This document shows positions 1 through 64,000 of a stretch of 64,000 bases of DNA, piece by piece. Origin of the DNA: a virus; IMG/VR virus record IMGVR_UViG_3300036770_004723, positions 124,001-188,000 of that record; one strand, written 5' to 3'. The notes under the pieces were generated by a model, which saw only the letters and a program-made list of their open reading frames with translations, did no database searches and was not told the origin of the DNA. How positions within the stretch are numbered: position 1 is the stretch's first letter; the number at the start of each line of letters is the position of its first letter. Position numbers and translations under genes: made by a program.

Positions 1-750
1 TTCGAAACAGAAGAAAGAAATAAGGTAAAGGAAACAGCAACCACAATACCTCTAGATTTTGAGGACTTGGTAACAGAAGGTACTGGAGTAGATTGTGGAA
101 TTTGTTTTCGTGAAGGACGTGAACCACCTTTTGAATTCACTAACTACCGCCAAAGTTTAATGACAAGTTTGGATATAGGTGAATGTTATGGATATTATTT
201 AGATGATGGCGCACCTTGCAATATAGTACAGCAAGACAAAGAAGGCTACGTGTGTTTTGATATTCTTGTACCAAAGTATTTTATCAGCGTAGAATACAGT
301 ATAAGAAATAACACTTCGGTACTACCTTCTTCTGCACGTTTTTATCTTGATAACACTAACGAGTTGCTTACAAAACAACATTTGGAAAATAGTAGAGGTA
401 AAGCTATTCGTATATGTGTCCGTAACGTAGCTACGTTCACTCATTGTATAGTCATGTTTAAGCTAAGTAACGATAGTATTCAGGCCAATATCAGTCAAGA
501 AAACGAAATGATCAACTACGAAAACGAAGTTACTATAGGTGACATTACTGTAGTTCTTCCGGCTAGAGTAGGTCTATTTCGGTCAGAAGATTTTATCATT
601 ATACCAGAACGTAATTTGGTACTAAAGGTAAATGACAACCCACGTAAAAGCACCGCTGATAGGCAAGTATGGGAATGGATGGCAACAACACGCGCTGTTC
701 AAAGATCAGAAGCAACCAACAGCATTTTTAAACACTATAAACTATATTGA
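1..750 (+). CDS. unknown protein, 5'-truncated by the window edge
   Basis: The reading frame is open from base 1 to the TGA at 748-750 with no convincing start, so the gene begins upstream of the window. At least 249 residues are encoded. The visible part mixes beta-strand-like stretches with acidic segments, and has no catalytic motif, signal peptide or membrane helix that I recognise. The last 40 residues are basic and aromatic. The next gene follows after 7 bases, so the two are probably co-transcribed and end at the terminator at 996-1023. A virion or accessory role is possible but not shown by the sequence. Confidence 0.75.
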   Translation, partial: FETEERNKVKETATTIPLDFEDLVTEGTGVDCGICFREGREPPFEFTNYRQSLMTSLDIGECYGYYLDDGAPCNIVQQDKEGYVCFDILVPKYFISVEYSIRNNTSVLPSSARFYLDNTNELLTKQHLENSRGKAIRICVRNVATFTHCIVMFKLSNDSIQANISQENEMINYENEVTIGDITVVLPARVGLFRSEDFIIIPERNLVLKVNDNPRKSTADRQVWEWMATTRAVQRSEATNSIFKHYKLY

Positions 751-757
751 GGTAATT

Positions 758-979
758 ATGAAAGTACTAGTATCTTTAAGTAAAGGTAAGAAAGGCGGCG
801 GTAAAAAGAAAACAGGTCGAAGTCTGATGTTAAGTACGGTAATGCCACACTTAAGCGGCGAGAATGGAGATCAGCTTGTTGCTGCCGTTGAAAAACTAGA
901 AGGTGATAAAGTTGAGGCCATAATGGTACGAATTGGCAAGAAGTTACGTGAAGAACTTGAGTTAAAGCGTAAGAAGTAA
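758..979 (+). CDS. small basic protein (73 aa), unknown function
   Basis: I chose the ATG at 758 because GAGGT lies just upstream (749-753); the frame is open further upstream but that part overlaps the preceding gene. The product begins MKVLVSLSKGKKGGGKKK, a short strand followed by a Gly/Lys-rich basic loop, then two amphipathic helices and another basic tail (LKRKK). Such a composition suits nucleic-acid binding or virion-internal packing, but there is no family match by eye. Its N-terminus (MKxxVSxS) resembles those of the proteins at 61805, 62504 and 63115. It is the last gene before a strong terminator. Confidence 0.7.
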   Translation: MKVLVSLSKGKKGGGKKKTGRSLMLSTVMPHLSGENGDQLVAAVEKLEGDKVEAIMVRIGKKLREELELKRKK

Positions 980-995
980 TTTTAAATTCAAGTGT

Positions 996-1023
996 AAAAG
1001 GTGGCAAATTTGCCACCTTTTTT
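996..1023 (+). terminator. intrinsic terminator
   Basis: A perfect 7-bp stem (GGTGGCA / TGCCACC, loop AATT), extended by A/T pairs on both sides, is followed by six T residues. It lies 17 bases after the stop at 979 and marks the end of the first transcription unit. Confidence 0.9.
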
Positions 1024-1256
1024 ACGTCTAAATTTTGCCAATTTCAGCCTAAAATAAAAAACTTTTTAGCTTAAAAGCTCTTGACTGTGTTCCTATTATA
1101 GGTCAAAAAAGTCATTTTGAGCATTGAAGCGTGCAAAATGACTGGTTAAAAAATGAACAGCAATCGGCACATTAGTTTGACATAGCACAGAGCTGTCTCG
1201 TTGTATCAAAACGAAGTCCCGTTTTGTACCTTAAAAAGGGTCATAAATAATGGGTA

Positions 1257-1277
1257 CTGTAAATCACTCACTATAGG
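1257..1277 (+). promoter_or_regulatory. T7-type promoter core match
   Basis: Bases 1266-1277 (ACTCACTATAGG) equal positions -10 to +2 of the class III consensus of T7-like single-subunit RNA polymerases. The upstream AT-rich half (-17 to -11) matches poorly. No such polymerase gene is in the window. It may be a chance match or a relic. The 5' flank at 1255-1264 also contains ACTGTAAAT, like the motif at 4971 and 28313. Confidence 0.3.
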
Positions 1278-1614
1278 ACCTAATGTATCAATGGCTAAAT
1301 GTCTCCGACTATAAAAACCGTAGGTTTTAGGATGGACGTAACGAAGTGAAGTCCAGCCTGAATCAATGATTCTTACTTTTAAAAATTTCTCCAGACCCCG
1401 GCAGACAACAGACAAATAGTAAAAATTAAGGATCATTTATAATAAATTTAAACGGATACGGGTCTTAGTAAATTTATTTAATGCCATAGATCTGCCTGCG
1501 TTTTCTCTTGCAGGATCTTTTGATAGAAGTCTTTTCTCTGCGCTAGATAGCTCTAAAGAGCAAACAAGCAAAACCGATGATCTGTATAAAGATCTTTAGT
1601 AAAATAGATTTTAC

Positions 1615-1905
1615 TAGTTGTTTGCCGGGTGTTGGGGTTCCGGGGAAATATTCTATAATGTATTAAAGCTATTCGCTTCGCTCATAGCTACTAATGTGTT
1701 GCAAGCTAACGCTTGCACTTTTTCTTTTCTTTTCTTTTCTTTTCTTTTCTTTTCTTTTCTTTTCTTTTCTTTTCTTTTCTTTTGATCTTTAGTTGTTTGC
1801 CGGGTGTTGGGTCCTGGAGTAATTGTTTATTAATGTGTTTTAGGTTGTTTCGCTTCGCTACACAACCAAAACGGATTGCAAGCGTTAGCTTGCATCCTTT
1901 ATTAT
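1615..1905 (+). repeat. two diverged tandem copies of a ~175-bp hairpin-bearing unit
   Basis: A 22-nt segment beginning TAGTTGTTTGCCGGG occurs at 1615-1636 and again at 1790-1811, offset 175. Each copy is followed at the same distance by a hairpin with the loop TCGCTTCGCT but different arms: AGCTAT/ATAGCT near 1667-1689 and GGTTGT/ACAACC near 1842-1866. Each then has a second hairpin, GCAAGC/GCTTGC, with loop TAAC in copy 1 and GTTA in copy 2. Conserved loops with changed but still complementary arms indicate selection for RNA structure. Confidence 0.75.
1719..1783 (+). repeat. (TTTTC)n microsatellite, about 12-13 copies
   Basis: Twelve perfect TTTCT units fill 1721-1780, flanked by T residues, giving a 65-nt pure pyrimidine strand. 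It sits between the two copies of the hairpin-bearing unit. The repeat is likely to vary in length by slippage, and a mirror-symmetric polypyrimidine tract of this size can form intramolecular triplex. Confidence 0.95.
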
Positions 1906-1958
1906 CTAATAGATCCCTTTACAAATATTTGGGTTAATAGATCTTGATCAGATCCGGG

Positions 1959-2011
1959 GGCTGTGGCTCGACCCGCGCCCACAAAACCCGCGCCCGCGAC
2001 AGCGCACAGCC
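1959..2011. repeat. GC-rich hairpin with internal 10-bp direct repeat
   Basis: ACCCGCGCCC is repeated at 1971-1980 and 1986-1995. The block is enclosed by inverted arms GGCTGTG (1959-1965) and CACAGCC (2005-2011), with an inner TCG/CGA pair. Its composition is strikingly GC-rich against the AT-rich surroundings. Confidence 0.7.
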
Positions 2012-2129
2012 TCATTTCTATGACACACAGAACGCTGCCGTTCACTAATAAAACACTGCTTTTTGAAAATCTGAAGCTAACCACTGAAAACCTTACTGCG
2101 TATTAAGAGATTTACCGGAAGACCCTTTT

Positions 2130-2948
2130 ATGGCTGAAATCGTTAAAAAAACTAGTACCTTGTCAAGTGCTTGGGGAACCACTGCAAAAATGCACAATAC
2201 CCGTTGGACACCTGACGAATTTGTCGAAGAACTTTGTGTTCTTGCAAAATACAGACTAAGAAAGCGTAAAATGGTTGCACTGGTAAAAGAATTTATTGAT
2301 GTTTGTGTTGAATACCGTTACATGAAGAAAATAAACTTGCTTCTATTAGGCTTAGCAAAAAAACTTAAGGATCTTAACTTACTTGCGGAAATACTTGTAT
2401 ATTGCGGAGATTTAAGGTTACGTGATGTACTGAAGTTCCGCATGGACAGTTTTGTAGATACCTTTAACAATAGAAATGTAGGTAAAAAAATTTTGGCTCA
2501 AGTTTACACATTAGACCATTTGTGGTTTAATCTTTATGGTAACAGTTTAAAACGTATTAGAGGTTGCGCCGTCCATCCAAATTCAATTATAAACAGAGAG
2601 AAAGTACTAAGGTACATTAATGAAAATTGGCCTACATCCGCAAGATCTAGTTATCAAACTTTCTTTGATCGATTTCCTCAAATTTCTGATAATAGGCAGC
2701 TAATAAGATTCTTATACTGTAAATATTATTGTAATAGGGTAAGACCTAAAAGTATAATCATATTCTTTAGCATGGAATCTTGTATACATAAAAAGCTATG
2801 CGGTTTTAATTACAGGCTAACAAGTAAATGCGGGAAGTACGTAATTTATCAACGAAGTAGACTGAAAAAGAACAGTTACTTTGAATTACATCATAACAAT
2901 CAAGTTAGTATACTAACAAAGGAAGACCTACAATGTCTAGAACAGTAA
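2130..2948 (+). CDS. unknown protein (272 aa)
   Basis: It starts at ATG 2130 with only a weak purine-rich GGAAGA upstream. The N-terminal half is strongly helical and basic, with Lys/Arg runs near residues 45-50 and 67-78. The C-terminal half has several Cys and aromatic residues but no regular zinc-binding spacing. It overlaps the next gene by 16 bases, so translation is probably coupled. No enzyme motif is recognisable. It is the first gene after the long non-coding region and may respond to whatever promoter that region contains. Confidence 0.75.
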   Translation: MAEIVKKTSTLSSAWGTTAKMHNTRWTPDEFVEELCVLAKYRLRKRKMVALVKEFIDVCVEYRYMKKINLLLLGLAKKLKDLNLLAEILVYCGDLRLRDVLKFRMDSFVDTFNNRNVGKKILAQVYTLDHLWFNLYGNSLKRIRGCAVHPNSIINREKVLRYINENWPTSARSSYQTFFDRFPQISDNRQLIRFLYCKYYCNRVRPKSIIIFFSMESCIHKKLCGFNYRLTSKCGKYVIYQRSRLKKNSYFELHHNNQVSILTKEDLQCLEQ

Positions 2949-4105
2949 CCGTTGGTTTAAAAATGAAAGCAAAGAAAGATGTGGTGAAAAAGAAAAAAAC
3001 AACTAGTGAAGCTGTTGTAGATAAAGCTATTAAAAAAATCAAAAAGAAAAATCGCGTTGAACTAGGTGAAGTTAAGTCAAGTAAGAAAACTGATAAAACT
3101 GAAGAAGTAGGATCTATTAAATATGAATCCGACGACGTTTTGGTTGTGCGTTATGGAACCAAAACAATATACGGTACTTATATTGGCCGTGATCGTATTC
3201 TTCGTGAAGACGGTGTTGAAAAAGATGATGCTGATAGTGATGAAATGCAAGTATCATTTAAACCTACGGATGTTTTAGCTAATCTAGGTAAAAAACCTAG
3301 TGTAGGATCTGTCTACGGTTTAAAAATTGAACCTTTCATTCGTAAAATCGAAATTCCATTTTTAGGTGAAGTTCGTATTTACCGCGAAAATTTTGTCAAA
3401 GAAAATGTAGATGTATTAAAGTCTTGTGCTGAATCAGTAGGAGACTTATTTAAAAAGAAGCGCATTACTAAATGGCTTGATCATTTATCCCATACTGAAT
3501 TGCGCAGTAAGAAAGGGAAATATGCAGGTTCCTTTACCTTTAGAAAAAGTAAGGATGGAGGTAAAACAGATAGTATATCCCTTAACAATATTCCTTTTGA
3601 CGATAGAACTTATTTAGAATACGTTTTAATTCATGAGTGTACGCATGGAGTTTGGTTCCGTCAAGTTCCAGATCATTTAAAAGCTAAGTGGTCCAAACTT
3701 TATACAAAACGTATTGAACGTAAAAGTTACGATCAATCTGACTTAAATGATTTACTTGAAAGTATTAAGAGTTATGACGGTTCGATCAATAATTTTAGCA
3801 AGGAAATGGCTGATGATGTTCAACGCCAATTACTGAAAGAAATCTATTCATATATAAAGCGTGTTCATCGTTTAGATAGAGGCGATGTAGACACTTTAAT
3901 TGAAAATGATAAAGATTCTCTTGATAAAATTTGGCCTGAACATCAGGATATTAGTAATCATACAAATGACGTAGGATCTGAGTATGCACTAACTAATGTG
4001 CGTGAATTCTTTGCGGAAACCATGACCTTTTATTTGTTAGGAAAAAAATTACCTAAGGATGTATTAAAGGGCTGCGAAGCAACATTACAAAAATGTATTC
4101 GCTAA
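2933..4105 (+). CDS. zincin-like metallopeptidase with Lys-rich N-terminal tail
   Basis: The motif HECTH (His234, Glu235, His238) fits the HExxH zinc-binding helix of zincin peptidases. A later segment, REFFAE (residues 357-362), offers a third zinc ligand at Glu358 or Glu362. Residues 1-60 are a Lys/Glu-rich tail containing RVELGE (41-46), a motif shared with the proteins at 14875 and 19442. The gene begins inside the end of the previous one. Phage zincins may process virion or host proteins; the substrate is unknown. A second HExxH protein is encoded at 60855. The peptidase call rests on the motif only. Confidence 0.65.
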   Translation: MSRTVTVGLKMKAKKDVVKKKKTTSEAVVDKAIKKIKKKNRVELGEVKSSKKTDKTEEVGSIKYESDDVLVVRYGTKTIYGTYIGRDRILREDGVEKDDADSDEMQVSFKPTDVLANLGKKPSVGSVYGLKIEPFIRKIEIPFLGEVRIYRENFVKENVDVLKSCAESVGDLFKKKRITKWLDHLSHTELRSKKGKYAGSFTFRKSKDGGKTDSISLNNIPFDDRTYLEYVLIHECTHGVWFRQVPDHLKAKWSKLYTKRIERKSYDQSDLNDLLESIKSYDGSINNFSKEMADDVQRQLLKEIYSYIKRVHRLDRGDVDTLIENDKDSLDKIWPEHQDISNHTNDVGSEYALTNVREFFAETMTFYLLGKKLPKDVLKGCEATLQKCIR

Positions 4106-4130
4106 AGAACGCTTTTAGAGAAAATTTATT

Positions 4131-4799
4131 ATGAACCCAAAAGACTACGACAGAAACAACGAATTAAGAAAAAAGATTTGGAACATATACGAACAAGGCC
4201 GATCAGTTATCGCTATTGATCTTGATGAATGTATGCTTGATACTTGTAGTGTTATACTTTCACATGTAAACAAGATCTGTGGCACTGACCATAAAGTAGA
4301 ACACATTCATCAATATGATATGGCCAAGACCTTAAATATAGATCCTAAAGTCTTTCAAGAGATCTTACATGAAACTGATTATTTAAGTAACACACCTCCG
4401 TTTCCTTTTGCGAAAGAATTTCTCAATAGATTAAAATCAAAAGACTTTAATGGGCTTCTTGACATTCCAGAACAAGATGTACCTTATATTGTATTTATCA
4501 CACATAGAGGCTTTAGACCTGATGGCTTTATATTAACTCATGACCTACTTATAGATCACGATCTGATTCCTGACATGTTGATTGTGTGCCCTATTGGCAT
4601 GAATAAAGTTGAGGTAATGGACGAATTGTTTGACGATAATGTTAAACTTGCTATTGAAGATCAACCTAAAATTCTTCATGATTTTTTAGAAGCAGGTATT
4701 CCTGTCATGAAGAATTTAAGACCCTGGAACATATCTTCTGTCTGGACAGATTTTAGTATTGACCTTAAAGTTAGTTCTTTGTTGATAGCTGAACGCTAA
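4131..4799 (+). CDS. HAD-superfamily phosphatase, 5'(3')-deoxyribonucleotidase-like
   Basis: All four HAD motifs are visible in order: DLDE with nucleophile Asp30 and acid/base Asp32, Thr124 in FITHRG, Lys159, and EDQ at 176-178 for Mg2+ binding. The 222-residue size and motif spacing fit small cytosolic nucleotidases, so the likely reaction is dephosphorylation of (deoxy)nucleoside monophosphates in nucleotide-pool control. Other HAD phosphatase substrates cannot be excluded. It is the last gene of its unit and is followed by a terminator at 4924-4958. Confidence 0.75.
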   Translation: MNPKDYDRNNELRKKIWNIYEQGRSVIAIDLDECMLDTCSVILSHVNKICGTDHKVEHIHQYDMAKTLNIDPKVFQEILHETDYLSNTPPFPFAKEFLNRLKSKDFNGLLDIPEQDVPYIVFITHRGFRPDGFILTHDLLIDHDLIPDMLIVCPIGMNKVEVMDELFDDNVKLAIEDQPKILHDFLEAGIPVMKNLRPWNISSVWTDFSIDLKVSSLLIAER

Positions 4800-4923
4800 T
4801 TTATTAAAGAGACTGCAAGTGTGTTGTTGATTCTCGTTTGGTAAAACTAGCGCTTCAAAGGAGTGAAGTTTTATTATCATACTGCACTTAATTTTTCCCC
4901 ATTTTGAGTGTGATTTTTGATAG

Positions 4924-4958
4924 AGCCGTTCTTTCTTATTGATTGAACGGCTTTTTTT
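4924..4958 (+). terminator. intrinsic terminator
   Basis: An 8-bp stem AGCCGTTC / GAACGGCT with a 13-nt loop ends in a run of T residues. It closes the unit that includes the HAD phosphatase. Upstream, at 4854-4869, a smaller hairpin CTTCA/TGAAG exposes AAGGAG in its loop with no start codon nearby. Confidence 0.9.
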
Positions 4959-4970
4959 ATGCTTGGCCAA

Positions 4971-4992
4971 ACTGTAAATACATACAATGAAT
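4971..4992 (+). promoter_or_regulatory. possible phage promoter (ACTGTAAATA motif)
   Basis: ACTGTAAATA lies between a terminator and the start of the clamp-loader unit. The same ten bases occur at 10674-10683 and 28313-28322, each just upstream of a gene start. The TAAATA core resembles the late promoter element of T4-like phages (TATAAATA). Start sites are not known. Confidence 0.35.
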
Positions 4993-5014
4993 CTAAAAGA
5001 CTGGAGAATCGAAA

Positions 5015-6169
5015 ATGGCTGTTAAAAAATCTACAAGTAAAAAATCCAACATTGTATCCGAGAATCTTCCTGAAAAATATAGACCTGTTACATTAGATGA
5101 TCTTGTTGGTCAAGATTCAGCTGTGTCAATGATTAAAGGCTGGATCAAAAAGAAAAGATTTCCTTCAACTATCTTAATAAGTGGTACAACTGGTGCAGGT
5201 AAAACCACACTTGCACGTATGATCGCACGTTATATAAATTGCGAAAAGCATACATCTTGCGGCAAATGTGATTTTTGTAAGATAAGTAAAGAAGAGGTTT
5301 TTGATTTACTTGAAATCAACGCAGGTACAAACGGCAACATCGACGATGTTAGATCTCTTATTGAAAAAGCCAAAAGATTACCGACCTTCAATAAATATGT
5401 TGTTCTTATTGACGAGGCTCATTTACTTGGAGATAAAGCAGAAAGCGCTTTGCTTGTTCCGATAGAAAAACCTTCTAAAAATTCTATTTGGATACTTTGC
5501 ACAACAGACGTAGATAAAATAAAACCAACTGTTAAAAATCGTTGTGCGCATATTTCTCTGAAACCTGTTCCAGAAAAAGACATTGCCTTACGTTTATTGG
5601 ATATCTCTAAAAAAGAAAAATTCGAGGTAAAAGACAAAGAACTCTTTAAAAAATGCTTGACCAAGATCAGTGAACTTTCTTACGGCCAAGTAAGAAACGG
5701 CATTAGTATGCTGGATACATTAATGAGTCAAATTAACGGCGGTAGTAAATTAGATCTGAAAAACTTAGATCAATTAATTACTACTGCTAGTGATGAAGAT
5801 CTAAATCAAGTATGTGCCAATGTTTTACACGGTGTTTTAAGTCACGATTTAAAGGCAATTGTAAAAAACGTAAAACAGTGTAAAGAGCCTTTACGTTTGA
5901 TAATGAATTTACGTTTCTTAGTAGATAACATTATTGATTCTGATATAGGTATTTCAAAATTTACACCTAATATAACCAAAAGTTTTAATCAACTTGTTAC
6001 CAAATCTAAGATTAAATACAATATAGCCAGTTTAGTAAAAATTCAGTCTCTTTTAATTCAAGTACATTTACATATTGTGCAAGTTCCTTCTTATCCTGCC
6101 TCAGTAGGTCTTTACACTTCATTATGTGATCTTTGTGTTGACGATTACTTTAAAAAAGTTAAAGGATGA
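5015..6169 (+). CDS. DNA polymerase clamp loader subunit, DnaX-like AAA+ ATPase
   Basis: The protein (384 aa) opens the ring-shaped sliding clamp and loads it on primer-template DNA using ATP. Walker A is GTTGAGKT (57-64) and Walker B is LIDEAH (131-136), with sensor CTTD near 162-165 and an Arg-finger-like NRC (175-177). Four cysteines at 76, 82, 85 and 88 form the zinc-binding knuckle typical of bacterial gamma/tau subunits, so it looks more DnaX-like than T4 gp44-like. The C-terminal 150 residues fit the collar domain. It has no tau-type extension. Its partner clamp is at 32035. No small clamp-loader subunit was recognised. Confidence 0.9.
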   Translation: MAVKKSTSKKSNIVSENLPEKYRPVTLDDLVGQDSAVSMIKGWIKKKRFPSTILISGTTGAGKTTLARMIARYINCEKHTSCGKCDFCKISKEEVFDLLEINAGTNGNIDDVRSLIEKAKRLPTFNKYVVLIDEAHLLGDKAESALLVPIEKPSKNSIWILCTTDVDKIKPTVKNRCAHISLKPVPEKDIALRLLDISKKEKFEVKDKELFKKCLTKISELSYGQVRNGISMLDTLMSQINGGSKLDLKNLDQLITTASDEDLNQVCANVLHGVLSHDLKAIVKNVKQCKEPLRLIMNLRFLVDNIIDSDIGISKFTPNITKSFNQLVTKSKIKYNIASLVKIQSLLIQVHLHIVQVPSYPASVGLYTSLCDLCVDDYFKKVKG

Positions 6170-6171
6170 TC

Positions 6172-6309
6172 ATGACTTACACTGAGATCATTACATTTAA
6201 TAATGTATTACTTTTATTGTTTTTTATCATTGTGATCTTCATAGGTTACGTAATAAGTAAATTTATAGGTAAGGCACCCTACAATGAAAAAGATAATTCA
6301 GACTCTTGA
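6172..6309 (+). CDS. tiny single-pass membrane protein (45 aa)
   Basis: An ATG at 6172 follows AAAGGA (6161-6165) and the clamp-loader stop by two bases. The product has a hydrophobic stretch of about 18 residues (roughly 13-30, LLLLFFIIVIFIGYVI) and then a polar tail ending KDNSDS. Its 3' end overlaps the next gene by 26 bases. The good ribosome binding site, tight spacing and a clean transmembrane helix support a real gene. Small phage membrane proteins of this type often act on lysis timing or host membrane processes, but nothing here shows which. Confidence 0.55.
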   Translation: MTYTEIITFNNVLLLLFFIIVIFIGYVISKFIGKAPYNEKDNSDS

Positions 6310-6862
6310 CCGATCTATAGGATCTCCGTTGACCAGAATCTTTACTTCAGGTATGCCAGATAAAGATTCTTTAATTCAGTTTTTCGGCCAACCTGATGAT
6401 CTATACACAGGTCCTGTTGAGTTAGTAACTTACGTTTGTAATGTTTTATGTAAGGATGTTACTGAAAAATATAGTAAATACGCTCAAACAATTTTTGTTA
6501 TACGTCACATGATGTTGACACAAAGATTAAATCTACCTGAAAAGCATTACACTAAAATTTCTCTTAACTCATTAGATGTGCCTGTTTCGCAAATACATTG
6601 GCGTATGCCATTTATTGACTTTGAGCCTAGGTTAGCTCATGTTTGTTTTTGTTGTAATTATACCGACTTTGAAAAAGTATTTAATTGCTTCAAAGACTTT
6701 CTCACTCATGTCCATGATAAAGAAAATTTAAATCCTTTCCTTTCAAATAAAAGATTTAAAAATGACAGTGTATATCTTAACACTGTTGCTAAGACCTACG
6801 GCGTATTTTATTCTGTTGAAACTGTTTTATCAATTGACATTTTTTATGTGCATTTAATTTAA
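6284..6862 (+). CDS. unknown protein (192 aa)
   Basis: It starts at ATG 6284 inside the preceding small ORF, so translational coupling is likely. The sequence is rich in Phe, Tyr, His and Cys, with CFCC near residue 123, but these do not form a recognisable metal site. No family is evident. It lies between the clamp loader and a phosphoesterase in the replication/repair operon, which suggests a nucleic-acid-related role by context only. Confidence 0.7.
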   Translation: MKKIIQTLDRSIGSPLTRIFTSGMPDKDSLIQFFGQPDDLYTGPVELVTYVCNVLCKDVTEKYSKYAQTIFVIRHMMLTQRLNLPEKHYTKISLNSLDVPVSQIHWRMPFIDFEPRLAHVCFCCNYTDFEKVFNCFKDFLTHVHDKENLNPFLSNKRFKNDSVYLNTVAKTYGVFYSVETVLSIDIFYVHLI

Positions 6863-6873
6863 GAAGAAAACTT

Positions 6874-7419
6874 ATGGAACCTCTATTCGCAGCTGATCTT
6901 CATTTTGGTCAAGAAACTGTAGTTAAATACCGAAACCATTTTAAATCTAGTTTAGAGCATGACTCTATTATATATGAAAATATTTCAAGACAGTTAAACA
7001 AAAAAACTACTCTTTACCTATTAGGTGATTTATGCTTTTCAAAAGATTCCTTAAAGTATTTGAAAGGATTTAAAGAACTTTGCCATAGTGTAGTGGTGAT
7101 TGGAGGCAATCACTGCACAGAAAAAATAAGTGTAGTAGATCTTTATGAATCAGTTAGCCAAGTGCATTTCTATAAGAATAAATACGGCTTTACGCTCAGC
7201 CACATGCCTATACATCCTGAACACTTACGCGGTAAGTTAAATGTACATGGTCACTTACATACTGATCTAGTTAAAGACCCTAGATACGTTTGTGTAAGTC
7301 TAGAACACACTAACTATAAGGCAATGTCTTTAACTCAAATACGTGAAGTATTCAGATCAAGAATTCTTGATCTGAATCTATCAGACGAATATTTGAATGT
7401 TTTAAAATCTACCGGATAA
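6874..7419 (+). CDS. calcineurin-like metallophosphoesterase (181 aa)
   Basis: The dimetal motifs appear in order: DLH (Asp8, His10), GDL (Asp52), GNH (Asn79, His80), SH (His110) and HGHLH (His125, His127). The usual GNHD is GNHC here. The size fits the compact single-domain members of the superfamily rather than Mre11/SbcD, which has an extra capping domain. It sits 5 bases before the SbcC gene, although a full SbcD-type nuclease is encoded separately at 12928. The substrate may be a phosphodiester or phosphomonoester; context hints at nucleic acid or nucleotides. Confidence 0.8.
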   Translation: MEPLFAADLHFGQETVVKYRNHFKSSLEHDSIIYENISRQLNKKTTLYLLGDLCFSKDSLKYLKGFKELCHSVVVIGGNHCTEKISVVDLYESVSQVHFYKNKYGFTLSHMPIHPEHLRGKLNVHGHLHTDLVKDPRYVCVSLEHTNYKAMSLTQIREVFRSRILDLNLSDEYLNVLKSTG

Positions 7420-7424
7420 GACAA

Positions 7425-9770
7425 ATGCACAGACTTAATGCGTTTTCTGTTAAAAACGTTTTGACCTTTCAAGACACTACAATAGAGTTAGGTACAGAAC
7501 ATGGCTTGTATGTTATACAAGGACAAAACAAAGATAGCAGGTTAGCCAACAATACAAATGCCGTAGGTAAAAGCCGTTTATTTGCTGCTATACCCACAGT
7601 TTTATATGAAACAGATCCGTTATCTTTAAAGAAAAGAAACAAGAAAGATATTTTAAAATCCAAAACAAGCTGCATGTCATTGGATATTACTAGTCATGGA
7701 AAAGAGCGATTCCTTTTCCAACAAATGCCTAGTAACTATTTAGTACATAAATATGAAAACAGTAAATTCGTTAATATAAATGAAGCAGGAAAAGCTGTTA
7801 AATTGGAAATAGCTAGGAATTATATTTCAAAAGCATTTCCTATCTCAGAGTCATTATTTTACTCTACTTGTTATATTAGTGATCAGCGTAATTGTAATTT
7901 TTTAAATGCTACTTCAAGAGATCGCCTTGCATTTATAACCGATATTTTCGGTCTTGATGTTTACGATCAGTTAAGAAAATATTTTACTAAGAAGCTAGGT
8001 GAAGTAGCTAAAGCAGAAATTGAGTATCAAACTTTAGCCAAAGAATTGCTAGCAGCACAGACCAGACTGTCAGAACTTAATTGGTCTGATGTTAAATCGT
8101 CAAAATTAAAAAAATATAAAACAGAACAAGAAAATTTAAGAAACGATTTAACTAAGCGGTACTCGCGTCTTGGTGAGCTGAAACTTGCACGTACTAAAAG
8201 TGAAAAACTTGAGCAATTACTAGAACATAAAAAAACATTTAGTAAAGAAATAAAGATTCTTACAACAAAACAGGCAGAGCTTGAACTTAAGAATTCATCT
8301 TCTCAGTTGAAAATAGCTGAAATTTATGCAAACTATTTAGAAGATTTAACAGAGTATAAGCAGAGAAAAAAGAAGCTAAATCAAGAACTAGACGACCTAG
8401 AAAAATTAGATCTTACCGAAGAACAATTAGAGAAAAAACATGATGTTCTAACAAGCGAAATTGAGTCGTTGTATAAAATACAAGAAAGGTATCTTGCTCT
8501 AAAAGAAAACTATGATGAAAAAATAGCAGAGTACGAAAAGTATGTAAGACAGTCTAAAAAATTGCTAAGTGCTTTGTTGTCTACACCTACTGCAAAAAAA
8601 TTTAAATTAACTGAAAATTCCATTGACGATGTATTGCCTTTGATTCAAGAATCTTATGATATGGCACGTACAACAGTGTCAATTGCACGTAAGTTATCTG
8701 ACCACGATCATAAAGGAATGTGTGCCGTATGTGGATCTAGTACAACAACCAAAGATGTTAAAGCTCGTTTAAAATCTGCTGAAGCTTTAATAGAAGACCT
8801 TCAACCTTTAAAAGAATATCTTGCGTTAGATGAAGTTAAAAAGCCGAAAAAGGTGGAAGGAAAAGACCAAACCGATTTACTTAAATCGAAAAGACAAAAA
8901 CTTAAATCAATAACAAACGATCTACAACTGTCTAGAAAAATCAAGTCAATTAACGATAGAATAAAAGATTTAAAGAAACCTAAAGAGCCAAAGCATAAAC
9001 CTAACAAGTCACTTAAAGAACTTAAAGACTCGGTAAAGAACTTGGAGTCTTACGTTTCTTTGATGACACGTATTAAAGACATAGGGACAGTTTCATATGA
9101 CAAGAAACTATACAAGGAAACTCAAAATCGTATTTCATTACTTGAAAATAGAGTAAATGAATTAGAGACCTTTATACGAAAACTGGATTTAAGTAGGATA
9201 GAACATTCTAACTATTCGCAAATTGTAAAAGACTTGAGCTTTAAAGTAGCAGAAGTAGAGCCTTTATTGCGTGAAAGGGAAAAACTGAAAACTTTACAAA
9301 CAGCCTATTCTCCGAATAATTTAAAACTACAAGCTGCTGAACAAATTGTCAGTGAATTAGAAGACAGTTTAAATCGTTATAGTAGCCTTGTATTTTTGGA
9401 ACCTATGAAGTTTCAGATTCGTACCGTAAAAGATGGTATTAGCGCTACAGTAACACGTAACAACGGTGAAAGTAGCGATATAATTCATTTATCTGGTGCA
9501 GAAGCCAACTGTTTCCGTTTATTGTTTTTTTATAGTCTTGTACGTCTTTTACCTGAAAACAAACGTACAAATTTCTTAATATTAGATGAACCTGATAGTA
9601 GATGTAGTGCTGCAATTAGATCACATCTAATTCGTGAATTTTTACCTAACCTGAGAAAAGTAGTACCTCACGTCTTTTGGATAACACCTAAGAGTGTTCA
9701 TGATTTTCAAGATCATAAACTGCTTACTGTTATCAAGGAAAAAGGAGTATCTAGGTTAGAACTTACTTAA
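7425..9770 (+). CDS. SbcC/Rad50-like recombination ATPase (T4 gp46-type)
   Basis: This 781-residue SMC-like ATPase would work with the SbcD nuclease at 12928 to process DNA ends and drive recombination-dependent replication. The Walker A region has the conserved GQN (33-35) and NAVGKS (45-50), separated by an insertion. Two long coiled coils (about 170-430 and 440-650) flank a zinc hook CAVC (Cys433, Cys436). The signature LSGAE (689-693) departs from the usual LSGGE, and Walker B is LILDEPDS with Asp721 and Glu722. It lies 5 bases after a phosphoesterase gene and six genes before its expected partner. Confidence 0.9.
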   Translation: MHRLNAFSVKNVLTFQDTTIELGTEHGLYVIQGQNKDSRLANNTNAVGKSRLFAAIPTVLYETDPLSLKKRNKKDILKSKTSCMSLDITSHGKERFLFQQMPSNYLVHKYENSKFVNINEAGKAVKLEIARNYISKAFPISESLFYSTCYISDQRNCNFLNATSRDRLAFITDIFGLDVYDQLRKYFTKKLGEVAKAEIEYQTLAKELLAAQTRLSELNWSDVKSSKLKKYKTEQENLRNDLTKRYSRLGELKLARTKSEKLEQLLEHKKTFSKEIKILTTKQAELELKNSSSQLKIAEIYANYLEDLTEYKQRKKKLNQELDDLEKLDLTEEQLEKKHDVLTSEIESLYKIQERYLALKENYDEKIAEYEKYVRQSKKLLSALLSTPTAKKFKLTENSIDDVLPLIQESYDMARTTVSIARKLSDHDHKGMCAVCGSSTTTKDVKARLKSAEALIEDLQPLKEYLALDEVKKPKKVEGKDQTDLLKSKRQKLKSITNDLQLSRKIKSINDRIKDLKKPKEPKHKPNKSLKELKDSVKNLESYVSLMTRIKDIGTVSYDKKLYKETQNRISLLENRVNELETFIRKLDLSRIEHSNYSQIVKDLSFKVAEVEPLLREREKLKTLQTAYSPNNLKLQAAEQIVSELEDSLNRYSSLVFLEPMKFQIRTVKDGISATVTRNNGESSDIIHLSGAEANCFRLLFFYSLVRLLPENKRTNFLILDEPDSRCSAAIRSHLIREFLPNLRKVVPHVFWITPKSVHDFQDHKLLTVIKEKGVSRLELT

Positions 9771-9781
9771 AAGGAATATAC

Positions 9782-10672
9782 ATGAGTAAAACCTTAGTTA
9801 TTTATAACGCACATACTTTAGATGGACAAGCAGGTGCGTTAGCTGCTTATTATAAAATTGGTAAGCATAGTGAATTCATGGCATTTGATTATGGAAAATT
9901 AAGTGTCATGGATTACTTTATAAAAGGAACGTATTTAAAAGTATTGTATGTGATAGGATTACATTTGACAGCTAATGACATAGCTAGATTATGTCAGTAC
10001 GCACAAACAATTTGCTATATAGATCATGTTAATGTTGAATTACCTGAGACCATTAAGAATAAAGTAAAAATCATAAATATTCCTAATCGCTGTACTTGTG
10101 TTACTGCATGGGCACATTTCATGCCTACTCAAATGATACCTCAAATGTTTCATATAATTGAAGACGTTGTATTAGGTAAAAATGAAATAACAAACAGCAG
10201 ATCAGCATACGAAGGTTTGCGTTATCGACTTTTACAGTGTGAAGAAAATGCTTTTATAATGAATATGCAAGCGTTTCTACAAAATGATCCTACTGAGCTT
10301 ATCATGGATGGGCTTCATGTTGGATCTATGTTTAAAGTCATAGCTTCAAATTTAGCAGGTAATCATTCTAAGTCATCATTGTTAAATAGAGCAGTTGCTT
10401 GCATTAATGCACCTAAGTTATTTGGTTATTCTATATGTCATAATCTAATGCAAAAAGGTTATGACTATGTTTTGCTTTATTCTGACTGTTGTAATCAAAG
10501 TTATGTTTATAGAAGTTGGACAATAGCTGCTAAAAAAGATTTAAAAGTAGATGCAGCTAAAATAGCTTTACTCTTTAACGGTTTTGGTACTGAACGTTTC
10601 GCTGGATTTACTACAACCTCTATATTACGTGACCATGATATCATACATGAAGTAAATCGTTGTTTTATGTAA
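9782..10672 (+). CDS. DHH-family phosphoesterase-like protein, motifs degenerate
   Basis: The N-terminus has HTLDGQAGA (11-19), resembling the HxDxDG metal-binding start of DHH phosphoesterases such as oligoribonuclease NrnB. YIDH at 79-82 resembles the family's DHH motif, with Val replacing the second His. The expected aspartates between these motifs are not clear. It may therefore be a divergent nanoRNase/phosphodiesterase or an inactive homologue. At 296 aa it is in the family's size range. SD AAAAGGAA precedes ATG 9782. Its place behind SbcC suits a role in clearing small nucleotide products. Confidence 0.45.
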   Translation: MSKTLVIYNAHTLDGQAGALAAYYKIGKHSEFMAFDYGKLSVMDYFIKGTYLKVLYVIGLHLTANDIARLCQYAQTICYIDHVNVELPETIKNKVKIINIPNRCTCVTAWAHFMPTQMIPQMFHIIEDVVLGKNEITNSRSAYEGLRYRLLQCEENAFIMNMQAFLQNDPTELIMDGLHVGSMFKVIASNLAGNHSKSSLLNRAVACINAPKLFGYSICHNLMQKGYDYVLLYSDCCNQSYVYRSWTIAAKKDLKVDAAKIALLFNGFGTERFAGFTTTSILRDHDIIHEVNRCFM

Positions 10673-10673
10673 A

Positions 10674-10708
10674 ACTGTAAATATGATCGTATAAGGAGAG
10701 CGATCATG
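10674..10708 (+). promoter_or_regulatory. ACTGTAAATA motif plus hairpin enclosing the ribosome binding site
   Basis: ACTGTAAATA (10674-10683) abuts a perfect 7-bp stem, ATGATCG (10683-10689) / CGATCAT (10701-10707). The loop TATAAGGAGAG carries the Shine-Dalgarno sequence, and the 3' arm includes the AT of the start codon at 10706. The layout suggests translational control of the next gene. Confidence 0.6.
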
Positions 10709-11506
10709 CCTAGTTCTACATTTTTTGCTATAGCAGGTCACGCACCTGATGAATTAATAAAAGAGTTGCTACATATAGACAGTGCGCCCTATTACTACAC
10801 AGTTAAAGCCGGAGAACGTCTTAGTAAAAAAATAAATAAAAAATATATTATTTGCCTACGTACCGAAGATTTCGTACTTAACTACAAATTTTTAATCGGT
10901 ACAGGCAAAAAGATTTTTGTATTCGGATCTCCGCTTTTTTTCATGAACTACATGGGATTTACTTTTTTAGATTTTGAGATAGATGAAAAAGATTGCTCTA
11001 GGATACACATATTAGACAATTTAAATTTAAATTTGCTAAAAGATGCTGCATCGAGTCCTATTATAAAGCACGATGTTAGTTATTTTGAATGTGTTGTAGA
11101 AAAAGCAAAAGCAGGATCTATATTTGACAAACTTATGAGTTACATCTATAAGCTACCTGCTAAAACACATCAAAAGCCAGTTAAAAAACTTTGTTGTTTA
11201 TGTGTTAGGAATAATTGGAGCGCACCTAGACTTAAAAAAGAATTAAGTGACCTTACATCTATTATAAAAATAAGTTCTGAAATACAGAATGCTTTGACAG
11301 AGATATTAAACTCTTACACCGCAGTTAGATATAAGAATGCTTTTAAATTAATTAAATCTGAATCTGATGTACCTAAAGTAGCAGCAAATGCAGATTTGAA
11401 CCCTTACGAATTTATGTATATACTTAAGATGTTGGAAAAAGATAAAAAAGTAGAAAATCATACAGAAATAAGCATCGACAGTTATCTAGCTAATGAGAAG
11501 AAATAA
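10706..11506 (+). CDS. unknown protein (266 aa) with hairpin-controlled start
   Basis: The ATG at 10706 follows AAGGAGAG in a hairpin loop. The protein is mixed alpha/beta, with a paired cysteine segment CCLC near residue 168 followed by Lys-rich helices. The C-terminal helical part would suit a clamp-loader accessory subunit, but no motif confirms this. It overlaps the next gene in TAATG. It belongs to the run of unassigned genes between SbcC and SbcD. Confidence 0.7.
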   Translation: MPSSTFFAIAGHAPDELIKELLHIDSAPYYYTVKAGERLSKKINKKYIICLRTEDFVLNYKFLIGTGKKIFVFGSPLFFMNYMGFTFLDFEIDEKDCSRIHILDNLNLNLLKDAASSPIIKHDVSYFECVVEKAKAGSIFDKLMSYIYKLPAKTHQKPVKKLCCLCVRNNWSAPRLKKELSDLTSIIKISSEIQNALTEILNSYTAVRYKNAFKLIKSESDVPKVAANADLNPYEFMYILKMLEKDKKVENHTEISIDSYLANEKK

Positions 11507-12300
11507 TGAATTCTAGATTAGAGTACTTAGAAGTTTACAAAAGATCTATTAGTTTAATATTGCGTCATTTAATACATGTTTTATATTCATCTGCCAATCA
11601 AAAAAATGAAATCAGTTTAGACCCACAAAAGTTGTTGGAGTACCTTGCTTCTGTAACTGACGGACCTTTAGAAGCTGTATCTGGATCAGAACGAGTATTA
11701 ATAAGTGCTATTCTTGTAGGTTACTCTAAAAGTTTTTACGAACAGACTTACAATTATGTAAAAAACTTACCTATAGACCTTGAAGAATTTAATATAGAAT
11801 TTAATACAAAGGACACTTACGACTTTATTAAAAGTGTTAAAAGCATTAGAAAGTACTTTAATAGTCGAGTTGACTTTTCTGACACACTGAATAAATTGGT
11901 GGATATTGGCTTTATTTCAAAACACAAAGCATTCAGCCATGTTCAAAGCCTTGGACGCACGTATATGATTATACTTAGTCCTCAATTCGTACAAGACTTT
12001 TATTCTAAGTACTATTTAAGTCACATGGCTGTTGAAGGTAAAGAAATTAACATAGCTGATTATGTTGGATCCAACATAGCTAAAATAACTCTAGATCAAG
12101 GTGTAATAGAATTTGGTAAAGGCTCAGGTATAGGTGAATTTATTGAATTCTGCTCCAAATTCAAAAAAGAATGGGATAGGCAAGGAATCCCATTCTACAA
12201 AGCAGTTACAATAGCTTTGCTATGTAGTGAACCTAAAGGCGTTTTTTGTTATGTCAAAAACAACTGCTATAGATACCTACACTTGTTGGATGAATCATGA
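11506..12300 (+). CDS. unknown protein (264 aa)
   Basis: It starts in the TAATG overlap with the upstream stop and ends in ATGA shared with the next gene, so it is firmly inside a coupled operon. The sequence is helical at the N-terminus, with a Gly/Ser stretch (GKGSGIGEF) near residue 205 that does not match a P-loop. No family is recognised. Its location among recombination genes suggests a DNA-metabolism accessory. Confidence 0.7.
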   Translation: MNSRLEYLEVYKRSISLILRHLIHVLYSSANQKNEISLDPQKLLEYLASVTDGPLEAVSGSERVLISAILVGYSKSFYEQTYNYVKNLPIDLEEFNIEFNTKDTYDFIKSVKSIRKYFNSRVDFSDTLNKLVDIGFISKHKAFSHVQSLGRTYMIILSPQFVQDFYSKYYLSHMAVEGKEINIADYVGSNIAKITLDQGVIEFGKGSGIGEFIEFCSKFKKEWDRQGIPFYKAVTIALLCSEPKGVFCYVKNNCYRYLHLLDES

Positions 12301-12626
12301 AAATATTAAATTTAGCACATAACTTAAAAACAGAAAAAAATCCATTAATACAAAAATCCATTATTAATGAGTTTGGTGTGAAAAAAGTAGCCTTAGCCAA
12401 GGCATTGGCCGATTTGCTTCCTGATGATTTTGGCAGTACCTTAGTTTTTCCTACAAGTAAAGTTCTTATGTTATTTAAAATTTATTTACATGAACTGGAT
12501 CCAAAACATCTTATGCTTCCTGTTCAGGATATAACAGAAATGTTTAAGTTGATATCAGAGTTGAGTCAGACGAATGAAATATTTTTAGACTCATGTTCTA
12601 AAAACATAATAATCAAAAATGATTGA
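12297..12626 (+). CDS. unknown small protein (109 aa)
   Basis: The start overlaps the upstream stop as ATGA. The product is predicted to be mostly helical, with a helix-turn-helix-like run at residues 25-45 (a Gly-containing turn followed by VALAKALADLL), so DNA binding is possible but weakly supported. No other feature is seen. Confidence 0.6.
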   Translation: MKILNLAHNLKTEKNPLIQKSIINEFGVKKVALAKALADLLPDDFGSTLVFPTSKVLMLFKIYLHELDPKHLMLPVQDITEMFKLISELSQTNEIFLDSCSKNIIIKND

Positions 12627-12635
12627 AGGTAGAGT

Positions 12636-12953
12636 ATGAGCGAATCTTTTTCTTTAGTGCGATATAGTCCTTGCCGTAACAAAAGAAAAACATACTATTT
12701 CTCTATACTACCTAAAGACTTCAATGTTCCTAGTATTACATTCACTGACTATACTTACTCTAAGCTAATAGATGGAAAGTGGAAAATATTAAAAACATTT
12801 AGTGCCATAGGTCATCCAAGCAATTTAACAAATTTAGATGTCCCTGACTTTGTTTGGAAAATGGCCTACGCTCACTATATAAAATTCATAAAAAAGAATT
12901 TATTAATTCACCATCATAAGGGAACGTATGTTTCACGCAGTATTTTCAAGTGA
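12636..12953 (+). CDS. unknown small basic protein (105 aa)
   Basis: SD GAAGGTAGAG precedes ATG 12636. The protein is Lys/Tyr/Phe-rich with a basic patch at residues 14-19 and a His cluster near the C-terminus (IHHHKG). It overlaps the SbcD start by 26 bases, so it probably couples translation to SbcD. No family is evident. Confidence 0.6.
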   Translation: MSESFSLVRYSPCRNKRKTYYFSILPKDFNVPSITFTDYTYSKLIDGKWKILKTFSAIGHPSNLTNLDVPDFVWKMAYAHYIKFIKKNLLIHHHKGTYVSRSIFK

Positions 12954-13977
12954 CTGGCACTTTGATGGATTGAGAAATCATTATCCACAAGATCATGCTA
13001 GACGTACAATGCGAGAAGTAGAGAAAGCTTACCAGTACGCTATTAAAAAATCAATTCCTTATATGATTGTTGCTGGTGATATAAGTGACAGTTATAAGAT
13101 GACTCCTGAAAGTTTGAAAGCTCTTTTGGAGTTATTGATTAGACACGACGATCATGTTACAACCTACTATATGACAGGTAATCATGACTACGCCGATTCG
13201 ACAACTACGAGTTTGAATATATTTGAATCTATGGTAGAGTTTAAAATGTTAAAAAACTTCATTGTAGTTAAAGATCTTAAACAGATCAAACTCGATGGTG
13301 TAACTTTAAACTTCTGCCCATTTCCACATACTCAACTACAAAAAGTCAAAGCACCTTGCTTGAATATCATTCATCAAGATGTTGCAGGTGCCGTAGGTGA
13401 CAACGGCCGCGAATTAAAAGTAAAACATGATATTGAAATAGATTCTGACAAAGATTTCACTGTAAGCGGCCATATACATAAACATCAGTATCTTAAAAAA
13501 CGAAGATTGCTGTATAACGGATCTCTGTTTCAAAAGACCTTCGGCGAAGAGTTACCTAAAGGCTTTGTTGATCTAAAGGCTAAAGTAGTTAACGGAAAAT
13601 TGAAGGTAACTTGGGAATTTGTGGAGAATCGTCCTCATTTTGAGTTACGTACTATCAAGGTGCTAGATCAAAAACAATTCTCAGACCTTGAAGATGATCC
13701 AAATGTCCGTTATAGGATTTATGTTAGTGATGACGTCGTAGTTCCAGCTAGACTAAGGCAGCAGTATACTAATATTGATCAGCTGTGGTCTATAAAAGGG
13801 AAAAGTCTAACCAAGGATTTTGATGTAGAAAATTTGAATAGTGAATTAAAAGACTTACCTAAAATTGACCCTTTGCTTGGCTTAAAAGATTTTTTCAAAA
13901 AGAATAAAAAAACAAAATCTGATTTTTTGGAAGCTAAGCAGATTGTAAAGCAAGCACTCTCCGAATTAGGTTATTAA
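12928..13977 (+). CDS. SbcD/Mre11-like nuclease (T4 gp47-type)
   Basis: This 349-residue metallophosphoesterase is the expected nuclease partner of the SbcC-like ATPase at 7425. The motifs are SDWH (Asp9, His11), GDISDS (Asp51), GNHD (Asn85, His86), His149 and GHIH (His182, His184), all with normal spacing. The C-terminal 120 residues would form the capping and SbcC-contact region. It ends the operon and is followed by an AT-rich tract without a strong terminator hairpin. Separation of sbcC and sbcD by six genes is unusual, since they are commonly adjacent. Confidence 0.9.
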   Translation: MFHAVFSSDWHFDGLRNHYPQDHARRTMREVEKAYQYAIKKSIPYMIVAGDISDSYKMTPESLKALLELLIRHDDHVTTYYMTGNHDYADSTTTSLNIFESMVEFKMLKNFIVVKDLKQIKLDGVTLNFCPFPHTQLQKVKAPCLNIIHQDVAGAVGDNGRELKVKHDIEIDSDKDFTVSGHIHKHQYLKKRRLLYNGSLFQKTFGEELPKGFVDLKAKVVNGKLKVTWEFVENRPHFELRTIKVLDQKQFSDLEDDPNVRYRIYVSDDVVVPARLRQQYTNIDQLWSIKGKSLTKDFDVENLNSELKDLPKIDPLLGLKDFFKKNKKTKSDFLEAKQIVKQALSELGY

Positions 13978-13980
13978 AAA

Positions 13981-14006
13981 TTTTATTTTATTTTATTTTA
14001 TTTTTT
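13981..14006 (+). repeat. (TTTTA)4 plus T-run
   Basis: Four TTTTA units and a T6 run follow the SbcD stop, then AATAATAATAA. The tract is simple-sequence and AT-only. It may assist termination, although no GC stem precedes it. Confidence 0.85.
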
Positions 14007-14042
14007 AAATAATAATAATTTTTTACTATGAGAATTGTGAGA

Positions 14043-14090
14043 GGTTCTCTGGAGAGTAAATAAACATTTAATTTTTGGAGGCCAAAAATG
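14043..14090 (+). promoter_or_regulatory. structured leader with GGA hairpins over the start of the next gene
   Basis: TTTTTGG (14072-14078) pairs with CCAAAAA (14082-14088) around the loop AGG. This buries the strong Shine-Dalgarno GGAGG and the first base of the ATG at 14088. Just upstream, CTC-TGGA-GAG near 14048-14057 forms a small hairpin with GGA in its loop, and it competes with pairing to GAGAG at 14040-14044. GGA in hairpin loops is the recognition pattern of CsrA/RsmA; that link is inference. Confidence 0.5.
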
Positions 14091-14759
14091 GCTACTACTG
14101 GTAAAGGTAAAGGTAAAGGCGGTACTGGTGCAGGTTCTCGCTTAAACGGTAACGTGAATGCTAAGACCACTAAGCAAACACAGAAGCAAAAAGCTGCTGC
14201 TGCTGGTCATGGTAAGAAAATGACAGCTGCTGAAAAAGCAAAAGCAGCAAAAGCAGCGGCCTTGCGTGATAGAAAGAAAACTCCTGCCGAGAAAAAATTC
14301 GAAGCAGAACGCGCTAAAGTTTTAGCTGAACGTCGTGCTAAAAAAGAAGGTAAAAAACCTGCTGCTGATAAAAAACCGGCTGCAACAAAAACTTTCGCTG
14401 ATCGTTTAAAAGCGTGGAAAGAACGCGGTAAGACAATTACTGATAGTTTCAAAAAACGTATGACGGATCTTAAAAAACGTCAGTCAGATGCTTTAGCTTT
14501 GCGTAAGAAAAAACAAGCTGAAGCGCGTGAACGTTTAGCTGAACGTTACAAAATGTCCAAAGAAAAATGGGAAAAACGTCAACCACAGAAAGCTCAAGCT
14601 CCAAAAGCTCCAGCAGGTAAAGCTCCAAAAGCTCCAGCAGGTAAAGCTCCAAAAGCTCCAAAAGCTCCAGCAGGTAAAGCTCCAAAAGCTCCAGCAGGTA
14701 AAGCTCCAAAAGCTCCAGCAGGTAAAGCTCCAGCAAGCGGCCGTTTCCCTAAAAAGTAA
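14088..14759 (+). CDS. histone-like Lys/Ala/Pro-rich repeat protein (223 aa)
   Basis: The protein is extremely basic. A Gly/Lys N-terminus (GKGKGKGG) is followed by Lys/Ala/Arg-rich helices at about 30-160, then a C-terminal tail of APKAPAGK-type repeats. This composition resembles histone H1 tails and bacterial histone-like proteins, so DNA condensation or binding to other polyanions is likely. It stands alone between an AT tract and a terminator, with a very strong SD (GGAGG), which suggests high, regulated expression. A virion-internal DNA-packing role is equally possible. Confidence 0.75.
   Translation: MATTGKGKGKGGTGAGSRLNGNVNAKTTKQTQKQKAAAAGHGKKMTAAEKAKAAKAAALRDRKKTPAEKKFEAERAKVLAERRAKKEGKKPAADKKPAATKTFADRLKAWKERGKTITDSFKKRMTDLKKRQSDALALRKKKQAEARERLAERYKMSKEKWEKRQPQKAQAPKAPAGKAPKAPAGKAPKAPKAPAGKAPKAPAGKAPKAPAGKAPASGRFPKK
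14593..14739 (+). repeat. 24-nt coding repeats (APKAPAGK), about 5-6 copies
   Basis: The unit GCTCCAAAAGCTCCAGCAGG plus TAAA is repeated nearly perfectly, with one extra partial unit in the middle. The lack of synonymous drift between copies implies recent expansion or gene conversion. Confidence 0.9.
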
Positions 14760-14764
14760 TAGTA

Positions 14765-14793
14765 AAAAAGGCAGCCTTCGGGTTGCCTTTTTT
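14765..14793 (+). terminator. intrinsic terminator (tetraloop TTCG)
   Basis: The stem GGCAGCC / GGTTGCC, with one G-U pair and the very stable TTCG loop, is flanked by A and T runs. The same sequence occurs at 28269-28297. Confidence 0.92.
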
Positions 14794-14874
14794 GTTTTCC
14801 TGTTTGTTTTTCTTATACGTGATGTATGTATAATTTATTTGTAAGTTATTAAAGTCAATCTATTTGAGGACTAT

Positions 14875-16260
14875 ATGTTTAAAGTTGACCTTTTTTCAAA
14901 GCAGGCTGACAAGATTAGAAGCGCAAGATCTTTTCAAGAATTAAATTCTCTAATCAGTGGCATGATAGAAAATGTAGACGAACTATCAGAACAGACGGAT
15001 AAGTTTCTACAATCTCTTTCAAAAAATAAACCAAAAACAGTAGTGTATACTATTGCATTATCTAATAGTAACCGTATTGAATTAGGTGATTTACCTGCAC
15101 CTAAACAAAAGAAAACAAAAGAAACTGGTGATATTATTCCAGCATCTAGTATTAAGTTTCCAAGTGTTACTCCAGATTTTACATCGTTTAAAGCACCTGA
15201 TCTTACTGAAATCACAAGAGAGAATATGGTGCTGCATAAACTAGAGCAGCAAATTACAGAATTACAAGTTGCTGAGCAGGTACTACTAAGCAACACTTTA
15301 TTTTCTAAAATGGAAAATAATAAAGCCTTACGTTTAGAATTAAGGCAAGCAATTAATAAAGGTAAGGTCGCCATAGCAGATCAATTAAAAGCTATGGCAA
15401 AAATTGCCAGAGAAAGCAGACCTAAACATTTAGCTGCTATGATAGACAGTACAGTTAAATTCTTGAACGAGATTATATTAAAACAGCAATTTACTCAGAT
15501 TGTTCCTAGAACATTCGTGTACAAAAGCGATCCATCTTATTCTGGAAAAGATAATCAGATTAATTATCAGACTTTTATTCATATCAAAGATTTTGTGTCT
15601 GACTCTGAGGTCTTAGATAGTTATTCTATTGTCCTTACTTGCTCTATTGATATGGATGATGGCGTTATTAGTTATCATGTTACAAGTTTAACTTCAGATA
15701 AAATTCCTGGTAGTTTCCCTGTAGGTAAACCATTAAAAACATCTAATGAATTACGTAATATGGTAATGGGACTTGTTAAGCGAGATACTAGAAATGTTAC
15801 AGGAGATCGAGTTGCTTTTGGTTTGAATACTAAACAGATGCGGCGTACCACTGAATTTCTGCAACTTGAATTTGTTGATGACATGAGACAGCAAGATGAT
15901 TACTTACTATTCCGTCTTGTAAAAGGTCTGTCTGAAGACGAACAGCATGAAGCGGTTTTGCAAATCGGTGCCGCAGTTGATAAAGTATTTTATAACAAAT
16001 TAACTGATGTACGTAAGCAGATGTCTGTACGTCAAGGTTCTCGTGTAACAGAAGAAGAAAAGAAACAAGCAAAACGAAAAGTTAATATACGTCCTGGTAT
16101 TGAACTTAAAGTTGGTCGAAATAGTAGACGCCTATTTGTTCGAGTGGCTCTTTTACCTAAAACAAAATTGGAAATCACTCGTGATAAATTAAGAAAACTC
16201 GGTACTGAACTTAATATATCACAAAATGCTCTCAATAATATTATGCGGCATATTCAATGA
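14875..16260 (+). CDS. probable virion-associated protein (461 aa), function unknown
   Basis: TATAAT at 14829-14834 offers a sigma70-like -10 upstream, without a good -35, and GAGGA precedes the ATG. The N-terminal 200 residues are helical, followed by an alpha/beta region and a basic C-terminus. NRIELGD (66-72) followed by PAPKQKK matches a motif in the proteins at 2933 and 19442. It is the first of four tightly linked genes ending at the terminator at 19392, the last of which looks like a structural protein. No enzyme motif is seen. Confidence 0.65.
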   Translation: MFKVDLFSKQADKIRSARSFQELNSLISGMIENVDELSEQTDKFLQSLSKNKPKTVVYTIALSNSNRIELGDLPAPKQKKTKETGDIIPASSIKFPSVTPDFTSFKAPDLTEITRENMVLHKLEQQITELQVAEQVLLSNTLFSKMENNKALRLELRQAINKGKVAIADQLKAMAKIARESRPKHLAAMIDSTVKFLNEIILKQQFTQIVPRTFVYKSDPSYSGKDNQINYQTFIHIKDFVSDSEVLDSYSIVLTCSIDMDDGVISYHVTSLTSDKIPGSFPVGKPLKTSNELRNMVMGLVKRDTRNVTGDRVAFGLNTKQMRRTTEFLQLEFVDDMRQQDDYLLFRLVKGLSEDEQHEAVLQIGAAVDKVFYNKLTDVRKQMSVRQGSRVTEEEKKQAKRKVNIRPGIELKVGRNSRRLFVRVALLPKTKLEITRDKLRKLGTELNISQNALNNIMRHIQ

Positions 16261-17387
16261 TACATTCACAAGCTCGATCCACGTTCAAACTAAATCCTAT
16301 TAATGGAATTACAAAAACAGTAAGACGAGCTTTGAATTTTAATGAAAGCTCAGTAATTGATACAAAGCAAATAGGATCTCTGTTAGAGACTTTGTTAAAA
16401 AGGCTTGATAGCTATCCATTTGCTTTAGTGAGGTCAAATTCCTTTAGCCTTATAAATATTTCTACTGTATCAAGTAGTTTTGGTTATTCTAAAATCGAAT
16501 TTTTGAAAAACAAAAGAACCTCAGTTAATCAGGTGTTTTTTACGTTTTCAGTTATTCCATCGCCTGCAAAAAACATAAAACAAGAAAATAGTGTAGATCT
16601 TATCGAAAATGATTTTATGTTTGGAACTAATAGAAGTAACATAAACTATTTGGTTGTTACTTTAGATCAATCCGAAAAGCGACATGGTATTAATTACCAA
16701 ATGCTTAAAAATCTAGAGACCTTATATAATATTGTGGGCGTAGTAACAAAAAGCTTCGTAGTCAATCCTCGCGGCTGGTGGGAATCTGATATATATGTGA
16801 CAAACTATCAACGAGTTTTGTATGATCGTTATTACAGTCGAAGTCCAGAACTTCTTTTTAAAGAAGACCCTATAGGGTTTTGGATATACAGCAAACATGT
16901 ATGGTCAGATTTTCCACATTTAATTTTAACCAGACTGATCGATGAAAACTTCTATAAATATTTTACTTTGTTTATTCTTGATACTATATACGTTAACGAT
17001 GAATTAAGTTACGGCACCAAAGATTGGATGTATGGGAAAACAGGATCTCTGGTTCAATACTATATATCAGGCATAAAAAAACTTTTGGTAATGTTAAACA
17101 ATACTAATGAAATAAACAGTATCTCAGAACTAGAGGACTCTGTGTATTGTATAATTCATTTACTTTATCGTTATGTAGAGGCCGAAGGAATTAACTTAGA
17201 TCCAAAACTTCCTATTACCCTATATAATAGGTTAGCTTCCTACGTTGGAAAACAGTCCGATCAATATCAAGTTAAAGATTTATTCTTTAAACTGTTCTCA
17301 GGCACAGAAAGGGCAGCTTATGATTTACTGGATAAAAGTTTTGAATTCGAAAAACTCGCAGAGAACCTATTCGGAGATTTAAAATGA
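16257..17387 (+). CDS. unknown protein (376 aa), probable virion component
   Basis: It overlaps both neighbours by ATGA, indicating coupled translation at comparable levels. The sequence is rich in aromatic residues (WWESD, GFWIY, DWMYGK) and lacks catalytic motifs, membrane segments or coiled coils. In contractile phages such gene clusters usually encode neck, baseplate or connector proteins, but this is context only. Confidence 0.65.
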   Translation: MIHSQARSTFKLNPINGITKTVRRALNFNESSVIDTKQIGSLLETLLKRLDSYPFALVRSNSFSLINISTVSSSFGYSKIEFLKNKRTSVNQVFFTFSVIPSPAKNIKQENSVDLIENDFMFGTNRSNINYLVVTLDQSEKRHGINYQMLKNLETLYNIVGVVTKSFVVNPRGWWESDIYVTNYQRVLYDRYYSRSPELLFKEDPIGFWIYSKHVWSDFPHLILTRLIDENFYKYFTLFILDTIYVNDELSYGTKDWMYGKTGSLVQYYISGIKKLLVMLNNTNEINSISELEDSVYCIIHLLYRYVEAEGINLDPKLPITLYNRLASYVGKQSDQYQVKDLFFKLFSGTERAAYDLLDKSFEFEKLAENLFGDLK

Positions 17388-18544
17388 GAGTCGTCGAAGG
17401 AACTCAGCAAAGTTTCACTTTAAAATTCTTGGAAGAAGATGGTACACCTACGTATCCTTACGATGACGTAGGTGGACCTTCCGTTACATTCTACGACACA
17501 GATATGGACATAATCGATCGCCGTAACGCTACACCTACAACAGTAACCGGCGAGTGGCAAGTAGATTTTTCCATTCCAAATTTTAATTTAATTGATGAAA
17601 TTGATTTAGATATTGTTTGGGAAATGTACGATGAAGGCTGTAACAGAGTAAGTAAAACTATTACAGTAACTGTTCTTCCTGAAAAGAATAAAAGATATGG
17701 TGACATTGTTACCGTAATAAAAAAGAGTGACACTAAGTTCACTTTCGTCCTTGAACGTACTGTTGAAGCTAATGATAGTGTTCTAATGACTATTTCATTA
17801 AATAATGAGATAATTGCAGAAGACATTGATCTAATGTCTGACCCTACAATAGAAAAAACTATAACGAAAACTCGTGCAGTTTTTGAAGTTCCTTTAGGTG
17901 CAGATACTGCAAGTTTAAGGTTGGAACCTATAAGTGTTTTAGTTATACACACAGATAAGCGTAAGGTTCCCGATATAGTTCAATCCAATTTATGGGTCAT
18001 TACTAATCAGATAATGGTAGCTGTTAGCATGTTGCAGCAATCTATTGATAAAGCTAAATTGGAAAATGTTATTCCTGAACTTGAATTTACTACAGCAGAT
18101 TATTTACTTTATTTGTATCGTGGTCTTCAAATGTTTAACAGCTATCCGCCTTTAGTTACTTCTATTCGTGGGACTAATATGCAGGGCGTATTATTACATT
18201 TATGGATTGTATGCTCTAGTCTCGAAGCCCTTAAGGCACAAACACTTGCAGAAGGCGCTAGTGCATTTGATTTTAGTGGCCAAACTGTAAATCTTAATGT
18301 TGATAGAACACCTAGTTTAGAAGCAGCGATTGGAAGATTAGAGTCGCAAATCGAAAACGAAGTTAAACCTTACAAAAAATTGTTAGGTAAAGCTAGCATC
18401 ATAGACAATGACGGATCTATAGGATCTAAAAGTTTAGCTAGCGCAATAGCAAGAAACTTTGGTAGGACAAGCATAATCAATAGTCCTACTACTAAATTTA
18501 GACGTACATCAGGTTTCTGGATAAACACCAGATTAAATAGATAA
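17384..18544 (+). CDS. probable virion structural protein with N-terminal beta-sandwich (386 aa)
   Basis: The first 200 residues read as two consecutive beta-sandwich domains (alternating hydrophobic strands, e.g. around ITVTVLPE near 92-99), similar in style to phage baseplate or fibre-attachment Ig-like domains. The C-terminal part is helical with a Ser/Arg-rich end. It starts in an ATGA overlap and precedes the gene at 18559 by 14 bases. The exact role is not recognised. Confidence 0.6.
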   Translation: MRVVEGTQQSFTLKFLEEDGTPTYPYDDVGGPSVTFYDTDMDIIDRRNATPTTVTGEWQVDFSIPNFNLIDEIDLDIVWEMYDEGCNRVSKTITVTVLPEKNKRYGDIVTVIKKSDTKFTFVLERTVEANDSVLMTISLNNEIIAEDIDLMSDPTIEKTITKTRAVFEVPLGADTASLRLEPISVLVIHTDKRKVPDIVQSNLWVITNQIMVAVSMLQQSIDKAKLENVIPELEFTTADYLLYLYRGLQMFNSYPPLVTSIRGTNMQGVLLHLWIVCSSLEALKAQTLAEGASAFDFSGQTVNLNVDRTPSLEAAIGRLESQIENEVKPYKKLLGKASIIDNDGSIGSKSLASAIARNFGRTSIINSPTTKFRRTSGFWINTRLNR

Positions 18545-18558
18545 TTAGGAGAATACAA

Positions 18559-19383
18559 ATGTTCCAAGCTAAAATTAATTCTGCTACACCTATCAGCGGT
18601 GGCGCTATTGTTATTGTAAGTGTGTCACATGGACGCGATCAGGTTATTTCACCAGAACAGTTCCGTGCTGAAATGCAAAATGTAGCTGGCCATAAAATGA
18701 CTGCTTTAGCAGGTTCTTTTCAAGTAATTGAATCAGGCCCTTTCCGTAAATTAGTTCGTGGTGCAATGGTCCCAACTCGTGAAGTTATTCCATTCAACAG
18801 GGATAATATGCGAGGCTTCCATAGTTTAAGTGCTTCTATCTACCAAGATGAATCTGAAAACATGTGGCAATTAAAGCAAGATTCTTCAGGTGATTATTTG
18901 GTTAAGGCAAATAACATTGATGACATTGCAGATATTGAGCAACTGATGGCAAGTTTATCAAGTTCTCCGATCCCTGGAAGTGATAACGCTTACTTCAGTG
19001 CTGTCGCCAGTGTACAGGAAGAAGTTAAATCTGCTAAAGGTGGAGACTTTATTACTTACTTTAATAAAGGTGCTTTGTGTGGAGGTATTGTTGTTGCTTC
19101 ATTATCAGAAGAAAATGATGATGAAAGTTTGGTTGTTCTTCACGGTAAAGAAGAAGCCGTTGATGTAATTGATCATAGTCAAGTTACTTCAATCCAAGAC
19201 AATATCGAATCTGTTAGTTGTGCAGGTCTTACTCTTAATGTACCTGAACATCTTGCATCGCAGTCAGCTTCTGCTTCAGAAACAATTGAAAAATTGGTTA
19301 GTTACTATCAAAAAGTGTACGGTCACAATGCAACGTTCTTTTCTAAGTTAGAGCAGCAAATTCGCGGCCACGCTTGGGCGTAA
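18559..19383 (+). CDS. probable structural protein (274 aa), highly expressed
   Basis: SD TTAGGAGA precedes ATG 18559. The protein is neutral to acidic, Ala/Ser-rich and evenly mixed alpha/beta, with no catalytic motif, as expected of a virion building block. It is followed 8 bases later by the strongest terminator of the window, so it ends its transcription unit, a common arrangement for abundant phage proteins. A capsid decoration or tail component would fit; neither is proven. Confidence 0.6.
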   Translation: MFQAKINSATPISGGAIVIVSVSHGRDQVISPEQFRAEMQNVAGHKMTALAGSFQVIESGPFRKLVRGAMVPTREVIPFNRDNMRGFHSLSASIYQDESENMWQLKQDSSGDYLVKANNIDDIADIEQLMASLSSSPIPGSDNAYFSAVASVQEEVKSAKGGDFITYFNKGALCGGIVVASLSEENDDESLVVLHGKEEAVDVIDHSQVTSIQDNIESVSCAGLTLNVPEHLASQSASASETIEKLVSYYQKVYGHNATFFSKLEQQIRGHAWA

Positions 19384-19391
19384 CTGCAAAA

Positions 19392-19422
19392 GAAGTGGGG
19401 CAATTTGCCCCACTTCGTTTTT
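19392..19422 (+). terminator. intrinsic terminator with 10-bp GC-rich stem
   Basis: GAAGTGGGGC (19392-19401) pairs perfectly with GCCCCACTTC (19407-19416) around AATTT and is followed by GTTTTT. It closes the unit that starts at 14875. Confidence 0.93.
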
Positions 19423-19441
19423 GTATTGAGGAAGTTAAAAT

Positions 19442-20173
19442 ATGTCTCGTGTGGAATTAGGTGATATTAAAAAACCGAAAATCAAACCTAAAGTCAAAAC
19501 AGTAGAACAACCTAAAGTCAAAAAGAAAATCAAACCTAAAGTCAAAAAGAAAATCAAACCTAAAGTCAAAACAGTAGAACAGCCTAAAGTCAAAACAGTA
19601 GAACAGCCTAAAGTCAAAAAGAAAATCAATAAAAATCTTGATAAAAAAACAGTTAAAGTCAAAAAGAAAAAAACTCAAAAACTAGATATATCCAGCGGCA
19701 AGGATCTTATTGCTGAAGGTAATGCTATTCTTGAACGCATGTCTGAAAATATTTTCGATGAAAACCGTATTTATTTAGATCAGTATAAACATATGTTTCA
19801 GAAGTTAGCTGCTATGAGTGAAATAGCTGAACATCAATACTTTGCTAAAAAACAAAGTCGTGATATTTATGCACTGATGAAACTTTATGATCAAATGCGA
19901 GAAGTTATTGCGGATCTTAAAGCGCTACAAAACGTAGGGCAATATATTGATGCAGTGATGGATGATGTAATCGAGCCTTTTGCTAAAACAGCTATACAAG
20001 CTTTGCTTGATTTAATTAGTTCTACTAACGCATATAGTAAACGAAATTTAGATCCTGAATTTTCTAAATTATTGGAAGAACAATTGAAATCTTTTGGTAA
20101 AATAGGTGGTATCATGTTGCAAGAAGGATATGATGCCGCAGTAGAAAATACTAGACGTATACTTGAAGGTTAA
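19442..20173 (+). CDS. Lys-rich repeat protein (243 aa) with helical C-terminal domain
   Basis: Residues 1-80 are built from PKVK(T/K) repeats (variants of PKVKTVEQ and KPKVKKKI), giving a long basic tail after RVELGD (3-8). Residues 90-243 form an acidic, helical domain. At DNA level the repeats are 24-nt units (19488-19630). The architecture (basic disordered arm plus helical body) resembles scaffold-associated or DNA-binding phage proteins. The RVELGD motif is shared with the proteins at 2933 and 14875. It is followed by an HNH gene; the function is unknown. Confidence 0.7.
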   Translation: MSRVELGDIKKPKIKPKVKTVEQPKVKKKIKPKVKKKIKPKVKTVEQPKVKTVEQPKVKKKINKNLDKKTVKVKKKKTQKLDISSGKDLIAEGNAILERMSENIFDENRIYLDQYKHMFQKLAAMSEIAEHQYFAKKQSRDIYALMKLYDQMREVIADLKALQNVGQYIDAVMDDVIEPFAKTAIQALLDLISSTNAYSKRNLDPEFSKLLEEQLKSFGKIGGIMLQEGYDAAVENTRRILEG

Positions 20174-20177
20174 CCAA

Positions 20178-20549
20178 ATGGGAATTTCAGCTAGACAAAA
20201 TAAATCGTTTTCAAATAATAGATCTAAGTTAGCTGGCCCATTTACCAAACCTACAGATATAAGGCAAACAGCGGACTGGCGGCGCATAAAAGAGTTAATT
20301 CTAATACGTGACAACTATATATGTCAGAGATGTGGTGCCGTAAATAAACCTGACTACCCGACCGATGTTGCTATGACCGTTGATCATATTATTCCAGTGG
20401 CTTCTGGAGGCAAAAATTTAATGTCTAATCTTATTACTTTGTGCGCTATATGTCACAGTAAAAAACTAGGCAAAAAGAATAAAAGAGGCAAAAATCTTTT
20501 ACTTTCTTTGCAAGCCAGAAAGACAAAAAAATTTGGAGGTAGTAGGTGA
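20178..20549 (+). CDS. HNH endonuclease (123 aa)
   Basis: Cys pairs CQRC and CAIC, about 40 residues apart, bracket VDHIIP, the His-containing catalytic strand of the HNH beta-beta-alpha-metal fold, followed by ASGG and NLITLC. Together these are diagnostic of HNH nucleases. I chose ATG 20178, 7-8 bases after GAAGGT, rather than the in-frame TTG at 20163. It could be a free-standing homing endonuclease or take part in packaging or DNA processing; no terminase gene is adjacent, which favours the former. The lysine-rich C-terminus would help bind DNA. Confidence 0.88.
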   Translation: MGISARQNKSFSNNRSKLAGPFTKPTDIRQTADWRRIKELILIRDNYICQRCGAVNKPDYPTDVAMTVDHIIPVASGGKNLMSNLITLCAICHSKKLGKKNKRGKNLLLSLQARKTKKFGGSR

Positions 20550-21298
20550 GCCTCGAATTAATTCTTAAAAAACAAAAAAGCCTTATCGGTTATGATTCTG
20601 AATCGTACCCTAGTATTCTAAATTTAGATACTTATGAAGGCGAAAAACTATGGAATGCTTTTTTAGAATGTCAAACAGTAAAAGATGTTAGATCTCTGTA
20701 CGGTAAAAACTCTGACATTTACATCAGCATTCTATTTATAAACTATTTTCTAGGCTTAACTTCAAAGCCTTTTAGGCAAGGCAAAAAATATTCACCAGAA
20801 GCCTTAAGTTTGAAACTTCTTACAGCTACCTTGAAAACTGTAAATAGGAAATTGAACTCTTTTTTCTATAGAAAAGGCTTGTTAAAGTTTTCTCAATCTA
20901 ATAGGGAGATTTCTATAGGTGAGAACTACTCAACATTTTTAAATGCTTTTGTCTTACCTAATGTTGTGATATACCAAAATCTTATTATAAAAAATAACGA
21001 TCTCGATAGTGAATTGAATAGGTTAAAAGGTTACTTGTTTAAAGAATTCCCTAGACAGTTAACTAAACCAAGTAAACCTGTGTCAATACAAAACCTAAAA
21101 AATCACAATATAAGTCAATGGCATTATCTAGAAACTGTTGACGGGATAACAGTTAGCATTAGACGTATTGACAGCCAAATTCTTAATTTAAGAATATCAT
21201 TTGATATGCCATTCATCTTTCCTGTAGGAAATTTAAATAAAACATCTTTCTATAATTTAATTCTACGATCTTTAAATTCATTTAATGCAGGATATTAA
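20546..21298 (+). CDS. unknown protein (250 aa), GTG start
   Basis: The GTG at 20546 overlaps the HNH stop (GTGA) and follows a strong SD, GGAGGT (20535-20540), so a GTG start is well supported. The protein is basic and mixed alpha/beta, with no recognised domain. Its coupling to the HNH gene and position before the giant helicase give only weak context. Confidence 0.7.
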   Translation: MSLELILKKQKSLIGYDSESYPSILNLDTYEGEKLWNAFLECQTVKDVRSLYGKNSDIYISILFINYFLGLTSKPFRQGKKYSPEALSLKLLTATLKTVNRKLNSFFYRKGLLKFSQSNREISIGENYSTFLNAFVLPNVVIYQNLIIKNNDLDSELNRLKGYLFKEFPRQLTKPSKPVSIQNLKNHNISQWHYLETVDGITVSIRRIDSQILNLRISFDMPFIFPVGNLNKTSFYNLILRSLNSFNAGY

Positions 21299-21302
21299 CA
21301 CA

Positions 21303-21659
21303 ATGAAACAAGCAGCAATTAACATATCTGCTCGTGATTATCCACGAGCACTGAGTTCTCTAAGTGATGAATTCAGTTTGCCTGTCACTATAAATAAAAA
21401 ACCTGAAATAGAAGATGATGGTATTTACATAGATCCTTTACCTTCGCCGGATCAAACAGAACCATTGGACTCGATGCGTGAAAGAATAAAAAGTAGTTTA
21501 ACTAATAGGTCATGTAATGATCTATTGAATATCTACGGTAAAAAAGCATACTGGCAAAATCTTTCTGACTTAGAAATTAAATTCACAGCAATTGCCTTAA
21601 TTGAAATATTTAATGAGCAAGGTATTGATCCTGCTTCATTTTGGAATTCATTGGTGTAA
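21303..21659 (+). CDS. unknown small protein (118 aa)
   Basis: I chose ATG 21303 (AGGA nine bases upstream, start four bases after the previous stop) over the in-frame ATG at 21285. The protein is acidic, with a Pro/Asp-rich centre (YIDPLPSPDQ) and a helical C-terminus. The gene ends nine bases before the giant helicase gene. No function can be assigned. Confidence 0.65.
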   Translation: MKQAAINISARDYPRALSSLSDEFSLPVTINKKPEIEDDGIYIDPLPSPDQTEPLDSMRERIKSSLTNRSCNDLLNIYGKKAYWQNLSDLEIKFTAIALIEIFNEQGIDPASFWNSLV

Positions 21660-21668
21660 GAGGATACT

Positions 21669-24600
21669 ATGGGAACAACTATTGAAGGACAATACTCTGT
21701 TAGCTCTGATCTTACTTCTATTAGTAATGCAACAGAAGACCTTAAAACAACTTTACTTAAATCTATTGCACCTATTGAATTAAATGAAGCACACAGACAA
21801 GCATATGAAGATGTGTTCTTTACGATTAAAGGCGCGAAAGATTCTAAATTTTCTCAAGACAATTTACGCAGTGCCGTTATTGAAGCACTTAACGTAGGCA
21901 GTAATCTTAACACATTCTTCGCTTTTATTCGGAGAGTGTTTGACTATGCACATTTGTTTGATGATTTACCTAGACAAGAGTTGGAAATGAAAATTCAATC
22001 TCTTGCCAATGAAATGAAAACCAACAATTTGGGTGTGACTGAGGCTGAAGGAAATTTATTTCTCCACGCTTTCCGTTTATTAGATTCAGTAGATAGTGAT
22101 GAAATCCGAAACAACCCATTTAAAGGAAAGCCTGTAGATCAACGTCCAAGCGTTATACCTTTGATAAAAAAATCAACTCGGTACAAAGGTGGCTACGACA
22201 TTATCTATGCAGGTAAAAGTAATCGCGGTGGTATGAAAATCAGTATGTCACCTTACCCACATATTGATCAAGATCCTGTAGGTTTAGGTTACGAACGTAA
22301 AAAACAAACAAATTACAATACAGAAATTGCCTTAAAAGCTGTTAAAGCTGCTAAGCGTATTATGGAAATGATTACCTTACGTAGTGACCAAGGTGCTTTT
22401 TCTGTTGAATCTTCGAACAAAAGAAGATTTTGTCAGTTTCCACTAGATTACTCTTTTGAAAGTTGGAATGACGAAATTTCGAAAATTATGGGAATGAGAT
22501 TAGAGTTTTTCAAAAATCTTGATCCTGTTGTTCGCCCGTATAGAAACTTTTTTAGCGCTGTAGTTATCATAGAGCCTCCTGAAAGTGTTGTTTTCGCTTT
22601 AAATTCTTTTAACACAAGCTCTAGAATGGTAGCCCGTGGTTATAGTTCGCGTCCTGTCGTCCGTCCTGTACTAACCGATATTATTAACGAAGAATCCGCC
22701 TACACACGTCAAGTTGGATCTTCTGTAGCAATTAATTTAGATCTTCCTTTTGTCAAATATATTTGCCAAGATGAATCTACTGATAAAGTTTATTATTGCT
22801 TAAGTACTTGGACTAAGCAATGGACTAGTGCTTTTTTGCGTCCTAAAAATACAAGAGGTGGCGTGAATTTGGATCCTAAAAAAGTTGCAAGGTATATTGT
22901 GCCTTGTAGTCGCTTAGGCTCTATGGAAGAAGCACGTAAAAAATTAGGCTTACACGTATCTGATACTAAAACTAACGAAGATGGCTTAGTTGTAATGCCT
23001 AAAGGTCTTATCAGTTATATGCCAAGACCTGAAGATGCAAGCAATAAAAATGCCGTAGAATTTGAACGTAGTTATGAAGATTATTTACAAACCATTTATG
23101 AATTGAATCTAACACCTGGGCAGTCAGTTGACGAATACACTACAACTATGTTTCCAGATGATCCACGTTTAACCGATGGTTCAAATTTAGGTTCTTTCCT
23201 GCAAGATAAAAAGAAAAACGTCGATTTATATGGCGGTTCGTTACTAGCTTTTAACTGGGATTATGGTACAGCACTTTACGCGCAAACTTCTTCAGATGGA
23301 ATTGCGCAGATTCCTTTGAATGGTTGTTCGCAAATGGATCCGTTAATGATAGCGGATTTCTTAGGTTACGACTTTAAACAAAGCGGTCAAGTTGCTCAAC
23401 ATAAAACGTTCTTAGCTGCTTTAAATGAATTTAAATTTTCTTTTGATTCAAAAGATCGTCTTACTTCAGAAGCAACTTTAAGTACTTTGAGTAAAATGGC
23501 TACTAGTCTAAGGTTGCCTGAAAAATTCACAGACTTAGAAAGCGTACCTATTTACCAACGAGTATTTTTAACGCAACGTATGCTGCACTTATTCGAAGCT
23601 TATTCGTTTTTTGCTGCACGTAATAAAGTTAAAAATATCGAAGAGCTTTTCGAAGAAACAAAAAAACAGATGGGTGTTGATCTGTTTACGACGGAAGGCA
23701 CTCCATTAGATTTCAATCTTTATAACGATCTAATTGGTGATAATATTAGCGCCAGTTCTCTTTCTGTAAGACATAAAGAAGGTCAAGGCGCAATTGTACT
23801 TTGCCTACTTTTACTTGCCTTAAAAGATGCGCAAGGCCGCCCAGGATCTAATTTATTTAACTTTGTGTCAAGAGAAGTAGGGTATCAAAACGCTCCTACT
23901 GAAGTTAAATCTCATGAAGCTTACTTTGATTGTACTTCTCCATCTATTAGAATGGCTGATTTTGGAAATGTATACAATTATTTCGGCGGCAGATTGTTTA
24001 AAAACATGTGTAAGGCCATTACACAAATTCCTAAGAAAGATTTGCTTTACTCTGATCGGGTTAAAGACGAATCGTTTAAAAATAACCAACCTACATCATT
24101 TAACTATATAGCTAATGATGTATTGCCAATGGCTGTAATTTTTAGCAAGTACGTTCCGAATTATTTAGATTATTTTGAAAAAGCTGAAGATATTTTTGAT
24201 CAATATAATCCAGATGAAACTATTGACATCAACGACATTATTGCTCCGGGCATTGAAGCAAATAAAAACAGCACTAAACCTGCGTTGTTTCCTCACCAAG
24301 TAAAAGCAAATCAGTTTTTACGTAAAGCACCTAAGTTCGCAATATTGGACATTAGCCCAGGTGGCGGTAAAACTACAATAGGCATCATTGATATTTTATG
24401 TTTGGCTGAAAAGCATAAAACAGAAAAGTTTGTACCTATTGTACTGGCACCGGATCGTTTGTGTGCTAACTGGTGTGAAGATACTGCGAAGTTTACTAAA
24501 GGTAATTGGAATACTATTCCAATCACTCGTGCTGTTGTTAACGTCTGGGGTTACGATTTACTTTATAAAATCATCAAAGAAGCTCCACGCAATACAATAT

Positions 24601-27600
24601 TAATAGTAGGCTTAAACTTTTTAAGTCGTCAGAATCGTTTTAACGTTTCTTACGGTGCGAAAGATATTGATATCTCAGGTAGTGTTGAGTTTATCAAACA
24701 ATTCAACCCATCTTATGTACTACTTGATGAAAGTCATAAAGCAAAACGCTTTGACCGTGCTGGTGGTACAAGCGCCTTACATAGTGCGGTTAAAGAAGTA
24801 ACTACTATGACAGGCGTTAAATATATTCGTTTGGCTACTGGTACACTTGTACATGGATTACTTGAAGATGTTGTAGGACAAGCTGCTTTATTGAGTTCTT
24901 ATGCTTTAAAAACTCCAGATAATATGGATGTTACTTTAGCCACTATGGAACGTGAAAAGTTAGCAGGTGCTATACGTAATAAACTTGGTAAGTATTGTTC
25001 ACTTATTACTTTAAAACGTAAAGAGTGGGCCTTCATGTTACCTAATCCAATTGATGCTTTTTACACTGTGCGTCTTTTTGACTCTAGTATAGGTGCAGAC
25101 AAGTTAGGTAACAGATTACACCAAGAAGCTTATGAACATGTTATGTCAGAAGCTAAAGAGATCATGTTAAAAGGCAGTGTACGTGATCTTGAAAAAGATG
25201 TTGATATTTCGGATGAAGATGAACCTCAGTTTGGTGATGACGATGACGATAGCGATGGTGATCGAGAAGGCAAGTCAGATTCAATCTTAGGTGAAAACGG
25301 AGAAGTTGATACGCATATCATGGCGATGTTGGACAAAAAATATTTCCAACGTGCCGAACAAATGATTGTCAATCCTTGGGGCGACGATTATTTTAAACAG
25401 ATCGCAGATCAAGCCGGATTGAAAGAAACTGATTTTACTCCAGCACCTATTATCAAAACTACACAATCAATTATTAATCACTTTGTTACAATTGATTTTG
25501 ATGGTAATCCTGATAATGAAGGTCGGGTATACAATTGGAAACCTGAAGTACAATTTAAGGAATTCGATGTAGTAGAATACAAAGGCAAATCTTATATGCG
25601 CCGTGCTTTACCTGCTGTTGAAGGTAAAGAAGTATCTATTACACGTAGATTGACACCTGCATCAAATGTATCTCCAGATAAAGATCCTGAAAACTGGAAA
25701 TCTGAAAGTCGAGGTAAAGTTTTAGTTTTATGTCGTTATATAGGTAACACAAAAGCTATATACGAAGCGTTACCTATTAAGTACAGATCTAAAGCCCGTG
25801 TTTTTCATGGTAAGCTGAAAAAATCTGTAGGTGAAGATAACATTGAACAGTTTAAATACAATGACGATGTACAAATACTTATAGCTAACGAACAAGCTAT
25901 TGCAGAAGGTCTTAACCTTCAAATGGCAAGTCGTATTATTCGCGTTGACACACCTTGGTCACCTGGTGAATATGAGCAAAGTACTGCACGTATTTTCCGT
26001 CCTGATCCTGCTGCTGCAAAACGTGATGAAAACGGCAAAGTAGGTGATATATCACGCGAAGTTATTTACATTGATTGGATTATGTGTGAAGGAACTTTGC
26101 AAGTCGGTAAGATCGCTAGATTAATGTGGAAAACTGTTGAAAACGTTCGCTTTAACGAAGAAGGAAATGAACATTACGATCCTATGAAGCCTTTTGTGCT
26201 TGATAAGATTACAATGGGCATGGATCTTTTATTTAATCGTTGTCAGATGGAAGATTACATGGGAGATGATCCTATGAATCCCGAAATAAACAATTATTTC
26301 GGTGCGAAAGCAACACTGGCAACATTGGAACGTCAAGAATTTATGCAAATGCGAAATACCACGCAAGCAGAAATGATTGATATGGTTATCCCACCTATGC
26401 CTAAAGATTTTAAAAAGCTCCAACTTTTGCCTACACTACCTAACCAAGTCATTCCGGATCCAGATGATTTTGGTTTAATAAAATTGCCTGATTTTATTAA
26501 ACAGAACTTAGATGAAATCATTGAAGATCCTGAAGAAGTATTAATAGGCTTACCTGTTAAAACTGGTTTTGGTACTGGGACAATTATTGGCATTCAACGT
26601 GGAAATAGAATTAAGGATTTGACTACAGGTGAGCAAGTTCTAAATCCTGAAAAACCTATTACCAGTGTTAGAATAAAATATCATGCTAGTAATGAAGCAC
26701 TTAAGGATATTCCAAGCGTTAATATGCCAATCGAAATGGTATATGTTGCTACCAAAGTAGATGGAAAACGTGCGGACAAGTTCTTTAAACCTACTGAAGC
26801 AAATGCCGCTGATCGTGCGCGTTTAGAACGCGCAGCACAAGAAGCAGCTAAACAGGCAGAGGAAAAGAACAGAAAAGATCAACGACGTGCCGAAGAACAA
26901 GCGCGTAAAGATCGAGAAGCCGCTGATCGTAAAAAACGAACAGATGCCCGTGTTAAAATACGCGATCAGAATAAGATTGATAACAAACCTATAAATGATG
27001 GAATTGAAGTAGTACCTAAAATTCCAAGAGTCATTCGTGGTGAAGTTGAAATCATTAAACCTGATCAACGTATTCCAGTAAGAAATCAACCAGAAATTAA
27101 ACCTAAAGGTATACCACTCAAACTTATTCCTACATTCTACAACGGATTTTTGTGTTTGCATGTTACTAACAATAACCCTGCGGCACCTAAGTTGAAAAAA
27201 TTAGGTTTTGAGAACTTCGACGACTTTATTTATATGGACTTCGAAGACTTCTATAGGTTTGAAGGTTTGATTCACTGGCTATACAAACAGGAAAAATTAC
27301 AAAACCTTATTATTGAGGAAGAAAGCTTAAAACGTTTAGAAATTATTTCTGATGCGTTTGAGCATGAACACATTAATCCAGAATTAATGTTTAATTACAA
27401 ACAAGCAAAACGTGCCAATAACAAAATTGAAGACTTCTTCAGAACGTTGAAGCGCGTTAATCGTAATAAAAAGCTTGTGCGTATGTACACAATAGTAATG
27501 CACGATAGATTGCGTGTAGTAGTGGATGTTAAGACAAATCCAGTCGCTTCACTAATGAAAGGCAAACTTATCAGTGCTGTAGGTGAAAAGTGGAAACTGC

Positions 27601-27737
27601 ACCCAGGTATGCACATTTACTTTGGTGGTGGTAAACGCGAAGTAGTTAACAAGATCAAAGAACTTCAGGCTAAAGGTTATGATATTGAAAACCTACAGTC
27701 TGTTATTGAAGCAATAGATGAACTGAGACTTAGATAG
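21669..27737 (+). CDS. giant SNF2/SF2-type helicase protein (2022 aa)
   Basis: The central part (about residues 880-1440) is a DEAD-like/SNF2 ATPase: Walker A SPGGGKTT near 895-902, motif II LDESH near 1018, motif III ATGT near 1056, and QSTARIFRP (motif VI) near 1436. An Asp-rich insert (DDDDDSDGD) lies near 1190 between the two RecA lobes. The first 870 residues have no recognisable fold. Residues 1440-2022 contain a probable SH3-like beta segment, a Lys/Arg/Glu coiled coil near 1700-1780 and a C-terminal alpha/beta domain. It may remodel DNA or protein-DNA complexes. Its size and location beside virion genes raise the possibility of injection with the DNA, which is speculative. Confidence 0.85.
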   Translation: MGTTIEGQYSVSSDLTSISNATEDLKTTLLKSIAPIELNEAHRQAYEDVFFTIKGAKDSKFSQDNLRSAVIEALNVGSNLNTFFAFIRRVFDYAHLFDDLPRQELEMKIQSLANEMKTNNLGVTEAEGNLFLHAFRLLDSVDSDEIRNNPFKGKPVDQRPSVIPLIKKSTRYKGGYDIIYAGKSNRGGMKISMSPYPHIDQDPVGLGYERKKQTNYNTEIALKAVKAAKRIMEMITLRSDQGAFSVESSNKRRFCQFPLDYSFESWNDEISKIMGMRLEFFKNLDPVVRPYRNFFSAVVIIEPPESVVFALNSFNTSSRMVARGYSSRPVVRPVLTDIINEESAYTRQVGSSVAINLDLPFVKYICQDESTDKVYYCLSTWTKQWTSAFLRPKNTRGGVNLDPKKVARYIVPCSRLGSMEEARKKLGLHVSDTKTNEDGLVVMPKGLISYMPRPEDASNKNAVEFERSYEDYLQTIYELNLTPGQSVDEYTTTMFPDDPRLTDGSNLGSFLQDKKKNVDLYGGSLLAFNWDYGTALYAQTSSDGIAQIPLNGCSQMDPLMIADFLGYDFKQSGQVAQHKTFLAALNEFKFSFDSKDRLTSEATLSTLSKMATSLRLPEKFTDLESVPIYQRVFLTQRMLHLFEAYSFFAARNKVKNIEELFEETKKQMGVDLFTTEGTPLDFNLYNDLIGDNISASSLSVRHKEGQGAIVLCLLLLALKDAQGRPGSNLFNFVSREVGYQNAPTEVKSHEAYFDCTSPSIRMADFGNVYNYFGGRLFKNMCKAITQIPKKDLLYSDRVKDESFKNNQPTSFNYIANDVLPMAVIFSKYVPNYLDYFEKAEDIFDQYNPDETIDINDIIAPGIEANKNSTKPALFPHQVKANQFLRKAPKFAILDISPGGGKTTIGIIDILCLAEKHKTEKFVPIVLAPDRLCANWCEDTAKFTKGNWNTIPITRAVVNVWGYDLLYKIIKEAPRNTILIVGLNFLSRQNRFNVSYGAKDIDISGSVEFIKQFNPSYVLLDESHKAKRFDRAGGTSALHSAVKEVTTMTGVKYIRLATGTLVHGLLEDVVGQAALLSSYALKTPDNMDVTLATMEREKLAGAIRNKLGKYCSLITLKRKEWAFMLPNPIDAFYTVRLFDSSIGADKLGNRLHQEAYEHVMSEAKEIMLKGSVRDLEKDVDISDEDEPQFGDDDDDSDGDREGKSDSILGENGEVDTHIMAMLDKKYFQRAEQMIVNPWGDDYFKQIADQAGLKETDFTPAPIIKTTQSIINHFVTIDFDGNPDNEGRVYNWKPEVQFKEFDVVEYKGKSYMRRALPAVEGKEVSITRRLTPASNVSPDKDPENWKSESRGKVLVLCRYIGNTKAIYEALPIKYRSKARVFHGKLKKSVGEDNIEQFKYNDDVQILIANEQAIAEGLNLQMASRIIRVDTPWSPGEYEQSTARIFRPDPAAAKRDENGKVGDISREVIYIDWIMCEGTLQVGKIARLMWKTVENVRFNEEGNEHYDPMKPFVLDKITMGMDLLFNRCQMEDYMGDDPMNPEINNYFGAKATLATLERQEFMQMRNTTQAEMIDMVIPPMPKDFKKLQLLPTLPNQVIPDPDDFGLIKLPDFIKQNLDEIIEDPEEVLIGLPVKTGFGTGTIIGIQRGNRIKDLTTGEQVLNPEKPITSVRIKYHASNEALKDIPSVNMPIEMVYVATKVDGKRADKFFKPTEANAADRARLERAAQEAAKQAEEKNRKDQRRAEEQARKDREAADRKKRTDARVKIRDQNKIDNKPINDGIEVVPKIPRVIRGEVEIIKPDQRIPVRNQPEIKPKGIPLKLIPTFYNGFLCLHVTNNNPAAPKLKKLGFENFDDFIYMDFEDFYRFEGLIHWLYKQEKLQNLIIEEESLKRLEIISDAFEHEHINPELMFNYKQAKRANNKIEDFFRTLKRVNRNKKLVRMYTIVMHDRLRVVVDVKTNPVASLMKGKLISAVGEKWKLHPGMHIYFGGGKREVVNKIKELQAKGYDIENLQSVIEAIDELRLR

Positions 27738-27738
27738 A

Positions 27739-28266
27739 ATGGAAATACGAAAAGTTTGTTTGCAGCGTCAGCAAATGATCTTGAAATTTCTAGGATACTA
27801 TCAAGGAAAATGTGACGGCATCTGGTCAGCAATGACTATAGAGGCCAAACGTAATTTTGAAAATAGTGGTAAATTTCATCCGGCATATCCAAATAATGGT
27901 ATGCCGTTTGATCCTACTTCAAAATTTCCTAGTGGTATTATGTTAGATTTTTCAAAACCTAGAACCGGTTTATTGATCCATGTTGACATACCTGAAGAAT
28001 ACTACCAAAAGTTTGCTACTGAGTTAGTCGAATATGATGAAACAGTAGATCTTAATGAATCTAAGATCCCAACTTATGATCCGTTATTAAATCAAACTAT
28101 GCAATTAGGTGTTGAATCTACTGCACTTGCTATACCTCAGCCAGTTTTATTGAAAACCGAAGATAAAGAATTACCCGCTATATCTGAGGAAGTTGTTGAA
28201 AACAAGCAAGAGATTGAAGTAAGGCAAATACCTGTGAGCCAAAATCGACCTAAATTACCTCGTTAA
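27739..28266 (+). CDS. peptidoglycan-binding-domain-like protein (175 aa)
   Basis: Residues 8-45 match the three-helix peptidoglycan-binding domain: LQRQQMILKFLGYYQG, then CDGIW and a T..A...F run, as in the classical lQ..L..lGyy.g.vDG..G..T pattern. The rest is Pro/Glu-rich and probably disordered, with no hydrolase motif. It might anchor a virion or lysis enzyme to the cell wall, or the fold may serve another role. It begins one base after the helicase stop and ends just before a terminator. There is no signal peptide. Confidence 0.55.
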   Translation: MEIRKVCLQRQQMILKFLGYYQGKCDGIWSAMTIEAKRNFENSGKFHPAYPNNGMPFDPTSKFPSGIMLDFSKPRTGLLIHVDIPEEYYQKFATELVEYDETVDLNESKIPTYDPLLNQTMQLGVESTALAIPQPVLLKTEDKELPAISEEVVENKQEIEVRQIPVSQNRPKLPR

Positions 28267-28268
28267 AC

Positions 28269-28297
28269 AAAAAGGCAGCCTTCGGGTTGCCTTTTTT
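28269..28297 (+). terminator. intrinsic terminator, identical to the one at 14765
   Basis: A-run, GGCAGCC, TTCG, GGTTGCC, T-run: the same sequence as at 14765-14793, here separating the helicase unit from the polymerase unit. Confidence 0.92.
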
Positions 28298-28311
28298 CTT
28301 AGTATATTGAA

Positions 28312-28332
28312 TACTGTAAATATACTATAAGT
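28312..28332 (+). promoter_or_regulatory. possible phage promoter (ACTGTAAATA motif)
   Basis: ACTGTAAATATACTATAAG sits between a terminator and the DNA polymerase start, as expected for a promoter. It shares ten bases with 4971-4980 and 10674-10683. Confidence 0.4.
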
Positions 28333-28353
28333 TCAAACTGTGAGGTTTTATTA

Positions 28354-31300
28354 ATGACTATCACTAAAAAAGCCCGTATTAAAATAGATAAAAAGAAATT
28401 AAAAGCAAAGGTTAAACTACCTATTGTTTCTGTCAAACTTCCGTATAAACCAAAAAAGAATATTAAGCAAGCCTTAAAATCTAGACCTCAGGATACTGAA
28501 CTTTATAATGTTCAGGCAATGCGTCAGAAAAATCCAGATGCAAAAAAACGTATAATGTTTTTACTTGATCATGTACCTAAAGAAGATCTACAATCTAAAA
28601 GATTGTTAGGTGGTGTGACAGGTGAAAAGCTATTCATGTTATTTGATTTGGCCTCCACCTTTTATGGATCTAAATTTAATGAAAGCGACTACGATTGGCT
28701 GGCTGTAAATTTTAATCAGTTTCGAACTTACGGTAAACAGTATTCAGATATGCTGGAAGAAAACAATGCAGACTTTGCTAGACACGCAAAAGAGATCATT
28801 GTCACATATCAGCCTGATATAGTTGTTACATTTGGGCAGGATCCATTTATAGCCTTATGCAATCAAGCCTATCTAAAATCCAAACAAAACTTTGCTAACC
28901 ACTTAGGTACAACAATAAAAAGCAAAGTAAAAGCAGAAGAACGCGAAAATAATAAAGTCGTAACCCATGAATTCACTGTAGTACCTACTTTATCTTTGAA
29001 CACTTTATTTAGTGAAACAAATAAAGAAAGCTGTTACTTGTCTGGATATGTAGCCCGCAACTTAGTTACCGCGTTTGACGGCGGGAAAATGCGCTATGCT
29101 ATAGATCCTGTACATAAAGTGGTTGACGGTAAATTTATCCCTAAATATAAAACCAACTATTTAACTAATGTAGCCGATATTAAAAAAGCACTTAAAAAAT
29201 TATCTGCTTGTGAATACGTCAGTGTGGATACTGAAACAGAAGACCTAAGCAAGGTAATGAACAAAGTCCAGACTGTACAGTTATGTGGTGATGTAAAAGA
29301 TACTTACGTAATTCCAATTTATCACATGGATACGCCATTTAGTGTAAGTGAATTAAGAGACATTGTTGACTTACTTAGAGATTTCTTTGAAAGAAAAAAC
29401 AAAAACAAATTACATATCACAACAAACGGTAAGTTTGATCTTAATGTAATGAAGGCAAATTTCGGAATCAGACATTTTAAAGCTGATATGTGGGATATTG
29501 CAGCAGGTGAATTCTGTTTCGATGAAAATATGAAGGTACTTGCTACTACAATTGGTAAAGGTTACTTTAACCTAGGTAACTTAGCTATGCAATACGGTTG
29601 CAGTGCTTTCATTGATAACGATTTTGGTAAAGAAAATCGCGCACACATAGCGCAAACTCACCTGACAAAAAGCGTATTACAATATTGTAGTCTAGACGTT
29701 ATTGTGCCATTTAAAATATTCTTCAAGCAGCTGGAAAGAGCTAAAGATATAGGCTATGATAAATATTACCGCACGGTATCTACTGTTGTAGGTGATCAAA
29801 TTCACGCATTTAATATTTTAGAGTCAACAGGTGCCCTGTGTGATATTGATTATTTATTTTACCTTAAGTCAAAATCTAGTCCTGTAAATGAGATTATAAA
29901 AGATCGTGAACAGAACATATTAAATAGTGATGAAGTACGTAAAGCAAGTGCTGCAATAGCAAAAGCAAAAGGTGCCCCGCGTAAAGGACTTTATGGAACT
30001 ATTGAATTCAATAGTTTTGACTTAAGTAAAGAAGAACATAAACAAACATTGTTCTTTGATATATGCAAGCTTGAGCCTGTTAGTTTTTCCAAGAAGAAAT
30101 TACGAAATGCTAAACCTATGCCGCAGATTGATAAGAAATTTCAAGAACGGCATAAAGACGTTAAGATAGTCGCAGACTTTACTGCACTGCAAAAGGCACA
30201 GAAATTACGAAATGCTTACGTAAACAGTTTCATTAAATTGTTTGCTGTAGACAAAGACTTTAAAGCAACAAAAAGATTACGTCCTACCTACAGTTATCAA
30301 GCCGTTGTTACTGGACGTACATCTGCATCAAATCCAAATCTTCAGCAATTGCCTAGCCGTGATGAATTAGGCTATCATATCAAGCGTTTAATGATCAGTA
30401 GTCCAAACACGTTACTGATCAAAGTTGACTATTCAGCACATGAAGTACGTTGTTGGTCAATTATTAGCGGTGACAGTGTAGTCGCCGATGTATTTAAAGT
30501 AGGTGCTGAACTACGAGATCGCTATAAATTTGTTCCAGATCCTTGGATTGCTCATAGAATTGAATTAGAAGGCGACGTACATAAAATTAATGCCGCTTAC
30601 TTCTTTGGTCTTCCGATCCATGAAGTAACAAAGCCAATTCGAAACGCAGTTAAAACAGTTATATTCGGTTTGATTTATCAGCAAGGTGATGAAGGCTTAT
30701 CGGCTTCAACAAAACAAACAGTTGAAAAAATACGTGAATTAAAAGCACAATTCCTTAAACGTTTCCCTGTTGGGTATAACTGGTTTGATGAATGCAAAGA
30801 ATTTGCCAAGGAAAATCTATATGTAGAAAGCCCTGTAGGGCGTCGTCGTACATTATGGCCTTTAATGTTCAACAAAATTGTAGAACGTGAGAGAAATTCT
30901 CGTGATAAAGATCGACACTTACAATCAATTGTAAGCCGTTGTCTGAGACAATCAGTTAATAGTCCTGTTCAAGGATTCGGTTCTGACCTTATGATGACTG
31001 CCATTAGGTTGATTGATAAGTATAAGTATGAGTATTATCTGGAGACAGGTAAATATCCACTTATGAATTTAAACGTTTCAGTTCATGACAGCTTAACTGT
31101 TGAAGTTGGATATGAATGGTTCTGGTTAGCAGTTAAGTTCATTGAAAAAGCTATGACTATTGGGGCAAAAACAGTTGTAGAAGATAGATTTGGTTATGAA
31201 TTTACTTCAACACCTGAAATGGATTTTGACATAGGTGCAAATGAACGTGATGTTAAAGCATGGAACTTTAGCTACGCTAGTATGGAAAACCTAGTACGTA

Positions 31301-31641
31301 AAGGTTTAGAGTTCCAAAGAGAAGAATTGCATCACAAAGTTAATGTGGATAAAGTTACTGATCGTATTATGAATGATTATTATGATCAAATGCCTGAATG
31401 GCTGCAAAAGCAGTTGTGGGCAAATAACATAAAAATCCGCAGTATGCCAAAGTCTAACCCACTTACTAAAACTGAAACCAAGTTAGCCGCTAAATATCGT
31501 GCTGAACTGAAGGAAAACAAAAAATTACTGGACGAAGCTATTGCAGAGTTAGAGGCTCTTAAGAAAAAAAGTAAATCTACTGAAAGTGATCGTAAAACCA
31601 CTATTAATAGAGCTAAAAACAAGATCAAGCAAGTAGCTTAA
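28354..31641 (+). CDS. family A DNA polymerase with 3'-5' exonuclease and N-terminal UDG-like domain (1095 aa)
   Basis: The replicative polymerase. Exonuclease motifs: DTE (Asp292, Glu294), NGKFD (Asp362) and YCSLD (Asp448). Polymerase motifs: A at VDYS (Asp692), B on the O-helix from Arg763 through Lys767 to FGLIYQ, and C at VHDS (His911, Asp912). Residues 60-235 align by eye with family 4 uracil-DNA glycosylases: NPDAK, a hVPKED stretch where GEgPG is expected, QPDIVVTFG, and PTLSLN in place of HPS. The iron-sulfur cysteines and catalytic residues are missing, so this domain is probably structural. Residues 1-45 are Lys-rich, and the C-terminal 150 residues are a basic helical extension. 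Confidence 0.93.
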   Translation: MTITKKARIKIDKKKLKAKVKLPIVSVKLPYKPKKNIKQALKSRPQDTELYNVQAMRQKNPDAKKRIMFLLDHVPKEDLQSKRLLGGVTGEKLFMLFDLASTFYGSKFNESDYDWLAVNFNQFRTYGKQYSDMLEENNADFARHAKEIIVTYQPDIVVTFGQDPFIALCNQAYLKSKQNFANHLGTTIKSKVKAEERENNKVVTHEFTVVPTLSLNTLFSETNKESCYLSGYVARNLVTAFDGGKMRYAIDPVHKVVDGKFIPKYKTNYLTNVADIKKALKKLSACEYVSVDTETEDLSKVMNKVQTVQLCGDVKDTYVIPIYHMDTPFSVSELRDIVDLLRDFFERKNKNKLHITTNGKFDLNVMKANFGIRHFKADMWDIAAGEFCFDENMKVLATTIGKGYFNLGNLAMQYGCSAFIDNDFGKENRAHIAQTHLTKSVLQYCSLDVIVPFKIFFKQLERAKDIGYDKYYRTVSTVVGDQIHAFNILESTGALCDIDYLFYLKSKSSPVNEIIKDREQNILNSDEVRKASAAIAKAKGAPRKGLYGTIEFNSFDLSKEEHKQTLFFDICKLEPVSFSKKKLRNAKPMPQIDKKFQERHKDVKIVADFTALQKAQKLRNAYVNSFIKLFAVDKDFKATKRLRPTYSYQAVVTGRTSASNPNLQQLPSRDELGYHIKRLMISSPNTLLIKVDYSAHEVRCWSIISGDSVVADVFKVGAELRDRYKFVPDPWIAHRIELEGDVHKINAAYFFGLPIHEVTKPIRNAVKTVIFGLIYQQGDEGLSASTKQTVEKIRELKAQFLKRFPVGYNWFDECKEFAKENLYVESPVGRRRTLWPLMFNKIVERERNSRDKDRHLQSIVSRCLRQSVNSPVQGFGSDLMMTAIRLIDKYKYEYYLETGKYPLMNLNVSVHDSLTVEVGYEWFWLAVKFIEKAMTIGAKTVVEDRFGYEFTSTPEMDFDIGANERDVKAWNFSYASMENLVRKGLEFQREELHHKVNVDKVTDRIMNDYYDQMPEWLQKQLWANNIKIRSMPKSNPLTKTETKLAAKYRAELKENKKLLDEAIAELEALKKKSKSTESDRKTTINRAKNKIKQVA

Positions 31642-31649
31642 GGATAAAC

Positions 31650-32033
31650 ATGATTGATATTGAACTAAGTGCCATACTCGGACAAGAAATAGATCTTGAT
31701 TCCGAGCAGATTAAAAAATTAAATGACTATCTAGATAAAAATATAGCTTTACGTTGTGTCAACCTACTAAACTCATTTATTGATCTGGATCCTAGAACTG
31801 TAAATACTTTAGTACAACAATATACTGTATGTAGTCCAATGCTTGCTGATTCCACTGCATACATTGTTAAACTTTCAGATGTATATGCAATAAATATACT
31901 GGGTATACTTCAAGGTATTTCTGGACAAAGATACTGGATTAAACCTGTACCTAATGAGCTGGTTGGCATTAATAGTGTTTCGACCATTAATAGATTTGAA
32001 ATACATACTGTATACGAAAAGGAAAAGGAATAA
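31650..32033 (+). CDS. unknown protein (127 aa) between polymerase and clamp
   Basis: SD AAGGAT precedes the ATG at 31650. It is acidic, probably helical at the N-terminus and beta-rich later. It lies one base upstream of the clamp gene, so it likely belongs to the replisome set, but no motif indicates its job. Confidence 0.65.
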   Translation: MIDIELSAILGQEIDLDSEQIKKLNDYLDKNIALRCVNLLNSFIDLDPRTVNTLVQQYTVCSPMLADSTAYIVKLSDVYAINILGILQGISGQRYWIKPVPNELVGINSVSTINRFEIHTVYEKEKE

Positions 32034-32034
32034 T

Positions 32035-33150
32035 ATGAACACAGTTGTTTTTGATGCTAAAATATTATCAGATGCTTTAGACAAGCTGCTGGCAGTTGTT
32101 CCTGTGAAAGAGTTATCCACTTACGGTTTAAGTTTTGGAAAAAAACGCTGCAAGCTAATCGGTCATGACCAAGATAGAACTATTATCCAGACACTGGCCT
32201 CTGTTAGGCAGTCAGGCGAAGGTGATTTCTTTTTCACCGATCCTCAAACTTTAAAGCAATCTATTAAATCTAAAGATGAAGTCGAATTGACTTTTGATAG
32301 CAATTTAGTATTTAAGTCAGGAAGATTTAAAGCTGACATGAAATTGTTTGAGCCTAGTCCTGCGACACTGGCCGATATAAAATATGCAAGTAATGTTGAT
32401 GATGTAGAAAAATCTATTGAGGTAGACCATGAGTTTTTTAAATCTTTAGGTGATGGAGTTAAAATTTCACGCCTTAAAGATCCTTATAATGATGCTTATA
32501 TTCCATCAGCTACAATAGTTTACGATGGATCTAGGTTAACGGTTATGGGGACCACCAATTACCATCTACATGTTTTCACTAGAAAATTAAAAAGCAAAAA
32601 AACTCCTGATATAATGATTACAATTCCGACCGGCGTATTTGCTGTACTTGATAAGCTTATAAAAGACGACGCCAAGTTCTTTATTACTGATGATAGGTTC
32701 TGTATAAAAGGAAACGGTTTGGTAATTAATTTACCTCCAATAGAAACCGAAACACCCTTAGAACTTATTGAGCAATTCGTAGAATCCTTAGGTAAGCCTT
32801 TAGCTAAATTTGATATAGGTAGTGAATTTGCAAAAGCTTATGAAGGTATATCTGCCTTTTTTCGTAAAGGCGTATCTACACTTTCAATGAAAGCAAAAGA
32901 TAAAAAACTTTTTTTAAAATACCAGAACGATAATGGATCCGTTGAAGATGTTATAAAAATAAATAGTAATGCTGAATTTAGTGTTAATATAGATCCAGCT
33001 GTGTTTGCTGATACATATAAAAACATAAAACAGCAGAAAACTATTGAATTCTCTGTATACGGCAATAAGCAAAAAACACCAAATTGTTATCATTTTAAAA
33101 CAGATTCAGGTGCAGGTACTTTAAACGCTTACGGGTATTTTAAAGAATGA
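32035..33150 (+). CDS. DNA polymerase sliding clamp, beta-clamp-like (371 aa)
   Basis: The ATG at 32035 follows AAGGAAAAGGAA and gives a protein the length of bacterial DnaN. The sequence reads as three repeated alpha/beta modules (about 1-125, 126-245, 246-371), each with strand-rich halves and a short helix. The first begins FDAKILSDALDKLLAVVP, typical of a beta-clamp opening helix, and there is an ITIPTGVF-like strand at the second/third domain boundary. A clamp of this type matches the DnaX-like loader at 5015. Divergence is high, so this rests on length, layout and operon position beside the polymerase. Confidence 0.75.
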   Translation: MNTVVFDAKILSDALDKLLAVVPVKELSTYGLSFGKKRCKLIGHDQDRTIIQTLASVRQSGEGDFFFTDPQTLKQSIKSKDEVELTFDSNLVFKSGRFKADMKLFEPSPATLADIKYASNVDDVEKSIEVDHEFFKSLGDGVKISRLKDPYNDAYIPSATIVYDGSRLTVMGTTNYHLHVFTRKLKSKKTPDIMITIPTGVFAVLDKLIKDDAKFFITDDRFCIKGNGLVINLPPIETETPLELIEQFVESLGKPLAKFDIGSEFAKAYEGISAFFRKGVSTLSMKAKDKKLFLKYQNDNGSVEDVIKINSNAEFSVNIDPAVFADTYKNIKQQKTIEFSVYGNKQKTPNCYHFKTDSGAGTLNAYGYFKE

Positions 33151-33563
33151 TAAAAGATCCAGATAAACCTTTTAGTATTAAAAATATCCCTATAAATAAA
33201 TTTTACGTGTTAGGTACATCAAAGAATAGGACACAAATCTTATTTATATCTAGCTCTACAAAAAATGATGTCACTATCGACACTGAAAGCGTATTGCAGT
33301 ACGGATCTTCTTGTAAATGCTATCCTGTTTTAAGCATGTCCGGAATCATAGTAGGTTCACTGTTGATAGTTGTTGGTAAATTCCATCTCAAAGAAACACA
33401 TTTAAGTATAAATAAATGCACAGAAGATTGCTTTTCTGTTATACAGGCTGAGGGTGTAGGTGGCCTATTATCATTTATTGATGTAAATGATAACCTACTT
33501 ATACTTCCATATAGCCCAAATACAAACAAGTTAACGGTGACAGATCGTGGACAAAATGACTAA
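33147..33563 (+). CDS. unknown protein (138 aa), replication operon
   Basis: It overlaps the clamp stop (ATGA) and is overlapped by the next gene. It is beta-rich with a central hydrophobic strand (GIIVGSLLIVVG) that is too short and polar-flanked to call transmembrane with confidence. Four Cys residues are scattered. No family is recognised. Confidence 0.65.
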   Translation: MIKDPDKPFSIKNIPINKFYVLGTSKNRTQILFISSSTKNDVTIDTESVLQYGSSCKCYPVLSMSGIIVGSLLIVVGKFHLKETHLSINKCTEDCFSVIQAEGVGGLLSFIDVNDNLLILPYSPNTNKLTVTDRGQND

Positions 33564-34083
33564 AGAGCGCGTACAGCGACTCATAAAAAAGAATGAAAAA
33601 TTATTACGCTTTAAAAAAGCTTTCTCTACTTTACCTCAATATAGAATTGATTTTGAAGATCTTCATAGTGAAATGAAAAATCTTCATAGAATGAGAAAAC
33701 TTCAACTGTTGAGATCTGACGATCCAAACTTTATTAAAAATCTTTCTGGTGCTGCTATTCACGATCATAGTTTTCGATCTAGACTTACAGAAATCTTGGT
33801 TATAGGTTATGAAGCAAGCGCCAATCTAAACAAAACACTTAATAGCTTAACCGATTATTTACTTTCGGAGTACGCAAACGATTTATCTAAGTTAAGAACT
33901 AAAGAAGAACGTAAACAGTTCATTGGAAGTATATTAGATAATTTTTATGATTATCTGCGTGATGCCGAGTTACTTATTACGATAGCAAAAGCCTATATTG
34001 ATAACATTGATAAAGGCGGCTACACTATAAAAGAACTTGTGCAGGCACACCAAGTTATTAGAAAATTTGAAGGTATGACATGA
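33556..34083 (+). CDS. unknown helical protein (175 aa)
   Basis: Starts are possible at ATG 33556 or GTG 33547 in the same frame; both lie inside the previous gene. The protein is almost entirely helical and charged, with a basic N-terminus (KKNEKLLRFKKAF). It ends in ATGA with the helicase. It could be a helicase or primase accessory by context only. Confidence 0.65.
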   Translation: MTKERVQRLIKKNEKLLRFKKAFSTLPQYRIDFEDLHSEMKNLHRMRKLQLLRSDDPNFIKNLSGAAIHDHSFRSRLTEILVIGYEASANLNKTLNSLTDYLLSEYANDLSKLRTKEERKQFIGSILDNFYDYLRDAELLITIAKAYIDNIDKGGYTIKELVQAHQVIRKFEGMT

Positions 34084-35720
34084 ACAAAATAGTTTTACGT
34101 GATAGCATCTATATACCAATAAAAGATGTAAGTGATGAAGATGTAGCGAAACATTACGTGAAACATTTTTATGATGAACGTGTTTGTCGTGCGTGTCCTG
34201 AAAAAAAGAATCGTTTCAGTGACGCTTGCGCTAATTGTGAGTTAGGCGGTCATTTAGGTACGGCCAATCTTGTTAAAAAGAAAACTATTAATGGCGTACA
34301 TTGTTATGGCATACCTATAGGTGATCGCTTAAATGTTGAGCGTAAGTTAGGTATTGACTTTGATGATTATAAGATTGTCGATAAAAGAACAAGATGTCCA
34401 ATTGATAAAAGAATTAAATTCTTAGCGCCTTTACGTGACTATCAGATAAAAATCCAAAAAGATTGGTTGACTGCAAAACATGGTATTATTAAGGCACCTC
34501 CTCGTTCAGGTAAAACCATAACCTCGTTGTCTTTATGTATTGCCCTGGGCCAACGCTTTGCGATCATTGCAGATCAAAAAGATTTCTTAGATAACTTCAA
34601 AGAAGAACTTGAACAGCATTCAAATATTTTAAGTGTTCAAGCAAAATCAGGAAAACCTATTTACGGGTTTCTTAAAACAAAAGAAGATTTCTATAACTAC
34701 CAAATTGGTTTTGTCACTTATCAGTCTTTCATCAGTGACAAAAACGGTAAAAAGAAACTTAAGTGGTTAAATGAGAACTTCGGAACCATTTGGACCGACG
34801 AAATACATCGTGGGAACGCAGATGCTTATGCAAAGTTCATTAGTAACGTAGCTTCACGTTATAAAGGCGGTTGTACTGCCACTCCAGAACGTAAAGATAA
34901 AAAACATGTGATTCTGGAAGATTTAGTTGGTCCTGTTGTTGCAGAAGCAACTGTCGAAGCAATGAACCCTTTGATTTCTCTGCATTTAACCGGTGTACAC
35001 CCAAAAAACAAAAGTACTTATACTCGGGGTCCTGCTGCATGGACAAACGCTAACAAATTTCTGGCAGTTCATCCAGAACGAAACAAATATATATTACGTG
35101 GTATACTTAACGATCTAGAAAAAGGCCGATCTATTGTAATGGCCGTTATGTTTACAGATCAGGTTAAAAACATGGTCAACATGATAAACAGCGCTGTAGG
35201 TAAAAATATTGCTGTAGGTTTCGTTGGTGGTGGAGGCGAAAAGAATAAAAAAGCCCGTAAACAGATAATTGATGACGCTCGTGTAGGCAAGATTCGAGTT
35301 GTAGTCGGTATTCGCAAGTTAATGCAGTTAGGTCTTAACGTTCCACGTTGGGACACTCTGTATTTGATTTCACCTATTAGTAATGAACCTAACTGGCAGC
35401 AAGAAAGCCGACGTATATGTACTCCGATGGAAGGTAAAAAGCGTCCTGTGATCAGAATATTTGTTGAAACAGAAATGCCTATACCTTTTGGTTGCTTTAA
35501 GAATACTCTAAAGCACAGTAAAGGTTTTGGTTATCAACTATCTAAACGTGCCAAAAAGATCTTAAGTGAGTTGAATTTAAACAATGCACGAAAAGATCGT
35601 GATCATAACGATGAAGGATTATACGATAGTGAACGTTATGAACAACAAGACAACAAAAAACAAAAACAAAAACAAAATATGGTAGGTGGCTTTATTTCTC
35701 GATTTGGAAGCCTTAAATGA
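34080..35720 (+). CDS. SF2 DNA/RNA helicase, UvsW-like (546 aa)
   Basis: The ATPase motifs are complete: Q-like LRDYQ, Walker A PPRSGKT near 142-148, TDEIH, TATP, and motif VI QQESRR. The N-terminal 100 residues hold a CRAC...CANC pair that could bind zinc. Size and layout fit phage UvsW-type helicases, which unwind branched recombination and origin intermediates. It lies in the polymerase/clamp operon with ATGA overlaps on both sides. The C-terminal 60 residues are charged and probably disordered. Confidence 0.88.
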   Translation: MNKIVLRDSIYIPIKDVSDEDVAKHYVKHFYDERVCRACPEKKNRFSDACANCELGGHLGTANLVKKKTINGVHCYGIPIGDRLNVERKLGIDFDDYKIVDKRTRCPIDKRIKFLAPLRDYQIKIQKDWLTAKHGIIKAPPRSGKTITSLSLCIALGQRFAIIADQKDFLDNFKEELEQHSNILSVQAKSGKPIYGFLKTKEDFYNYQIGFVTYQSFISDKNGKKKLKWLNENFGTIWTDEIHRGNADAYAKFISNVASRYKGGCTATPERKDKKHVILEDLVGPVVAEATVEAMNPLISLHLTGVHPKNKSTYTRGPAAWTNANKFLAVHPERNKYILRGILNDLEKGRSIVMAVMFTDQVKNMVNMINSAVGKNIAVGFVGGGGEKNKKARKQIIDDARVGKIRVVVGIRKLMQLGLNVPRWDTLYLISPISNEPNWQQESRRICTPMEGKKRPVIRIFVETEMPIPFGCFKNTLKHSKGFGYQLSKRAKKILSELNLNNARKDRDHNDEGLYDSERYEQQDNKKQKQKQNMVGGFISRFGSLK

Positions 35721-36370
35721 AAAACAAAATTCTAAGCACAAACATATCGTGTATATTTGATAAAGAACGTGAAAATCTTTTACTTGCTTGCGGTCTAGAC
35801 CGTTTAGTATTAGCAAATAAAAGACATAACTACAATCTTGAAGAAAACGTAGCTAGTTTTAAACCTTCTGTTTCTGGCGTTAAAACAAGGAACATAGGTG
35901 AACCTAAACAATTAGATTACTATAATCGCATAATGTTAAACCCTTTAAAAGGAAACGGCACTTATGTACTTAATAGTTTTCCAACGGATTTAAGAGCTAA
36001 ACAATTAGCTGCTGTTATAATGAATAAATCCATAACCGACCATAATGATATAAGTAATAAATTCCGTAAAGGAAGAAATTTACCTATGTGGATAAAGCTA
36101 GTAGGTTACGGTGGGCCTGATCTTATAAAGCAAATTCGTGAGGTTAATCCTTGCGCTTTATTCATAAGCAATATTAACGATGAAAGCACACCACATAAAA
36201 TTGAAAAACTTAGAGATATTCTTGAGGTATTTGATAACATACCAAAATACATTATTACTGCCGGACAAGATCCTTTAACGTTTTTTGCTCGTAAATTATT
36301 CTATCCTGTTAGTGGCGCTATTAGAGTAGGATCCGCTAACAAGGTATCAAACATTTTGGAGATGATGTAA
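35717..36370 (+). CDS. unknown protein (217 aa), possibly a degenerate AAA+ helper
   Basis: The C-terminal half has a Walker-B-like hydrophobic strand (CALFISNIND) followed by a second strand (KYIITAGQDP), the order seen in AAA+ helicase loaders, but no P-loop lysine motif is present. A helicase-loader or clamp-loader-accessory role is a guess supported only by this layout and its position behind the helicase. Confidence 0.6.
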   Translation: MKNKILSTNISCIFDKERENLLLACGLDRLVLANKRHNYNLEENVASFKPSVSGVKTRNIGEPKQLDYYNRIMLNPLKGNGTYVLNSFPTDLRAKQLAAVIMNKSITDHNDISNKFRKGRNLPMWIKLVGYGGPDLIKQIREVNPCALFISNINDESTPHKIEKLRDILEVFDNIPKYIITAGQDPLTFFARKLFYPVSGAIRVGSANKVSNILEMM

Positions 36371-36838
36371 TTGGATTCTTTTATTTATTGGTTACTTTTC
36401 AATAAGCCTAAATTAAAAATGGTGTGGGTTTTTCATAAACCTGTATACAGTATCGTATACAGGAAAGAATTAGTTGTGCCATTACTTGAAAAATATAATA
36501 AAGGTGAAGGCAAATTTAACACTTTGCCTTTTTTAAAACTTGATATAGATAAACGTACTGGCTTCTTTTATAAGATCGAAGATCAATTGTTTTGTCCTAA
36601 ACAACTAGGTGATTGTTTAGTTCAATGTCTTAAAGATCTTTTCGTCTTTTATACAAAAAGATTTGTAAGTATTGAAGATAGATCTGATATGTTAGCGGAC
36701 TGTGATTCTTTATGCAGTAATCTAGTACCTACTTATCTATTAGAGGGTATGTACCACCCATTTGATATGTATTTTAAATTTTTCGCTACTTCCGAAGAAA
36801 ATAAACAGTACCCAAGGAATAACAATGATCTCAATTAA
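36371..36838 (+). CDS. unknown protein (155 aa), TTG start
   Basis: No ATG fits the start. TTG 36371 directly follows the previous stop and has GGAG (36358-36361) nine bases upstream. The N-terminus is aromatic (FIYWLLF), possibly a short membrane-associating segment. Four Cys lie between residues 77 and 117. No family is apparent. Confidence 0.55.
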   Translation: MDSFIYWLLFNKPKLKMVWVFHKPVYSIVYRKELVVPLLEKYNKGEGKFNTLPFLKLDIDKRTGFFYKIEDQLFCPKQLGDCLVQCLKDLFVFYTKRFVSIEDRSDMLADCDSLCSNLVPTYLLEGMYHPFDMYFKFFATSEENKQYPRNNNDLN

Positions 36839-37538
36839 AAATCTCACTATTAATAGTTGGACAAAACAATTTGCATTTACTCCAGTAAACTATGTAGAAC
36901 AAATTGACCAAAGTACTGTTAAGCAGACTCGCATTTGGTTAGAAAATTACTGGCAGCGTATTTCGATTAATAGATCAGATAGATCATTAAAGACTAATGT
37001 TTTAACTTGCGATCAATATAAACATTTATGGTTAATGGAAACATTACCTCATATAATTATGCGATCTTACTTAGTTAATGATTTTGATCGTGATCTTACA
37101 ACATTTAGCTGTGACATAAAAAATTATATTGAAGGGAAAACTGATGGTCGTGAAGAATTTTCAGGCGTTTTTCCTATAGTAGAACATGCTAAAACTCTTT
37201 ATCTTAAGTACCATGATACAGGATTAATAGGGCAAGAGGTACTGGTAAAGGAATCAGGTCTTACTTATGTAGATTTTGAATTTACGTATTTACTTCGTAT
37301 TTTAGAATCTATGGAACTTAAAGAAGGCTTTGGTTATACTGAAGTATTGCAAGCTCTTTTAGATAGCTCTCACTTTAAAGATGGTACATTTGTTACCAAA
37401 GCTAATTATTTGAAATCTTTAATTGCTGAAGATCGCTTAAACATTTCGCAAGTACGATCTAAAAACAAAAGATATATTGAAATTCTGCATAAAAACAAAA
37501 CAGTTGACACTATAATTGATTTAGAGGATAGTAAATGA
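36825..37538 (+). CDS. unknown protein (237 aa)
   Basis: The ATG at 36825 has CAAGGAA upstream and overlaps the previous gene by 14 bases. The protein is predicted alpha-helical with Trp/Tyr-rich patches (IWLENYWQR). It ends in ATGA with the next small gene. The function is not recognised. Confidence 0.65.
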   Translation: MISIKNLTINSWTKQFAFTPVNYVEQIDQSTVKQTRIWLENYWQRISINRSDRSLKTNVLTCDQYKHLWLMETLPHIIMRSYLVNDFDRDLTTFSCDIKNYIEGKTDGREEFSGVFPIVEHAKTLYLKYHDTGLIGQEVLVKESGLTYVDFEFTYLLRILESMELKEGFGYTEVLQALLDSSHFKDGTFVTKANYLKSLIAEDRLNISQVRSKNKRYIEILHKNKTVDTIIDLEDSK

Positions 37539-37720
37539 ATTTAAATCGTTTAAATGAATTGCTTATGGATCCAAATTTAGATCTACCTTACCATAGAAGG
37601 AGAGTAGACAAAAGTGGACAAAATTTAGTATGGTTGAATAAACATATTCAACAAAGAAATGCAATAAGTCAAGAACTAAAGACCTTACTATCTAAAAGTA
37701 TTTTTGAACTAACCCGTTAA
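37535..37720 (+). CDS. small unknown protein (61 aa)
   Basis: It starts in the ATGA overlap and encodes a polar helical peptide with no membrane segment. Tight coupling supports it being real. After its stop, AAAGGCA/TGCCTTT (37728-37734/37741-37747) forms a hairpin whose loop is AAGGAA; it lacks a T-run and may be regulatory rather than a terminator. Confidence 0.55.
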   Translation: MNLNRLNELLMDPNLDLPYHRRRVDKSGQNLVWLNKHIQQRNAISQELKTLLSKSIFELTR

Positions 37721-37762
37721 AAATGTAAAAGGCAAAGGAATGCCTTTAACTTGGAATATATT

Positions 37763-38545
37763 ATGAACAATTTACCTGTATTGTTTAACTGGGATAACAT
37801 TGATAATTGCGACTTAGAGACTCAAATGCACCATTATCAACACCAGATAGAAAAATGTGGAATATTTTTGAAAGGGTTTGATTCAACTATAGAAGAAATA
37901 AAAAATTTTGCTTCAAAAGATTATGAAGTTCAAGATTTAAGTATGGAATTGACCAAAATACAAATACAAATAGATTTAGCTAGAGAGCAACTTAGCTTAC
38001 AAGCTAACTCAAGTGAATCAGATGAAAATGGGTCAGATGAAGATAAATTTAATGATGAAGATAAAGTTACTCTAGCATGTGAGAAAAAACGAAGATCTAG
38101 ATTAAAGAAACGTATCGCCAAATTGCTACATCCAGATAAAACAGGCAGTAATTTTAATAGTGCTATGTACGACCATGCTATGCAATTACTGGATACTTTT
38201 CAGTATACAGAACTTGAAGCATTACTTGATGATCTAGAAAAATCAAAAAGTAATACAGCAAGTAAGTTTAGCAAAAAGCAGGCAAGAGAACGTCTTGAAC
38301 ACGTTGTTAATAATCTTAAGCTTAGATTCAGTTATTTAATGTCTGAAATAGAAGATAAAATTAGATCTTCTGATGGAACCTTATTTGATATTTATCAAAA
38401 ACAGGGTAGGCTTTGTTATCAACATATTGTCATCATACGTAATATTCAATACCAAAATATTAGTGAAGCAAAAACCGAATTAATGATTCTTAGACAAAGA
38501 TTAAAAAACTTGAAAAATGATGCAGATGAATTTACTGTAATCTAG
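37763..38545 (+). CDS. J-domain (DnaJ-like) protein (260 aa)
   Basis: Residues 105-155 resemble the core of a J-domain: a basic helix (RLKKRIAKLLHPDK) with the invariant HPD at 123-125, then a helix with a QLLDTF stretch. J-domains stimulate Hsp70 (DnaK) ATPase, so the protein may recruit the host chaperone for virion assembly or replication. The N-terminus carries an acidic Ser/Asp/Glu stretch (about 85-100) and the C-terminus is helical. An in-frame TTG at 37751 is the alternative start. It lies directly upstream of the tail sheath gene. Confidence 0.7.
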   Translation: MNNLPVLFNWDNIDNCDLETQMHHYQHQIEKCGIFLKGFDSTIEEIKNFASKDYEVQDLSMELTKIQIQIDLAREQLSLQANSSESDENGSDEDKFNDEDKVTLACEKKRRSRLKKRIAKLLHPDKTGSNFNSAMYDHAMQLLDTFQYTELEALLDDLEKSKSNTASKFSKKQARERLEHVVNNLKLRFSYLMSEIEDKIRSSDGTLFDIYQKQGRLCYQHIVIIRNIQYQNISEAKTELMILRQRLKNLKNDADEFTVI

Positions 38546-38562
38546 GTCTTCCTGCCAAATAA

Positions 38563-38627
38563 ATCGCATATTCTCCATAATTTATTATCATACTTAAAAG
38601 TATTTTAAAACGGAGCAATTTGCGATG
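38563..38627 (+). promoter_or_regulatory. leader structure that can occlude the tail-sheath start
   Basis: ATCGCA (38563-38568) can pair with TGCGAT (38621-38626) over the start codon, and CTCC (38573-38576) with GGAG (38612-38615), the Shine-Dalgarno. An internal ATACTT/AAGTAT hairpin (38590-38603) closes the gap. This points to translational control of a very abundant protein. Confidence 0.45.
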
Positions 38628-40283
38628 TCTATGATTAATCCTTCCAATCCGGCTCCTGGCGTCTATGGTTACTTAAAAGATGCTAGTGAGCGTTTTCCAG
38701 CAGTTAGTTCAAGCATACCGGCTTTTGTAGGTGAAGCAGAGCGTGGCGACGTAGGTGTTGCCACTCTTTGTTTTGATCGTGAAGATCGTCGATCAAAATT
38801 TGGAACCCTAGACCCACAGAAATATGGATTTAGTGGTTACTGTCTTGATCGTACTTTACGAAATACAAATCGCGCATACTTTGTTCGTGTAGTTAACCAA
38901 GCACTTACGGCATTTGCTTGGTTAACTGTTGACGATCCTAACGCTACCAATCCAATAATTCGCTTAACAAATAATAGTGAAGCCGGATCTAGTATCCCTT
39001 CAGGTAACGAAGATCCATTTAAAAATATTGGATTTGTTGCTACTAATGCAGGTATTAGAAATGTCACCGGTTTTTTCTGCGCTAGAAATCCAGGCGACTG
39101 GAATAATAAGATTACAGTTGCTGTAGGGCCAAGTAATCCCGCAGGTGTACCTATCAGAACAAATGGTCACAATCCAAAACATTTCAACGTGTATGTTTAT
39201 TATGGTACTTTTGTTGCTGGTGTCATGCCAGTTGAAAAATTTACTGTAAGTCTGGATTATGAAGTTAATGCTGATGGTCAGCAAATGTACATCGAAGAAG
39301 TAATCAACAACAAGAGTCAATTCATTAAGTTTAAACATAATGAAATTCACGGAGCTAGATACGAATTCGTTACTTCTGCACATGAAACACTTGATGGCGG
39401 CACTAATGGACAACGTGCAACCGTAAATCAAATTCGTGAAGCATGGGAACTTTACGCAGATCCTGAAAGAATCGAAGTTAGCCTGTTAGTAAATAGTGGT
39501 TATACTCACCATCTTATTCAACATAAGATGTTAGAAATTGCTGAGCGTCGTGGAGATGCTTACGCTATTCTAGATGTTCCTAGTAATATGCAAGAAGTTT
39601 CCGATGCTGTTTCATACCGCAAACAAACGTTAAATGCCAATACTTACTTTGGCGGCATTTACGGACCTGATGTTTTAATCTATGATGAATTCACTGATAG
39701 AAGATTTTATATTCCGATCAGTGGTGATGTTGCCCAACGTTGGGCATATACTGCATCAAATAGATTTCTTTGGTTTGCTGCTGCTGGTATGGAAAACGGC
39801 ATTTTGCAGAACGTATCGGGTGTACGTGTTGAGTACGATCAAGGTGGAAGGGATGCTCTTGAATCTGCTCAAGTAAACTACGTGCGTAAACTTCCTGATG
39901 GTCAAGGTTTTGCGCTTTGGTCTCAAAATACTCTATATGCTAGAGCCAGCGCTTTACGTGATGCAAACGTTGTTGCTTTAAGTCTTTATATTCTTAAAGC
40001 AAGTAAAATTTATACTGAGAATCGTTTATTTGACCCTAATGATTCTTTCTTACGTGCTATGGTGAAACAAAGCGCGGATGATTTTATGCGACCTATTCTA
40101 CAAGGCCGTGGTGTGGAGTGGTTTGAAAACCGCTGCGATGAAAAAAATAATCCTGTGGATGTTGTAGCTAATGGCGATCTTATTTTGGATATGATTTATG
40201 ATCCAACAATTGCCACTAAACGGGTTCACGTTCGTTTTAATATCAATCCTAAAGGCAGTCGCTTTACAGGTGTAGATTCTTAA
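38625..40283 (+). CDS. contractile tail sheath protein (552 aa)
   Basis: The protein polymerises around the tail tube and drives genome ejection. The N-terminal PGVYGYLKD followed by PAFVGEAERG is typical of the sheath family. The C-terminal domain contains the conserved run RFLWFAAAGMENG, the LRDANVV helix, and a last strand VHVRFNINPKG that inserts into neighbours. The length is close to other myovirus sheaths (500-700). It has a strong SD (CGGAG) in a structured leader. Three related virion proteins follow directly; a tail tube gene was not recognised beside it, although it is usually adjacent. Confidence 0.92.
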   Translation: MSMINPSNPAPGVYGYLKDASERFPAVSSSIPAFVGEAERGDVGVATLCFDREDRRSKFGTLDPQKYGFSGYCLDRTLRNTNRAYFVRVVNQALTAFAWLTVDDPNATNPIIRLTNNSEAGSSIPSGNEDPFKNIGFVATNAGIRNVTGFFCARNPGDWNNKITVAVGPSNPAGVPIRTNGHNPKHFNVYVYYGTFVAGVMPVEKFTVSLDYEVNADGQQMYIEEVINNKSQFIKFKHNEIHGARYEFVTSAHETLDGGTNGQRATVNQIREAWELYADPERIEVSLLVNSGYTHHLIQHKMLEIAERRGDAYAILDVPSNMQEVSDAVSYRKQTLNANTYFGGIYGPDVLIYDEFTDRRFYIPISGDVAQRWAYTASNRFLWFAAAGMENGILQNVSGVRVEYDQGGRDALESAQVNYVRKLPDGQGFALWSQNTLYARASALRDANVVALSLYILKASKIYTENRLFDPNDSFLRAMVKQSADDFMRPILQGRGVEWFENRCDEKNNPVDVVANGDLILDMIYDPTIATKRVHVRFNINPKGSRFTGVDS

Positions 40284-40296
40284 CGGAGATAAAATA

Positions 40297-40956
40297 ATGG
40301 CAAATCCCGCAATGGAGTTACGTTTAGAGAAGTTTATTTCTAGTGCTGAGGTAATCAGCAATATGAGTGACTTAAATAATGAAACTCCTGTGGCATTGCG
40401 TTATCAAGATCCACAAACACTACAGACAATTACATTCGTATGTAGTCAGGTAGAACCCACTAAAATGGTTTTACCTGCCAATGTTGTGTGGATTAATTTT
40501 GATCGCAATAGTCCTTACTACAAACAAGCTTTAAAGCGTACTTCTAAAAATAAAGGTTCTCACCTACAGTACGAACATAGTTGGGAAGTACTGTATTTTT
40601 ATACAAACGTATTTGATAATCAGTTCTATTATCCAGAAGATCTTGCAGACTTAGATGATGAACGTGTTGGACCTGCTTCAGTAGATAAAGCAGGTATCGC
40701 AAAACTCAATGAAGCACCTTTAGAATCTAATTCCCCTCGCTTAATCAGCGAAGGACATTACACTCTTGAGAATAATCGTGATCCTAAAGAACACGAACAC
40801 GCTGAAAAGCCTGCAACAAAATTAAAAACAATCAGTTCTTTTGTGAACATAGTCAACCAACCTAATCCATTAATAGGTATGGCATTAGTGTGCGATAGTC
40901 ATTTAACTGCTAGTTGGCGCAAGCTTACTGAAGCAGACATAAACATGGGAGTTTGA
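40297..40956 (+). CDS. virion protein, single-domain member of a tandem three-gene family (219 aa)
   Basis: The first of three neighbouring paralogues (40297, 40958, 41965). All share an N-terminal module with a VCS..EP strand, an xNVxW(I/V)xF/Y strand, a (Y)KxxLKR helix and, further on, GIA(K)L and a strand ending in W(R)KL. This copy has only that module. Location after the tail sheath and small size suggest a tail or baseplate component. SD is GGAGAT. Confidence 0.7.
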   Translation: MANPAMELRLEKFISSAEVISNMSDLNNETPVALRYQDPQTLQTITFVCSQVEPTKMVLPANVVWINFDRNSPYYKQALKRTSKNKGSHLQYEHSWEVLYFYTNVFDNQFYYPEDLADLDDERVGPASVDKAGIAKLNEAPLESNSPRLISEGHYTLENNRDPKEHEHAEKPATKLKTISSFVNIVNQPNPLIGMALVCDSHLTASWRKLTEADINMGV

Positions 40957-40957
40957 T

Positions 40958-41968
40958 ATGGATGCAAGACAAACTCAATTCGTTCAAGCTCTAACAGAAT
41001 TCAGTCAGGTAGAAAATTTAAATCCGGCAAAACCTGTTATTGTAAAAAGAACGAATAGTGTTTTAGGTAAGACAAATTTCTTTGTTTGCTCTAAAACAGA
41101 ACCTAAAGATCTTAAGCTACCTATGAACGTTATGTGGGTTGATTATAATCGTTTAAGTTTGCGTTATAAACAAATACTTAAACGTGTTAATAAAAATCCA
41201 GATCTTCTTTATGGTACTGATCATACTTATGTAGCCGTGACCTCATTCAATGACATGTGGTTTGATCACTTTTATGATCAAGATGATGAACCTTCTGGAT
41301 TTTATGATTTAGCTAGTGAAGAACGTATCGGTATTTTTACATTGTCACGTACACCTAATCTCGATGCGCAAAATCCTGTTGTAGTTACTTCTACTGATCT
41401 TCGTAATACTGATCGCCGCGTTCCATTGCCTCATGAAGGTATGCACGAAGAAATTCCAGCATCAATGTTAAAAACAGCAACAACTTCAAAAATAGTAAAC
41501 ATTGCTAACGGTGATGCTGAAGCACATTACGCACTTATTGCAAATGAATTAGGTAATAGTAATTACAGAAAATTACATATTTCTGAAGTGCATGAACCTT
41601 CACCTAACGAAACACCTAAATCAAGTTCATTGTTATTTGATCCTGTTTACACAGCAGAATTATTTATACCTGAGTTCACTTTAACCGATAGATCTTCAGG
41701 TGTGTCCTTTGTTGAAGCCCGTACTTTTACAGTTGCCTTAAAAGCATTTGGTTCAAGCAATGCGGACACAGAACATCGAAGATACTTAGGGACGTTTTTT
41801 CCAAATTCCATTACAGTAAGACACAACAACGTTATTCAAACCATTAGTAATAATCAATTCGTTGCCAATCAAATTGGCATTTATAGTATTCTTGCTGAAT
41901 TAGTTGACGTTAACGGAATTAGTAGCGTTCAAGTTGAAGGATCTATTACAGTTGTAGGGGCAATATGA
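40958..41968 (+). CDS. virion protein: family module plus one Ig-like domain (336 aa)
   Basis: Residues 1-215 match the neighbour at 40297 (VCSKTEP, NVMWVDY, YKQILKR, NYRKLHI). Residues 230-336 add a beta-sandwich resembling an Ig-like fold and ending IVGAI-like strands (GSITVVGAI). It starts one base after the previous stop. The architecture suggests a tail-surface protein with an added sugar- or cell-binding decoration. Confidence 0.7.
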   Translation: MDARQTQFVQALTEFSQVENLNPAKPVIVKRTNSVLGKTNFFVCSKTEPKDLKLPMNVMWVDYNRLSLRYKQILKRVNKNPDLLYGTDHTYVAVTSFNDMWFDHFYDQDDEPSGFYDLASEERIGIFTLSRTPNLDAQNPVVVTSTDLRNTDRRVPLPHEGMHEEIPASMLKTATTSKIVNIANGDAEAHYALIANELGNSNYRKLHISEVHEPSPNETPKSSSLLFDPVYTAELFIPEFTLTDRSSGVSFVEARTFTVALKAFGSSNADTEHRRYLGTFFPNSITVRHNNVIQTISNNQFVANQIGIYSILAELVDVNGISSVQVEGSITVVGAI

Positions 41969-44589
41969 TGACACTACAAGAATTTATTGATAAACATTTT
42001 CAACTTTGTTCTTATCGCGGAATCGATCCATTAAATCCAATAGATTTTATTATCCAACCTAGCGCAAATGTAAATCAAACTTGGACATTATTGTGTAGCG
42101 TAAGTGAACCTACATTTTCACGGGTTGCTTATAATATTTTGTGGATGCCACTAGATCCTGCTGACTCTAATTACAAAAAGATTTTAATCAGAAAAGACCA
42201 TGAAACCAATAACATGGGATATAGATCATTTTGGGAAGTGATTGACACTTATGAAAATCTGTGGAAAGAAGTTCAGTATTGGATTCCGGTTATAACAGAT
42301 CCTTTCCTGTTAGGCATTACAGATCTTAATGAAGGTATTGGTCCTGCCACTACTCAAGTTTTAGGTCTTGCTTACCTTGAAGGGAATCCTGTAGATCCAG
42401 AATCAGGATTAAAGCAACCTGTTTCACCTATTGCAATTGAACATAATGATATTCGTATGTCTAATCCTAGATACCCGAATTTTCATACACATCCAGACTA
42501 CGCAAGAACTAAGATCAAGATCAATGACACTCAGTACGCATTAGTTTCCACTAGTTTTGTTCCAGAAGCTGGGATGCTTTTATTTATTGAAGGTGTAAAT
42601 CCTGAAAATAGTAACGAATTTATTGCTGTGTGGCGTTATCCTAGATCTGCTGATATTACATTTATAGATAGAAGTCTTGTCAGTATTATGATTTCAGGTG
42701 CAAATATTGTCGATGAACAATCTGTCGAACAGTATGAAGTTTGGGCTACTTTTGCAGATGGTGCCACACGTAAAGTAACACCTAATGTTTTTAAAAATGT
42801 GCAGAATACTTCAAGTGCCAGTATTACCATTAATGGCGTATTGACAACAAATGATATTGCTGTGGATAGTAATATCACACTTGAAGCTTCTTACACATTT
42901 AAAGGTATTACAAAAATCGCGCAGAAACCTGTGACTGTAGTAGCAGGTTTGGAAGTTCTATCAATTGAAATACTAGGCTCAGACGAAGTTCTGGAAAAAA
43001 CAACCAGTAATCCATATTCTGTTCGCGCCTCGTTTAGCGATAACACGCAAAGCATTGTAACACCTCAAACATTTACAAGTAGTAATACAGTGCTTGCACC
43101 TTTAAATGCAAGTCGTAGTATTGTGGCCACAGAAGCAAATGGTGATACTCAAATTGTTTTAACTGCTACCTACATGTTTGCAGGAAAAACAGTAAATGCC
43201 ACAAAACCTGTATTAATAAAAGAAGAACCTGTAGTGCCTGTTTCATTGGCAATACTTGGCCCTAGTCCTTCGACTATGTTAGAAGGTACAAACTTCACAT
43301 TTAAATTCCGTGTAAGCTACAGTAATGGCGATCAAGTTGTCAAAGATGTTATTAATAGTTTCAGCAGTACAAATAATTCTGTTCTTTCAGTAGCACAAAC
43401 CACAACTGCTGTGGGAACTGCTGGGCTAGTAACAGCAAATACAACAGTACGATTGAATGGTACTTATGTAGAAGGTGGAACAACTGTTAGCGCTAGTTTA
43501 GATGTTCTTGTTACTGACGTAGCTGTTCCTACTTCTGCTGAAATTTTTAACGGTTTAACAACCTTTTTTGAAAACCAGCCGCAGGTATATAGAGGCCGGA
43601 TCAAATTCGATAACAATACAACTATAACAGTTAATGATAGCACTAAAACAGTGTGGTCGATTGTTAATGGTGCATCTTACGTTACTATAGCAGAACACCC
43701 AACTGATGGATCATTAGTTCTGACACCTAATGACATTACAGCAGATCAATCAGTACGTATACGACTGGTCGCTACCTACAATGGTCAAGATTTTACTGTT
43801 GAACAAAACTTAACTATACGTGCCAGATTGAACACACCTAATACTTTAAAAATATTTGAAGAAAATATACTGCCTGCCAATTTTGATAGTGCTGTATCAA
43901 GCATTGATATAAATGCAGGATCTTCAAGTAAATTTAAATTTGCTGCCAAAATGTCCTTTACTCCAACGCAATGGTCTGCAATCAATGCAAGTGACACTAA
44001 ACTAACCTTTAGTATTGCTAGTCCAAATTATGGTGTAACTGTTGTAGTAGATGATCAAGATCCTACAAAAGTTAAAGTGGAAGTTCCTTCAGATTTACCG
44101 CAAAATCGAAGTGTGCAGTTAATTGCTTCATACACCAATGACGGATCTTCTGCGAATGCAAGTTACACGATCAATGCTAAAGTTGTATCTACTGATATAA
44201 CTCCAAGGTTTGGTATTGCACCTACTCAACAATTGGTAGCAGATTACGGAACTCCAGCATTTTATAATCTGTTAACTGGATCTTTAACAGGTGTAAACGG
44301 AGAGCAGTTTAGTGTAGGTATTGCAGAGGACATGGATCATCTAGGTTATATGATGTATCCAAAAGAATGGGGATATATTTATATTCAAAATACTTCAGAT
44401 CTTAATTATGGTGGTTGGGATGGAGGTAAGATAACTTATCAAGATGGTACGTTCGGTTCCCCTGCTGAAGTGACAGTTAACGGTAAAGCATATTATATTT
44501 ATCGTATGACATTCCCGGGATATACAGTTCCTACTACTTGGAAAGTTGTTAAGTACAATTCAAGTACACCTGATTCACATTTACCTTAG
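41965..44589 (+). CDS. virion protein: family module plus several bacterial Ig-like domains (874 aa)
   Basis: The N-terminal 210 residues are the same module (LLCSVSEP, NILWMPL, YKKILI). From about 230 to 750 there are five consecutive Ig-like (Big-type) domains of 90-110 residues, each opening with a SI.I.G/ IF.G strand and ending in an L.A.Y motif followed by ..K.V.V. The C-terminal 120 residues are Gly/Tyr/Trp-rich and may be a receptor-binding or capping domain. Big domains are common on phage surface proteins that adhere weakly to host glycans. The start overlaps the previous stop. Confidence 0.75.
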   Translation: MMTLQEFIDKHFQLCSYRGIDPLNPIDFIIQPSANVNQTWTLLCSVSEPTFSRVAYNILWMPLDPADSNYKKILIRKDHETNNMGYRSFWEVIDTYENLWKEVQYWIPVITDPFLLGITDLNEGIGPATTQVLGLAYLEGNPVDPESGLKQPVSPIAIEHNDIRMSNPRYPNFHTHPDYARTKIKINDTQYALVSTSFVPEAGMLLFIEGVNPENSNEFIAVWRYPRSADITFIDRSLVSIMISGANIVDEQSVEQYEVWATFADGATRKVTPNVFKNVQNTSSASITINGVLTTNDIAVDSNITLEASYTFKGITKIAQKPVTVVAGLEVLSIEILGSDEVLEKTTSNPYSVRASFSDNTQSIVTPQTFTSSNTVLAPLNASRSIVATEANGDTQIVLTATYMFAGKTVNATKPVLIKEEPVVPVSLAILGPSPSTMLEGTNFTFKFRVSYSNGDQVVKDVINSFSSTNNSVLSVAQTTTAVGTAGLVTANTTVRLNGTYVEGGTTVSASLDVLVTDVAVPTSAEIFNGLTTFFENQPQVYRGRIKFDNNTTITVNDSTKTVWSIVNGASYVTIAEHPTDGSLVLTPNDITADQSVRIRLVATYNGQDFTVEQNLTIRARLNTPNTLKIFEENILPANFDSAVSSIDINAGSSSKFKFAAKMSFTPTQWSAINASDTKLTFSIASPNYGVTVVVDDQDPTKVKVEVPSDLPQNRSVQLIASYTNDGSSANASYTINAKVVSTDITPRFGIAPTQQLVADYGTPAFYNLLTGSLTGVNGEQFSVGIAEDMDHLGYMMYPKEWGYIYIQNTSDLNYGGWDGGKITYQDGTFGSPAEVTVNGKAYYIYRMTFPGYTVPTTWKVVKYNSSTPDSHLP

Positions 44590-44601
44590 GAGAACAATTT
44601 C

Positions 44602-45411
44602 ATGCCTGTAGCTGCTGCTGATTTCTTTTCACCTGCTACCAGATATGTTCCTTTTGTTCTAGAAGATACTTATTTCAAAGGAGGCTATCGTGTTTTTAAC
44701 ACGATAGCTGACCGAGATAAATATCTTACTGATGCCAAACTTTTAAGCTTTGGTGGTACAATAGAAAGATCTGATAGTAGAAAACCTATGATGTTATGCG
44801 GTGTAATTGAAACACCAAACATCATATATAAACTTGATGCTACGAAAGAAAAATGGGAAGTCTTAGAGTTTGGTACAAAATTTAAAACTGAAACCCCTTT
44901 AGATTTTATAGGACCCGATAAAGACAAATTAAGCATAGACCCTAACTATTTGTTACCTCAAGAAGGTAGAGGTCCAAATAAAATTTTGACTATAAGACAA
45001 GATGGTTCCTTGGGTTGGGAACTTCGCGGAGGTATTGCAGGAGTACGTGTTACAAAAACTTATCAGCCCCTGAATTCAATAGAGGCAGGAGAACAGCATA
45101 ATTTCGAATTAGATCTCGGAATGTCTGTTATGTTGTTGCATGTTGAATTAAACACCGTTGACATAGAGTTATTGGGCTTTACCGATAGTTCTCGACAAGA
45201 TCGCAACCCTTATCTTTTTAGAAGTAGTATAGATTTTATGAAAGATGAAGGTATGCGTTATGTTGATGGTGTTTATGAAAAACTTAGACGTTTTGCTTTT
45301 ATGGTAAATTTATCAGAAGAACCTAATAATCTGCAATACTTCTCTATGAAAAATGTAGGCGCTATTGGCGTTAAACCTACACTTAAGATAACTGCTTTAA
45401 CTTTACAATAA
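44602..45411 (+). CDS. probable virion structural protein (269 aa)
   Basis: SD TTAGGAGA precedes ATG 44602. The first 100 residues look like a small alpha/beta domain (YRVFNTIADRDKY) as found in baseplate or fibre proteins; the remainder is beta-rich and ends with strand LKITALTLQ. Inside the gene, bases 44684-44708 form a perfect 11-bp hairpin preceded by AAAGGAGG. The function is otherwise unassigned. Confidence 0.6.
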   Translation: MPVAAADFFSPATRYVPFVLEDTYFKGGYRVFNTIADRDKYLTDAKLLSFGGTIERSDSRKPMMLCGVIETPNIIYKLDATKEKWEVLEFGTKFKTETPLDFIGPDKDKLSIDPNYLLPQEGRGPNKILTIRQDGSLGWELRGGIAGVRVTKTYQPLNSIEAGEQHNFELDLGMSVMLLHVELNTVDIELLGFTDSSRQDRNPYLFRSSIDFMKDEGMRYVDGVYEKLRRFAFMVNLSEEPNNLQYFSMKNVGAIGVKPTLKITALTLQ

Positions 45412-45421
45412 CGGAGACTTT

Positions 45422-46513
45422 ATGCCAGGACATTCATATAAATCTGGTTATACAAATCTTCAGGTTATGATTCGAGATGTAGTTACTGATCTTAAATCAA
45501 TGGGATTTCAATTGCTAACAGCTTATACTGATGTAGCAAGAGGAGTTAACACTGCACCTAATCACGATGCAGCAACCTCGGTTTATGTATTGGCACCGAC
45601 AAAAACAGTAGATCCCTTAGCTGTTGAAGAAGGCGATACATTGGATATTAACTACAGTCGAAGACAGCCTTGGAGAATTGTTATTCAAGTATTGGAATCT
45701 ACTAGAACCTTAAGTTTTTGGGTTTGTACTCCATTACAAATAATTCAAAATGGATCAGGAGTTATTAGTGTCGCAGCTTATGAAAATTCTTTAACAGGAA
45801 GAAAAGATAGCGGCTTTCTTAATACAAATAATTCTGTATCAATTAATAACAAAGCTCAACATTTCTTTGTTGGTAAGAAAAACGTAGATAACTTAGTGTG
45901 GCCTTGTTTTGACGGTGAAAACCTTGATTATCAAGGCTTACCTATGTCATATATTTTAAGTGTGACAGATCACGGCATTTTCTTCAATAGTTGGGCCGAA
46001 AGTTTTGATAGTAAAGGAAACTGCTTTAACTGGTTTGTAGTACAACGGCTGGTAAAAGAAGACGGTTCAATATTGTTAGATGAAAAATCGCCACTGTTTT
46101 GTTTATTCAGTAAAAATGGTGGAGGCACTGACGATTCTAATACGTTGGATCCAAACGGAATTCAATATTTTGTTGTACGTGAAGAAGATATTTCTGCACC
46201 TGCGTCACCCCTATCCGCTGTGCAAGTAAGTGCAGATAGTTTTCCACTATTAAATCCAATACAACAAGTTGGTATGATGGTAAATCGTAATATTGTTATT
46301 CATTTCCCTAAAGGTGTGAATACACATAGATATTACTATCCCTATAAATTGGATATGATTGGTTACGTTAGTGCAGATCTTTTATCTCAAAAATCAGTAC
46401 AGCCTTTAACAATGTTTGGACAAAACAGAATGTACGAGGCTATACAATCAAACTCTGCATATAATAAAGGTATGCGTATTTGTTTTATTAAACAAGGTTC
46501 AGGTATTGTCTGA
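45422..46513 (+). CDS. virion protein, paralogue of the next gene (363 aa)
   Basis: It shares with the protein at 46524 the segments LAPTKTVDPLA, RRQPWR(I/L)VI, SVTDHGIFF..W.E, KSPLFCLFS..GGG and a C-terminal R.YE(A/K).....N.KGMR.(C/L)FIK. It has no catalytic motif and is likely a structural tail or capsid component. It starts 10 bases after the previous gene with SD CGGAGA. Confidence 0.65.
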   Translation: MPGHSYKSGYTNLQVMIRDVVTDLKSMGFQLLTAYTDVARGVNTAPNHDAATSVYVLAPTKTVDPLAVEEGDTLDINYSRRQPWRIVIQVLESTRTLSFWVCTPLQIIQNGSGVISVAAYENSLTGRKDSGFLNTNNSVSINNKAQHFFVGKKNVDNLVWPCFDGENLDYQGLPMSYILSVTDHGIFFNSWAESFDSKGNCFNWFVVQRLVKEDGSILLDEKSPLFCLFSKNGGGTDDSNTLDPNGIQYFVVREEDISAPASPLSAVQVSADSFPLLNPIQQVGMMVNRNIVIHFPKGVNTHRYYYPYKLDMIGYVSADLLSQKSVQPLTMFGQNRMYEAIQSNSAYNKGMRICFIKQGSGIV

Positions 46514-46523
46514 GGAGACTATA

Positions 46524-47801
46524 ATGACAACTCGTTATATTGAACGTGGTAATTTTACTGATGTGCAGATTATGATTGCATCTTTAGTAAATGATATGCA
46601 AGCAAATGGATTTAAAGTTTTAAACATTAACAACCAACCGAACACTACACATCCTGTGCAATTAGATAGTACAGTAAAACGTTTATTATTGGCACCGACT
46701 ACAGTAGTAGATCCGTTAGCTATTGAAGATGGGGATAATACAGCACCTAACTATGCAAAACGTCAACCTTGGCGTTTAGTTATTGAAGTGAATTCTCAAG
46801 GTGAAGGCAGTATACCTATCGGTAATGATTTCATGGCAACTGCTGCGCGTGGTGTCATTAACTGGTATGTTTGTACTCCAACAAACATTATTGACGCTGA
46901 AGGAAATTTCAAAGTTGCGGTTTCTCGTGATGAACAAAAAGGAACTTCTCGCATTCAAGCACGTTGTGGTCTGCTTACAACTAATAGTGTGTTTCAGGCA
47001 CCTACATCAGTTGATGCAAAAAGTTGGATACATAAGTCTATTGTTGCAGGCACAGAAGGACAACAGTGGGGCGATACATTAAAAGATCGTTCATCTTTCC
47101 GTTATGAGCATTTTGGTTTCAACCTTAACCGTAGTGATGAAAACCGTGTACACGAACAAGCTGTTCCATTAACTTATGCTCTATCTATTACAGATCATGG
47201 TGTTGCATTCATGATGTGGACAGAAGCCCGTGACAATACAGGTGATCGTTTCCATTGGTGGACTGTTCAACGAATGGTAAACAAGGACACAGGTGCTACT
47301 ATTCTCGATGGAAAGTCGCCACTATTCTGTGTATTTAGCATGGTAGGTGGCGGTACTGTAGCCGGTAATCAAGGAGACAACTTAGGATTTGATGATCTGC
47401 TTGATGCACGCGATGATATTTATTATTTTATCGTCCGTGAAAGCGATGTACATACTCCAACTGTTCCAGTGACAGCTTGTTTTGATACCAATGATAGTAC
47501 ACGTATTATCAACGTTATGCAGCAAGTATCAATCAGTGAAGAAAATAAACTCACACTGAATATGATTAAAGGTATGAATACTCAACGTTATTCATATCCT
47601 CATGAATTGGACATGATTGCTTATTTATCTGGAGATGTTGTTTCTCAATTCGCTGAAGTACAGGTTCAAGTATATGGAGAAGAACAGCCTGCCGGTACAC
47701 CGCATAAGCGTGTGTACAAAGCATTGAAAGCAAACCGTATGAATAACAAAGGTATGCGGCTGTTATTCATTAAGTCAGGCGGCGATATTAATAACAATTA
47801 A
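46524..47801 (+). CDS. virion protein, paralogue of the previous gene (425 aa)
   Basis: I chose ATG 46524, preceded by GAGGAGA, because the longer frame runs into the previous gene. About 60 residues of insertions (for example in the middle near 190-230 and around 400) distinguish it from the copy at 45422, while the core motifs are retained (LAPTTVVDPLA, SITDHGVAF, KSPLFCVFS). A terminator follows, ending the tail-sheath unit. Confidence 0.65.
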   Translation: MTTRYIERGNFTDVQIMIASLVNDMQANGFKVLNINNQPNTTHPVQLDSTVKRLLLAPTTVVDPLAIEDGDNTAPNYAKRQPWRLVIEVNSQGEGSIPIGNDFMATAARGVINWYVCTPTNIIDAEGNFKVAVSRDEQKGTSRIQARCGLLTTNSVFQAPTSVDAKSWIHKSIVAGTEGQQWGDTLKDRSSFRYEHFGFNLNRSDENRVHEQAVPLTYALSITDHGVAFMMWTEARDNTGDRFHWWTVQRMVNKDTGATILDGKSPLFCVFSMVGGGTVAGNQGDNLGFDDLLDARDDIYYFIVRESDVHTPTVPVTACFDTNDSTRIINVMQQVSISEENKLTLNMIKGMNTQRYSYPHELDMIAYLSGDVVSQFAEVQVQVYGEEQPAGTPHKRVYKALKANRMNNKGMRLLFIKSGGDINNN

Positions 47802-47815
47802 TTAAAGTCAATACT

Positions 47816-47840
47816 AAGGCGGCCTTTGCGCCGCCTTTTT
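47816..47840 (+). terminator. intrinsic terminator
   Basis: GGCGGC (47818-47823) pairs with GCCGCC (47830-47835), flanked by AA and TT pairs, then a T-run. Confidence 0.92.
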
Positions 47841-47857
47841 CGTTCGGAGATCCTAAA

Positions 47858-50800
47858 ATGGTTTTATCTGATTTACGTCAAAACTTAAAAACAGGAAGTA
47901 GACATACTTCATTGTATTTTACACCTGATATAACTTTAATGTCTTTTGACATGATAGGAAATCTGTATACAAATTTATATGTTAGTGCAGGCCAGCTTAT
48001 AAAAAAAGATGGTACTGTAGTAAATCCTCAAGATAAAATTTCTTTAGGTGAAGAACTTAAAATAATATTAAATGCACCTAATCAGTTTGGATCCAGTGCC
48101 ACTAGTGTTATATACCAGAACAATACGGTAATAGGTTATTTCGCACTTACAACAGAAAACGAAGTATTTTATAGCTATGACCCTAGATACAATGATTTGC
48201 TGTCAGTACAAGTAGTTCCTGAGATCGATTGGTTACTTGATTCACACAAAGAACTAAAGGCTTTTGATTTTGATGGCAATATAGTAAATAGCTATGATTT
48301 AAATCAACAACCTACTAATAGGTTAAGTGACTTTAATACAGTTGTACTTGATTACCATAGAAATATGGCACAAGTTTTTGATGTACAAAACAAACTTGTT
48401 GCAAAAACATTATCAGGTAATAAACCTACAAGTGCCTCCAGTTTATACGCACAAAATAGAATTCTACAGTGTACAGCCATAGCATTTAATGGTGATAGTC
48501 AAATTTGCTTATACGATCAATTCTTCTCTAAATTTCTTACCTTAAATTTAGCTAATGTTATTGGTGTATATTTTTTCAATAATGTGCTGTATGCTTGGGC
48601 CAAAGACTCTAAAGTTTTAAACACATATACATTTAATGAGTTGGTTTTGGTAGGGCAGTCAACTTTACAATTCGACAATTTTATTCAGTCTGTTGTAGGT
48701 TCATCTAGTTTGTTTGTATTAAATGGCAATCGTTTATCTGATTTAGCCAATAATACTTTGCTTCAAATAGATAATGCACGTAACGCTGTTATTGAATCTA
48801 ATAATATGTATGTGACACATGGAGCTAAATCATATATTACTCAAATTAATTTAAGTGATTTCAGTAATACCAGAATTAATATTCCAAATGCTGCTTTCTT
48901 GGACTCTATATGTGTGCAAGCTGGTGGACGTATTTATATAAGTGATATCGAAGCTAAAAAAATCTACGCTCGTGGTCAATTTAACCAAGATTGGGAATTG
49001 GACTTCCGTGCCTTTGGTTTAGTGTTAGGGGATCAAATTTATGCGCTAGATACGTACACTAATATTCCAAGTAAAATAGACATTGACGTATTAAAATATC
49101 AAATTGACGCCACAAATTTTTTGAACATACAGGACGTTCCTTTAGGTTCTTTAGGTACAACAGGAAATATTCGAGTATTAAATACAAATCGTTCACTGCC
49201 TGTACGTTTGTTTCCTCAGCAGCAAAATCTAAAATTGCAAGTAAATGGAGTAACTGTACCTAATACTTATATTTTAAATTCTAATGATGTGGTTACAGTA
49301 GTCTATGATTATGACTTACCTTTACCTAGTATGTTTGTTGGTATAGCCATTGATCAGCAAGTGTTCGAACTTAATTTGTTTTTAGATGACAGCCGTATTG
49401 TACCTTTAGGCTTTAAATTTACCCCTGTTATTAATGCTGTACCTGATTCAAATGTTTTAAGTAATGTCATAACTATTACGGCACTTACAAATCCGGTTAC
49501 AGTAACTTTAGATAAAGGCAGTATAATATTAAACGGTGTGGATGTAGGAAGCACTGCTTTAATTTCAAATAACGATGAATTCGGTATCAAAATAAAAGCA
49601 GATTCTATGTTCTGCACTACAAAAATAGCAAATATAACTATTGAAGACAGGTTTACCTCAGTTTTCAGTGTTACCACTATTTCTGAATTGCCTGATGATT
49701 CTGATTTACCTAGACCTCAACTTAGTTTTGAAACACAGTACGACAAACCTCTAGGATCTACAGTATATAGCAACGAACTTATTTTTGACACAATAAATTT
49801 TGAACCTACTGAATTTACTATACCAGAAATTTATAACGCTTCGTTTTTGGTGAATGGTGTAAATGTAGGCAAGAAGCATTTAATAAAAAATAATGATGCT
49901 GTTCGTATAGTACTAGACTGTAGCTATAACTATGATACTGCCCATTTTGTACCAATAAATTCTTGCTATAGTGTATACGGATTCACGGTGTATACTATAG
50001 GTGATATAATGCCAGATTCTTTTGGTTTTGGTACAATACAAGACGCCAACATAAAAGATTATTTAGTAAGTGATTTAGCTTATTTTACAGGTATAGGGAA
50101 CAATGTTAAAGTTCCGGTAATAATTCCTTACGGTGTATTGTTAAGACACAACGGCCAATACGTTACTTACGAATCACTAAAAGATTGGCGTAATATGCCA
50201 CTAAAAGACCAGGTTGTCATCTTAACTATGTCTAATAATGATACTCTTCAACTTGAAGGTTATCCAAGACCTATACAAGGAATTTATAACAGAATACCTT
50301 TGTATGTAGGTGGCCGTGCTGGATATTGGAATATTAATACTCACTCTGTCGCAGATACAAAACAAATTGATTTAAAACTTGATCAAATACAAGCCTACAA
50401 CTTAATTTATGATGATTTAACTAAAGATTATTTTATAAGCGTAGTGAAAGACGTTGAGGTCGTACACAGAAAAACTGCGGAAATCGAAACAAATTCTACT
50501 AAAGTAACTTCAGGCAAAATCCTTAACCTAGAAGACTTTAAGACTATTTCACTAGCTGCTTCAAATAAAAAAGTAGACAATTTACTTACTATAAACGTGT
50601 TAAACAGACTATTGACTGTTGACCATGACTTACCTTTATACACATATAATTCTGTAGTTCAAATTGAAAGAGATTTAGATGTTTTTGAAAATAAATCGAA
50701 TGTATCTACGTTTGAACATATTAAAGATCTGTACGCTGTTACACCTAATCAATTTTATTTATACAGAGATCTAAATGCGTCAACCATTAAAAGTGTAGCA

Positions 50801-51808
50801 CATCAGTTTGATCAAGACCTGAATGCCTACCATGTTAAAAATATTTCTTATTACTTTCCATCAGCTGATCTTGTTTATTGGAATAGAAATACGCAGTACA
50901 ATGCTGAAATCTTAAATTCGAATTACTTAGATGCTTTCACCATTAACTACGATTTTATAAACGTACAAACTGAATATGTTGTCATTAGTTTTGATTATAA
51001 ACCTTTTCAGCTTTTCGATCTGACAGATAGTACTGTGTTTAAATATGGAGAAAATCCAACAATATCCAATCTATTTATTTGGCAAAATGTTCCTTGGGTA
51101 ACTTCAGAGATAGAGGAAATTTACTACCACAGGCAGCCAGATATAGATGTAGAGGATCGAGTTTATGAAAAATTTGCAGGATCTGACTTAATATACTACG
51201 ATCCTGTGTACGAATGGAAAACACATAAATTTGTAACGTTTGATCCTGACTATACTGTGTTAGATATTAATAGTAATATTAATCTCGATTTCCTTAACGC
51301 AGTTAGTTATGCAAGTAATTCAATTTCGTATGAACCTGATTATGTTGCACTGGCTTCAGGAAATTCTTTACAATTTGAACTATTTAGTACTGTGTTTGGC
51401 ACGTCAGCTAAAGAATTTGATTTAGTTGTATCTAGTGTATTTACTTCAAATTCTCTTATAGTAGATAATGAACTGGAAACCACACTAACGAAGTCAACAT
51501 CCGTAGTATTCGAATACGTTATTGCAGATCACACAGATAGAAACGAAGTAGTTCAGATTGTTAAATATGATACTGTAAATCAACATAGAGACTATATTCG
51601 TAGCCCTTTACCTAACACACTACATCCTGGTTATTTTGCAGACGAACAGGCAGCAAAATCTGATTCGGTACGATACGGCTATCAGCTTGCACAAATCCAA
51701 TCATTTTATGTAGAGGAAAAAGGTTGGGCATGGAACCGAATAATCCCATGTTCTAATCTATGCGATCCTAGAGATTGTCCTCCAAGCGGCTACATTCACG
51801 GTGGTTAA
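47858..51808 (+). CDS. large virion protein: propeller-like N-terminus and three Ig-like repeats (1316 aa)
   Basis: Residues about 100-440 consist of short strand repeats with hydrophobic/Asp patterns (ALDTYTN, YISDIEAKKIYA) resembling a beta-propeller. Three repeats of roughly 100 residues follow, each with a (V/L)NGV.V....LI.NND strand set (near 456, 555 and 663) and a TI.(D/E)..PD junction. The C-terminal half is rich in Tyr/Asp with many YDP turns, and the very end (CDPRDCPPSGYIHGG) is Cys-paired. This is most likely a tail fibre, baseplate spike or adhesin-type protein. It opens the last long transcription unit. Confidence 0.65.
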   Translation: MVLSDLRQNLKTGSRHTSLYFTPDITLMSFDMIGNLYTNLYVSAGQLIKKDGTVVNPQDKISLGEELKIILNAPNQFGSSATSVIYQNNTVIGYFALTTENEVFYSYDPRYNDLLSVQVVPEIDWLLDSHKELKAFDFDGNIVNSYDLNQQPTNRLSDFNTVVLDYHRNMAQVFDVQNKLVAKTLSGNKPTSASSLYAQNRILQCTAIAFNGDSQICLYDQFFSKFLTLNLANVIGVYFFNNVLYAWAKDSKVLNTYTFNELVLVGQSTLQFDNFIQSVVGSSSLFVLNGNRLSDLANNTLLQIDNARNAVIESNNMYVTHGAKSYITQINLSDFSNTRINIPNAAFLDSICVQAGGRIYISDIEAKKIYARGQFNQDWELDFRAFGLVLGDQIYALDTYTNIPSKIDIDVLKYQIDATNFLNIQDVPLGSLGTTGNIRVLNTNRSLPVRLFPQQQNLKLQVNGVTVPNTYILNSNDVVTVVYDYDLPLPSMFVGIAIDQQVFELNLFLDDSRIVPLGFKFTPVINAVPDSNVLSNVITITALTNPVTVTLDKGSIILNGVDVGSTALISNNDEFGIKIKADSMFCTTKIANITIEDRFTSVFSVTTISELPDDSDLPRPQLSFETQYDKPLGSTVYSNELIFDTINFEPTEFTIPEIYNASFLVNGVNVGKKHLIKNNDAVRIVLDCSYNYDTAHFVPINSCYSVYGFTVYTIGDIMPDSFGFGTIQDANIKDYLVSDLAYFTGIGNNVKVPVIIPYGVLLRHNGQYVTYESLKDWRNMPLKDQVVILTMSNNDTLQLEGYPRPIQGIYNRIPLYVGGRAGYWNINTHSVADTKQIDLKLDQIQAYNLIYDDLTKDYFISVVKDVEVVHRKTAEIETNSTKVTSGKILNLEDFKTISLAASNKKVDNLLTINVLNRLLTVDHDLPLYTYNSVVQIERDLDVFENKSNVSTFEHIKDLYAVTPNQFYLYRDLNASTIKSVAHQFDQDLNAYHVKNISYYFPSADLVYWNRNTQYNAEILNSNYLDAFTINYDFINVQTEYVVISFDYKPFQLFDLTDSTVFKYGENPTISNLFIWQNVPWVTSEIEEIYYHRQPDIDVEDRVYEKFAGSDLIYYDPVYEWKTHKFVTFDPDYTVLDINSNINLDFLNAVSYASNSISYEPDYVALASGNSLQFELFSTVFGTSAKEFDLVVSSVFTSNSLIVDNELETTLTKSTSVVFEYVIADHTDRNEVVQIVKYDTVNQHRDYIRSPLPNTLHPGYFADEQAAKSDSVRYGYQLAQIQSFYVEEKGWAWNRIIPCSNLCDPRDCPPSGYIHGG

Positions 51809-51809
51809 C

Positions 51810-53486
51810 ATGAACAAAAATTTAAAATTGTTTTTAAGTCAAAGCGCTAAATTTGAACAACTTGACGAGTATACTTGGTATAAATATAATGGAATTCAAA
51901 AAGTACAGATAGCTGTAAGAACACACAAAAGAACGATTGAAAAGAATTCTTTGTTTGGTTTACGTTATACACGTAATGGAACCATATACGTAATATTACC
52001 TGAAATGTATCATGTGGATTTTGTAGTAGACAGGACTACAGCAAACAAGCTTTTGAATAAAAGCGATATCGTTAAACGACCTACTATCAAAAATTTAACT
52101 GATAACAATACTGGAAAAATAATTAGACGAGCTGCTGCTGAAATAGCTGCGGAGTTATCACCTAACAGAGTATGGGATAGCCCTAGATATAAAGCAGCTA
52201 GAAACATAACCAACGAATCCGTTATTGATTACAGTAATTATCAATGGCGTAAAATTTCAGCAGTTGATGGTTTTAAACTAGCTAAAGCAGATAGAAAAAT
52301 GCACTATAAACATAATGATATTATAGGCATGAGATTTATAAAACCTGCCACAGGCGGAGTGCTAATTGATAAAAACTTTAATCGTTTTGTCTTAAACACT
52401 GAAGCTTATGACCGTATTGTATCAGGCTCTAAGGTCTTACCTAAATCAAAATGGCCTGAAGGTAAATTTAGCAAAGAAGAAGCTGAAATAGCTAGACAAG
52501 AAGAATTAATTCTTGCCAAACAAAAACGTGCTTCTGAAAGACGTGCTTTACGTGAATTAGAGGCAGCTAAAAAGCGCGAAGAAGAAAAACTATTAAAATT
52601 AAAATTGGCTGAAGAACGAAAAGAAAGAAAGAGAAAAGAATTAGAGGCAAGAGAATCAGCTACTTTGTTAAATGAACATATAGAACGTGTGCGTAAAACT
52701 GCGGTTATTCCTATGGATGATCGTGATATAAGAGAACGAGTTAAACAACGTAGAAGATTAAGCGCTGAAGATTTAGGTCTTAAAGAAGAGTATTTAGATA
52801 ACTCTGAAAAAGAATTTGAATTGAATTTAGATGGACTTACATTAAATACTGACACCAAGGTCGAAAGGAAAGAAAAACCTGCTGAATTAAAGGACATGTT
52901 AGATCAAGTAATTAAAGATACTAAGAAAGATCTAACTTTGTTTAATATGGAAGATATTGAATCAGACCCTGAAGATTTTGAAGATGATCCTGAAGTTCAA
53001 TATGAAGACAGTGAAGTAGAACATGATCTTTACGAAGATGAAGAAAAGTCTAAAGACCTAGATTTAACAAAAGATCCTGAAGATGAAGATGAAGATGAAT
53101 ATGAGCCTGATGAAGAAGTTGAAATAGCAGAAGATGAACTTGAAGAAGTAGAAGATTCTGAAGAAGACGAACTTGAAGAGAAAAAACCTGAAATTAAATA
53201 TGAAGAAGGTCATGTAATTACTTTTGAACAGGATGCTTCAGAAAGCAGAGAATTTTTAATTTACAGTATCGAACCTTTAAAAGGTAACGATCATATTTTA
53301 ATATATAAACTTTACGATATTGATAACGAACCTGACGAATATAGAACCGTTCGTATCGACACACATAAAAAGCGAAAAATTGAAGATATGGCTAAAATGA
53401 TTCGCAAAGTATCCGCTAAGGATTTCATTAGATATCAAGCTATGGCCGAAGATCTTATGAAAAATCCTGAACCTATTGAGAGTTAA
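51810..53486 (+). CDS. charged coiled-coil protein with acidic tail (558 aa)
   Basis: I chose ATG 51810 over the in-frame GTG 51801. Residues 1-200 are globular and start NLKLFLSQSA, similar to the protein at 63115. Residues 215-300 form an Arg/Lys/Glu coiled coil. Residues 350-460 are extremely acidic (DEDEDEYEPDEE) before a small C-terminal alpha/beta domain. Such charge segregation is typical of scaffold or core proteins of large phage heads, but no family is recognised. Confidence 0.65.
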   Translation: MNKNLKLFLSQSAKFEQLDEYTWYKYNGIQKVQIAVRTHKRTIEKNSLFGLRYTRNGTIYVILPEMYHVDFVVDRTTANKLLNKSDIVKRPTIKNLTDNNTGKIIRRAAAEIAAELSPNRVWDSPRYKAARNITNESVIDYSNYQWRKISAVDGFKLAKADRKMHYKHNDIIGMRFIKPATGGVLIDKNFNRFVLNTEAYDRIVSGSKVLPKSKWPEGKFSKEEAEIARQEELILAKQKRASERRALRELEAAKKREEEKLLKLKLAEERKERKRKELEARESATLLNEHIERVRKTAVIPMDDRDIRERVKQRRRLSAEDLGLKEEYLDNSEKEFELNLDGLTLNTDTKVERKEKPAELKDMLDQVIKDTKKDLTLFNMEDIESDPEDFEDDPEVQYEDSEVEHDLYEDEEKSKDLDLTKDPEDEDEDEYEPDEEVEIAEDELEEVEDSEEDELEEKKPEIKYEEGHVITFEQDASESREFLIYSIEPLKGNDHILIYKLYDIDNEPDEYRTVRIDTHKKRKIEDMAKMIRKVSAKDFIRYQAMAEDLMKNPEPIES

Positions 53487-53489
53487 AAT

Positions 53490-55460
53490 ATGTTAAAATC
53501 TGAAATTAAAAAATTTATGGATATCGGGTGGGAAAAAGCTACTCGTTCTGATTTTGACAGTTTTTTAGATTATATTGATGATGCTTACTACAACAAAGCA
53601 AAGAAACCTATAACAGACGATCAATACGACCTGTTAAAAGAAAATTACTTTGCTCGTTTTCCTAAGTCTAAGCGTAAGGCAAAAGTAGGTCATAGTACAG
53701 GTAACAAACGTGCTGAAGTAAAATTACCAAATCCTATGAGTTCACTTGATAAAATCAAAGAACCAAAAAAGATTGATCTATTTGCCAAGAAATATGCTGG
53801 ACCTTGGGTTGTAAGTGACAAAGAAGATGGAATGAGTTTGCAGTTGATCTACTTTAATGGTGTACCAAGTGAATTGTATACTCGTGGTAATGGACTTAAG
53901 GGGCAAGACATTTCACATCTTATTCCATACCTGCGTATTCCAAAACGTATTGGTATTAAAACGCCATTTGCAATTCGCATTGAAGGAATTGTTGAAAACG
54001 CCGCATTTGAAAAACACTTGTCTAAAAAATCTGGTGGTGACTTTACAGCTGTACGTAATGCAGCTGGAGGTATCATTAATAAATTGCCTAGCAGCAAAGA
54101 TTTTGATAAGTATGCTGCTTATGCAAAACACATGACATTATTTGCATTCAAGATTCTTGAAGGCAAGGGATATAATCTTAAACCAAGCAAGCAATTTGAA
54201 TTACTGGATTCACTAGGTTTTAAAGTTGTTCCATATAAAATTGTGGACACACTAAACTTTGATATTCTTTCTTCTTTACTCAGTGAGAGACTTAAAGCCA
54301 GTAAATATGATATTGACGGTCTTGTTGTTGAACAAGATAAATACCATGCAGTGGGACACAGTTTACCAAAACATGCTGTGAGCTTTAAAGAAAATAATGC
54401 TGCTAGCATGGTAGATATAAAGGTTAAAGATGTTGTATGGGAAGCAAGTAGAAATGGTATTTTGATTCCTGTTGTGACAATTGAACCTACTAAAATTGGT
54501 GGAGTCATGGTCAGCAATTTTACAGGACATAACGCTTTCTATATTCAACATGGCTATAAAAGTGAATTGAAATCTAAGCCGCCTTATGATCCAAGACCTT
54601 TAGGTAAAGGCGCTATCATCCGTGCTGTTAGATCTGGTGGCGTAATTCCTTACATTGTTGAAGTTGTTAAAGCTGCACGTAAACCTCAAATGCCTGATGT
54701 TGAATACAAGCGAAAAGGCATACATGTAGTATTAGCAGGAAAGCAGAACATAGGGAAAGAATTACAGACTCAGAAAAAGATTGAGCATTTCTTTGTCCGT
54801 ATCGGTGTAGATGGATTTAAGTTATCTACTGTTCAACGTTTTTGGGATAATGGATATACAAAACTTAGTCAGTTTCTTAAACTCAAGAAAAAAGACTTTG
54901 TTAACATTGATGGTTTAGGTGAACGTAAAGCAGAGCAGTTTGAGCAAAGTTTAACTAAAGCTCTATCTGAATTGGATTTTGTAAAACTAGCTGACGCAAG
55001 TGGCTACCTGCCAAATTTTGGAACCAGACGTTTTCAAATGATCGTTGATGCGTATCCAGATGTAATGGCATGGCCTAAATCTAGAATGAGTGATCAAACA
55101 ATTGTAAGTAAAATACAACAGCTATCAGGCTTCAACGAACTAGCTTACGATTTTGCTGATGGCTTACCTAAAATTGTTAAGTTTGCAGATACTTTCGGTC
55201 TTAATATTAAGCAAGTTAAAAAAGTAATAAAGGGATCTAAATTTGCAGGGCTGAACGTTACATTCACCGGTGTCAGAGATTTGATCTTAGGTAAAACTAT
55301 TAGTGAGCAAGGCGGAACAGTGCAAGACTGGCGCAAGGATACTAATTTAGTCTTAATAAAAGAAGTTGGTTTTACTAGTTCTACTGTAGAAAAAGCTCAA
55401 GATGCAGGTGTTAAAATATTAACTGTTGATCAGTTTAAAAAGAAATATAAGGTACTTTAA
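53490..55460 (+). CDS. ligA: NAD+-dependent DNA ligase, LigA-like (656 aa)
   Basis: The protein seals nicks using NAD+. Residues 36-60 carry the Ia-type ITDDQYD start. The adenylation motif is KEDG with nucleophile Lys111, followed by TRGNG, RIEG, VRNAAGG and DIDGLVV. An OB-fold, a helix-hairpin-helix (NIDGLGERKAEQF near 475-490) and a C-terminal BRCT domain (about 575-656) follow. Length and domain order match bacterial LigA, but the four-cysteine zinc finger is absent and the protein contains no cysteine at all. It overlaps the NUDIX gene by one base. Confidence 0.9.
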   Translation: MLKSEIKKFMDIGWEKATRSDFDSFLDYIDDAYYNKAKKPITDDQYDLLKENYFARFPKSKRKAKVGHSTGNKRAEVKLPNPMSSLDKIKEPKKIDLFAKKYAGPWVVSDKEDGMSLQLIYFNGVPSELYTRGNGLKGQDISHLIPYLRIPKRIGIKTPFAIRIEGIVENAAFEKHLSKKSGGDFTAVRNAAGGIINKLPSSKDFDKYAAYAKHMTLFAFKILEGKGYNLKPSKQFELLDSLGFKVVPYKIVDTLNFDILSSLLSERLKASKYDIDGLVVEQDKYHAVGHSLPKHAVSFKENNAASMVDIKVKDVVWEASRNGILIPVVTIEPTKIGGVMVSNFTGHNAFYIQHGYKSELKSKPPYDPRPLGKGAIIRAVRSGGVIPYIVEVVKAARKPQMPDVEYKRKGIHVVLAGKQNIGKELQTQKKIEHFFVRIGVDGFKLSTVQRFWDNGYTKLSQFLKLKKKDFVNIDGLGERKAEQFEQSLTKALSELDFVKLADASGYLPNFGTRRFQMIVDAYPDVMAWPKSRMSDQTIVSKIQQLSGFNELAYDFADGLPKIVKFADTFGLNIKQVKKVIKGSKFAGLNVTFTGVRDLILGKTISEQGGTVQDWRKDTNLVLIKEVGFTSSTVEKAQDAGVKILTVDQFKKKYKVL

Positions 55461-55927
55461 TGAAAACTAAAATGTTACATATAGAATCTGCTACCTTAAA
55501 GGAAACAGTAGATCAAAATGAACGCATTAGAAAGCAAACAGGTGTTATACCTTTTTTTATTGACGATGATGGTGAAATATATGTTATGTTGATTGGCAGC
55601 AGACACGCAGGAAACTGGAGCATACCAAAAGGTAAAAAAGAAAAGCACTTATCCAAAAAAGATAGTGCTGCCATTGAAGCATACGAAGAAGCCGGTATTC
55701 GAGGTGATATACTTGGAAAACTCGGCGAGTACCAGTACAGAAAAGGATCGACTGGTGTAATGCAGAATGTTATAGTTTACGCCATGCAGGTTGAACGTCA
55801 GTTGAAAAAATTTCCTGAACAAGGGATGCGTGTACGTAAATGGTTCACTGTTGATAAAGCTGCTAAAAAAATCGGTAAGAAACTTTCGCATATTGTACTG
55901 GCTGTAAAAGATTATGCCCCTGAATAA
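55460..55927 (+). CDS. NUDIX hydrolase (155 aa)
   Basis: The NUDIX helix is present as PKGKKEKHLSKKD followed by AAIEAYEEAGI (about residues 55-80). The catalytic EAYEEAG part is intact. The first Glu and the Arg of the classical box (GX5EX7REUXEEXGU) are replaced by Leu and Ile, as in some diphosphoinositol- or nucleotide-pyrophosphatase-like members. The enzyme would hydrolyse a nucleoside diphosphate linked to another group; its place next to an NAD+-dependent ligase makes NAD+ or nucleotide turnover plausible, though unproven. Confidence 0.82.
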   Translation: MKTKMLHIESATLKETVDQNERIRKQTGVIPFFIDDDGEIYVMLIGSRHAGNWSIPKGKKEKHLSKKDSAAIEAYEEAGIRGDILGKLGEYQYRKGSTGVMQNVIVYAMQVERQLKKFPEQGMRVRKWFTVDKAAKKIGKKLSHIVLAVKDYAPE

Positions 55928-55946
55928 AACTTTGTAGGAAAACATT

Positions 55947-56843
55947 ATGTTCAGCAGCTTGGATATATCTACCGATTATTGGAGACATTTTATTCCAGTT
56001 GCACCTGACATTGATATAACTGTAGTACTGGGCGAAGAAATTTTTATTGATCTTCGCCCATTTATCATTCAAGGTGCTAGGGATTTTTTCGATCAAAGTA
56101 GTCCAGACACAAATGTAATACCTGATAAAGTACCTAGTCAGCGCGGCTGGCGTCTTGAATATTTTATTACGGTTCCACCTAAAAAAGGAACTATTAAAAA
56201 AGAAACATTTTTAAATGGTTTCATTTATAAGCCTGATAAAGGTGCCGGTAACTCTAATGACTGTTTTAACTATCAGCTTAGTAACGGTACTCAATTATCC
56301 CATCACGGAAAAATAAATATCACTATTATAAAACAAAGTGATAATGTCTGGGAAATAATAGGATTCAGACCAGATGCTAACGCAGGAATAGATCCAGTTG
56401 AATTCGAAATGCGTATGAGTGTTAAATCTACGCATGTTTCCTATCCTTTATATAGTGTAAAAGGCTTTAAGTGGTTTGTTGAAAACATACGAGTAGTAGA
56501 TGGGTACGTAGTAAAAACTATGGATCTAGTACATTCATTCAGAACCTATATGAATTCATCTACTGATGAAACTTATGTCATTTCTGATGGAGCTATTTTA
56601 CCTAAACGTATGTATAAAACAGATAAAGATATATTAGGTATTGATCCCTCCACACAAAGAAGATATGTACCTACAAATAAATTTCCTATGGTTATATGTG
56701 AATTTTGGAATTTCCCTCATAAACGCCAAGGTGAGTACGGTCCTGTAACTGACATGAGCAGACCTGAAATAAAACAATTTAAAATTCAGGATTTCCATTC
56801 AATTGATTGGAACCTTAGCGGATCTATAAAACTACCTGAGTAA
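55947..56843 (+). CDS. probable virion protein with cadherin/Big-like N-terminal domain (298 aa)
   Basis: Residues 22-130 fit the tandem-95/Big_9 pattern: a LGEEIFIDL strand, a PPKKGTI turn, FIYKPDKG and CFNYQLSNG, ending with GKINITI. The remaining beta-rich 160 residues have no match. SD GTAGGAAA precedes the ATG. A surface or tail role is likely from domain type and neighbours. Confidence 0.6.
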   Translation: MFSSLDISTDYWRHFIPVAPDIDITVVLGEEIFIDLRPFIIQGARDFFDQSSPDTNVIPDKVPSQRGWRLEYFITVPPKKGTIKKETFLNGFIYKPDKGAGNSNDCFNYQLSNGTQLSHHGKINITIIKQSDNVWEIIGFRPDANAGIDPVEFEMRMSVKSTHVSYPLYSVKGFKWFVENIRVVDGYVVKTMDLVHSFRTYMNSSTDETYVISDGAILPKRMYKTDKDILGIDPSTQRRYVPTNKFPMVICEFWNFPHKRQGEYGPVTDMSRPEIKQFKIQDFHSIDWNLSGSIKLPE

Positions 56844-56850
56844 ACAACAC

Positions 56851-57939
56851 ATGAAACTTGCATCTTATACAGTAGTAAATAACAATATTAATGTTTTACC
56901 GAATTTAGTAAAAACTTTGGAGAAAGTAGATCTAATATTTATAATGGACCTATCAAGCTCTGATGGAAGTTATGAATTTATTTCTGATTGGGCAGAAAAA
57001 GATCATAGGGTGAAAATATCAGAATATAATAATGAAGATGAATTACAAGCACGAAACATGCTATTACACATGGTTCAAACTAGTTTTGCACACACTGCGA
57101 TTTACATAGATCCAAGCTGTGTTTTAACCGATTTGGATTGGGTAGCCAAATTAAAACTTCTTGATTTAAAAAATTCATATTCCGTTTCAGTTAGCCAACT
57201 TGTATTAAAAGATAATGCACCTAAAATTTCTTATGTATCTAAAGAAACTTTAATACATTCATCTACAGCCAGAGCTAGCTATGTTCATACAGATAAACCT
57301 AGATTGTTAGTATCAAACGATGTTGTAGATTCAGGAATTCATTTTATACAGACCTTGGATCGACCTTTGACTGAAAAATCAGTTACGTATTGGCAGGATA
57401 ATCGAACCGACTGTTATGCGATTTTGTTGGCCAGTAATTATTTATCTGATTTTTCAGATTATGAAGAATTCGTTAAACTTGCATTACCTAATGTAATTGA
57501 ACAACTTGATATCCATTTAGATATCTACGCGATTCAATCACTTTTAAGTTTCTATCAAGTAACAGGCAAAGAAATATACCTGAACATCCTTTCATTTTAT
57601 TGCCCGTCGTTATACGAAGTAAGTTTATATAAAGGACTCAATCGAATTCAAGATAACCCTATTGTTGCCTTAGGTTATTTTACTGAAAGTCTTGAAAGAG
57701 TCGATCTTGGTTATAATTTAACTGTATATAAAGATCCTCAAGCTAAATCCAATCTTTACCATTATATAGCTGTTTCCTATAACAATATTTATGAAATAAC
57801 TGGACTAGATTTTCATAAGGCTAAAGCTGTAGAGTTTTTGAATTTAGTTGTTGCATTAGATCCAACAAACGCAAATGCTAAATTAGATTTGGATTATATG
57901 TTAAAAGAGAAACCAAATAATGAAAAAGAAGTGTGTTGA
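56851..57939 (+). CDS. GT2-like glycosyltransferase with helical repeat C-terminus (362 aa)
   Basis: The N-terminal 120 residues follow the GT-A fold: MKLASYTVVNN strand, IMDLSSSDGSYEF (nucleotide-binding SSDG), QARNMLLHM and AIYIDPS (position of the DxD metal motif, here D-P-S). The C-terminal third has TPR-like helices (ALGYFTESLERV, AVEFLNLVVALDP). Possible targets are virion proteins, modified phage DNA bases or host glycans. The unusual DPS in place of DxD leaves activity uncertain. Confidence 0.65.
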   Translation: MKLASYTVVNNNINVLPNLVKTLEKVDLIFIMDLSSSDGSYEFISDWAEKDHRVKISEYNNEDELQARNMLLHMVQTSFAHTAIYIDPSCVLTDLDWVAKLKLLDLKNSYSVSVSQLVLKDNAPKISYVSKETLIHSSTARASYVHTDKPRLLVSNDVVDSGIHFIQTLDRPLTEKSVTYWQDNRTDCYAILLASNYLSDFSDYEEFVKLALPNVIEQLDIHLDIYAIQSLLSFYQVTGKEIYLNILSFYCPSLYEVSLYKGLNRIQDNPIVALGYFTESLERVDLGYNLTVYKDPQAKSNLYHYIAVSYNNIYEITGLDFHKAKAVEFLNLVVALDPTNANAKLDLDYMLKEKPNNEKEVC

Positions 57940-59515
57940 AATCAAACCATTTTATTCTATATCGGCTAGACGTGAAATAACGGTTGAGCCTGATTGGTGG
58001 AAAAAACTCGGTGAAGCTAGTCGTAAAAATTATTTAAAGAAACATCCAACTAGCCAAATGGCTAAATTTATTAAGAAGCAAGAAGAAAAGAAAAGAAAAG
58101 CACGTCTTAAAAAAGCTGAAAATAAAAAATCAGAGTTACCTAAGGTAAATCATGTAGATCCTGTTGTTGAAGTAAAACCTGAAAAAGTAGAAACAAAAAA
58201 TGCAGGTAAGAATTTCGCAGAACGGGTAAACACTAGATTAAAAGATTTTTTCTCAAATAAAAAACAAAGAATCAAAGATTACACTAGTGTACAGTTAAAA
58301 GCAGTTGGAGAAAAGATTACTCGTCAGGAAATCAAAAGACGTGCTGCTGAAAAACTACCTTATATAAAAGAAACCTTAATGGAATCTCAGAAAAAATTCA
58401 TGTCCAGCATAAACTCTGTTGGATCTTATATAGATAATTCACTTTCACCTGTTAAAAAACAAAATTTAGGTGAGTGGTTAAAATCTAGATTAACAGGTAA
58501 AGGCAGTAATGAAGCCGGAGAAAAGACGGGAAGTTTGATTGCTGTTAATATTATAACAGCTGCTTTAGGCTTAGGTGCTTTGATTGCAGTAACATCTGGT
58601 GTTGCGCCTCTTGCTGGTGCATTAGCCGGTGCATTTTTTGGATTTAACGATTACCGTAGATCTCTTCCAGATAAAGTAGTAGAAGAAACGAAGAAACGAA
58701 GAAGCAAAAAGAAACCTGTACAGGATTTAAAAGATGAATCTGCAAAAGATTTGTATAAAGAAGAACCTGAGGCCGTAAACCAAGAACCTGAAACATTAGA
58801 TCAAGCATCTAAAGAAATAGATCTAGCCGTAGCTGATGTTGAAAAAGCTATGGAAACCTCAGATGATGTTGTTGAAAAAGCCTCAGAACTTGAATCTAAA
58901 TCCAATGACGAACAAGAGATAGTAGATAATCCTGTCAGATACTTAACTGAAGAAATCGCGTTATGGTTAAAAGATCAAGATCAAGATCTAATTGCGAATA
59001 AAATAGCTGAATTAGCTGCTATAGAGGAAATGATAAACGAAGGTTATTCACCTAACGTTTCAGATCTTTCCGATGAAGAAATTGATAAACTTCTAAACAG
59101 TGATGTAGAGATTATCTCAAATCATCTTCAAAGTTTATCCGAAGAAAAAGAAGATTATGAAAGCGAATATGTACCTGATGCCACTGTTAAAAAACTAACT
59201 TTACGTTGCGACAAGCAGTGCATTAGATTACCTTTGAACGAAAGATGGCGATACAATATCCGTTATGGTGACAGTATAATAGGTAATATCCGGTGCATCG
59301 TAAAGAACACTGGAGGTAAATTTAGCCGTAATTGGATTTGTGTTTTAGAAGACGGCTTCAATGAAAGCGTGTACCGGTCAGGTAAGCCTATTCTAAACAA
59401 TGAGCCTTATACCTTGATTAAAAACGGAAAAATTTACCTAGTGAATCCTATTAAACAAACATTTGATGAAACTTGGTCTTGGGCTAAGCTTAATATCGAC
59501 AAGGATTTTTTATGA
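57920..59515 (+). CDS. charged protein with WW..L...YLKKHP motif and central hydrophobic segment (531 aa)
   Basis: The start overlaps the glycosyltransferase by 20 bases. Residues 25-45 contain PDWWKKLGEASRKNYLKKHP, a short motif I have seen associated with phage structural proteins. Residues 30-180 are basic. Residues 205-242 form a Gly/Ala-rich hydrophobic stretch (ITAALGLGALIAV..., then GALAGAFFGF) that could cross or insert into a membrane. An acidic region (about 265-415) and a small C-terminal beta domain follow. A head-core, injected or membrane-active protein is possible. Confidence 0.6.
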   Translation: MKKKCVEIKPFYSISARREITVEPDWWKKLGEASRKNYLKKHPTSQMAKFIKKQEEKKRKARLKKAENKKSELPKVNHVDPVVEVKPEKVETKNAGKNFAERVNTRLKDFFSNKKQRIKDYTSVQLKAVGEKITRQEIKRRAAEKLPYIKETLMESQKKFMSSINSVGSYIDNSLSPVKKQNLGEWLKSRLTGKGSNEAGEKTGSLIAVNIITAALGLGALIAVTSGVAPLAGALAGAFFGFNDYRRSLPDKVVEETKKRRSKKKPVQDLKDESAKDLYKEEPEAVNQEPETLDQASKEIDLAVADVEKAMETSDDVVEKASELESKSNDEQEIVDNPVRYLTEEIALWLKDQDQDLIANKIAELAAIEEMINEGYSPNVSDLSDEEIDKLLNSDVEIISNHLQSLSEEKEDYESEYVPDATVKKLTLRCDKQCIRLPLNERWRYNIRYGDSIIGNIRCIVKNTGGKFSRNWICVLEDGFNESVYRSGKPILNNEPYTLIKNGKIYLVNPIKQTFDETWSWAKLNIDKDFL

Positions 59516-60051
59516 AACCTAAAATTTTAGCTTTAAGTAGTGGTACTGCAATTTTGTGTGATTCGGATTACGAAGCTCAATCTTTAGTTGATTTTCCACC
59601 TAATGAGCCTTTAAATTTATTTAAAGTTTTGGATTTCGTTAAAGCAATGTACGATGATGCAATTTTTGCCCTGCAAAAGGCTACCAGACCTGTATCTAAT
59701 TCTAAATTCAGTCAAGAAAAAATTGCATCTGATTTCGAAGCACTGGAAAAAGCAATAAATTTTCATCTGAGAAATCAGCACAACGGTCTGCACGAAGTGT
59801 ACAATTGTTTAAATTTACTCAGAAACCGATTAGATTTGGAAACTCGATCCAAACATCCTGTACCTAATTGTTTAAAATTGAAAATTTATCTTGATACTAT
59901 TTGCAGTAAATTTGTACAAGAAAACAAAGGTATTGATTTGCTTGCTACCATGATATTTGAAGACGGTAAGAGTTTACGTAAAAATCCTCTTCTTAAAACC
60001 GACCACGAAAAACGCCTTGAAGAGTATCTGGCCAAAAAACAATTAGATTGA
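59512..60051 (+). CDS. unknown helical protein (179 aa)
   Basis: It begins in an ATGA overlap and ends 7 bases before the probable prohead protease gene. After a short N-terminal strand (KILALSSGTAILC), the protein is helical and charged. A head-assembly or scaffold role would fit the neighbours, but nothing specific is visible. Confidence 0.6.
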   Translation: MKPKILALSSGTAILCDSDYEAQSLVDFPPNEPLNLFKVLDFVKAMYDDAIFALQKATRPVSNSKFSQEKIASDFEALEKAINFHLRNQHNGLHEVYNCLNLLRNRLDLETRSKHPVPNCLKLKIYLDTICSKFVQENKGIDLLATMIFEDGKSLRKNPLLKTDHEKRLEEYLAKKQLD

Positions 60052-60058
60052 GGTAAGT

Positions 60059-60853
60059 ATGTTAAACAAGAAAATAGATTTAAATTTTAAATCAAGTTCT
60101 TTTGATCTTAGTATGTTGAATCGTTATAATATAGGTGAAGGCGAAGGTCGTGGTATTAGTTTGCATGAATTATCTAACAAGAATAAAAACATCGAAGTTA
60201 AGCCTGATATGGCAGGTGGCTGTGATAATGTTATTCTCGATGTTAACTGTTGGCTTCCCGCTGCCGCAAAAGAAATGAATATTAGCCCTAATATTCGTGA
60301 TTATGTAATGGTCCCGACTCCGGCACTTATTACAGATCTGCCTAATACAAACGGTGATAGTGCTAGCCTTAAAGAATTATTACGCTTTAATGTTAAGATG
60401 GGACGTCAAGCATACAAAACGTTTCAGGGTAAACCTACGTTTGTTGAACACGCTAACTCTGATCACACTAAAGCTAAAGGCATTATTCTTGATGCTTATT
60501 TAAAACCTTTAAAAGGATTCAAGGGTGAATTAGCTAAGTTAGTTTTATTATTAGCTTACGATAGAACCCGTGATCCAGAAGCTTGCAATAAAATTCTTAC
60601 CAATCGCTGTAATACTCATAGTGTTGGATTTTATTATACAAGTTACACTTGTAGTATTTGTGGCCATACAACACATCAAGACACTATGAAATTGTGTAGC
60701 CACACTCGATTAATGAAAAAACCTTATATGTTGAACGGCCGTATTTGTTATCGTTGGTGTCATGAGATTACAGGATTCGAATGTAGTCAAGTTGAAAATC
60801 CTGCGTATGTCAGTAATCAACACGATCATAGCAAAATTCTTATGGTGAGATAA
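60059..60853 (+). CDS. probable prohead maturation protease (264 aa)
   Basis: FVEHANSD with His131 and NTHSVGF with Ser188 match the His and Ser of herpesvirus-type/HK97-type prohead proteases, including the spacing of about 57 residues. The segment FECSQVENPAYV near 240-250 corresponds to the family's conserved E.S.V..PA strand. CSIC and CSH near 197-213 could bind zinc, an insertion seen in some large phages. The enzyme would cleave core and capsid proteins inside the prohead. No portal or major capsid gene is recognised next to it. Confidence 0.65.
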   Translation: MLNKKIDLNFKSSSFDLSMLNRYNIGEGEGRGISLHELSNKNKNIEVKPDMAGGCDNVILDVNCWLPAAAKEMNISPNIRDYVMVPTPALITDLPNTNGDSASLKELLRFNVKMGRQAYKTFQGKPTFVEHANSDHTKAKGIILDAYLKPLKGFKGELAKLVLLLAYDRTRDPEACNKILTNRCNTHSVGFYYTSYTCSICGHTTHQDTMKLCSHTRLMKKPYMLNGRICYRWCHEITGFECSQVENPAYVSNQHDHSKILMVR

Positions 60854-60854
60854 T

Positions 60855-61802
60855 ATGGAATTCAAATACATTGCAGATATACCATTCGTTTACGGTGATT
60901 GGTTTAAGATTTCAAATGACAACCCATTTTATTCTGTAACAATGGATAGTAGGTTAAAAGTAAAAGATGGTAACGGAGCTATTTCTCCAATTACTTTTGA
61001 AGAGTTACGTCAATTACTATTGAATAGCACTACAACAATGGGTAATCAAATTAACCATGCTGAAGTATTCGCTTCATTATTAGATACAGATGTAGAAACT
61101 TTGGCTAAAACCGGTGAATTACCTGATTTCACTAAAACCGCTTCCACGAGTAATGGATATTCTGCTTATCGAGTGGTAAATAATACTATACCCTTAGGTA
61201 CATCTATACCACCTAAATTTACATTGCTTGACCGTGCTAGTGTTTGGTCTTCTCGTGACATACTTCCTCTTGAAGGTATAGAGCAAGTTGCTGTAGATAA
61301 TGCACTAAATCATTTGGGCAATAAAATGATTACAGCACAAAAGAAATTCATTTTATGTAAATCACACCAAATCCCTACTTGTTACGGTCAGTCATTTAAA
61401 AGTAATCAACTAGATGTACATCAATACATAATCTTAAACTTCCATCAATTACAAGGTATTGCTTCTGGATCTGTAACTGCCCAATTTATATGTCAGGTAC
61501 TTACACACGAGTACGCCCATTATATTTTCGATCACGGTATAAAACTTTCGCAGAAAGAAAGATTCAAAAAATTATTTGCAGGACGTGGTGTGCATAAGGA
61601 TCAATTCAACCATCCCGGTTATGAGTATCCTTGGTATAAAGAGGCATGGGCTATATTATGTGAATACATGGTGCATGGTAAATCTGCTCGTGGTCTTAGC
61701 ACTGTTGAAGGTTGGGAAATCGCTGAGCAATACTTTGACAATAATTTTATTAAGAACGGTCATCCTACAGGTGATAGTCTTGAACATTTGATTAAGGTGT
61801 AG
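60855..61802 (+). CDS. zincin-like metallopeptidase (315 aa)
   Basis: HEYAH (His218, Glu219, His222) is a canonical HExxH helix, preceded by the hydrophobic run FICQVLT. KEAW places Glu263 about 40 residues downstream as a credible third ligand (gluzincin-like). The N-terminal 200 residues are unassigned. The gene begins one base after the protease stop, suggesting a joint role in head maturation or an injected effector; this is inference. It shares only the active-site plan with the zincin at 2933. Confidence 0.7.
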   Translation: MEFKYIADIPFVYGDWFKISNDNPFYSVTMDSRLKVKDGNGAISPITFEELRQLLLNSTTTMGNQINHAEVFASLLDTDVETLAKTGELPDFTKTASTSNGYSAYRVVNNTIPLGTSIPPKFTLLDRASVWSSRDILPLEGIEQVAVDNALNHLGNKMITAQKKFILCKSHQIPTCYGQSFKSNQLDVHQYIILNFHQLQGIASGSVTAQFICQVLTHEYAHYIFDHGIKLSQKERFKKLFAGRGVHKDQFNHPGYEYPWYKEAWAILCEYMVHGKSARGLSTVEGWEIAEQYFDNNFIKNGHPTGDSLEHLIKV

Positions 61803-61804
61803 GT

Positions 61805-62500
61805 ATGAAAATCACAATACGTATGTTCAGCCTATCTAATAACGTAGTCCCATTGATTAAAATACCTAATCTAGCTGAATTACACGAACTATTCAAGAAC
61901 CTTAAACTTAAGAATAACTCTGATCCTAAAGTAATGTCTGATTTTAAACATTTATATAAAATTTATGAAGTAGCTTCTGAAACAGGGCCTTATAAAATTG
62001 CAGATGAATGTTTTGACTTGCTTTCAGACTTAAGACTGGCACGAAATGTCTTAGCTGTCGAAGGTGCTTTTAAAGATACTGTTGTGCAGGCGTGGATAAA
62101 AAAATTTGAGATTGAGCCTCAACTAATAAATGTAACTCGTGTGGCAACAAAACAGAGTTTACTGCAAGCATCAAAAGAAAGAAATGTAAAAGCGAAAAAA
62201 GCATTTAATGATTTGATGGATAAAGCAAAAGCAGTATCACAAGATCTAAAAAAGCAAAACTTAAAGAAGCTTAGTAAAGCAGTTATGACGTTCTCAGAAT
62301 TGCTTGACTCTGAGCGTACATATTTGAGTAAGAGAGAGATTGAAAAATATGAAACACTAATAAAGTTGTTAAACATTGAAATCTCCTTAAACTCTGAAAA
62401 CCTAGATGTTCAAGAGCGATCAGATTTACTCAAACAAAAGAGTTTAGTATTAGTGCGCTTTAGCAAACTTGACGGCATAAACCCATTTACTTTAATATAA
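61805..62500 (+). CDS. unknown helical protein (231 aa)
   Basis: SD AGGT and a 2-base gap tie it to the zincin gene. It starts MKITIRMFSLSN and then is almost wholly helical and Lys-rich, with a predicted coiled coil around 115-175. The N-terminal strand resembles those of the proteins at 758, 62504 and 63115. The function is unknown. Confidence 0.6.
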   Translation: MKITIRMFSLSNNVVPLIKIPNLAELHELFKNLKLKNNSDPKVMSDFKHLYKIYEVASETGPYKIADECFDLLSDLRLARNVLAVEGAFKDTVVQAWIKKFEIEPQLINVTRVATKQSLLQASKERNVKAKKAFNDLMDKAKAVSQDLKKQNLKKLSKAVMTFSELLDSERTYLSKREIEKYETLIKLLNIEISLNSENLDVQERSDLLKQKSLVLVRFSKLDGINPFTLI

Positions 62501-62503
62501 GGC

Positions 62504-62893
62504 ATGAAAATGAAAATTAAGGTTAGATTAATCTCTACTTCGGCATCTAATAGTAAAACTCCAGAAATTAAATCAAAAATATCTGAATTGGCTTCTTTGC
62601 TTTTTGAGTCAAAAAATAAAATAATTAAAGAACTTAAAGTAACCAAGCCTTTAGTTAAATCTGTTGAATCACTAGGTTACGCTGTTCGATTGGCGCGTAA
62701 GTCTCACGTAGCGCAGAATAAATTAGATGATCTTGCTTCTTTGCTTGGTGTTAATCCAGCACATTTAACATCTGCTGTAGATAAAACAGGTTATTGTCTT
62801 CATTTCAGTTCAGGTGCTGCAACTAAAGCCATAGCTTCTTTAAAAAGAATGGCTAAGGCAGAATCTGTGGAGAGTTCTTCTAAAAAAGCCTAA
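62504..62893 (+). CDS. small basic helical protein (129 aa)
   Basis: Starts at 62504 (or ATG 62510) following AAGG. The N-terminus MKMKIKVRLISTSAS parallels its neighbours. The C-terminal half has two helices around LDDLASLLGVNP that look helix-turn-helix-like, though unproven. The last residues (ESSSKKA) are polar. Confidence 0.55.
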   Translation: MKMKIKVRLISTSASNSKTPEIKSKISELASLLFESKNKIIKELKVTKPLVKSVESLGYAVRLARKSHVAQNKLDDLASLLGVNPAHLTSAVDKTGYCLHFSSGAATKAIASLKRMAKAESVESSSKKA

Positions 62894-63114
62894 TAGAGAG
62901 TAACCTAAGAAAAGAATAAGATCTTTTAGATAAAGGACTTGAAATTGCGGCCAAATGAATTTGCTTTTGCTGATCGGGTAGAAACTTGTTGTTAAAAATT
63001 CTAAAACTCACGATGTAAAAAGCTTTAATTACTCCGGCAAAAACTATTACATATAACATCACAGAATCTGCGACTGCTCTCCCATTTAAACGACGTTAGT
63101 ATTAAGGAAGCACA
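62894..63114. other. 221-bp gap with coding-like fragments in several frames
   Basis: No intact gene is seen. Short stretches look protein-like in successive frames (62939-62992, 62982-63053, 63018-63095), each ended by a stop, as expected of a gene broken by frameshifts. An RNA or plain spacer is the alternative. The next gene has SD AAGGAAG just upstream. Confidence 0.35.
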
Positions 63115-63669
63115 ATGAAAATTTTCGTATCGCAATCAGCTGAAGTTACACAGCAAACTTTAAAACGTAAGATGAAAATCGGCGCTAAAGTACAATTACT
63201 TATGGTCGCTTCTCCTTCAGAAATAGGAACTTTAGGTCGAGGCAAAGCATCTGTAACAATAGCACATAATTATGTTGTTACAGATATTCAAACAACTAAA
63301 TCAGGTGACATTAAAAACTGTACACTTACAGTAAAAGGACCTAAGCCTTCACCGACATTAGGTTTAAAATCTGTTGAAGTACTAACCGCAACTACATTGG
63401 CTAAGTTGATGTCAACTAAACTTAATAAAGATTCAAAAGTTGGAACTAAATCTTTAAAGTTTGTCACGGTAAAATCTAAAGACACTGCTATGGGTAACGC
63501 TAAAGATTCCAAGTTAGCTCAACTTAAAGATAAAGTTAAAGAACTTGAATCTGCATATAAAAAGGCGATATCAGATTACCATAAAGCAGAAACTGCTGTT
63601 GATAAGGCAGATAATGCACTTGATAAAGCGAAACGTGCTTTAGATCTTTATATGAGTAAAACGCTGTAG
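63115..63669 (+). CDS. basic protein with coiled-coil C-terminus (184 aa)
   Basis: SD AAGGAAG precedes ATG 63115. Residues 1-120 are beta-rich and Lys/Thr-rich. Residues 130-184 form a heptad-patterned coiled coil (KDKVKELESAYKKAI...). The N-terminus MKIFVSQSA recalls the protein at 51810. A virion-core or DNA-associated role is possible. A coding-like remnant follows in the -1 frame. Confidence 0.6.
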   Translation: MKIFVSQSAEVTQQTLKRKMKIGAKVQLLMVASPSEIGTLGRGKASVTIAHNYVVTDIQTTKSGDIKNCTLTVKGPKPSPTLGLKSVEVLTATTLAKLMSTKLNKDSKVGTKSLKFVTVKSKDTAMGNAKDSKLAQLKDKVKELESAYKKAISDYHKAETAVDKADNALDKAKRALDLYMSKTL

Positions 63670-63761
63670 GTGGTTTACTTCCCACTAAAGTTAAATTAAC
63701 TGACTCTATAAAGATCTCTGATCTTGATAAGGAATTCGAGTTTGTTGAGTTTAAAGCTTAA
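63666..63761 (+). pseudogene. orphan coding-like fragment in the -1 frame
   Basis: Directly after the stop of the 63115 gene, the -1 frame reads GGLLPTKVKLTDSIKISDL and on to a TAA at 63759-63761 with no start codon. Its composition and the pattern L..TK(V/L)...SxK resemble residues 100-120 of the upstream protein. It may be a partial duplication, a frameshifted extension or a sequencing indel. Confidence 0.4.
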
Positions 63762-64000
63762 TTGAAAACATGTGATTGCTGCAATTTAGATTCAGCAATT
63801 TTCTACATGTGACCATTTTATTTAAAAGAATTATCCACAAGGTAGGAGGTGATCCATATCTCGTGGTAACTACGCCACGTAAAAGATTGTAGTAGAGCAA
63901 TGGCTCGACTGCATAGCGCAGACAACTTCTTTCTATTAGAGGATTTGCCGTGAAAAACAATGTCAGTGGCGATGTAAGTAATTAAACGAGTGTGTGCGGT
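63762..64000. other. structured non-coding end of window
   Basis: An extended hairpin combines ACATGT (63768-63773/63805-63810) with ATTGCTG/CAGCAAT (63775-63781/63793-63799). A perfect DnaA-box consensus TTATCCACA lies at 63831-63839. TAGGAGGTGATCCA (63843-63856) complements the 3' end of 16S rRNA apart from one missing A. Two very short frames (GTG 63863, 9 codons; GTG 63950, 11 codons) are too small to call. CGTGG/CCACG (63862-63866/63875-63879) forms a further hairpin. Confidence 0.5.

Follow-up and report, generated by a model that had tools for sequence, protein, structure and literature searches.

The question raised by this locus is whether a hairpin-bearing unit, present twice in one non-coding gap of a phage genome, is a selected structure and, if so, whether it acts as RNA or as DNA. 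The window analysed here, the whole stretch of 64,000 nucleotides, comprises positions 124001-188000 of a 286,584-bp IMG/VR virus record (the 286.6-kb contig). The source is a jumbo myovirus-type phage, with a DNA polymerase ~50-53% identical to its counterparts in Yoloswag, fHe-Yen9-02 and phage NCTB. The genome is ~92% coding, leaving 7.6% as non-coding DNA. Its main divergent strand switch is at 123.6 kb of the contig, and 1.3 kb past this switch, with clamp loader and polymerase genes nearby, lies a non-coding stretch of 1.15 kb (window 980-2129) that harbours both units and that we call the hub. The bin 1001-2000 has a GC content of 0.37 and a GC skew of about zero; it contains A+T-rich stretches and is not A+T-richer than the genome. 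The features of the region are collected in Table 1.

Table 1. Features in and around the non-coding hub (window positions).
Feature	Position	Strand	Remark
Small conserved gene, 73 aa, KKKTGRS motif	758-979	+	directly precedes hub; 65% identical to G002 counterpart
Terminator-type hairpin closing upstream gene	996-1021	+	11-bp perfect stem, then T run
Candidate phage promoter motif ACTGTAAAT, start of long leader	1256-1264	+	motif enrichment in non-coding DNA
Module copy A (left arm): hairpin P2, hairpin P3, C-box E	1322-1432	+	68-76% identical to G002
Hairpin P2, stem 1330-1337/1351-1358, loop with ACGAAGTGAA	1330-1358	+	paired changes relative to G002
Hairpin P3, GAATC-AAT-GATTC	1360-1372	+	stem invariant in G001/G002
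C-box E, CCCCGGCAGACAACAG, complementary to both heads	1396-1411	+	12-13 bp
Unit 1: inverted module copy (right arm) plus H3	1615-1718	+	R1 match 1605-1697, minus strand, E 0.0015
Head 1, 22 nt	1615-1636	+	direct repeat
H2 of unit 1, AGCTAT/ATAGCT	1667-1689	+	minus-strand loop is GAGCGAAGCGA
H3 of unit 1, TGCAAGC-TAAC-GCTTGCA then CTTTTTC	1700-1717	+	terminator-like
(TTTTC)12.8 tract between units	1720-1783	+	64 nt of pure repeat
Unit 2: another inverted module copy, with H3	1790-1894	+	R1 match 1783-1874, minus strand, E 0.01
Head 2, 22 nt	1790-1811	+	direct repeat
H2 of unit 2, GGTTGT/ACAACC	1843-1867	+	folding, pair counts
H3 of unit 2, loop GTTA, opposite in orientation to that of unit 1	1877-1894	+	reverse complement of unit-1 H3
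GC-rich stretch with hairpin ahead of next gene	1957-2014	+	z -1.8 only
First gene past leader, 272 aa	2130-2948	+	weak similarity to 144-aa syntenic G002 gene

A sequence-only reading had described the two units as copies 175 bp apart with an identical 22-nt head, and the direct repeat 1615-1664/1790-1839, identical over its first 22 nt, bears this out. The 19-mer core TTGTTTGCCGGGTGTTGGG was found nowhere else in the window beyond the two units when up to three mismatches were allowed (expectation 0.00), GCCGGGTGTTGGG had no further site in the 286.6-kb contig with up to two mismatches, and the exact 19-mer of the head had no match in IMG/VR. The same reading held that the arms of the first hairpin (H2) had changed together around a common loop. 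This was confirmed: three of the six H2 pairs are altered on both sides between the units, none is broken, and each loop contains TCGCTTCGCT. Folding of the hairpin pair gave a z of -4.9 for unit 2 (0/200 shuffles) and -2.6 for unit 1, and the whole of unit 1 reached only -1.0. Another hairpin, H1 (CCGGG/CCTGG), was discarded as not conserved in relatives.

The second hairpins of the units (H3) are indeed mutual reverse complements, perfect over 18 nt, but their TAAC and GTTA loops do not serve as the covariation evidence for which they had been taken. H3 is absent from the two closest relatives, and the units differ by an exact flip of the loop. Because a single palindrome inversion is likelier than four independent substitutions, H3 provides no evidence of RNA covariation and is better read as a terminator-type palindrome whose loop flipped. 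In unit 1 its G+C-rich stem is followed by a T run (CTTTTTCTTT), as in an intrinsic terminator; the copy in unit 2 is weaker. Terminator-like sites numbered 6, against 1.1 expected, and both H3 hairpins are terminator-like on the plus strand. Elsewhere in the window, a terminator-type hairpin, AAAAAGGCAGCCTTCGGGTTGCCTTTTT, is present twice (14764-14793 and 28269-28296).

Three features had been overlooked by the sequence-only reading: the (TTTTC)12.8 tract, a promoter motif at 1257 and, upstream of the units, an inverted third copy. A covariance model (R1) was built from this upstream island, module A. R1 matched the reverse complement of both units (E values in Table 1) and of the single unit in the relatives G002 (E 1.7e-4) and G001 (E 3e-4), in each case over the full model length. 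It also matched weakly, again over its full length, a sense copy in the hub of a third relative, G003 (E 0.058). Since R1 matches the reverse complement of the units, a ~110-nt module forms an imperfect inverted repeat in the hub: the head corresponds to E, and H2 to P2, each in the opposite orientation. The units lie 290 nt downstream of module A and are inverted relative to it; the right arm is present twice in this phage, so that the module occurs once forward and twice reversed. Five module copies have in common the loop type GCGAAGYGAA (with small departures) and the box CCCRRCARACAAC, and their stems differ and remain paired. In the 286.6-kb contig GCGAAGYGAA has exactly two sites, both in the hub. 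An extra hairpin with ACGAAGT (CAAAACGAAGTCCCGTTTTG) is located at window 1207-1226, ahead of the promoter motif and outside the module.

In the P2 stem, three of eight pairs are altered on both sides between the window and G002, and one window pair is non-standard; a shuffle test, with two distinct sequences only, gave 68/500. The paired changes within the P2 and H2 stems do not depend on the inverted repeat and show that it is the hairpins that are maintained.

Protein-based scans yielded only G001 (319.5 kb) and G002 (214.5 kb) as close relatives, and no relative in bacterial genomes. A DNA pattern scan of IMG/VR returned, besides these two, three matches, all within coding genes. The polymerase of G001 and G002 is 69% identical to that of the window phage and the gene order around the hub is kept. 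Their hub occupies the same place; it has one unit, a T21-22 tract instead of (TTTTC)n and no H3, and a C-rich stretch likewise precedes the next gene. The product of the first gene past the leader in the window matched the 144-aa G002 protein at 28% over 76 aa (E 0.003, a single comparison). In a comparison of the window with G002, identity is highest at 1330-1429 (68-76%) and 1580-1679 (58-60%), against ~30-50% in neighbouring hub bins, and these conservation islands coincide with the two arms. Every relative examined, distant ones included, has a non-coding gap at the syntenic place. Both arms are present in only two independent lineages, and the E-head helix is not universal, since G003 shows a weak left-arm match only (E ~0.06).

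This pattern of conservation bears on the proposal that the hub is a hairpin-rich spacer without selected function, produced by slippage, template switching and inverted duplication, with palindrome correction yielding the paired changes. The flipped H3 palindrome absent from relatives would fit such an origin, as would the leaders of a further relative, G005, and of NCTB, which are filled with homopolymer or short-tract arrays and unrelated repeated hairpins. However, the peaks of identity fall on the arms, the loop and C-box are kept while the stems turn over, and the position of the gap is held across the family in a 92% coding genome. We therefore regard a functionless spacer as unlikely. 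Less credible still is an assembly artefact, in which metagenome assembly would have linked two strain versions of a single locus, units 1 and 2, via the TTTTC tract. The single unit in relatives, the 64-nt pure repeat tract and the origin of the contig as an IMG/VR record are compatible with it, but stems, lengths and H3 orientation set the units apart far more than strain variation would, and their flanks are not duplicated past a short GATCTTTAG stretch.

Two further observations were made on the relatives. The polymerase gene of G001 (L050 2593-3096) is split by a ~0.9-kb insert, which is probably a homing intron because an HNH-endonuclease-like ORF is encoded within it; Rfam found no intron at this insert. 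The insert is shorter in G002 and the window polymerase is intact. The ends of the G001 record (L024 end/L025 start) repeat ~127 bp inside the hub, beside the T21 tract, so that the record, despite being labelled 'linear' in IMG/VR, probably represents a circular genome opened at the hub.

The leader behind the putative promoter in the hub is long for this genome. The contig contains 50 copies of CTGTAAAT, 21 of them inside the 7.6% of non-coding DNA, with a clear AAA/TA context. From the copy at window 1257 the next gene start is 865 nt downstream, compared with a median leader of 43 nt (n=19 such promoters in the genome). ACTGTAAATA, found genome-wide (e.g. window 1256, 4971, 10674, 28313 and 31797) and usually 16-60 nt ahead of a start codon, is a strong candidate for the phage promoter motif. 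The CTGTAAA motif is present in the syntenic gaps of G001, G002, G003, G005 and NCTB, where the leader is ~370 nt or more, and near the gap end in the Yoloswag-type gaps read (JA11, G004, fHe-Yen9-02, G006 and G007). Judged by sequence and placement, the CTGTAAA-type motif would act as a promoter and the leader would be transcribed; its presence in front of the hairpin element suggests that the element is transcribed. The leaders of G005 (L080) and NCTB (L028) have their own unrelated repeated hairpins (AAAAGCGGTTCGG twice; TTCCCTTCCGGGATAT three times) and also contain A26 or A37 tracts.

If the leader is transcribed, the hub may function as a structured leader or a stable non-coding RNA, with the 865-nt transcript, or a ~450-nt form ending at the H3 of unit 1, acting as RNA. 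It would fold through the E-head helix and pairing of the P2 and H2 loops, and its action would be either in cis, on the gene that follows, or in trans; having a second head would make it a two-state switch. We consider this possible, short of probable. In its favour, the CTGTAAA motif precedes every module copy in three lineages, and the H3 of unit 1 resembles a terminator, with a T-rich tail behind it. In both lineages the complementarity of E to the head spans 12-13 pairs; it includes two double changes of the C-G/U-A type, and one G-U pair is kept in both. In an alignment of the window and G002 leaders, the E-head helix was the best co-conserved long-range helix; it scored 58, whereas the highest score among 1000 column shuffles was 44 (0/1000). 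Its predicted pairing probability was ~1.0 in G001 and G002; in the window it was 0.21 with head 1 and 0.55 with head 2. The loop of P2 is complementary to that of H2, with energies of -12 to -15 kcal/mol that 21, 0 and 7 of 2000 letter shuffles reached, and the plus-strand duplex was stronger than the minus-strand one in 3/3 comparisons.

Other results do not favour the plus strand. The 858-nt leader folds with a z of -3.2 and the opposite strand, equally strongly, with -3.6, so folding energy alone picks no strand. The hairpin loop is kept in both orientations, and a plus-strand RNA would thus show two different loops. The right-arm hairpin of G001 and G002 has a G-T wobble on the minus strand and a C-A mismatch on the plus strand. 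In addition, there was no match in Rfam. Paired helix changes across relatives, as a structured RNA leader should show, were seen in P2, H2 and E-head, in two lineages and between the arms of an inverted repeat. Since the arms are the same module inverted, complementarity between left and right is expected from ancestry, and since the units are inverted copies of the upstream module, the covariation fits a DNA-level inverted repeat as well as an RNA. We had at first assumed a simple long-range RNA helix with compensatory changes, a view that lost ground once the R1 matches turned out to be inverted module copies. Paired changes in the arms can reflect RNA pairing, conversion between inverted arms (concerted evolution) or a binding protein with an altered site, and any argument for one particular strand depends on a single pair or a few pairs.

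A DNA site for initiation of replication or for recombination is about as likely as an RNA leader. The inverted modules would bind a protein or open the strands, their hairpins would form on single-stranded or cruciform DNA, and the promoter would supply transcription through the site. Consistent with this, modules occur in both orientations, GCGAAGYGAA is confined to the hub, and the divergent switch at which the hub lies has clamp loader and polymerase genes close by. So too is the description of d(GCGAAGC) as an extraordinarily stable DNA mini-hairpin, at least as the work (Hirao 1994) is listed in PMC8599795. The conserved hub loop contains GCGAAGC or ACGAAGT, as in mini-hairpins of this type, which have GNA loops; the hub version differs in sitting inside a larger hairpin, and a strand-specific role for it is putative. 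GNA-loop heptamers (RCGNAGY), moreover, are absent from the hubs of several relatives, which counts against a DNA site, and no initiator or T4-type unwinding element was identified.

Enrichment of GATC and the presence of a D12-class adenine methylase in the window phage (G000:235250-235996) are also in keeping with a DNA site. The hub of G001/G002 (L023 3019-3891) has 15 GATC in ~870 bp, a density of ~17 per kb, whereas sampled DNA of these phages has 5 per kb. In the window leader, however, the enrichment is mild (10 in 858 bp against ~4.7 expected), and the GATC cluster was rejected as an oriC-like signature as not exceptional in this genome. GC skew changes sign near the divergent switch, yet it does so likewise at every strand switch of the genome; because it tracks gene orientation, it was rejected as an origin marker. 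Two other leads were dropped. A 35-nt blastn match over H2 to LIMEstone-type phages (E 0.03) was judged, in context, to be chance plus shared low-complexity TTCGCTTCGCTC, and a second place in the contig, at 265016, turned out to be coding DNA.

Comparison with known systems did not identify the hub with any of them. GOLLD and ROOL are phage-borne RNAs of several hundred nt with long-range pairings, kissing loops and no known function (PMC12286853). The hub element resembles them in being phage-borne, in its size and in its predicted long-range pairings and kissing loops. It differs in lacking an Rfam match, in lying past a promoter motif and not beside tRNA genes, in its inverted-repeat arms and in its far weaker support. 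At the gathering score the window had no match to any Rfam model, GOLLD and ROOL included, and a relaxed Rfam search of the hub and G002 gave neither ROOL nor GOLLD and nothing credible; as Rfam has no match, the hub structure is undescribed. The window has no tRNA gene; tRNA genes are found ~15 kb off on the other strand, which is not the location typical of GOLLD/ROOL, and the contig's other 1.1-kb gap (108.9-110.0 kb) holds tRNA genes. At the T4 R-loop origins oriF and oriG, a phage promoter reads into a special region downstream, and the transcript remains involved there (PMC3016281). The hub likewise has a promoter-like motif, ACTGTAAAT at 1256, reading into a special region. In contrast, oriF and oriG need only ~100 bp, a middle promoter and an A+T-rich unwinding element, and inverted hairpin modules are not described there. 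An R-loop is not specially favoured at the hub, since the leader tracts are pyrimidine in some phages and purine in others. Repetitive hairpin-forming elements are described in intergenic DNA of organelle genomes (PMC2800124), and the hub hairpins also lie in intergenic DNA; the hub module differs in being confined to one place per genome and in having a conserved box outside the hairpin.

On balance, we lean towards the hub being a cis-acting control region built as an imperfect inverted repeat, with control at the start of the replication-gene region as its most likely role. The ~110-nt module consists of a hairpin with the GCGAAGYGAA loop, an A+T-rich stretch and the C-rich box CCCRRCARACAAC, facing one inverted copy in relatives and two here, where the right arm was duplicated across the TTTTC tract. 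The promoter motif is placed so that it could direct transcription through the module region, and the module would work by folding. This reading draws on the R1 matches, the E-head helix, the complementary P2 and H2 loops, the paired stem changes, the conservation islands on the arms, the long leader, the syntenic gap in distant relatives and the closeness of the hub to the divergent switch. As a transcript, left-arm E, with the P2 loop, would pair with the right-arm head, with the H2 loop; with two heads competing for E in this phage, two alternative folds would result. If the DNA is single-stranded or cruciform, its hairpins would present GCGAAGC-type mini-hairpins on opposite strands. The earlier proposal of a selected structure is thus likely to be correct, given the paired stem changes between copies and phages, although the covariation offered for it also fits an inverted repeat in DNA. 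An undescribed phage RNA agrees with the lack of an Rfam match, the phage origin and the promoter motif in front, but the element is not simply a tandem RNA unit. A recombination or replication element, the other proposal, has become somewhat weightier in view of the inverted copies and of where the hub lies, with the RNA reading about equally likely.

These results illustrate a general trap: RNA pairing is not the only source of covariation between copies, since the arms of an inverted repeat can produce it too, and this comes to light only when both strands are searched. A specific fold-back switch, in which one left arm pairs with either of two right arms, each followed by a terminator-like hairpin, seems improbable on present evidence. 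If it were true, the choice of partner would set an early stop of transcription against a run into the replication genes, and duplication of the right arm would have turned a fixed fold into a two-state device. More broadly, the hub provides an addressable candidate control site for a widespread lineage of jumbo phages, the relatives of Yoloswag, Salmondvirus JA11 and NCTB.

Follow-up and report, generated by a model that had tools for sequence, protein, structure and literature searches.

The window analyzed here is a 64-kb stretch corresponding to positions 124001 to 188000 of a viral record of 286,584 bases. It carries a DNA repair block in which the genes are ordered as a phosphoesterase, SbcC, a DHH phosphoesterase, a gene starting at position 10706 (hereafter, the 10706 gene), three small genes, and SbcD. 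The product of the 10706 gene recovered no match in Pfam, its AlphaFold model is weak (mean pLDDT, 60.8), and the best Foldseek hit (E = 0.039) is not interpretable. No terminator-like site was found in the region from 9700 to 11600, which includes the junction of the DHH phosphoesterase gene and the 10706 gene. The features of the locus are collected in the table.

Table. Features at the start of the 10706 gene, in window coordinates
Feature	Position	Strand	Basis
DHH phosphoesterase gene, upstream; source of read-through RNA	9782..10672	+	phrog_4771, E 1.3e-19
Predicted promoter element ACTGTAAATA, at a T4-late-like -10 position and one base past the upstream stop codon	10674..10683	+	recurrence, conservation
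5' arm of stem, ATGATCG	10683..10689	+	sequence, RNA fold
Predicted transcription start (approximate)	10689	+	T4 geometry; G in 14/30 at motif position 16
Loop TATAAGGAGAG, containing Shine-Dalgarno AAGGAG	10690..10700	+	sequence; SD mean pairing 0.03-0.05 (read-through fold)
3' arm of stem, CGATCAT, including the AT of the start codon	10701..10707	+	sequence; AUG mean pairing 0.91-0.95 (read-through fold)
10706 gene, 266 aa, phrog_18876, function unknown	10706..11506	+	PHROGs, E 1.1e-26

An earlier note on this DNA described a perfect 7-bp stem with the Shine-Dalgarno (SD) sequence in its loop and a 3' arm running into the ATG, and all of these elements are present between 10683 and 10708. 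The stem spans 10683 to 10707, the first two bases of the start codon (10706 to 10708) lie inside its 3' arm, and the spacing of 7 nt between the SD and the start is normal. The note also placed a promoter-like motif directly before the hairpin; the motif is there, but it is not merely adjacent, as base 10683 is shared, being the last A of ACTGTAAATA and also where the 5' arm begins. The RNA fold of 10670 to 10730 is unremarkable (-10.9 kcal/mol; z = -1.18; 28 of 200 shuffles equally good). The extended read-through fold of 10661 to 10726, which contains outer helices formed from the region of the upstream stop codon and codons 2 to 6, scored better (-15.5; z = -3.31; 1 of 200 shuffles equally good). 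When 57 crudely called gene starts were ranked by their folds in a separate run, the 10706 gene came third (z = -2.71), a value reached by 3.3% of 150 random windows and thus expected for about 1.9 of the 57 starts. Two of the highest folds in this ranking probably stem from strong terminator-like hairpins seen in the sequence immediately 5' of gene starts, at 19390 to 19442 and 47800 to 47858. Between 10 and 42 C, the predicted stability of the 10706 hairpin declines gradually from -13.0 to -6.6 kcal/mol. An RNA thermometer was rejected, given that at 37 C the loop leaves the SD unpaired and that the shift in stability is gradual rather than sharp.

We then evaluated how often such a stem would arise by chance, counting perfect stems of at least 7 bp that enclose the SD and reach the start codon. 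In a simulation, 0.75% of genes had such a stem, giving an expectation of 0.43 for 57 genes, and swapping the real upstream regions among the 41 genes with an SD gave an expectation of 0.53, against 1 seen. With the threshold lowered to at least 6 bp, 5 of the 41 genes in the window qualified versus 1.93 expected, two of the five being doubtful TTG starts. For the 10706 gene alone, none of 40 swapped upstream regions yielded a stem of at least 6 bp, a result that we count against the chance reading. The stem is thus real, yet not beyond chance for one 64-kb window. Elsewhere in the window, at 14060 to 14095, a TTTTTGG-AGG-CCAAAAA inverted repeat lies over the SD of a lysine/glycine-rich repeat protein encoded from 14088; this repeat is absent from the orthologous leader in L001.

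The ACTGTAAATA element, which the earlier note had read as promoter-like, held up well. The 286,584-bp record contains 20 copies of it, against no copy of its reversed control, and ACTGTAAATH occurs 32 times in one relative (G001; reversed control, 2) and 19 times in another (G002; reversed control, 0). In the window, AACTGTAAAT was found 5 times versus 0.55 in shuffles, and one-mismatch matches to the shorter ACTGTAAAT were at chance level (36 versus 38.0), the signal residing in the longer exact motif. Only three of the six plus-strand copies of CTGTAAATA in the window are intergenic by crude gene calls, so that some of these are probably chance or internal occurrences. Of the 71 matches recovered by the motif searches in the three records, 67 were examined (4 in G002 were left out), and removal of near-duplicates left 52 sites. 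By an automatic rule, 30 of these 52 are followed, 20 to 53 nt in the 3' direction, by a start codon with SD-like bases, and the other 22 were dropped. The aligned sites give the consensus WACTGTAAATM, the last base being A or C; a second element, GTATAA, after the motif is not claimed, the column information there being low (0.06 to 0.56 bits). Sigma-70-type hexamers in 9700 to 11600 number 8 versus 10.7 in shuffles. Together with its retention at the orthologue (see below), this sequence evidence makes ACTGTAAATA a well-supported candidate for a phage promoter belonging to a recurring ACTGTAAATM family.

Eight of the proteins encoded downstream of the element were tested, and five of them are a clamp loader, a DNA polymerase, an exonuclease, a portal protein, and an RNA polymerase sigma factor (phrog_17569); two others hit families without an assigned function, and the last gave no hit. 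What is useful in this analysis is the predicted promoter element itself, which is strand-specific, recurs in three related jumbo-phage records, and precedes genes for replication, packaging, and a sigma factor. At locus L014 (G000, motif 116610-116619), ACTGTAAATA lies 40 nt before the sigma factor gene (phrog_17569, E = 4e-107), a placement compatible with possible self-activation of that gene. No RNA polymerase of the Rpb2 family was found in the three records. Among the literature matches listed, represented by titles and the beginnings of abstracts, we found no published account of the ACTGTAAATA element, which does not establish its absence from print.

A usable orthologue of the 10706 gene, 52% identical and with the same gene order, is present in two related records only (L001 and L002), whose sequences at this gene hardly differ and effectively constitute one orthologue group. 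The ATG at 10706 is the correct start codon, since the orthologous protein has the same beginning, MP. In the orthologous leader, ACTGTAAATC, an instance of the ACTGTAAAT motif, directly follows the upstream stop codon and lies 34 nt before the ATG (32 nt here), and the stem is absent. The search for the same layout in relatives that the earlier note proposed returned a divided answer in this one informative group, the promoter motif being kept and the stem not. Protein scans of viral contigs with the 10706 gene recovered L001 and L002 alone, and no closer relative was found by scans of viral contigs with the DHH and SbcC proteins encoded upstream or by a scan of genome contigs with the 10706 gene; a megablast search of 8500 to 13500 against phages gave no match. 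More distant homologues (26 to 28% identity) in Alexandravirus and PaBG have start codons that lie either 3 nt past the upstream gene or within it, and thus no intergenic leader by which the layout could be tested. The earlier note had taken loss of the stem in related phages as refuting; since the T4 e hairpin is also missing in distant T4 relatives, according to an excerpt of PMC3014915, non-conservation is not a full refutation.

The position of the promoter element bears directly on which RNAs contain the hairpin. The T4 TATAAATA element occupies -13 to -6, as given in an excerpt of PMC1524935, and TGTAAATA placed in the same way would put the start of transcription at 10689, where the 5' arm ends. 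At motifs with an ATG only 24 to 25 nt away, SD-like bases begin already at about position 14 to 16, so that the start is unlikely to be much further downstream. With a start at about 10689, the mRNA made from the promoter would lack the 5' arm, and the stem would form only in read-through RNA. The earlier note's proposal of a compact translation switch in a gene with almost no other leader sits badly with this geometry, as the predicted start would remove the 5' arm from the gene's own mRNA.

Opening the ribosome-binding site (RBS) of the 10706 gene is predicted to cost 11.3 kcal/mol in the read-through RNA versus 5.5 kcal/mol in the promoter-started RNA. The predicted fold of the latter is not distinctly open (mean pairing of 0.62 for the AUG and 0.68 for the SD). 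Only 1 of 23 swapped upstream regions gave a difference as high as this one (5.74 kcal/mol), and the same difference at the orthologue is -1.1. We extended these folding tests to the 24 promoters with a start at least 30 nt away, dropping 6 of the 30, and found no excess of RBS sequestration in the set as a whole (mean difference, 1.89 versus 1.66 with swapped upstream regions; P = 0.26). Complementarity of at least 7 bp between the promoter segment and the RBS was present in 3 of the 24 versus 2.9% of swaps (P = 0.019), two of the three being other genes in the relative G001 (L029 and L188). Both tests were chosen during the work.

We consider it probable (roughly 0.62) that the locus has an ordinary promoter and RBS, across whose transcription start an inverted repeat has arisen mostly by chance. 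The functional element would be the ACTGTAAATM-family promoter directly after the upstream stop codon, supplying the 10706 gene with its own mRNA, whose leader of about 17 nt would carry AAGGAG. The inverted repeat would straddle the start of transcription, so that this mRNA would be free of the described hairpin, and the stem would be carried solely by RNA read through from the SbcC and DHH genes. In that RNA the AUG would be paired and the SD exposed in the loop, and initiation would be dampened at most. Counted against this reading are the z score of the extended fold, the failure of all 40 swaps to reproduce the stem, the complementarity at 3 of the 24 promoters, and the pairing predicted in the promoter-started RNA.

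Some of these observations lend weight to a selected timing switch like those of T4 gene e and I-TevI, in which the read-through hairpin would hide the AUG until the ACTGTAAATA promoter yields free mRNA. The promoter element and the predicted start overlap the 5' arm, no terminator was found upstream, the opening costs differ in the appropriate direction by an amount that swaps seldom match, the whole read-through fold scores well against shuffles, and there are precedents in T4 e, 49, soc, and I-TevI (PMC3014915 and PMC2988022, in excerpt). However, the difference of 5.7 kcal/mol falls well short of the 12.6 to 13.5 kcal/mol that the same calculation gives for T4 e and 49, the promoters as a set do not exceed their swapped controls, the orthologue lacks both the stem and the difference, and the SD remains free. 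As the mean-difference and complementarity tests disagree, we regard such a switch as a live, but not favored, and on balance unlikely alternative.

Two further readings appear far less probable. A leader hairpin in the gene's own mRNA, presenting the SD and hiding the AUG until opened by a protein, temperature, or the ribosome, would account for the loop and stem pairing of the read-through fold and accords with the gradual loss of stability on warming, but the promoter's own mRNA should begin where the 5' arm ends, the structure is not conserved, and the hairpin matched no Rfam family at gathering thresholds; we deem this very improbable. Hardly more can be said for the 25-bp dyad as a DNA operator to which a repressor would bind at the transcription start: by sequence, its center (about 10695) is near the predicted start, but the six-base core dyad TGATCG/CGATCA, with a spacing of 6 to 18, occurs in only two places in the whole record, the other being 162774-162795, and once in each of two relatives, where it is not at the orthologous gene.

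Comparable layouts were observed in the relative G001. At L188 (G001:248990-249290), which has a ACTGTAAATC promoter, the TAAATCT of the promoter is perfectly complementary to an AGATTTA overlapping the RBS and AUG, and the predicted opening cost is 13.5 kcal/mol in read-through RNA versus 1.6 in promoter-started RNA, a difference reached by 0 of 23 swaps; it is the best T4 e-like candidate seen. At L029 (motif 3112), GTAAATCCT of the promoter and AGGATTTAC at the RBS are complementary; the gene that follows has 384 aa, the same length as the window's clamp loader gene (at 5015), which has no such repeat. At L041 (motif 110006), GTTGG, an 11-nt loop with AAGGAG, CCAAC, and then ATG reproduce the layout at 10706 with a stem of only 5 bp. 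One might conjecture, as a rather improbable generalization, that ACTGTAAATM promoters form a class peculiar to this jumbo-phage group, which the phrog_17569 sigma factor may recognize and which at some genes lies in the 5' arm of hairpins hiding the RBS. If so, one short sequence (at the 10706 gene and at L029 and L188 in the relative) would both silence read-through RNA and start free mRNA, and logic like that of T4 e would have been reached independently with a different sigma factor. By itself, the hairpin is of little importance; a general caution is that where a promoter occupies one arm of a leader hairpin, the hairpin may be missing from the mRNA of the gene itself.

Among known systems, T4 genes 25 and 38 have a helix between the SD and the AUG that aids initiation (PMC3014915, in excerpt). 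The hairpin at 10706 likewise lies within the translation initiation region, but unlike theirs it has the SD in its loop at the usual spacing. T4 e, soc, 49, and I-TevI have hairpins of the read-through kind, the 5' arm of which contains a late promoter, as described in excerpts of PMC3014915 and PMC2988022, and for e the translation of read-through RNA was measured to be down 100-fold (PMC3014915, in excerpt). The present locus resembles these in having its promoter immediately 5' of the RBS with the predicted start inside the 5' arm and a start codon (the AUG only) predicted to pair in read-through RNA, and, as for e, the structure is absent in distant relatives. It differs from the e type in that the stem is not kept even in a 52% identical orthologue, the SD is in the loop rather than in the helix, the effect is predicted rather than measured and weaker than those computed for e and 49, and the promoter class is not that of T4. 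As with T4 late promoters, a short AT-rich element stands right before gene starts, and TGTAAATA aligns with TATAAATA; in contrast to them, a conserved ACTG precedes it, the last base is A or C, and the element departs from the TATAAATA octamer. Searches for a gp55-like protein in all three records, which may be incomplete, one having been run without a positive control, recovered no match to T4 gp55, phrog_234, or phrog_12791. A sigma factor of a different family, phrog_17569, is present.
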